From: Cloeon dipterum
Taxonomy: Eukaryota > Arthropoda > Insecta > Ephemeroptera > Baetidae
Assembly (NCBI RefSeq): GCF_949628265.1
Contig: NC_088788.1
Span: 32,970,335 to 33,034,334, forward strand
Reading direction: 5' to 3'
Length of the DNA stretch: 64,000 bases
Shown: piece by piece, positions 1 through 64,000 of the stretch
Layout of the letters: each line of letters starts with the position of its first letter
How positions within the stretch are numbered: the first letter of the stretch is position 1
Made by a program: the position numbers and the translations under genes
Notes under the pieces: generated by a model
The model's input: only the letters and a program-made list of their open reading frames with translations
Database searches by the model: none
What the model was told of the DNA's origin: nothing

Positions 1-43
1 TCTTTCGTGAATGTTAAGAACAATAAAAAAATACTTTCTACAG

Positions 44-85
44 GACCCTATTAATGATTTAACAAACCTTTTTGGCGATTGCTGA
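44..85 (+). CDS. possible terminal coding exon of an unidentified upstream gene (partial)
   Basis: A polypyrimidine-rich stretch ending in an AG acceptor at 42-43 is followed by an open frame of 13 codons (DPINDLTNLFGDC) and a TGA at 83-85. The acidic/hydrophobic ending looks like a plausible C-terminus, and an AATAAA at 327-332 could end its 3' UTR. Everything upstream lies outside the window, so phase and identity cannot be tested, and the product is not recognised. It could equally be non-coding sequence with a chance acceptor. Confidence 0.3.
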   Translation, partial: DPINDLTNLFGDC

Positions 86-326
86 ACCTCCAGGTGGATT
101 ACTCCCATGATTGATACTGCCGGAATGCTGCCTTGTTATGAAAATTTGTGATGATTTTCAAAATGCTTAGAAAATTATTTATATATATGTATAATTATAA
201 TACCAAAACTAAAAGGACGAAACCTGGAATTTCAATCGGCTCGATAAAAAGTCAGTCAAGTTTGGTTTTGGTGGTTCAAGGAAAATTTTTCAAATTCTTG
301 CAACAAACTAATCAAGATGGTAACCA

Positions 327-332
327 AATAAA
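327..332 (+). terminator. AATAAA polyadenylation signal, plus strand
   Basis: Canonical hexamer about 240 bases after the candidate stop at 83-85. It would serve the gene entering from the left if that exon is real. The hexamer is common in AT-rich DNA, so support is weak. Confidence 0.3.
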
Positions 333-872
333 GTATCATCACTAGCTGTATATTTTTTAATTTGCGAGTTCTATCATATGTATTTTCCAGATTTATTTAA
401 ATTATAGAAGAGGAAAATCATTACAAAGGCAAAGAAATTAATGATTTTACATTTTTATCATATTTAAAAATAAATAAAATTCAAGGTTATGTTGGCAAAG
501 TTGGTACATCCATATGCTTGGTGCAGGATCCCGCGAAAAGTAAAGAGCGCGAATTCCGACGAGTAGTTCATGGATTACACATAGGAAATTTTTTATTTGG
601 CCTTACTAGCTAATTAGTAACATTATCATTCCATTGAGATACATTGGTTTTCTCGTTCGAAATTCTCGATATTTCGTATTTATTTAAATATAACTTTGAT
701 GTTGATGAAAAAATTAAATACTTTATATAAAATATTTTGAAAGCACTTCTGATTAATTGTTATTAGAAATATTAAAATAGGATAAAATAATAAATACTTC
801 CATGACCAAGTTTTTCTCCCATAAGATATCAAGGAAATGAAAGTCATTATAATTATACAATGAATATAAAAT
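333..872. other. AT-rich intergenic DNA between convergent gene ends
   Basis: No supported gene. A slightly GC-richer island at about 510-590 has a short open stretch on the minus strand but no convincing splice sites or recognisable product. Confidence 0.5.
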
Positions 873-878
873 TTTATT
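873..878 (-). terminator. AATAAA polyadenylation signal for UDP-glucose dehydrogenase
   Basis: TTTATT on the plus strand is AATAAA on the minus strand, about 115 bases past the UGDH stop at 993-995, which is a sensible 3' UTR length. Confidence 0.55.
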
Positions 879-992
879 AATAATTAGCTCATCCCGAATG
901 TTGTGCAGCGATAAAAAATCTTGAAAGAATTTGCGAACAAGATGAAAAGTAAATCAGATAGAGAGAGCAGCCATCCCATATTCTGAAAAATG

Positions 993-3691
993 CTACATTT
1001 GGTGGTTCTGACAGCCCCAGGCTCTCGCCACATCTCTGTGCATCTTCTTTCCAATAGTCTGCACGTGGAAGCCCAAGTTCTGTAGAAAATCGTGGTCCAA
1101 TATTTTTCTCCCGTCAAAAATGTAAGCCGGCTTCATCATGTCAGCGTAAATTTTCTCGTAGTCCAAAGTCTAAACAGGAGAGACTCGGTTGATGAGAAGT
1201 GAAATCAAAACACACTGAATACTCACAACAAACTCATCCCACTCGGTGCACACAATCAGTGCGTGAGTATTCTTTGTTGCCGAGTACGCGTCCGAGTGGA
1301 TGACAACGTTGCGATTGACAATGTCAGGGTCCATCGTCGAGCTGTTCAGGTCGTCAACAATCTGGTGAGGCTCAACCTTGAATGCAAATTGTTAAAAAAA
1401 AGTCGCAATCACAGCCGAAAAAGCACATACCTTAGGGTCATATATATGCAGGTGCGCTCCTTCAGCCAGGAGGTGCGTAGAAACGTAGATGGCGGGAGAT
1501 TCGCGAGTGTCTCCAGTGTTCTTCTTAAATGCAAAGCCGAGCACCGCTATCCGCTTGTCGGTCACAGTGTTGAACAGAGAAGAAACCACTTTTTCCGCGA
1601 ACCGTGACTTCTGATACTCATTCATGTCTATCACCTGAGGGACAAAAGAGAGCCACATTTGTTTGAATATGTTTAATTAGATTTTATTGCCGCTGTACGT
1701 AAAATTTGTAGCATTCCAAATAATTTTACATGCAGGAATCTGCAGTGTTAAATTTTAATTCTTAATTTTTATCAGAGCAACACAAATTTGGGATGAAATT
1801 ATAATGATCCACCAATCGATTTGTCTCACTGAACAGTGTGTTTCAAACCAAAAATCAGCTAAATAGAGCTAAAACTGTATTTTTTAAATCCATTTTTTTA
1901 AATTATCTAAAATCGTCAAATCGAAACAATTTCTACCTTTATGTAGTTCAAATCAGGAGAAGCTACATAGCTTTTATAATTTCACCTAAAATTAAAACGT
2001 TGAAACCTAAGAGCAAGCTCAGTCAAAACGTAGCATGCTATTTTATTTTAAACAACATGATTATCTTAATGCAACACTTACTTGCTGCCAATATGCAGCT
2101 ACATGGGGCAGGTTGAGGCACTCGCAGATGTAAACCAAGTTCAAAATGTCCTTTTGGAAACAGCTACCACCAAAACCTGGGAAATTGACCAAAAAGTACA
2201 AGAATTACAACACATCTGGTCCCGTGGCAAGCAGCCAACACCACCTGGGAAACCACAGAACTCGTGCATGCATATTCTTACCAACTGACGCCTGCAAGAA
2301 CTTGGGGCCGATGCGCGTGTCCAGGCCGACCGCACGCGCCACCTCGGACACGTCAGCGCCGGTGGCCTCGCACACCGCGGACAGTGAGTTGATACTAGAG
2401 ATACGTTGGGCGAGGAACGCGTTGGCCGCCAATTTAGACAGCTCCGATGACCAAGTGTTCATTGTGACGACCTTGGAGCTGGGGATCCAGTGCTCGTAGA
2501 CCCACGACAGCTGTCGCACCGCCTCTTGCCCTTCGGCAGTCTCTTCGCCGCCGATCAGCACTCGGTCCGCGTGCAGCAAGTCCTGAACCGCAGTACCTTC
2601 AGCCAGAAACTCTGGATTCGACAGAATCTGCAATTCAGACGTATTTGTTATGCAATGAAGTTTTTCTTCAAAATTTTAACGCCATTATTTAGCATGATTT
2701 GGCACCATAAAAATTTATATTTAAGACAATAAAAAATAAGCATCTAAAACAATGTTGAAATTTTTAATAACAAGATATCTTAATTTCCATAGTCCCGCCA
2801 TAACTCTTAATTACAAGATTTAGAAAGTTTTACAAACCATTGGCTTTGTTTAAAGACGTATTTTTTGGCTTTAATGACCATGAAATTTTAGCCAAATTTT
2901 TGCATGTCTCAAGAAGCTTTTGGTATTTTATATCAAGCTTGCTAGTAAAATACCCAAAGATAAAAATAATGATAAAAACCTATTTGTATAAGTGCTAGCC
3001 ATAAATCATTCAAATAAAAAACATGAGTTGTTAGTGATACCAATTTTCGCAGATAGTTAGCGTTATAGATAATGCTAAATAGCAGAATAGATTCAATTAA
3101 CCTGGTAAGAGCTATTGGGTTTGTTGTTGGCCTTCAAGATATTCATGATGGACTCGGCTGCCCTGACAGGTACCGTGCTCTTTTCCACCACTATCTTGTT
3201 GCCTTCAGCATTCTCAGCTATCATACGAGCAGCTCCCTCCACGTACTTCAAGTCGGCTGCTCTTCCCTGTGAAATAGTAATTGAAATAATCTGGCCAACG
3301 TAGATAAGGCAACATGAAACTTGCCTTTCCCATGCCAAAAGTCTTCGTTGGAGTGTTCACCGAAATAAAAATAAGATCCGCTTTGCGTATCGCCGACACG
3401 ATATCTGTTGAAAAGAAGAGATTCCGACCCCGGCACTGCTGTACAATTTCCATCAAACCGGGCTAAAAATAATTGGAAATTTTAGTTTAACATAAATTTA
3501 TTGAAAATTGCATTTCCAACGATTTATACCTCAAAAATGGGAAGTTTCTCGTTGGAATTCCACTGCGCGATGCGGTCCTTACTCAGGTCAACGACTGTGA
3601 TCTCAATGTCAGGGCATTTCAGGGCCATCACAGAGCAGGTCGGTCCGCCGACGTATCCGGCGCCGATGCAGCAGATTTTTTGTATCACCAT
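993..3691 (-). CDS. sgl: UDP-glucose 6-dehydrogenase (Sugarless/UGDH)
   Basis: Cytosolic enzyme that oxidises UDP-glucose to UDP-glucuronate in two NAD+-dependent steps, supplying glycosaminoglycan synthesis. Coding exons on the minus strand: 3530-3691, 3325-3462, 3102-3266, 2282-2627, 2082-2176, 1431-1634, 1227-1376, 993-1169. All junctions keep frame, giving 478 aa, close to the usual length of animal UGDH. The N-terminal Rossmann motif is GAGYVGG at residues 10-16. The dimerisation segment [11 protein letters not shown] starts exon 4, and the catalytic motif GGSCFQKD places the nucleophile at Cys276, split across the exon 4/5 junction region. The C-terminal UDP-binding half carries [14 protein letters not shown]. 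The start ATG (3689-3691) lies directly before the Rossmann strand. A minus-strand acceptor about 17 bases upstream suggests a separate 5' UTR exon. Intron 2 has a GC donor. The gene is divergent from the KCTD9 homologue. Identity is secure. Confidence 0.97.
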
Positions 3692-4849
3692 TGTGATTCG
3701 ACAGCAGGCTGGAATTTGAATGAGAATACTATCAAGAAGTGACTCCCCCGCACTGAAAGGTTGCAACCGGAAAAAGTCGTTCTTAAATGAGAGATAAAAA
3801 ACCAACAGCGTAATAACATGTTCAGCACAAAATTATGAAAATGTGAAAGAAAAGTTGCGCTGAAAATAAAGTGAAAATCTAGTTTCAGTCGATAAATAAA
3901 ATGCCTCAAATTCCCTTACCGTCTCAGAAATTTAACACCAATAATTGAAGGCCTAATTAGACTGAAATGACATTTTTCAATGCACCACAGCGAGGGCAAG
4001 AGAGCGGTGTCTACTTCTGCTGGTCTGCCAGTGCCAGAGCCAGGCCAGACAGACACTTAAATTTGTGTGGTGCGAACGCAAACGTCACTAGCATTACAAT
4101 GACAGCTGGAGGGGGTGGGCGGGGCAAAGTAAGCAAAACACTACTGGTGCAGGCTGACTGGTGCGGATCTCAAGAACCGTCAAACCAGCCGGAGCCGTAG
4201 CCACAGTGCTCGCAGTAGATGGTTTGTTGTGTTGATCTTGCAGCAGCACTCATCTGATTGACCGCTATCCCAGCTGTTATTTGCTTTTGAAGCTTTTTGA
4301 AAATTTCAACTATGAATGGTCGTAACTAGAGGTAGACGTCGTTAACTTTATAGTATCATTCAGTTCAATTATTGTATTTGTAAAAATGGCGAAGCGAAGC
4401 AGCCTCTTCCAGGACCTGCTATGCGGTGAACCATACACAATAAAACTTTCTCTATGCACCTATCAATTTGGTATTTTGATTTTGTTTTTTAATTAGAAGT
4501 GCGATATCCGCGGATTATGTTTTTCGTGATCTGGCTGAACTCATTTGTTTTAATGTAATTTTATATTGACGGAATTGCAAAATCCGCAAAATCAAGGTTC
4601 TCTTCCTTGTCGGTTGTACCCTGCGAATGTTTTAAATTTTACCCTCAATGAGCTAGATCTTTGCATAATTTTTAGAACAGAAGTCCATTGATTGATTGTG
4701 AGCTGAATTTTCCCTGCAGGAATTTTATAGAAATCTTTACTTTTTCAGACAAGGCGAAATACACATCTCAAAATCACACATCATAGTAGCAGAACAGCCG
4801 GGAAGCGTTTGATTGGGCAAGAGAAACTCCCACCCTTTTTCGTCTCAAT
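3692..4849. promoter_or_regulatory. divergent promoter region between UGDH and the KCTD9 homologue
   Basis: About 1.16 kb separates the two ATGs, which point away from each other. A GC-rich patch at roughly 3970-4220 includes a GC-box-like run near 4110-4126 (GGGGGTGGGCGGGG). Both first exons are probably preceded by leaders here. No TATA box stands out. The regulatory role is inferred from position and composition only. Confidence 0.45.
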
Positions 4850-6749
4850 ATGAAGAGGGTCGTTTTATTCAGGAACGGCACTGAAGTGGACGGAAAGGTT
4901 TGGCTTGCATTAATTATTGCAAAATTGGCAATATTATATTCCTCCGTGGTTCTCAGGTGTTTCTGGTCACGCACTCGCTGGAGGATCTGCTCACCTCAGC
5001 AAGTGTCAAGTTCAACATTCACGCCAAACGATTGTTCACCTCTCAGGGTGGTGAGATTGACGAGGTGAAGTTGCTGCGGGACGACGACGTGCTGTATGTG
5101 TCCGAGGGGGAAGACTTCCTCGGCTCCAGCGTGCGGCCAGTGAAATGCACCTCTGAGTGGGTTGTCCTGAACGTGGGTGGCAGGCGCTTCAGCACCACCA
5201 GGTCCACCCTGGTGGCCAAGGAGCCATCCTCCATGTTGGCACGCATGTTTGGCTCGGGTACGTGCTGGAAAGTTTCCTTCCTCGTTGTTTCTCAATCCAT
5301 GCCAATAGGTATGATGCCGGCCAACCAAGACCCTGAAGGCGCCTACCTCATCGACCGCAGCCCTGTTTACTTTGAGCCTATTCTCAACTATCTGCGCCAC
5401 GGCAAACTGGTCTACGACACCAACGTCAGCCCTGAGGGCCTGCTGGAGGAGGCGAGGTTCTTTGGCGTTGAGTCACTGATCCCACAGCTGGAGAACTTGG
5501 TCAGCCAGATGCACAGGTCCAAGGACCTGGCGCCTCTTGGCAGAAGGGACGTCATCAATGCCCTCATCATAACGCCCTACACAACAGAACTCAGATTCCA
5601 GGTGATTTCTAGGGGAAATAGCGAATGGCCACATTAATTCATTGCAGCAGGCATATCGTTATTAACTGAAGCGTGACAGAATTTATATTTGCACTGAATT
5701 ACCAGGGCCATGTTTCATTAAAATAGCATTTTTACAATGCCAAACGCTAAGGATTTATGGTATTTGTTAACAATTTGGTGTGTTATAAGTTTAATTGGGG
5801 TTTCCAGATCATAAAACCGTTATCAAACACTAAATAACGGTCGCAACAGAACATTTTAGATTTCTTATCCTAGATAAATGTCAAGTCCTGCAAGATAAAT
5901 ATTAAATAATTTTCTTTTAAATTGGCACCCAAAAGTTAAGATCTTAAATTTATATTTCTGGGTTTTAATTTTTAATGGCGGTTAAAGATCGGGCCTAGAA
6001 AATCGTAATAAAAAATTACTCATAGCCCGCGGGAAGAGCTGACAATTAGCAGAGCGAGCAGAGGTTAAAAAATAATACCAAACCTCTTTTGGAACATTAT
6101 ATAGTTTGGAGTTTTCTCATCTATAAACTGGCTATAAACTCATTTATGTCTGGCCACACGAGTCTAGTTAAAAAACACCCTTTTCACCTAAACGTTTGGT
6201 CTCGCTTAAAATAATCACCACAAATGTTTGTATCGGTTTCAGGGCGTGAATTTGGCTGGATCTGACCTGTCGAGACTGGACCTACGCTACATAAACTTCA
6301 AGTACGCGTGTCTGCACGGCTGCCGCATCATGGGCGCCAATTTGAGCTGGTGCTGCCTGGAGAGGGCCGACCTGAGCCACTCGCAGCTGGACGGTGCGCA
6401 GCTGCTGGGCGTGAAAATGCTGTGCGCCAACCTGGAGGGCGCCAGTCTGCGCAGCTGCAACTTCGAAGACCCGGCCGGCAACCGCGCCAACATGGAGAGC
6501 GTCAACTTGAAGGGCGCCAACCTGGAGGGTTCCAACATGGCCGGCGTCAACCTCAGGGTGGCCACCCTGAAGAACGCAAACCTGCAGAATTGCGTGCTCA
6601 GGGCGGCCGTGCTGGCCGGCGCGGATCTCGAGAGCTGTGACCTTTCAGGCTCTGATCTGCACGAGGCCAACTTGCGCGGCGCCAACCTGAAGGATGCGGC
6701 CTTCGAGTTGATGCTGACGCCGCTGCACATGTCGCAGACCATTCGTTAG
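4850..6749 (+). CDS. KCTD9: KCTD9-like BTB/pentapeptide-repeat protein
   Basis: Family members act as Cullin-3 substrate adaptors. Exons: 4850-4897, 4957-5257, 5309-5601, 6243-6749, total 382 aa (human KCTD9 is 389 aa). Order: an N-terminal KHA-like ubiquitin-fold region (residues about 1-80, beginning MKRVVLFRNGTEVDGK), a T1/BTB domain starting at WVVLNVGGRRFSTTRSTL and ending near ARFFGVESLIPQLE, then a C-terminal run of pentapeptide repeats of the A(N/D)LxG type encoded wholly by the last exon, ending in LTPLHMSQTIR as in vertebrate KCTD9. The first two introns are only 59 and 51 bases, the third 641 bases. The start is the first ATG in frame with the conserved N-terminus. An alternative reading through the unspliced first intron would lose the conserved VFLVTHSLEDLL junction, so it was not used. 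Confidence 0.95.
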
Positions 6750-8025
6750 TCATTGCCAACCTTGTGATATCAACGTGATTTTCATTTCAGTAGCATTTGC
6801 TGTAATTAAGTAGGAAATAGATCTGTTGAATCCAGTCAGTGATCGATTTCTATGCTAAGCATTGTACTGTTACTCAAAGTATCACTGTTGGAAACCCAGA
6901 GCATGACTAAAAAGTAACTATAACAATTTAAGACCTAGCAATAGGTTATATTTTGTATAAAAATAACAGTTAATTTTACTAAGTTAACAAAAATATTTAA
7001 ATCATTATATTCTCTTTTTTTTAAAAAAAGGGAAGGTAAATTTAAATACCAAAAACTAAAGAGGATTTGTAGCTCTGCTGGTAAATAATTATAGTTTATT
7101 TCTCTCGTCTGCTGTTGCAAAACTGAAAGTCGTAAAACGCTTCCTCTGATCACATTAGATTGCATTCAATCGCATGCAAGATTGAATGAAATTTGTGCTT
7201 TTGCCGGTTTCAAAAATACTTGTATCTTTTGTTTGACTCAAATTTTGGTTCAAATTTACACCTGCAAATCTGAAATTTCTTAAGAGCCAGATTTGCTAAA
7301 TGCTCTAGTAGGTAGGTCAATTCAATTGTATATAAATATAATCTAAATATTTTGTTTTTATGATAAATACTGTTAAATGAACATCCCACAAATCCCATAG
7401 CCTTGGCTGTTTTAGTTCCTGATCAGTTACAATAATTCATTTTCATAACAACTTAATTAAAATTTGACTTGGCTGTCCAAATGAATAATTATTGTAGTCA
7501 ACACTTCCAATGTCAAGATAAAATAATTGATGTCCCGTCTTAATTTTGCGCATTTCTAAATAAACGCTAGCGTCAAAATCGCTTGGGAGTCTCTCAAAGA
7601 GAAAAAGGTGTGTTGATTTTAAATCTACTAGTCAAATGTAATCTGGCGCAATATTTTATGAGTGTACATATTAATATTTAAGAGGGTTTAGTGCTCATTA
7701 TATTTATCGCTTATTTTTGTATTCAGTCTCTCAAGCACAAATCTTCCGAGTAAAGATAAAGTTTCAGGAGGAAAAGAGTAGATGTGTATCTTCTGAGAAG
7801 TCTTTAGCTTTAACTGTACACCTTTAAATTAATAAATCAATATTCAACTGTACAACGTATTTTTCCTTCTTACCGAGCCCCTTAAGAGAAATCGTTTTTG
7901 CAGTATTGGATATGGTATTTGAATATCATTTCCTTGCAGCAAAATCTTAGGTTTCCATTGTCATCTCGCAGCGGAAGAAAGCAACGCGCGCTGTAAAAAA
8001 ATATTGTTTGCTCGGCTGATGTTTC

Positions 8026-8047
8026 GAGAGAGAGAGAGAGAGAGAGA
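8026..8047. repeat. (GA)n microsatellite, 22 bp
   Basis: Eleven uninterrupted GA units. It directly precedes a GC-richer island and could act as a GAGA-factor type site, but only the repeat itself is seen. Confidence 0.9.
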
Positions 8048-9309
8048 TTGAACTTTGAGAGAAAGCCTCAAGGCAATCTGGTGTGCGGTGGAGGGACGAC
8101 AGATCAATGACTCTGCCAGAGGAATGCTGTGCCGTCCGACACACGCACAATGATCGCCAGCCGCCGCCGCCACCGCTACACGTCCATCCAGCCGCCGCCG
8201 TTCACATTGCATTTATGTACGGATAATATATGTAATCTGTTTTTCATCAATCAGCAGCAGATGTATGCACAACTGCCCAGATCAATCACCAGCGAGATGA
8301 GTTTTGCCACGACAAAGGCGTTTTTTGCACATAAAATTATCTCGTTCTATTAATAGCGTGCCAATGTCAGGAGTGCATACTAATTTTTACCATGCATCAA
8401 TCATAAGAAATTGAAATCGGATATAGATAAAAAAATCATTTTGATTTAAATTAATAATTGCTCAAGTAATTCCTCGTAAAATTGTTTACCCTGCTCTCGA
8501 TGCTAACCCTGAATAATCAGCAGTGTCAGTTTGAAACGTACAGTTTTTGTTGCGTTTGAGATGCACGAATAAATTACAAAAAACTTACTTCTCATCGATT
8601 TAAAATTTGCATTGTAGGATTTTAGGCTTTAATATTGACGGAGAAATATTAATTAATTTTACTTCACCTTTAGTGGAGGAAAATATTCTTGGATTCAATT
8701 TTAAAGTAGAATTTTCAATAACATTTTCCTTATTATTAACCGCTTGTATATCAGCAGTAAAAAGTTTCCGGCGCGATCCGTCATAACGCACTTTCTACAG
8801 GGCTCAATTATGGATTGTGTCATGATGACAGCAATCATAATCATTCTGGAATCTGCTGAGAAATCTATATCTCACGATATTAAGAGAGAGCGGTAAATTC
8901 GACCTGTTAATTTGACAACTTTATAATTGGTTGCTGGCGCAAATTAAATTTAGGCTCGAATAACAATATCAAAAAATAATTGCTGGTTATCATGGCATCC
9001 GCATTCTTGTAATTTCTGAGATCTTTAACTTTTTAGTGAACGACTGAAACAGTTTTTGTTCTTTGATATGTTTTCCTGAATTAAGTGATTTTAAGTATAT
9101 TTTGAAATATCAATATTATATTTTATGGACTGTAAAATTAAATTGATTTGAATCAACATAATTTTCAAAGTAACTTGAATCTCTAAAAAATCTTGAAATT
9201 CTCTTTAGAGAGAGTTTTGAAAAACAAACGCTTTTTTACGTTTATGAAATAAACATTAATCGAAAAATCGATGGTTATAGCCGTGCCTTTTATGAGACGG
9301 AGAGAAATG

Positions 9310-9610
9310 TGCGAGTTTAAAACATTTGTGCGTCTGCACTGGGACTTACTCTTAGAAACTGGGCGCTGCGTAGAAAGGGTTGAGTGTCCCCGAGGAGGAA
9401 TTTGAAGCTCGTGTCCGCCGAGCGAGCGTTGCAGCGCGCGAGTGAAGTGAGCCTTCTTTCCTCATGTTTCTGTTCTGCCTCCTCTCCCGGCAGCTTTTTG
9501 CTCCTGAGAGCGTGAGAGGAGACGTCACTAGAGCCAGCCACCTTCCGCACTGCACGGAGAAATAATATTAAATTAACGCACGCGGTCGTCCCTGGCGTCA
9601 TCAGCGTTTA
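9310..9610. promoter_or_regulatory. GC-rich island, candidate distal promoter or enhancer
   Basis: A sharply bounded GC-rich block inside AT-rich intergenic DNA, with a CRE-like GACGTCAC at 9521-9528 and no frame resembling a known protein on either strand. It lies about 8.5 kb upstream of the stomatin-like first coding exon and could be an alternative promoter of that gene. Inference from composition only. Confidence 0.25.
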
Positions 9611-12350
9611 GGGTTGCCGCGCGCAGTTTCACTTTTCCTGATAATGAGCTTCTTTTTTTGGGTGCCGCCGTAGGAGAGTGTTTTCCTTCCGAAGAAAGCA
9701 AATATTTGTGGAAAGAAAGTGACAGCGTCATTAGTGCAAACAAATCATTTAGGCCGTGCCGTAATCAAAGGTTGCGCGGCCAATTTTTGACGTGTCTTCC
9801 CTGCTGGCAGCCCTTGTTCATTGCTGCTTATACAAAGTCTCAGCAGCAGGCGGATTAATTATTAAAGTGACGTGAAAGCTCTTTCTTGTCGTCTTCCTCA
9901 AATTTGCCTTTCGCCGACGCAAAAGCCTTTTTAAATATTTAATTGCCTGCATGCATGAAATTGAGGACACAGTGCGGGCCAAAATGCGACCAGGGTAATA
10001 ACGAAAGACAAAGAAGTTGAGAACAATATTTGAAAACCACAAAACATGCACAATATAGTTGCATTGTTATCTCTTTTCAAAATTTCGAAAAGAAAAAAAG
10101 GACCGAATGATACCAAAAAGCAAATTTTTTCATAATATGCCAGATACTGACAGTTTTGCACGAATGATTTTCAACTGGACTTACCGAATAATTTCTGAAG
10201 AAAAAAATTGAGAGGTGTGGTTTACCACCAGCATGGCAGACGACGTCATTTTGATACTTTAGGTGTAAAATTTAGTAGGATTTTAATAAAATGACTGAAG
10301 TAAACTAGGAGCAGGTGGTTTATAATTTAATTGAGAGAAACTTGGACACTGATTTTAGGAGATTATAGCAACAACAGAGTTTGAACAAGCATTTAAAAGG
10401 ACCTGAGAGTTGGAACTGCTGGAACTGGAAGTTTTACTCGGACCCTCTAAAGACGTCCTGAAGGGAACAGATGTTTGCTTCCAACACAAGTTTTTCAAGA
10501 GATTTTATTTCCTGGATGGAATTCTCCCAGCCATGTGGACAATGTTCCTTGCAACAAGCTAACCTGATTTTAAAACATTACCCATATATAAGTTAATTAA
10601 AACCGAAGTTTTCCAGTAAAATAATAATTTCTAACAGGAAGGTACAGATAGTGGGATAAAATTAGCGTACTGAAGTCGTTACATTATTTCTTTCATGTCT
10701 AGGTGATTGAGAACTTAAAATAGCTTTTCCAACTAGAGCTATATTAGTGAAAGTCTAAAATCCATTTAAATAATTCATAGATGAAAGTTAAAAGTAGTCA
10801 AAAAACAACAATAAAATTTCTCCTAATCCCACATGCGCAGACCTATTACGAAATAATGCAGGGCCACAAACAAAATTAAAAATCAGTTTTCCTGCAAGCA
10901 ATTATTATATATGCAGTCCGTTGAACACAAACCACGCTTTTGGCTTTTATTTTTAACGTACACGTGTGTTCGAGTTTCCACGTTTTCTGTTTTTAATTAT
11001 TTCTCATGGCAGATCAAAGGGCGCATGAATTGTATATGTGGAGTCAGGCTGTTCGCGGATGCTTTGACCTCGCAAGCGGATGATATATAGTGAGAAAATT
11101 GGTTTTGCGTTTGAATTTGCCTACCTCTCACGCTGTGGAAGTTGACATTTTGGCGGCAAAAGCAGTCGAGAGTAAAATTTATGGGGGGTTTTAATTAAAT
11201 TTTGAGAGCCGAGTTGCAGTTCGCAATATAATATAAACCGTTACGAAAATATTTCACTCATTTTTTCAGTCGTGAAAAAAGAGGAACACATTATAACTAA
11301 AAAAAACTCGTTTATACCTTTGATTCACAATGCTACAGGATACATTTCTATTTTGGCAGTTGAACGACTTTGAGCACTGTTGTTTGGTGCTGGTAAAGGG
11401 ATCGATTGAAATTGTTTCATTTCACCGACTAATCAAATCTAAATTATATCATGATGATATCAATTTCTAAATCAAGAAGTTATTTTAACAAGGGAGCTTT
11501 GACTTTTGTTTGTATTCGGAAGTAAATTTAACTCACGCATAAATGATGAAAGGAGTGCTTTCAGCTGCTCTCGTATGTACTTTTCTCTTGCCTGAAATAT
11601 GCACGCTATCGAGATAAATAATTGAGGAGGCGCGCAGGAAACGTCGCCAATCGATGAGCCGGAAATGAATGATTGATGCGCGTTGAATTCACCTTGTGAC
11701 ACTTTAAGTATATTCGGGAAACCCGGTCGGAATGCGTAAGTAAGTCGATGATGCACATTTCTGCGCGCGGCCGATTCGTCGCACGAAAGAAGTTTGTAAG
11801 TGAGCGTGTATGTGTGTGTGTTGAACAAACAAGTCGGTCTGAATAATTTATGTCGCGCCGCGCCGCTGTCGATATAATTACAAGCGGCGTCGATTTCTTT
11901 ACCCTTCTACGAGATAAAAGAAAGTGCTGCAAATGCTCGAGCGCGTCGCCGAAAATTGGTTGCTTTTTTCGAGACTTCGTGTTAAGAGCCGGCGCGAGCC
12001 TCGTTAAAAAATATGAAAGGAGCAGAAATTATCCTCTTATGCGCACCACTTCTTACATTTTGTCCTGACTTGCTGCTGTAGGGAGGGAGAAGTCTGCATT
12101 TTGCAAAACGGGTGCGAGCCATATTTATGGAGCTCTCGGAAATACAAAAATGTTTTTCAGACAGCCGCAGGAAAGGAGCTTACCGCGGAGTACACTCTAG
12201 ATTTGGCATTCAGATAAAATTGATTCACGCATCAAGAGTTTTCAGTTCGGTTCAACTCAAGACGGAAGCGACCAAAAGATGGTGTAAAAATCATTAAACT
12301 TTTTAAACAAATTGAGAACTATTTTAATTTATTTTTATATTAACGAAATA

Positions 12351-12615
12351 AGAGGTCTAAGCCAGCCGGCAAATTTTGGGTCACGTGGGCAGCCGCCAGC
12401 CGCCGTGAATGTGGCTGCGCAAGCCACGCCAGCCACCGGTGAAAATGGGTCAAAAATTAAAAAGTGCAGGAGAAAAAATGACTCTGGGCCCTTCGGGTTG
12501 TTAAGCACTACCAAACTTCACGTAAAAAATATTGTCAGCTGCCAGCCTCCGGGCGAAATAATCGGCTAAGCCGGTCCCGCCTGCCGCCGCCTTAAATCTC
12601 GCGGCTGAAACCTCT
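12351..12615 (-). mobile_element. MITE-like element, copy 1
   Basis: About 265 bp, GC-rich, bounded by imperfect terminal inverted repeats (AGAGGTCTAAGCC at the left, GGCTGAAACCTCT at the right). The whole block aligns with the reverse complement of 18400-18598, including the shared inner block GCCGCCGCCTTAAATCTCGCGGCTGA next to one terminus. No coding capacity. It is more degraded at its ends than copy 2. Confidence 0.7.
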
Positions 12616-13989
12616 ATGAAATTAATTATCTATTTTTATTCTTTGATAATGATTGTGCTCATAACCCTACGAGTCTACAAAAGAAGGGCAATGGTGCACA
12701 AGCTAATCAGTCGTTTCCGATAACGATTTCCATTATTTGTTTTTTTTCTACACATTGCGTGTTTTTTTTCTTTCCCATTTGGTTTCGATTTCAATTTGAG
12801 CCATACAAAATTACTTTATTATCTATTTCTACTTATTTTAACACAAATTTATGCAAATTATGAAGTGTGATCTTTTTCCCAATTTAAAGGTTTTGAAATA
12901 ATTTAATAGGCAAGATTTCCTTTGCATTTAGTTCAAAAAGTACCAACAAAATTACTTTATTTATTTAATCTCACATTTGTCAAAACACAATCATTTTATG
13001 GCACGTGAGAAAAAGCGACGCTTTACTAATTCTTTAAAATCTTGAAATTCAAATAAACTATTTCGAATTTTAACTTGTGTTACCTGTTAGTAAAATATTA
13101 ATTAAATATTTCAAGTATCAAATATTTTGACGGCAATTTTGGTGTTTAGAGAACACACCGCACTCTGATATCCGTCTGTTGTTATCTGATCTCTTGAACC
13201 AATGTTTGAAGACAAATATTTCAACTAAACGTCTGAGTGTACATCTTGCCAAGCCTGTGGGACATATTACCGGAGTGAAAAACACGTGAGTGATAAGAAC
13301 GATGTGAAGAGTAAAATGTATTTGAAGTTAATCTTTCTTTCTTTCTTAGAAGGAAAAACAAATCCACAAAGAAGTATATATACTATAAACGTAAACTCGA
13401 CATCGCCTTTATAAAACATAACAATTTTTTGTGCGGGAAAGTTAGCAAGTAATGGGTTGAAAAAAGGTAATCTCATTTGGCAGAAGTTGCGAGAAATTGC
13501 TAAGAATGTGTGGTATTCCAAGCCAATTTTGACAGTTTTAAGACGGATTTTTGGCAGATAAAGTCGATATAAGTATGGTCTAAATTCTAATAAATAGCTT
13601 TGTGATTCGTACTCATTTAATGCTGCCATGTCGATTGGAAGATCCGCATCGACAAACTTTCTGAGCCCAATAGATGAAACTCGTCGAAATGTACCCTATT
13701 TGCAGGGTTTTCGCGAAATAGCCTCTTCTGAAGTAATACCGCTCGTAATAACATGACATTGACGGTATAAAGTATCAACATTTTCTACCGAGGGGCGCAA
13801 GCTCCACCATAAGTGTCTCCCGAGAAGGGTGGCGGGCGAAAAATAAAAGAAATTGGTGCGCGCGTGTCGTGCGCTTCGCATTTCGGAGTTTCTCGTCGCA
13901 ACAACTACTCTAACACAACACTTTGCTCTAATTCGGGTGTCGGGCTAATATCGCACTCGGTGTTTCACATGGTTGCTCGCGCTGTTTGT
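12616..13989. other. AT-rich DNA upstream of the stomatin-like gene
   Basis: No supported coding exon. Homopolymer T-rich runs occur near 12738-12770, and a moderately GC-rich patch at about 13790-13990 leads into the putative leader exon. Confidence 0.45.
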
Positions 13990-14152
13990 GTTTGGCTTTG
14001 GCCGTAAATAAGGGAGTGTAGAAAGGGCGGGAGACACCGCACGGCAGCACTGTTGAGGTCGATACGCAAAGGAGGAATCGCTCAGTCAGTCGGCTCCGAG
14101 GGCAGCAGCAGCACGCTGGAGCTTCGCGAGTCGTCGTCGTCCAAACGCACGT
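13990..14152 (+). promoter_or_regulatory. putative promoter and non-coding first exon of the stomatin-like gene
   Basis: The first coding exon begins with an acceptor one base before its ATG, so at least one leader exon must exist upstream. This GC-rich block contains two overlapping arthropod initiator-like TCAGT motifs near 14091-14096 and ends in a good donor (CAC followed by GTAAGC at about 14153). The real leader could lie elsewhere, for example near 9.3-9.6 kb. Confidence 0.4.
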
Positions 14153-17100
14153 AAGCAACACACGGTGGCACACGCGTACCTCGTCCTATAAATGTGTTAT
14201 GTGTTTATTGGGGCACGTGGCCACGTCCCTTGCTCCTCGCATCTGCACCTTTGCGACGGACGACAGCTTTCTTGGAAATCTCCGCACAGCTTTATTTTCA
14301 GTAATTTGGAGAAAAGCGCGATTTTAACGTTACAAACTGCTTCAGCGAAAGATCTGCAACTTTCGTTTTTATGGGTTTTTAATTATTATTTGGTACTTTG
14401 TAAAATTTTCCTGGTCCACGTAAAAAGAAAAAATCCCCGCTTTGAGTTGATTTTTAGCTCTGCCTAAAACCATAAGATCACAGTACAATTTAAAATGATT
14501 ATGCTTAATAAGAAAAGTGCTAATTATTTTTACAATTTTGGTAGTTTCTCTGACTGGTTACAACAATTTAATTGAGTTCAAATACTACGCCCAACGGCAC
14601 AAATCATCACTTCTCCAAATTTAAATTTATACCATATTAACTGGATGACCTTTCCCGAATTTTTTGATATCGTTATCGTAATTTTTCAGAGTGGTTCGTA
14701 ACTCTTAAAGGGTTGATCCTAAATTAAATATTTTATGTTAGTCGCTCATAACTTTTATTGTCTTGAAGAGGAGATATAGGTATAATATCCTGATAGCATT
14801 TGAGATATGATCTCGGGGAGAAATTCCAGCGGCGTTTGCTCTCTCTCCAGAGAGAGAGAACAGCGAGGTCGTTCCGCACATCTTGGAGGATTGAGTCGCT
14901 GCTCGAATTTCTCATCACTCACCCTGCCGTAATACGTAACCTATATATCGAATCGCCAATCAAACGCCATTTATTTTCCCAATAATCCACATCGGTCGAG
15001 GAGAATTTGCAGTAAAGCCGGACGTTTCTTCCAAGTTTTTGTGTGTTTCACTTGATTGAGCGCAGCAAAAAGTATAATTTTTAGAGACAGATCTTTGATT
15101 TATTGCTCCTCTGAATTTTTGAAATAAAATTTTGGCTGGCATGTCCAGAAATGTTTATTGAAAATTTTCTGATAGCAAAATGCAATCAAAATTAATCGAG
15201 TCCTTACTGCCTTTGATAGGAATAAATTGCTGTTTTAAAAACATGGAAATATAACAGAGGCCTGAATATTGATTAAATAATAATTACAGCGAGAAATTTC
15301 CCGTTCTCTCTGTAGCGTTTTCTTGTGGTCTGTAAAATCATTTATCCCTAGAGTCTCTACCGTTTCATTACCCACCTAATCAATCACACACTCTTTGAAC
15401 CTTTAATTCCGAATCGATAAATGTCAAGTTACGGTTTCTCGAGCCATACGTCACTCTGATTGCCTGGTTAAAAATTGCTAAAGTACTCGAAGACCGGCGG
15501 GCAATTTTCTCTCTCTCCCACTCGGACCGTAGAAGAACGTATATAATTCTTGATTTTCTCTCTGGATCCGTTGCTTAAAGAGTGGACGGGCGTAATTTTC
15601 CGTTTGCCATCCAATAAATTTGCCACTTGGGCCTGGCTGTCAAGTCCAAGAATGTCAACCACATTGAACGCTCGCCGGTCTCTCTCAAATGGGATTGCAG
15701 AAGAAACTACAGTGATCTAATAAACTCCCTGTTTCCTCCACTTCGTGCGAAAGAAAAAGGAAAGGGGATTAATCAACCTGCAGGCCAATTCGATTCTATT
15801 TTTACTTTTGTTTGCATGACCCATCAAAGAACTCATGTTGGTAATCTCATTACGACCGTCTTTTCTCTTTTAATTAAAAAAATCCGAGGGAGAAGTTGAC
15901 CGACGCAACTTTTCATCTTTGCAACTGTGTGCTCCGCTTTATACCTGGGTTATATTCATGTTTACATGCGTCGCCTCAAAGTCGCCGACAGTTTTAATAA
16001 GTGGCGGCTGGTCTGGCGGATAATATATGACGAAAACTTTGCCTTCCTTTGAACGACCAGCCTCCCTGCTTTAATGATTTGGGAAGAAGCCACTGCACGC
16101 AAACACGCAGCCTCTTTTTCCTCAACATAAATCATCCGTCGTGAGAATATGCAACCCGCGCGGCAGCCGTGCCTGCGTATTGCATAACCAACAAGATTGA
16201 TTTCACTCATACACTATTCAATGGGATCAAGAAGTGGATCCGCGCTCGCGTTGCTTGTCCAACCCTCCTCTGCGTGCAACCAGGGGAAGGGAAAAATAAA
16301 AAATTCCAATTAATAAAAATGCTTTTGGTTGGGAAATCGCGGTCATTCATTTCAGGGAAATTTGGGAGGTTTGGAATAATATTTGGACTTTTGTTAATAA
16401 AGTTTATAAGAGGGATAGTTTTCGCACAAATGAGGTAGGGGGCAAAATTCACAGAATTTTACATTCATTCCCGTTTGTTTGGTGCACAGCACAGTAACTG
16501 ATTTTGGGTGCAGTAAATCGTTCCCAGCGGTCGGATATTCAAAATCACAGGAGTTAATTGCGTAGTATCGATTTTGTTTGCTGATGAAGCCTGACGGGCC
16601 GAAACAGCTGCCATCCATAACATGCGAGCATAAAAATTCACTTTTATCACTGACCTGATCCTGATAACTCAAGGTGCATAAGGCCAAACATTTTCAGGGA
16701 TTTCATCAAATTTCTAAAAAGCATTCCAATTTTAAGAGTTTATCTAGATATTGTGCAATTCAATCTACTTTTTAACAATTTTTAGGTTGATTAATACGTA
16801 GCATATCTTGTTAAAACAGCTTGATTTAACAAAAACACTTGCATAGAACCAAATTTTCCCCTCCAGAATCTTGCAGCCATATCCGAAAGTAACTCTTGGA
16901 TTCCAGGCTGAACCTGCCTTTCTCCTCAATATATTTCCATTTTTCACGATCCTTTGGGCTTTTTTATCCAGCGGATTGCACTTGTTCGTGTTTTCTTTGA
17001 TAAATTGAGTTGCATAATTCGGTGATCGAGAGTTCATCTCTTTCGCAACATACATTCCGGAGTGGCCTGGTGCGTTCTGCGATGGTGTGCCGCTGATAAA

Positions 17101-18163
17101 TTGAGCGCGCCTTGTTTACTCCCGCGTGCACCCCTTTTTTCTGATTTACGCGTTTCAATTTGTTAAAAGCGCGCGCGCGTTGACTCTCATATTTATACGA
17201 CGCGTTGCGAGATGAGTTTTCTGGGGGAAAAGAGCATTTTTAATATCCGAACTGCGCCTTTATTTCCCAAATGGCGGCCAAGGAGTTAATTAGATAATTG
17301 CTCACCGCAAACTAGATTTCTGGCTAATGTAGCACTCATGCGAAAGCTCGTAAAATTTTAGTGAAATCTTGGGAATTATTATCCTGAGCTCAAGAAAAAA
17401 ATTTTGATTTTTAGTGTTCAATAAGCAATTAGAAGGACAAACACATTTTTTCACGAAGACGCTCCAGTTTTCCGCACAATGCATTCTAAAGCGTGGTACA
17501 TAGATTATGTTTTATGATCTGTGGGCTGCAGAGCGGCGCGATTCTGCGAAATGAAAGTCGCAATTGGCCATTTGCGCTGCTATAAAGATGCAAAATTGTG
17601 CGATGAATCATGACGGCGAGAGAGCAGAGTGCCACGCAGTTTATTCCGCGCGGAAAATTCAATTAAACGGCACAAAGGAGGCTGAGGGAGATCAAAAATC
17701 GAGAGAGCCGTTTTCTGCTCGCCAGCATTAGCAGAGTTGAAATCGGAGACTTTTCGCCACGAGAAAGAAAGCTTTTCCAAGTTGGTCCTGTGTGTTGTCA
17801 CAGCCATGCGAACGAACGTGCGGCCAAGAAATCAATTGGCGCGCTGTGACTTTTGTTCCGTCCGCAAAACGCCGGCCAGAAACGCCAACTGCAATTCTGA
17901 TCAATGGCCGGGGGTGCAAAGCAGATGGATTCGATTAGAGTCGAAGGAGAGAAGGATTAATTTTTGCGAAGGCTGCGCGTTTTCTCGTTTGGTCGCGAGG
18001 GGAGCGGCGTGTAGGAAGAGTTGGCAGCGGCACAATGAGCTGCGAGACCATCAACGCGCTCTTTCAAACAAGCGTTTGCATGCAAATTCGGCCAGATGCC
18101 CTAAATCACGCTGCATAATTCGGCCGTAGCCTGCTAATGCCTCACTCTGTCTCCTCTCGCAGG

Positions 18164-44665
<26,502 letters not shown>

Positions 44666-47600
44666 GCCTCCATTCCTCCGCTCGCTCGGCCTCAAGCCGT
44701 GTCGTCGTTAAACTCTCGTCATCTCCATCCTCTATCTCCCTCGTGCGGCGCCGGCAATTAGTTCGCATTTGCTGCGACAACTCGCTTTGCGAAACCAACT
44801 TTCTTCTTCCGCGCGCGTATCTTTTCTTTTCCGACCCCTTTTTTGTTTTGTCTTCTTGTATTGTACTAACCACGAGTCTCCTTGTGTCTGCCTGCACTCT
44901 TTGAATTTTGCTCAGCATTTAAGGAGGAAGAGTCTCTCTGGCCAAATGTACAGCCCAGCTCGCTCGCGTGTGTCGCTGAATCTCAAATCTAGTCATTTTA
45001 TTATCGTCTTGAAATGGCATCGTAAGAAGTTAGTCTAATTTCTTTGTAATTTATTACAATGAGACAACGATAAATCTTTTTTTAATTTTTGTGTTAAAAA
45101 AGACGTTTTCGGGAAATCAAATAACACCAACAACAGTTTTTCAGCATCACATTTTAAAACATTTTGATATTATTTGAATTGTTGGTGGAAAAATTAATTA
45201 AATAGCATCAAAATGAGTGAAATCTGGAAAGAGGAGATAATTCAGGCTATTTTATAGATCTTCTGTTGAAATTTTCTCATTAACAGGTGGATTGATAAAA
45301 AGGGCAGAAATTAATTGGAAATTATTTGAATAAATTGTTAGACGCAATAAGCAGGTGATAGATAAAAATTTGTTCTACAATTTTCAACAATAATAAAGGA
45401 TATTGCTACAGAAAAAATTCAAATTTTTCAAATTTTCTCCAAAATTTACAGCGGTTGACCACATTTTCTTGGTGAATATCGATTCCTCTCTTCGAGACCT
45501 GCTACAGCGTACAAAATACGAAACCCTTTATGGAAACTCTTTGTTGTGAAATAAAACAGGATTTTAAGTAAGGAGACAGTTCTCACCATTTGAAAAGCGA
45601 GCAAACTTTGGAGCCATCACTTTTCAAAAAAAAAAAAAAAAAAATACGCTGCTACTTTGGCTTCAACTGAATCCTAAGGGATGAGTTCATGCATTAGCAA
45701 CAAGGATTTTCCAGGCGTTTGCAATATCAATCCTCTTTAAGTGATTTGTCTCCCTCTCATCTAGTCTATTATCTACACCATTACTAAATTTGAAAAAAAT
45801 ATTAATTATTTATTAAACGCAATACGCGTGCAACAATTTTCCAATATTAATTTTCTTATCGAAAAAAGCACAACGATCAAGGGACACGTTGACGATCGAG
45901 TGGGCTCGGGATGCGGCCATCCACAAAAACCGTGCATGGGTCCATTTTTACCAATTTTAATGTATGTCTTGAGTGTGCAATGCCATATAAAACACGTGTT
46001 TGTCTGACCGTTTTTGCAAATTTTGAGAAACGTGCTTTCTAAGTGTTGCCTACATTTCTCCCTCTCGCACAAGCTTCAATGCTGTGGCTTGCAGGTGCAG
46101 CTTTATCGACATATACATTTAATTATTGTTGAGTAGTTTAGCAAATTTGTGGCCGTTCATAGCTCGCTCAAACAAGATCATTTTGCTTGGAAGAATTTTG
46201 AGAAAGACAATCACCATATTCCGGTTGAAGACATAAATGCTTTTCTAGTGTGTCATAGAAGAAAATTGAATCTATACACAGCGTTTGCATTCGTTTCAAT
46301 TCCAGGTGGATTTTTCAGTGTTACGCATTCACTCTGTCACGCATTAAATGGATGTTCAAACGTGTAAAACAAATACCTCGAGTTCGTTTGTTCATGTAAC
46401 ATTTTCAAAATGTGTCAAAATGGAAAAAAGATGGTGCCAAGTTAAGAATGTTAACTCTGCATGTATAGGAAGGTGGGTCGTGGCACGGTGTATAGTGCAG
46501 GAGACATAAAACGCGAGACCACTATTATAGGAAATGGATTTGACAAAGAAGCGAACGTAAAATACGTATAAATACCTTATATATTGTAAAACACTGTGTT
46601 TGATGTGGTTTATATTTCCCGAATTTTATCGATGTTAATTGAAGTATAAATATATCTGATATTTTATGTACGTGTTTGCTTGATTCTCTATATATAGGTG
46701 TCTATCACGGTCTAATCATAATCAACACACTAAACATCAGAGTCTGCTTGTTTGGCGAAACGCTCGCGTGCAATGCAATTGTCTCGCGCACACGCCGCAG
46801 ACTTTGACTAATTTAATGGGCTGTGCAACCGTGAAATATATTATATTTAAACACACTGTGTAAATGCTGCAATTGAGAAAAAAACAATTCTGTATACAGT
46901 CATTAAATGTGCGATAGACATTAGTTTTCGTTTCTTTCATTTCTTCGCAAAATAAACCCAGTTTCATATAAGTATCCTTCCTCCACGAATGAGGTAACTC
47001 TTAGGAAGGCTCGTTAAAATTAGTAATTAAATCATTTCCACAAAACTGTGATGGCCAGGTGGATTTAAATTTTATATTATGTAAGTTGAAGATGAAGTTC
47101 TAAAAGAGAAAAATACGAGAATTAAATTAAAATGAAATTTTAGCGATACTTTTTGGTTAGAAAGACGGTTGTGGCATTTTTTGCTTAGATCCTAAATTTC
47201 CAAGCACAATCTAAACTCTAAACCCTTTTGCTGGTCAGTGAAGATTGAGACGAATCTAACAGTGGGTAGTTCGTACAATTCTGGTGATTATAACTCAAGA
47301 TTTGGGAGCTAGTAATATTTTTACAAAAAACGAAAAATATTTAATTTTGAATTGGATTTTCTAAAAAACGAAACAAATTAACACACTGAAATTTTCACAC
47401 AAATTCATGCACATGTTATGAGACAACTTTAAATCACATTTGAAAATTCCAAAATCATAAGATCATTTCTAAAATTTTAATTAAAAACCAAAACAAACAG
47501 CAGGGACCTTTGACCATAACCTAGGATATCAAATTTGGCGTTAGTTTGATCGGTTCGGCGAGAAGAATCTAAAACAAACACATTATCTTTGAAATTGCAC

Positions 47601-48547
47601 CACGGGGAGGTCTCAAAGTTTTCCAAAATCACCCTGCAAACCCAGTAAAAATGAATATATTTGTCGAGCAATTTTTATAACGCAAAATCTACTAGTAAAA
47701 ACTGAAGTCTGGTACAAATTTAATGGATTTTGCTTGATTTCATGCCAATTTTGTCCTCCAAACCTGTGACACTTCTTCAAATTTTATTATTTGAATTTTA
47801 TTTTTAAAAAGATTCTGAAAAGCTTTTCAAACTGAGCCCGCTAAAACTGTCAATTTGCAAAATTTAAAATGTTGAACTTGGTGCACATCACTACAGGCTC
47901 AACGAATCCAATGAGATCGCTTTTCTGGTCATAAAACACATCACATCTTTTTAGAAGAAAGTTAATGAAAACAGGAGAATAGATCTGATTTCTGGAAGAG
48001 CTGGAAAAGTGTGATAACAACCAAATGAATGAGTCCTGATTGAAAATAGAGATAGAGGAAATTAACAAATTCAATGGTAGCTTCAAAAAGGTCGTGCAGC
48101 AGACACATCCCTACATTTTAAGGTTAAAACGCTGTCAGTCCAGTTTGATGCCAATCCAACCAATACAACGTAAAAAGGTTACTTGAAATTTGATTTTTTT
48201 TTTATCACGGTTAATAAGCTTTGATGATAATGTTGTTTTTATATCATAAGAAAACAGTCTTCCTGAGCATCTAGAGACAATCCAAAAATGCCCAAATTAA
48301 CGTGGCGCAGATTGTCTCGCAGGCAGCAGCGCGTGTGTGGCGTGTGCTCTGCACTTTCCCCTTTGTTACATTCGGCATTATCACACTGGTGTTTTCGTTT
48401 GTGCATTATCACCGAGAAAGAACAATTAGAAGTGCGGCGTTTCTCCAGCTGCTGCTCACGCACTTGTTGCCAGCGGAGCGTGCGGCTGGCGGCTTGAAAA
48501 AGCGTGGCGCCGCACACTCCGCTTCACTCGTGTGTCCTCATCCAGCA
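44666..48547. other. intergenic DNA between the stomatin-like and CUB genes
   Basis: Begins with the stomatin-like 3' UTR. A 19-bp A tract is at 45626-45644. Otherwise AT-rich with no recognised gene. The last 250 bases are GC-richer and presumably hold the promoter and leader of the CUB gene. Confidence 0.5.
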
Positions 48548-51500
48548 ATGCAACGCCTGGGCCTCTTTGCGGCCCTCGCCCTCCTCGTCGCGTGCGCAGC
48601 GGGGGCCTCTCTCGGCCCCGGAGACCAGCACCATCGCTCCAAGAAGATGATGCGCGGCCCGAAGCGCGCCCTCAAGCACAAGGTGAACGTGGACGACTAC
48701 CTGGCCGCGCCGTCCAACGTCGCAAACCAGCACGTCAGTTTCCTCCCGCCGCAGCCGGTGCAGCGCAAACAGCGATCGCCGTACGCCAAGCACAACTCTG
48801 TTGAACACAGCGTCAACCCCACCAGACAGTCCAGATGTGAGTTGACACCAGAAAATTGTTATTATTTGGTTTTTATTTTATTGAAAAACAATAGGCGTGG
48901 ATTGAAACAAAATATAATGATTTTTTAAACAAACACTAGCCGAATGATTATTTTCCCTGACAGTTAGTTGTCCTAAAGAATGAATGAATGAATATATCGT
49001 AAAAATTTTAAGAATTAATACATTATAATCATCTCTATAACCAAGGCTTATTCGTTAAATATCCACTGTTTTTTGTAATTTCGCCTGTGAGGTTGAGGTC
49101 CATTTGAGCGTATGTTCCAAAATTAATGATGCATATTGATTATTGAGAGATGCACTGATGAAACGACAATTTTCGGAATGTAATGAATAGTCATCAGCAT
49201 CATGAATACCTCATTCAATTCAGCCTTCAAATATTAGTGTACTCTTTTTCAAATATTAATACAAATTTTGCAATTTATGTGAAAAGTATTGACAAAATAT
49301 TCAATATTTGCATTCATTCGTTCATGCGTATTTTATACGCTCCAATTAATTATAGCGTTGAATGGGTTTAACTTTGATGTATGCTTACTGTGACAAATTT
49401 TATTCAATTCATCTACAAATTTGAATTTTGAATAGAAGACAAGAGACGATACAAATTTTCTCGCACGCTCTCGTCATGGGCAGCAATTTTCTTATTTTCC
49501 TCCACTCCAAAATGAAATATATTGAATTAAAGCTTATATTTCCTCAAGAATTGAAACTGGAAACCTCTGAAGTGCTGAATGAGTTATTTTTCAGGGTTTC
49601 ACGCAATTAATTTTTCTTGTAATTCGAGTGTTCTAACAATAAAATAAATGTAAGAATTGATCCAGCCGTCCCTTTTGACGACCAATTTCCTGCGAAATAA
49701 CGCAATCACAGAATTCCCAGAACAGGAGCGATCTTTTTCATTGATGTTTTCCCTGCCTGGTACGACCAAAATAACTTGCTCTGCGAACATTCCCCCTTCA
49801 GAGCCTGGAGGGAAAGCTAAGCTCTAATTAGATCATCTATCAAAAGCTTTATTAGCCGCATAATTTGCTCCCATTGTCTTGGCAGCACTTTAATCCCTGC
49901 TACACCTGCCGCCCTCGCTGATTCCCACGGGGCTCTTTCCTCTGTTCCAGTCCTCTCGCTGTTCTCGGTGGTGCGCTTCGAGAACCTCGAGTGCGGCGCC
50001 GTGTCCGGCGACAACGGCACCTGTCTCGCGGCCCGCGAGTGCATCGAAAGGGGTGGCGTCGCCAGCGGCCCCTGCGCCGGCGGCTTCGGTGTTTGTTGCG
50101 TTTGTAAGTTTAAAAAATTGAACTCTTGCAGGGCAATCAGACCACACAAATAAAATTGTAAAAAGCGTGGCCGTCTGATTGGCGCACAAGGATCGCTCTA
50201 ACGAGGCTAAAACTTTACAGTCATCGTGACGTGCGGCCAGACAACATACCAGAACTCAACCTATTTTGTAAACAGCGGCTACCCTGGGCCCTACGACGGC
50301 ACTGGCTCGTGCCAACTCACCGTCCACAAGAGACACCCTGATATATGCCAACTTAGGTGGTTAAAATTGTCGTGTAGTTGTAAATTACAAATATCTAAAT
50401 TATTTCTAAATAGCTTATTATTGCTTTTTTATGTCAGTCTCAATATTAACGTCTGCAGTGAATTTTATTTTAAGCTACTTGATAAGAAAAATGTTATTTT
50501 TTAATTTTAACGAATTTTATGATCATCTCAGGTTAGATTTTGACCAGTTCATGATAGGAGGGCCGGAAATCATCAACCACGTGTGCAGCAATGATCAGTT
50601 CATCGTATCAGGTGGCAGTCCAGTGCCGGCCATCTGTGGCACCAACACTGGAAATCACAGTAAGCCGTTGGAATTTTGAATAAAATAAATTATTAAATAG
50701 AAATTTCAATCAATTCCCCTTTCCAAGCGAAACCAAAATCTCCGTGGATATATCCCTAACAGGAGCATATTTTGTCCCTTTAGTGTATGTAGATGCGGGT
50801 GCTGGCTACACCAGTCCGGTGACCCTGACCTTTGTGACGTCAGGGCCGGCGTACCCGCGAAACTGGAAGGTGCGCATCTCGCAAATTCCGTGCCAGAGCA
50901 ACTACAAGGCGGAGGACGGCTGCATGCAGTACCACACCGGCGTCACCGGACAGATTCGCTCCTTCAACTACGACTCGGGCATGGGCCTGCAGCTCAGCAA
51001 CCAGGACTACAGCATCTGCATCCGCATGGAGCGTAACTTCTGCGGCATCCAGTACACCACAGCCCCTGATCCAGGTGAGTCCGCAATTTTTCGTCGTTTG
51101 TACCTTCCATCTTGGGGGGAATTAATTGATTTAGGTGATATAATTTTGAGCCATACAATTTTTATTGGATTGTTTCCTGATAAAAACGTGGATTTAATGA
51201 AAATGAGCGGCCCACGGTAAAAATTAATAAGGAACGTCAACGAGTTTTCAATTTCAAACCTTCATCAGCAGGTACAACTTTTTATCAAAGTGCTTCCTGA
51301 ACGATTCCGCTTTTTCTCCTTTTCAATTACCGTCCCTTTGAATTTTATATAGAGTTTCTAAAGATTAACTGAGAGGCCAACAAATCACTACGGAAAAAAT
51401 TTGGATTTTCAAGTTTAGAGCGAATTCACGTTGACGTTGATTTTGATTTGCGTTGGCTGAAGTGCTTTCGCTCCTAAAAGTTCCATTTATTTGTGCGCAA

Positions 51501-52446
51501 AAGCCCTGATAGGAAAAGAGTAAAAAAAACAGCAATGGTGCGGAATATTGCTTTTGAATTGCAAATGAATAAATAACGAGTCTCACTTCTCTCCGCCCCA
51601 GCACCGCCGCTTTTTAGCGCTTAATTGAGATTGATTGTTGTTGTGCAATTGATTTGTTGTTGCCCGGTGGAAAATAATGATGCAATAATGGCAAAAGCCA
51701 ATTCGATTTATTTGCTCTTTACGTTGAATTATAGCAGGGGAAACGGGCAATTCAATCGAACGGTTTTATAGTACCTTTTTGAGTGCAGTACTGCTGACTA
51801 TTTGATGATAAATAGAAGATTAAAATTCAATCATTTATTTTCAAATCATTTTCCACGGAATTTGAAAGGCATTATTTACTCTTATATTATTTTTACTCTT
51901 ATAAAAACTGTGTTAGTTCTATGCAAAATCATTTAATCACGTTATTTTTAATTTCAGTGAACAACCGTTCTCGGTCATTCAGTCTGAGCGGACAGACAAC
52001 AGGACAGAACCAGGTGACGTCGATGGTAGGCTCCGTGGGGCCCAACTCGTGCAACGGAGACTGGATAATCATCCCTTGCGCCGCGAACGCGGGCCGAGCG
52101 CCCAGCATCGAGCCTACATGCACCGACCGCATTTGCGGCGGCACCTTCAATTCCGAGGTCTCCACCGTGCCGGCCACAGTCTTTAGTGAGTCAACCACAA
52201 ATAAATTATTTTTTAACCAAACACTACATATATACGCCTTCACGAAGATATATTTTTTATGTATTCTTCATCTTAACTGTCAGTTAGGAGAGCAAATTTA
52301 ACTCCATGACTTAATTTGTTGCAGGTACAGTGAAGCCGTTCCGGATTATATACCACACAAACAATGTAGAATTCCCGAATGACCAGTCTAACCGCGGATT
52401 TGCTCTCAACTATGTGCAGCAACCCTGCACCAACGTTATGAACTAA
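48548..52446 (+). CDS. secreted CUB-domain protein with N-terminal six-cysteine motif
   Basis: Exons: 48548-48836, 49951-50103, 50221-50356, 50532-50659, 50784-51074, 51958-52185, 52325-52446, total 448 aa, all junctions in frame. The chosen ATG starts a typical signal peptide (MQRLGLFAALALLVACAAG). A basic, proline-containing spacer follows, then a compact motif with cysteines at about 111, 121, 127, 138, 145 and 146, reminiscent of clip-type modules. From Cys152 a CUB domain runs to roughly residue 280 (VNSGYPGPYDGTGSCQLTV, LDFDQFMIGGP, NWKVRISQIPC). The remaining C-terminal region (GGICG-like CTDRICGGTFNSE, then GFALNYVQQPC) resembles a second degenerate CUB-like module. CUB proteins of this layout without a protease domain are common in arthropods but mostly uncharacterised. 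Extracellular binding is inferred. The frame is open for 82 codons upstream of the chosen ATG, so a longer N-terminus cannot be excluded. Confidence 0.88.
48837..49950. other. first intron of the CUB gene
   Basis: A 1.1-kb AT-rich intron separating the signal peptide and spacer exon from the six-cysteine exon. Nothing else is recognised. Confidence 0.6.
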
Positions 52447-53227
52447 CACGATAAATTATTATCTGCTGAGGGTCAGAACATATTCTATTGGGAATTGGTA
52501 CCAAACCACAGCTTAAATTCCCAATTGATTTTCTAATATTAAGGCTGACACGTTAAAAACGATGCTCACTTGTGCGCTCAACGAGATATTATGTTGAGAA
52601 GACTCGATAAATATGGGTGTTTAATTATTTGTTGACTAAATGTGTAATACGCCCAATACTTCCTGCATCAATTTCTGGAACTGCATCATCAATTGAGAAA
52701 AATTAGAAATAAGCGATATTTACAATTTTGAAATTGCAGTGAGAATTATGTTGGCCAGGGATTTTTTTATTTTTCTTTTATCTCTCTGCTTCAAATCTCT
52801 AGGTTTTATTTCTGTTAAAATATAGCCATTTTACATCAATTGATATTAAAATTCATTTTTTTTATTGAGCTCTATCTTGAAATAAGAAAAATACTGCTTC
52901 CTATAGAATTCCACGTCTGTAAATTACAAAGTTTTCATGCTCTATTTACATTTCTTTATTTTACCTTAGAAACACTGTAAAAAATCAGCTTAATCAAAAC
53001 GACACAAAAAGTTTATTTTACACCAGAACAATATGTTCACAACTATCAACTGTTTTATTCTTATTCAATTTTTATTTGAAACCTAGTTTTCCCTGCCAGA
53101 AAATTCACTGTCAGTTGTATAATTTATGGATGAAAGAATTTCACAATAATGCCATTGGACTTTCAAAAAGATTGAACTCAAAGGACATGTTTAGCAAAGA
53201 CCAGGAAGGGATAAAATGGGTAATTAA
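52447..53227. other. AT-rich convergent intergenic region
   Basis: 3' ends of the CUB gene (plus) and the Gly/Pro-rich gene (minus) face each other here. No additional gene is seen. Confidence 0.5.
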
Positions 53228-53233
53228 TTTATT
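53228..53233 (-). terminator. AATAAA polyadenylation signal of the Gly/Pro-rich gene
   Basis: TTTATT on the plus strand, about 63 bases past the stop of the minus-strand gene. Confidence 0.6.
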
Positions 53234-53295
53234 GTCACTGTAGAAATAAAAATGTTAAAATACAAACACACACTTTTGACTTTCATAAATTGTAT

Positions 53296-54202
53296 TCACT
53301 CATTATTACTGGGCGAAGCTTCAGCTGTGGAGGCTTGCGGTTGGCCTGGTTGGTTCCTGCCCCAGTAGGGGTTGTAGGGCACACCATAAGGGGGGAAGCG
53401 GCCTGGGAATGGAAATCCACCAGGGTAGCCGGCACCGGGAAATCCACCAGGGTAGCCGATACCAGGAAAACCACCAGGGTAGCCGGCGCCGGGAAAGCCA
53501 CCAGGAAAGCCAGCACCAGGAAAGCCACCAAATCCACCTCCAGGAGGGAAGCCGCCGCCGAAAGGTGGATATCCGCCTATCCCTGGTGGGAATCCAGCTC
53601 CAGGATACCCCCCTATGCCAGGATAGCCGCCGTAATACTTGCCTTCTTGATTGCTGTCTGTGGGTGTGTCAGGGGTGCTGGATTCAGGAGGAGCAGAAGC
53701 TTCAGGTGGAGCGGCCTCTTCGTCCCTGGCCATCAGGACGACGGGAAATACCTCCTTAATCGATTTCGCGGACCGGGCATAGGCTCCAGTGGTAAAAACC
53801 AAAATCAGCTGTCAATTTTTTAATTCTTTTAATTAAAAGGCTCGGCTGTATTTACCACTCTGATCACTTTCAATATTTTTAAAAAATTCAGATGCAAAGA
53901 TGAATGATATATAATTTTGAATAAGATTTTCTATTTTCTAACTGACCACCCAAAGAAAAGAGGAAAGAGATTTATTGAATCTTATAAAAACATTTATTTA
54001 ATATTCGCGTAGATTTAATCTATTCCATGAATGAAAATGGATATCGATAATTTTTTGTCTTAAAATTCAGTTTATAATAAGCTAAAATATAAAAATATAT
54101 ATAATTACAAAATAGACTATTAAATGTAACAATTAAAGTTCTAAAGTTTCAAAAAGAAAATTCTCTTACCCCAAGAAGTGAACCTTCACGCAGTAACAAC
54201 AT
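53296..54202 (-). CDS. small secreted Gly/Pro-rich repeat protein
   Basis: Two coding exons on the minus strand: 54170-54202 (11 codons) and 53296-53808, total 181 aa. Joined in phase 0 they make a complete signal peptide (MLLLREGSLLGLILVFTTGAYA), which neither exon has alone, so the join is well supported. The mature protein has an acidic, Pro/Ser/Thr-rich stretch (residues about 35-65), then a domain of roughly 90 residues built from imperfect GGFPGAGYP-type repeats rich in Gly, Pro, Phe and Tyr, then a polar tail ending SPSNNE. This composition resembles structural extracellular proteins of cuticle, egg shell or silk-like secretions, but it has no Rebers-Riddiford chitin-binding motif. The function is unknown. 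It is divergent from the gene at 54790, and both share the same tiny-first-exon design. Confidence 0.82.
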
Positions 54203-54240
54203 TTCGATAGTGAATAATGTCGTGACAGGGTCCGCCAGTG

Positions 54241-54248
54241 CTTAAATA
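54241..54248 (-). promoter_or_regulatory. TATA box of the Gly/Pro-rich gene
   Basis: Reads TATTTAAG on the minus strand, 39 bases upstream of the ATG, implying a start site near 54215 and a leader of roughly a dozen bases. Confidence 0.6.
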
Positions 54249-54520
54249 CTGACACCCACGACAGCAAAATGCGCAATAAAATAAAAAAACTGACCTCTGT
54301 TATCAACGAACTGACAAGGAAAGTCGACCTGAATTTTCAACTGCGCACGTATTTTCCGCTTTCAATTAACAATACCAAAAACGAGCAGACGCGGTAACTG
54401 AAATTATATGTGAGCTTTCTCCAAGAGAGTTAAAATAAGAAGATCAGTGCCATCAGTCGAAAGTGCAAAACCGGTTGCAAGCGTGAAGCCGTTGTAAAAA
54501 TTGCTCTGCTTAGATTAAAA

Positions 54521-54538
54521 ACACACACACACACACAC
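54521..54538. repeat. (AC)n microsatellite, 18 bp
   Basis: Nine AC units midway between the two divergent secreted-protein genes. Confidence 0.9.
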
Positions 54539-54745
54539 GATGTGACTCAGTCTTGATCAGAAGAGATCTTAAGTTGTCAGCATTGTCGGCATACAACTGA
54601 ATTAAATGAGTACACTGACAAACGAATATATTTTAATTGGACGAATGAATGAAAATGAAAATTCTAGCATTCGATAACCAAGTATTTGGAAAGTGATCTT
54701 TGGAGAAGTTGCAGATGCACCTGGGAAGGAGGGGCTGCGGCGAAG

Positions 54746-54753
54746 TATATAAG
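54746..54753 (+). promoter_or_regulatory. TATA box of the Lys/Glu-rich secreted-protein gene
   Basis: A strong TATATAAG 37 bases upstream of the ATG at 54790, placing the likely start site at about 54776. Confidence 0.75.
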
Positions 54754-54789
54754 CTGTTGTTTCAAGTCTCGAAGGCACATCAAGTCAAG

Positions 54790-56295
54790 ATGCACTCTAC
54801 TCCGGTAACACTTCTGATTCTGCTCTTGGTAAGTATGGTTTGTTTAATTTAAATACAATATTTGCTCAATTAATTAGAATTTATTTATCTTGTCAGATTT
54901 TATAGTGAATTTAAACATTTGAATTACATAGGTTTGATAGAATTAAATTGTTAGCACGACCCCAAAATTCAATCCCCTATTATCATAATTAAATCCACCT
55001 ATCACATAAATTTCAGTTCGCTCAAATTTCATCATTAATAGAGAGAAAGAAAACAACTGTTATTAGTTTCTGTTGAATCTAGACGAAGCACAAATTCCCT
55101 TCATATACACGTTGCCCCTTTTTAATTCATGGGGCAGCGTTTAGGATTGCTGTCACATTTTGAGTAATCCTAACCGAGGATCACTCTTACTTGATTTAAT
55201 TTTGATTTCAAGAAAAAATGTCAACATAGACATAACTGAAGTCATTGGTCATTATTATTTGACAATCCCCTCACGCCACAGGCCGAAGTGCATAAAAAGG
55301 ACATAAAATTAATTAATATTGTTGAAAATAACGTGATATGAACATTAAATTTGTTTCTGTTAGAATGAATATAAAACTAAAATTTAAATGACCACATTAA
55401 CTTAAGTTTTCAGTAAGAGTCTAGTGTCAAAGTCTTATAGAATATTTTTTTGACCTCAAACGATATTCCATAATTGTTCACTTACTAACCAACGCGAGAT
55501 AGCCAAAATCGAGGAAATAAATATTTTCCATAACGCAGAACTTACAAATTTAAATCAATATCTAATTGCGAGTCCACAAATACCAGTAACAATGTTTCAC
55601 TCAACCCCTGCAGCAGAAAGTAATCAGCTCCCCATCACATTTAAGGCTTTCTAATAAATAAATAATAATAAAATATAAAAGTGTAAAGTAATGTTCTTTT
55701 TTCCATTGAAAACGCTGACTCAGCAGTTTGCTTATGACCCATTTCCTTATCGCTTTCCATAGCAGTTGAAGCAAAGATAATTTCCGTGATAATTATTTTG
55801 CAGGCTACGTTGCACGTTGGCAGCGGGCAGGTGCAGGACGACTTGGCCCTGGCCGAGACTCGCGCACACGGCTACTTCAAGGGCTATGGGTTCGGAGAGT
55901 TTGGCTTCAAAGACCACGACGAGGGGGCGAGGCAAGAAGAAAAGCAGGTCAGCTTTCCTGTGGACAAAAAGCCAGCTGAGAAACAGGAAAGGGACAACAC
56001 CAGGGAGGAGGCGGACAAAGGCGACGAAGAGCAGCAAAAGAAGCTGTTTGAGGCTTTCAGGGATTTCTACTACAAGGCCAAGAAGCAGGACGAGGAGCAA
56101 AACGTAAAGCTGGAGTCTGCCAAACCGAAAAAGGAACAACAAGAGAATGAGAAGAAGAAAGAGGAGCCAAAGCAAGCCATCAGTTACGCTTACTCGACCA
56201 TCGAGCATAACCGCTTCTTCAAAAAGGGAGCTGAGAGGAAGGCAGAGCAGCGTTCGGATGATCAGGATTACTACTATTACATCAGACAGTACTGA
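54790..56295 (+). CDS. small secreted Lys/Glu/Gln-rich protein
   Basis: Two coding exons: 54790-54828 (13 codons) and 55804-56295, total 176 aa. The join is phase 0 and completes a signal peptide (MHSTPVTLLILLLATLHVGSG). The mature protein starts with a Gly/Phe/Tyr segment (ETRAHGYFKGYGFGEFGFKD), then about 90 residues dominated by Lys, Glu and Gln (for example KKEQQENEKKKEEPKQ) that could form charged helix. It ends with a Tyr-rich tail (DDQDYYYYIRQY). There are no cysteines in the mature part. Signal peptide, low complexity and Tyr-rich ends suggest a secreted structural or adhesive component. No known family is recognised and the function is not assigned. The coding sense is supported by the TATA box, donor GTAAGT and acceptor TTTTGCAG. 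An ATTAAA at 56301-56306 just past the stop is a possible but very close polyadenylation signal. Confidence 0.8.
54829..55803. other. intron of the Lys/Glu-rich secreted-protein gene
   Basis: A 975-bp AT-rich intron bounded by GTAAGT and TTTTGCAG. No internal feature is recognised. Confidence 0.65.
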
Positions 56296-56306
56296 TTGTG
56301 ATTAAA

Positions 56307-57021
56307 AGACTTTTCTACAAAATACGAAATGATTGAGTTTGTTCATATAATTAAAAATCCCAAGATTAGGAAGTCAATTTATAATAATATATTAAACAAC
56401 GCTATCAAGATTACAATTTAAAATAGGTTAGGATTAACAAGACCAAATGGATTTCATGATAATCTGAGCGATGTTTAGGGGTTGAGTAGGTTTGACTAGC
56501 TTGCATAGGCATGACAAGTCTATTGGGATTAGAGAGGATTGCGAAAGCTTTCCAACTTCCACGTTTCTAGCCTCCGTACGTAAATTTCATTTGACAAACG
56601 TCTAGTGTTTCAATTAAAAGACACAAGTGGAGCAATAACATCGCGGCACTTTTTCTGAACTTAGCATCACCTGCTGAGACTCGTTTATGACGCAAGTTGC
56701 TTGCTATCAGGTCGTCCATCTCACAAACCACTTTCGCAGATTTTAAAAAAATGGCCCAAAATATCAAAATTTATTTTAAAATACAGTTTTTGTGCAATTT
56801 TGCTGGGCTTTCGTTTGTGGGCACTGTTCAATGAGACAACTCAATTGAAGTTCCGAAAAAACATTAAAAATTTCCCAAATGGGTTAGTTTTAGCAAGTTT
56901 TAAAAATAAATAGCCGTATAGCAAAAATCTAAACTTATTCTGGAAGCTGAGTGGTTATATAAAATACAAAGAGCAACTTAATATAATTCCTATGCAATTG
57001 AAAATATCTCTGACCTGCTGC
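56307..57021. other. intergenic DNA, 3' ends of the Lys/Glu-rich gene and the Morgue-like gene
   Basis: Convergent 3' ends. A minus-strand AATAAA at 56770-56775, about 250 bases past the Morgue-like stop, may end that transcript. No gene is recognised. Confidence 0.45.
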
Positions 57022-59404
57022 TTAAATTCCATTTGGCATGAGAGCATCGTGCATGGCGTACTTCCAGGTCCAGTTGCGGGCCATCAGCTCAAACGCCTTT
57101 TTGTCGTGCAGATAGAGCTCACCAATTTTAGGCTCCATGCACACCTTTTCGCGACAACATTAAATACAAGTTCCAGAAAAAAAATTGGAGAGCACACACC
57201 TGGCAGAAAGGATCAGTCAAAAGGCTCTGCACGGATATGAGAACTTTAACGACAGTCATGGCCAAGGACCAGTTGTGATGTATAAGGTCGATGCCAACGT
57301 CACCATGCCGAGACACGTTTGGGTGGAAAATCTTGGTGATGAATCGCACCAAAGGAGGGTGCATTGGATAGCTGCAAGAAATAATACATGCAACTTAATT
57401 AAAATAGACACAATTGCTAAAATAATGATAATTTATGGTTGTTTCAGTTACGGGGAACTATTTCTCCCAATGAACTAACCATGATGAGGTTATGTATTAC
57501 ATTTTTTTAATTTATGAAGTATTCACTGACATTAAATTCCTTTAATTTAAAATCCAACAAAACGTAATAAAAAAATAATTACATAAATAGGAAATAAATA
57601 CAGAATTAGCAGATGCTTTATTGGTAAAAAAATGCTATAATTTATTGTTATTCACAAATAATCTGTGCAAAAATTGTTCCTGCAGTCATTATTGTCCGTG
57701 TTTATAAATTCAAAAAGGAGAAAAATAACCAAAGAGAATCTTCTTACCTGTTGTGCACCTGCAGATACAAATAAAATATGCCTCCAGAATAAGGGGAGCC
57801 CTGCGGGCCGAGAATGGAAGCGATCCAGTGGAAACAGCCGCTGTCCAGCGGAATAGCCTGAATTCCTTCTTGAGGATCTTGACGCATTGCTGAAATAAAC
57901 AGACATATAAATTAGAATTCGGTAACCAAAAAATTGCTCAACATTACCTTTTATTTCAGATCTTATTCGTTTGATCCGCCACGTGTTTTCATTTCCACTG
58001 GGTTGACACTGCGCAGACATCTGCTGCAGGCACAGCTGGCACGGGGCACTGATAACCCTGTAACAAGTTTCTTACAATTAGTCGCAATCAGTTGGGCCAA
58101 AACTGTACACTCATTACAGTTTCTTGAACGTGGCTGGCCAGTTGTTGACCTCAAAAAGGGGCGTGAACAGAGGCCAGCGATTCTCAGTGTAAATTTTCCA
58201 CTGTTTGTTGTTGGCACTGGCCTCTAGAAGTCTCCTCCACCTGAGACACACGTCACTCGCGGCACACAGGGACAAGTCGTCCAGGTAGTTGAACACGACC
58301 ATCAGAACTGTAACACAAGTTGGGCAAAAATTAGTAAAGAAATAGAAAATCACTTCTTTGGACGTAAGAAAAAAATAACAAAAATAAAGCTACAAGACAT
58401 CTGGAAGTTGAGAAATTTTTAAAACATTATCTCAAGCCGTAAATGAGTCATTGGATAATTTCCAGAAAGTAATAAATCAATTCAGGGATATCTCTCATTG
58501 GATACTACACAATATCAATAATTTAGTCAAATCACTTTGAAAGCAAGCTTTAACAAAAATAAAATAAATTATCTGGAATACCTTCAGTAGGCAGCTTGTC
58601 AATGAGACCATTTGCGCTCATTTTAAGATACTCTGGGAACCTTGGGGCAGATAACAATTCAAGTCTTTCGGCCAGTCTATCAGCAGGTCTGAAAATGTAG
58701 AAATTTTTGAGACCCAATTAAAAATCACAACTGCAGAGTTTGCAACAATCATAAAATAGTCGTTAACTCAAACTTCTCGTTTTCCTCCTTATACACTGAG
58801 CGCTCTATTCAACCGAGAACGAGAAGTGTGTGTATTCGAGAGAATTGTGATTTTTCCAAAGTGTTTACGGTGGTGGTGGTGGTGGTGGAGGAGCTTCACC
58901 CTCCTCTTCCTCCTCCTCTCTGCGCGTAGAATCCAAGTAAGCTTTGAAGCTGACTCGTCGTTTGTCCAAGTTGCTGTAGAAACAAGTCGGATCATTTGGC
59001 TCGTCGTTTCCTGAATCACCGTCATCTTTAACCTGAACATTAATTTATTATTGTTTTTCATGTGGACTGTCAAAGGCTATGAAGAGTGCGGGCTTACATT
59101 ACTGTCCCACATGGCCATGGACTGCGGTTTGTCAAGGTCATCGGGGTAAAGAAATACATGGCAAGTGGCGCAGATAGGCTCTCCAAAACAAGGTCCGTAA
59201 TATCCGGAACACACCGAGCACGCCTCATGTTGAAGCTGCAATTTACATAATTTAATTAAAATTAAATCATTTTTCAAATAATAAGGCATGTACCAAGAAA
59301 GAAAAGTTCTCTTCAAGCTCATCTGTCAATGATTTCAAGTCTTCCACGTCGTTGACAGAGTCAAGCATGGACGTGACCTGCGTTTCTAGATTATTGCAAG
59401 CCAT
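57022..59404 (-). CDS. morgue: Morgue-like protein: zinc finger, F-box and inactive E2 variant
   Basis: In Drosophila, Morgue enhances Reaper/Grim-induced death and promotes DIAP1 turnover. Minus-strand exons: 59294-59404, 59098-59235, 58869-59032, 58582-58688, 58118-58307, 57948-58057, 57748-57889, 57200-57371, 57022-57144, total 418 aa with all junctions in phase. Domains: a coiled head; a zinc finger with Cys43, Cys46, Cys59 and Cys62 plus nearby Cys53 and His63; an acidic stretch ending in seven or more prolines (near 130-139); an F-box at about 166-205 (LIDKLPTEVLMVVFNYLDDL); and a C-terminal UBC fold from about 275. In the UBC domain HPN is kept (337-339) but the catalytic cysteine position is Gly347 (GDVGIDLI where active E2s have GxICLDIL). 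The ending WTWKYAMHD fits the terminal UBC helix. It is shorter than the fly protein (491 aa), mainly in linkers. It lies head-to-head with PCNA. Confidence 0.93.
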
Positions 59405-60102
59405 TTTCAAACTTATCTCTGATTATATTTTTATCCACAATAAACGAAGGTAGAAACCACTGAAGCGTAATGCCCCGGCTTAATGACAAACGTTTAGCAC
59501 TGTCTTGTTTGGTCTTCTACTCTGCTTCTACTTCAGGAGGTGAGCACCAGTGAGCACTGAGCAGTGGATAACAACAACAAACACGACTGCTTATATGTTA
59601 TGTATGTACACGCCCACCAATGCACCAATAGGAAATAAGAAAGGAGAAGAGACCTGCTGGTGTTAATTTCAATAGCGCAATTTTCGAATATTTTCAAGAA
59701 AAAATACATAATTTATTAACATTTTTGGCCACTAATTTGGGTATTTTTCAGGGGCAAAATTTAATGTTGTACTGCTGACGCTGACATAATATTATCATAT
59801 AGATGGGAAAAGATCGTAATGAATGAGTTTTTTTTTAATTTCAAGTTCTCAATCGTAGATCTAAACGTTGCCATGTTGCCATGCTGCATGCCTCATTGAC
59901 TGGTCTGATATTTAAAAAAAAATAAAGAAACGAAAGATACATTGACTATTCCGAATTCATGCATTTTTTTTATTTTAATAAGTATTTTAAAAAATTTATA
60001 ATTTGTGTTGCACCTTTGAAATAGCGCTTTTAACGTAACCATTGTAACCAACCACATCAATTAACTCAATTGCATTTGGCAACCACGTTTGAGGTTTCCA
60101 GC

Positions 60103-60110
60103 TTCCCGCC
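60103..60110 (+). promoter_or_regulatory. E2F-like site upstream of PCNA (distal)
   Basis: Reads TTCCCGCC, close to the E2F consensus TTTSSCGC, about 140 bases upstream of the PCNA ATG. PCNA genes of flies and mammals are known E2F targets. Confidence 0.55.
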
Positions 60111-60124
60111 AGATTCGTGTTGTT

Positions 60125-60132
60125 TTTCCCGC
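60125..60132 (+). promoter_or_regulatory. E2F consensus site upstream of PCNA (proximal)
   Basis: An exact match to TTTSSCGC (TTTCCCGC), about 115 bases upstream of the ATG and 22 bases from the distal site. The spacing of two sites close to the start resembles known PCNA promoters. Confidence 0.65.
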
Positions 60133-60220
60133 TCACAGCTCGTCAATCCTTATCCTTAGCTACTCGCTCAGCGCAACTCTTCGCTGCTCGTCCCTTTTTA
60201 AATTTCTAATTCCATCTTAA

Positions 60221-61229
<1,009 letters not shown>

Positions 61230-62366
61230 GTATTATTTACCTTTTTATTGATTCCCGTAAGCTTGTAACTCCTAGTGTAATTAAAATAAATTGTGCATAA
61301 TTTTTTTATTATGATTCGCGACTTTAATTTAATATTATTATAACCAGTAAGTTGGTGAGAAGTAAAATGAATTGCCTTTTCTTGGCAAGTAGAGTTGACA
61401 GTGGACCTGGTTGTAAATGGAAGGATTGCTTAATTTAAGAATATTTGCAGTTTGAGTTCCAGTCATTCATGGGCTGCATAATATTATACAAAATGAGCTA
61501 TTGAGGGTCAAGATTTAATATAAACGACTACATGTTAGAGTTGAATCTTTTTTATTGAAACTAAGTGCTACACATATCGAGCTAATGCAGGTACACATGA
61601 AAAATATAAAAATTTGTTGCATGCATCAGAGTTTTGTAAAACTTTCCACTTTTGATTATCAGCCAAATTCGATGTCGGCACATGGAGAAAGAGACAAAAT
61701 GCTACCGAAATGCACAGTGAAAAGTCTTGCCTTAATCTTAGTCAGTTATTTGACACGAGTACGTACCACTGAAATAGCGTCTTATGCTACAGAGTCAAAA
61801 TCGGAGCCAAGGAACTACATCCAGATTCCAGATAGCCGAGAAACACCTTTTGAGCAATGAGAAGCTGCGGAAATAACTTGATAGCCACGCAAATATAACA
61901 TTAATTTTTAAATCGAGGCTCAATTTCCTTCCGTTGGACTCGCCTTTCGAGTAACTCATTTTTCTTTGAAGCTGCTAAAGCTGAGAGAATCAATTCTTAA
62001 TTATTTCCTAACAGGTGCAAATTATTCGCGAGATTGGTGCAAATTCATTTAAACTCCCAGTCTACAGCAAAAATATGCTATTTACATATCTAAGGGAAGA
62101 ATCAAGCCACATGGAAGATGCAAGGAGCTCGAATATTTAGGAATCTTTAAATTTTTGCGCAGGTGGTCCACTTTTAAAATCGGCACCAATGCATAAGTTG
62201 AATAGAAATTTCTAATAAAAACTTTCTGATTCAGGTGCCTTGTTTAGGTAAAATTGGAAGCTGCTAATCCTTTGCGAAAGATTGCCGATCTGAGTTACAC
62301 AAAAGGCGAAAAGTAGATTGAAAAGTTCTTTCAGAGAACTTGGGAGGCCGTAGGAAAGAGCGGAGC
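61230..62366. other. PCNA 3' UTR and convergent intergenic DNA
   Basis: AATAAA at 61285-61290 follows the PCNA stop by about 55 bases. The rest is AT-rich and should include the 3' UTR of the minus-strand zinc-finger gene. A 101-codon open frame at 61555-61860 has no recognisable content. Confidence 0.55.
61285..61290 (+). terminator. AATAAA polyadenylation signal of PCNA
   Basis: Canonical hexamer 56 bases past the stop codon, followed by T-rich sequence. Confidence 0.7.
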
Positions 62367-63428
62367 CTAAGGCGTGGGCGCCGGCTCGAGGTAGTTGGGA
62401 CTGGGCGTCATTATGCGGTTGTGCAGCGTCCTCAGATGGCGCATCAGGTTGCTCTTGACGTTGAAGCCCTTGTCGCAGAGGTCGCAGCGGAATGGCGTTT
62501 CGCCTGTGTGCGTGCGGCTGTGGATGCAGAGCGAGGCGCGCGACGAGAAACGCTTGCCGCAGCTGTAGCACGAGTGCGGCCGCCGGGCCCGCGCCGTGGC
62601 TGATTCCAATGGACCGACACGCACCTGAAATTTTTAAATAATATCTCAGTTTGACTAGACGACTAAATGTCACAGGCTGAAGGACAAAATTGGTATGAGG
62701 TCAAAGAAAAACTGCACTCATACAGATCAATTAATTGTTCCACTGGAAATTTAACAATTAAAAGAGAGGAAAAAGTTTTTTTTTAATTTTACCAGCCTTA
62801 CCTTCCTGCCCACGAACTTGAGCCGCTTCTCAGTCACCTTCGGCATCACCTTTTGGTGCACAGCTTGCGGCTTGGCCGGCCGTAGTGGCTCGGCCACTGG
62901 CGGATGGATCTTCAGGTGGCGCACCCACTGCGCTGCATGCGGGAATACCTGATGGCATTGCTCGCACTCCAGCGGGGTTGGCTCTTCCTCATCAAAATTC
63001 TCTTTCTGCAAAAGAATAAAGTCAATCAAATTTAATTTGGCAATTAAAAACTATTTAAAAAAACGTCTTTAATATCCTAGACGGAAAGATCGAAGGATTA
63101 TTAACCTTGCTTTTGTCTTTTTGGTAGTGCGCGCTGCAGGTGGAAAGCGGCAAAGTTTGTTTCTCGGGGTTGTCAGGTTCTGCCAGGTGGTGTTGGACCA
63201 CCTGCTCCAGACTCCAGTCGAATGGCTCTTCCTTGACGCAGGACGTTTGATCTTGGTTTTGCTGCAATTCATAGTGTAATAAATATGGAAATGCGCAACA
63301 CGAAGGTGTGTTTGTCTCACCGGGGTGGGCACAGAATCGGGCCTGGCGGGTTGCATCGGAGAAGGGGTCGGCTGAGGCGGCAAGGGAGTTTCCCGCGGCG
63401 GAGCATCCTCTCTGCATAATCCTCGCAC
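62367..63428 (-). CDS. C2H2 zinc-finger protein, 3' part (5' end outside or unresolved)
   Basis: Four exons are read on the minus strand: 63321-63428, 63106-63261, 62802-63005 and 62367-62624, joined in phase 0 throughout, giving about 241 C-terminal residues. The first two exons encode a Pro/Glu-rich linker (ETPLPPQPTPSPMQPARP, VKEEPFDWSLEQVVQHHL). The third carries one C2H2 finger (CEQCHQVFPHAAQWVRHLKIH). The last carries two fingers (CYSCGKRFSSRASLCIHSRTH and CDLCDKGFNVKSNLMRHLRTLH) joined by the classical TGETPFR linker, then a short Pro-rich end. Nuclear DNA binding is expected from the tandem pair. VKEEPFDW resembles a sumoylation-type motif (VKEE). The frame opens at 63428 after an AG acceptor and no start codon is found, so the N-terminus, possibly with more fingers or a ZAD domain, lies to the right. 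The exact family member is not recognised. Confidence 0.85.
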
Positions 63429-64000
63429 CTTCAAAATGCATAGAAATGTTCAATTTTCACTCAAGCAATACAGACCGGACGGTTTTTTTAAATTAACATG
63501 CACGAAAAATAAAGCCACAACTATTTTTAATTTTTTAATTTTAAATATTAAATAAGTCATATGTGCCACATTTTTAATTTTCACATTGTTAAAATCAAAT
63601 TTTTTCTTTAAGCTTAGGTTTGAAATTTTGCATGAAAGGGAATACAAATTGCAGTGAAACTTAGCCTTTTTTCATGACTGAAATTTTAGCAAAAAAGTAC
63701 GCACATGCGCAGGGAATAATATACATATTTAGAACTAAAAAATCAATGAGATTATTTGCAAAAAACTTTGATAACAGTCAAGCTTGTACATATCAGAATT
63801 GTAAATTTCAGTCGATCGATTATTTTACACGGCAACTGATAAAATATCTTTAGGAAAATTGATTTTTCAGGCATCTTAGAGTTAGACTAAAACCACAAAA
63901 AAATAACTCAATGCCATATATTTGAATCTTAACGATTTACAAAAATTAGAATACATAAGTAAATAACTCGCTCGGCTGTATATATGTATCAACTGTGAAT
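63429..64000. other. AT-rich intron of the zinc-finger gene (presumed)
   Basis: No coding block is recognised between the first identified zinc-finger exon and the window edge. It is most simply read as intron, with upstream exons beyond 64000. Confidence 0.5.

What the first reader, a model, noticed from the sequence alone, without database searches (positions are those of the whole stretch)
57022..59404. Morgue-type fusion of zinc finger, F-box and catalytically dead E2
One nine-exon gene joins an N-terminal Cys-rich zinc finger, an F-box and a UBC fold in which the catalytic cysteine position is glycine (Gly347) while the HPN motif is kept. Seen directly: all domains and the Cys-to-Gly change at GDVGIDLI. 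Known: Drosophila Morgue has this same architecture and a Gly at the same position. Inference: the loss of E2 activity is old and selected, so the UBC domain probably acts as a ubiquitin-binding or scaffold surface. The acidic plus polyproline linker between finger and F-box is a further local feature.
Basis: partly seen in the sequence, partly recalled or inferred. Interest (0 to 1): 0.7.

Follow-up and report, generated by a model that had tools for sequence, protein, structure and literature searches.

The report
Ordinary Morgue gene with dead E2
The gene is a clean copy of Morgue, an already described invertebrate protein that joins a zinc finger, an F-box and an inactive ubiquitin-conjugating domain whose active-site cysteine is a glycine; it is a new member of a known family, not a new kind of protein.

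Summary
A nine-exon minus-strand model (59404 to 57022, 8 GT-AG introns) gives 418 aa. It has a C-x2-C-x12-C-x2-C finger (43-62), an F-box (167-201) and a UBC fold (267-403). Gly347 sits at the catalytic-cysteine position; HPN is kept. Its parts are found once in its genome. Of 30 fetched UBC matches there, 23 cover that position: 21 Cys, 1 Gly (this gene), 1 Thr (exon-end artefact).

This is the published definition of Morgue: same domain order, same finger spacing, and a Gly that 'no other UEV' has (PMC3787007). Fly Morgue binds SkpA and K48 polyubiquitin; changing its Gly to Cys, Ala or Ser did not remove the over-expression phenotypes.

What I add is modest: the UBC aligns without a gap to the genome's own UBE2D-type E2 (54 of 137 identical), and positions recalled as E3/E1 contacts or gate loop are changed too. 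Two cysteines (377, 380) in that loop leave a small, untested loophole. Ordinary member; low interest.

The parts
57022..59404 (-). Morgue-type gene, CDS of nine exons: 59404-59294, 59235-59098, 59032-58869, 58688-58582, 58307-58118, 58057-57948, 57889-57748, 57371-57200, 57144-57022
   Evidence: frame, splice sites; GC contrast
59161..59220 (-). C4 zinc finger, residues 43-62, C-x2-C-x12-C-x2-C
   Evidence: motif definition in PMC3787007
58869..58918 (-). acidic run (E122-E127) followed by a nine-proline run (131-139) between finger and F-box; the DNA holds two short trinucleotide tracts; the last proline codons run over the exon 3/4 junction into 58688-58685
58225..58603 (-). F-box, residues 167-201, split by intron 4
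   Evidence: weak PDB matches (best E 0.003), nearly all F-box proteins
57070..57969 (-). UBC (E2-variant) domain, residues 267-403, exons 6-9
57293..57295 (-). codon of Gly347 at the catalytic cysteine position (C85 of UBE2D, numbering recalled)
57203..57205 (-). codon of Cys377, aligned with P115 of UBE2D (numbering and 'gate loop' recalled)
57139..57141 (-). codon of Cys380, aligned with P118 of UBE2D (numbering and 'gate loop' recalled)

Best explanation
The gene is this animal's member of the Morgue family, most likely its orthologue. Shown here: the architecture, the finger spacing, the Gly at the catalytic site, and that its parts occur once in the genome. Inferred from the fly protein: the F-box docks on Skp1 (SkpA), so the protein can serve as receptor subunit of an SCF-type ligase; the finger and the UBC fold act as non-covalent ubiquitin-binding surfaces that hold K48-linked chains near the ligase, steering proteins that already carry ubiquitin to the proteasome or presenting chains for extension. 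Inferred from sequence: the UBC domain came from a Ubc4/UBE2D-like E2 that lost its cysteine and probably several E1/E3 contacts. The confidence given is for the identity; for the mechanism I would say about 0.5.
For: Exon model and Gly347. UQ_con and F-box above cut-offs. Finger spacing equal to the published Morgue motif. Best PDB matches are E2s, in the 60 shown of 304 mostly named E2 D1-D3, E2 4 and similar. Ungapped to the genome's own E2D, 54 of 137 identical, which scored highest of 32 sequences compared, many of them only single exons. Cys at this position in 21 of 23 fetched matches that cover it, Gly only here; no Gly in the two best frames of 11 further stretches. Substitutions at positions recalled as E3/E1 contacts (F62 to Met, P95 to Leu, K8 to Ser) and gate loop (D117 to Val, L119 to Met), with N77 and D87 kept. 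In fly: SkpA and K48 polyubiquitin co-purify, and both halves bind chains.
Against: In fly, deleting the F-box left over-expression lethality almost intact (non-balancer to balancer ratio 2.7% in one line, 0% in the other, against 50% and 25% if fully viable), so the SCF role is not what those assays measure. Substituting the Gly had little effect there. No Morgue sequence of another species was available here to align, and no tree was built. Binding in this animal is untested. The finger rests on spacing alone.
Confidence: 0.9

Rival explanations
1. The UBC domain acts like Mms2/UEV1: it pairs with an active E2 and orients the acceptor ubiquitin, so that the protein helps to build chains rather than only to hold them. 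(Compatible with being Morgue; a rival on mechanism.)
For: The domain lacks the cysteine but keeps HPN. The fly paper discusses a possible E2/UEV conjugase complex and an E4-like role.
Against: By sequence it is UBE2D-like: score 307 against the genome's E2D (137 aa), against 55 and 53 for 43-residue stretches of two loci that I label UEV-like (lengths unequal, so indicative only). I know of no E2 partner and searched for none.
Confidence: 0.12
2. The UBC domain is still catalytic through another cysteine: Cys380 or Cys377 in the loop next to the active-site groove.
For: Both align with positions 115 and 118 of UBE2D, beside recalled active-site neighbours D117 and L119; N77 and D87 are kept.
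Against: Positions recalled as E1/E3 contacts and gate are changed. I recall no E2 that uses this loop for the thioester. Whether the two cysteines are conserved in other Morgues is not known here. Distances were not measured.
Confidence: 0.03
3. Two neighbouring genes, an F-box/zinc-finger gene and a separate E2 variant, were fused by the gene model.
For: No RNA evidence was available.
Against: The frame runs on through nine exons with canonical splice sites; the exon 5-6 intron is only 60 nt, and exon 5 read on without the splice stops at once (ORF 58114-58389). The order equals that of Morgue.
Confidence: 0.02

Closest known systems
Drosophila Morgue (Zhou 2013, PMC3787007, sections read; Wing 2002 and Hays 2002 seen only as reference entries)
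   Same: Zinc finger, F-box, UBC order; CX2CX12CX2C; Gly at the E2 active site (Gly421 in fly, Gly347 here).
   Different: Gly is at residue 347 here against 421 in fly.
Active UBE2D/Ubc4-type E2
   Same: Whole UBC fold, 54 of 137 identical to the genome's own E2D, HPN and D87 kept.
   Different: Cys to Gly; positions F62, P95, K8, D117, L119 changed; part of an F-box protein.
Ubiquitin E2 variants Mms2/UEV1 and TSG101
   Same: No catalytic cysteine.
   Different: No Gly at the site according to PMC3787007; the sequence here is closer to an active E2D (indicative); no F-box (recalled).

Membership tests
Morgue | C4 zinc finger CX2CX12CX2C at the N-terminus | tested here: met
   Cys 43, 46, 59, 62; motif
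Morgue | central F-box | tested here: met
   PF12937 167-201 E 3.6e-9, PF00646 E 1.7e-6, both over cut-off
Morgue | five conserved tryptophans in the F-box (typical) | tested here: inconclusive
   W197, 210, 218, 230 and, further on, W263; the published alignment (Zhou 2009) is not held
Morgue | C-terminal UBC fold with Gly for the catalytic Cys | tested here: met
   UQ_con E 7e-38; Gly347
Morgue | binding of Skp1 and K48 polyubiquitin | not testable with these tools
   shown for the fly protein only
Active E2 enzyme | catalytic cysteine at the conserved position | tested here: not met
   Gly347
UEV of Mms2/TSG101 type | closest relatives among Mms2/TSG101 | tested here: inconclusive
   the 60 best of 304 PDB matches show no Mms2 or TSG101 name and the own-genome E2D scores highest of 32, but the UEV-like stretches compared were short and no tree was built

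The most novel reading that the evidence does not exclude
The E2 domain is not dead: the nucleophile has moved from the catalytic position to Cys380 (or Cys377) in the gate loop, so the protein is a single-chain F-box/E2 that charges ubiquitin at a displaced site.
Probability: 0.03. Interest if true: 0.75.

Novelty: new member of a known kind. Interest (0 to 1): 0.2.

Why it matters
It is one more clean Morgue, with an intact domain set and the signature glycine, in an animal whose species I could not name. That slightly strengthens the view that an F-box fused to an inactive E2 is an old and kept design. It would matter more if the gate-loop cysteines proved to be conserved or reactive.

Tried and rejected
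A search of IMG/VR for relatives found none (6 stretches matched a pattern, none confirmed). The phylogenetic paper on Morgue (Zhou 2009) is not held, so no cross-species residue alignment was made. Structure prediction and fold search were not run: the protein is spliced from nine exons and is not given letter for letter by the window's DNA, which structure prediction requires; it was not sent. The N-terminal region gave 18 weak PDB matches (best E 0.092), 16 of them putidaredoxins and other ferredoxins and 2 others; I take them for chance matches of Cys-rich sequence.

A guess that the host is the mayfly Cloeon dipterum (190 Mb in 10 contigs, five of them 33-43 Mb; the karyotype recalled) could not be tested: the paper searches and the passages of PMC11491810 gave nothing decisive, and I make no claim. 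No paper of the held library contains both 'morgue' and 'mayfly'.

One search read minus-strand matches on the wrong strand and is replaced. In one search, 7 of 30 loci do not cover the catalytic position, and the Thr at L010 is an artefact: the frame runs past the exon end, and the next exon at the same place (L023) gives Cys. Of the 45 UBC rows, 30 came as loci, 7 more were read through, and 8 were not fetched because by their profile range they do not reach that position (one of these is an exon of this gene). Of the 11 stretches, read (two best frames shown for each): Cys in the best frame in L039 and L043; Cys in the second frame, on the same strand, in L040, L042 and L045; Ser in the best frame of L035 (UEV-like, my label; its second frame gives a low-scoring Cys that I discount); Leu in L038 (unidentified; its low-scoring second frame on the other strand gives Val); L036, L041 and L044 not covered; L037 covered only by a low-scoring match on the wrong strand, discounted. 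No Gly among those shown.

Full report
What is there. Exons have GC 0.42-0.52 and introns 0.19-0.38. The weakest junction is the acceptor of intron 8, but reading into that intron loses the E2 C-terminus that the spliced form keeps.

Domains. The finger is C43-x2-C46-x12-C59-x2-C62; no Pfam family matches that region at E up to 10. Then come an acidic run (E122-127) and nine prolines (131-139), encoded by short trinucleotide tracts. The F-box is at 167-201 (E 3.6e-9) and the UBC fold at 267-403 (E 7e-38). In the PDB, 304 sequences match at E up to 0.001; the 60 shown match the UBC part and are mostly named E2 D1-D3, E2 4 and similar. Four of the five printed alignments are ungapped and the fifth has an insertion only at its N-terminal end.

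The active site. IFHPNVSRHGDVGIDLI puts Gly347 under the catalytic Cys, with HPN and the following Asp kept. In the same genome, 23 of 30 fetched UBC matches cover this position: 21 Cys, one Gly (this gene), one Thr that is an exon-end artefact. Eleven further stretches, some overlapping the first set, showed no Gly; two of them show another residue than Cys in their best frame, Ser in a UEV-like locus and Leu in an unidentified one. So lack of Cys is not unique to this gene in the genome, but Gly is, as far as these reads go. Searches with three pieces of the protein find only this gene at E up to 0.001 (the two rows are its exons 2 and 3).

More than one change. Against the genome's own E2D (54 of 137 identical, no gap) the positions that I recall as RING/E1 contacts are changed (F62 to Met, P95 to Leu, K8 to Ser), as are the recalled gate-loop positions D117 (Val) and L119 (Met); N77 and D87 are kept, and so are R5, W93, S94 and A96. 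The recalled backside position S22 is Gln. The domain looks remodelled for a non-catalytic role, but this is inference from one sequence and recalled residue roles.

What is known. Of PMC3787007 I read the abstract and outline, the Introduction, the Discussion and three Results sections; of PMC9502492, passages. [quoted passage not shown] Fly Morgue binds SkpA and K48 polyubiquitin, the latter through both halves. Over-expression lethality was reduced by loss of the finger or the UEV domain, hardly by loss of the F-box, and not by changing Gly421, although the Discussion adds that this differs from effects of Gly421x over-expression in the eye. The review says that over-expression protects flies from arrhythmicity in constant light.

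Verdict. It is a new member of a known kind.

Noticed in passing
window 60245 onward, + strand: PCNA gene, divergent from the Morgue gene with 840 bases between the two start codons (PCNA_N E 1e-37 for the first exon); possibly a shared promoter region.
   Followed up: partly
window 58057-57948, - strand (residues 243-254): A second Cys cluster, C243-x2-C246-x7-C254, between F-box and UBC fold; only three cysteines, so a second metal site is doubtful.
   Followed up: no
window 55738-56295, + strand: Open frame with a Lys/Glu-rich part and a Tyr-rich end, perhaps the last exon of a neighbouring gene.
   Followed up: no
L010 and L023 (same place in the own genome): An E2 gene whose exon ends just before the catalytic Cys, so a six-frame read gives a false residue there.
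   Followed up: yes
L038: E2-like stretch with Leu at the catalytic position; not identified.
   Followed up: no
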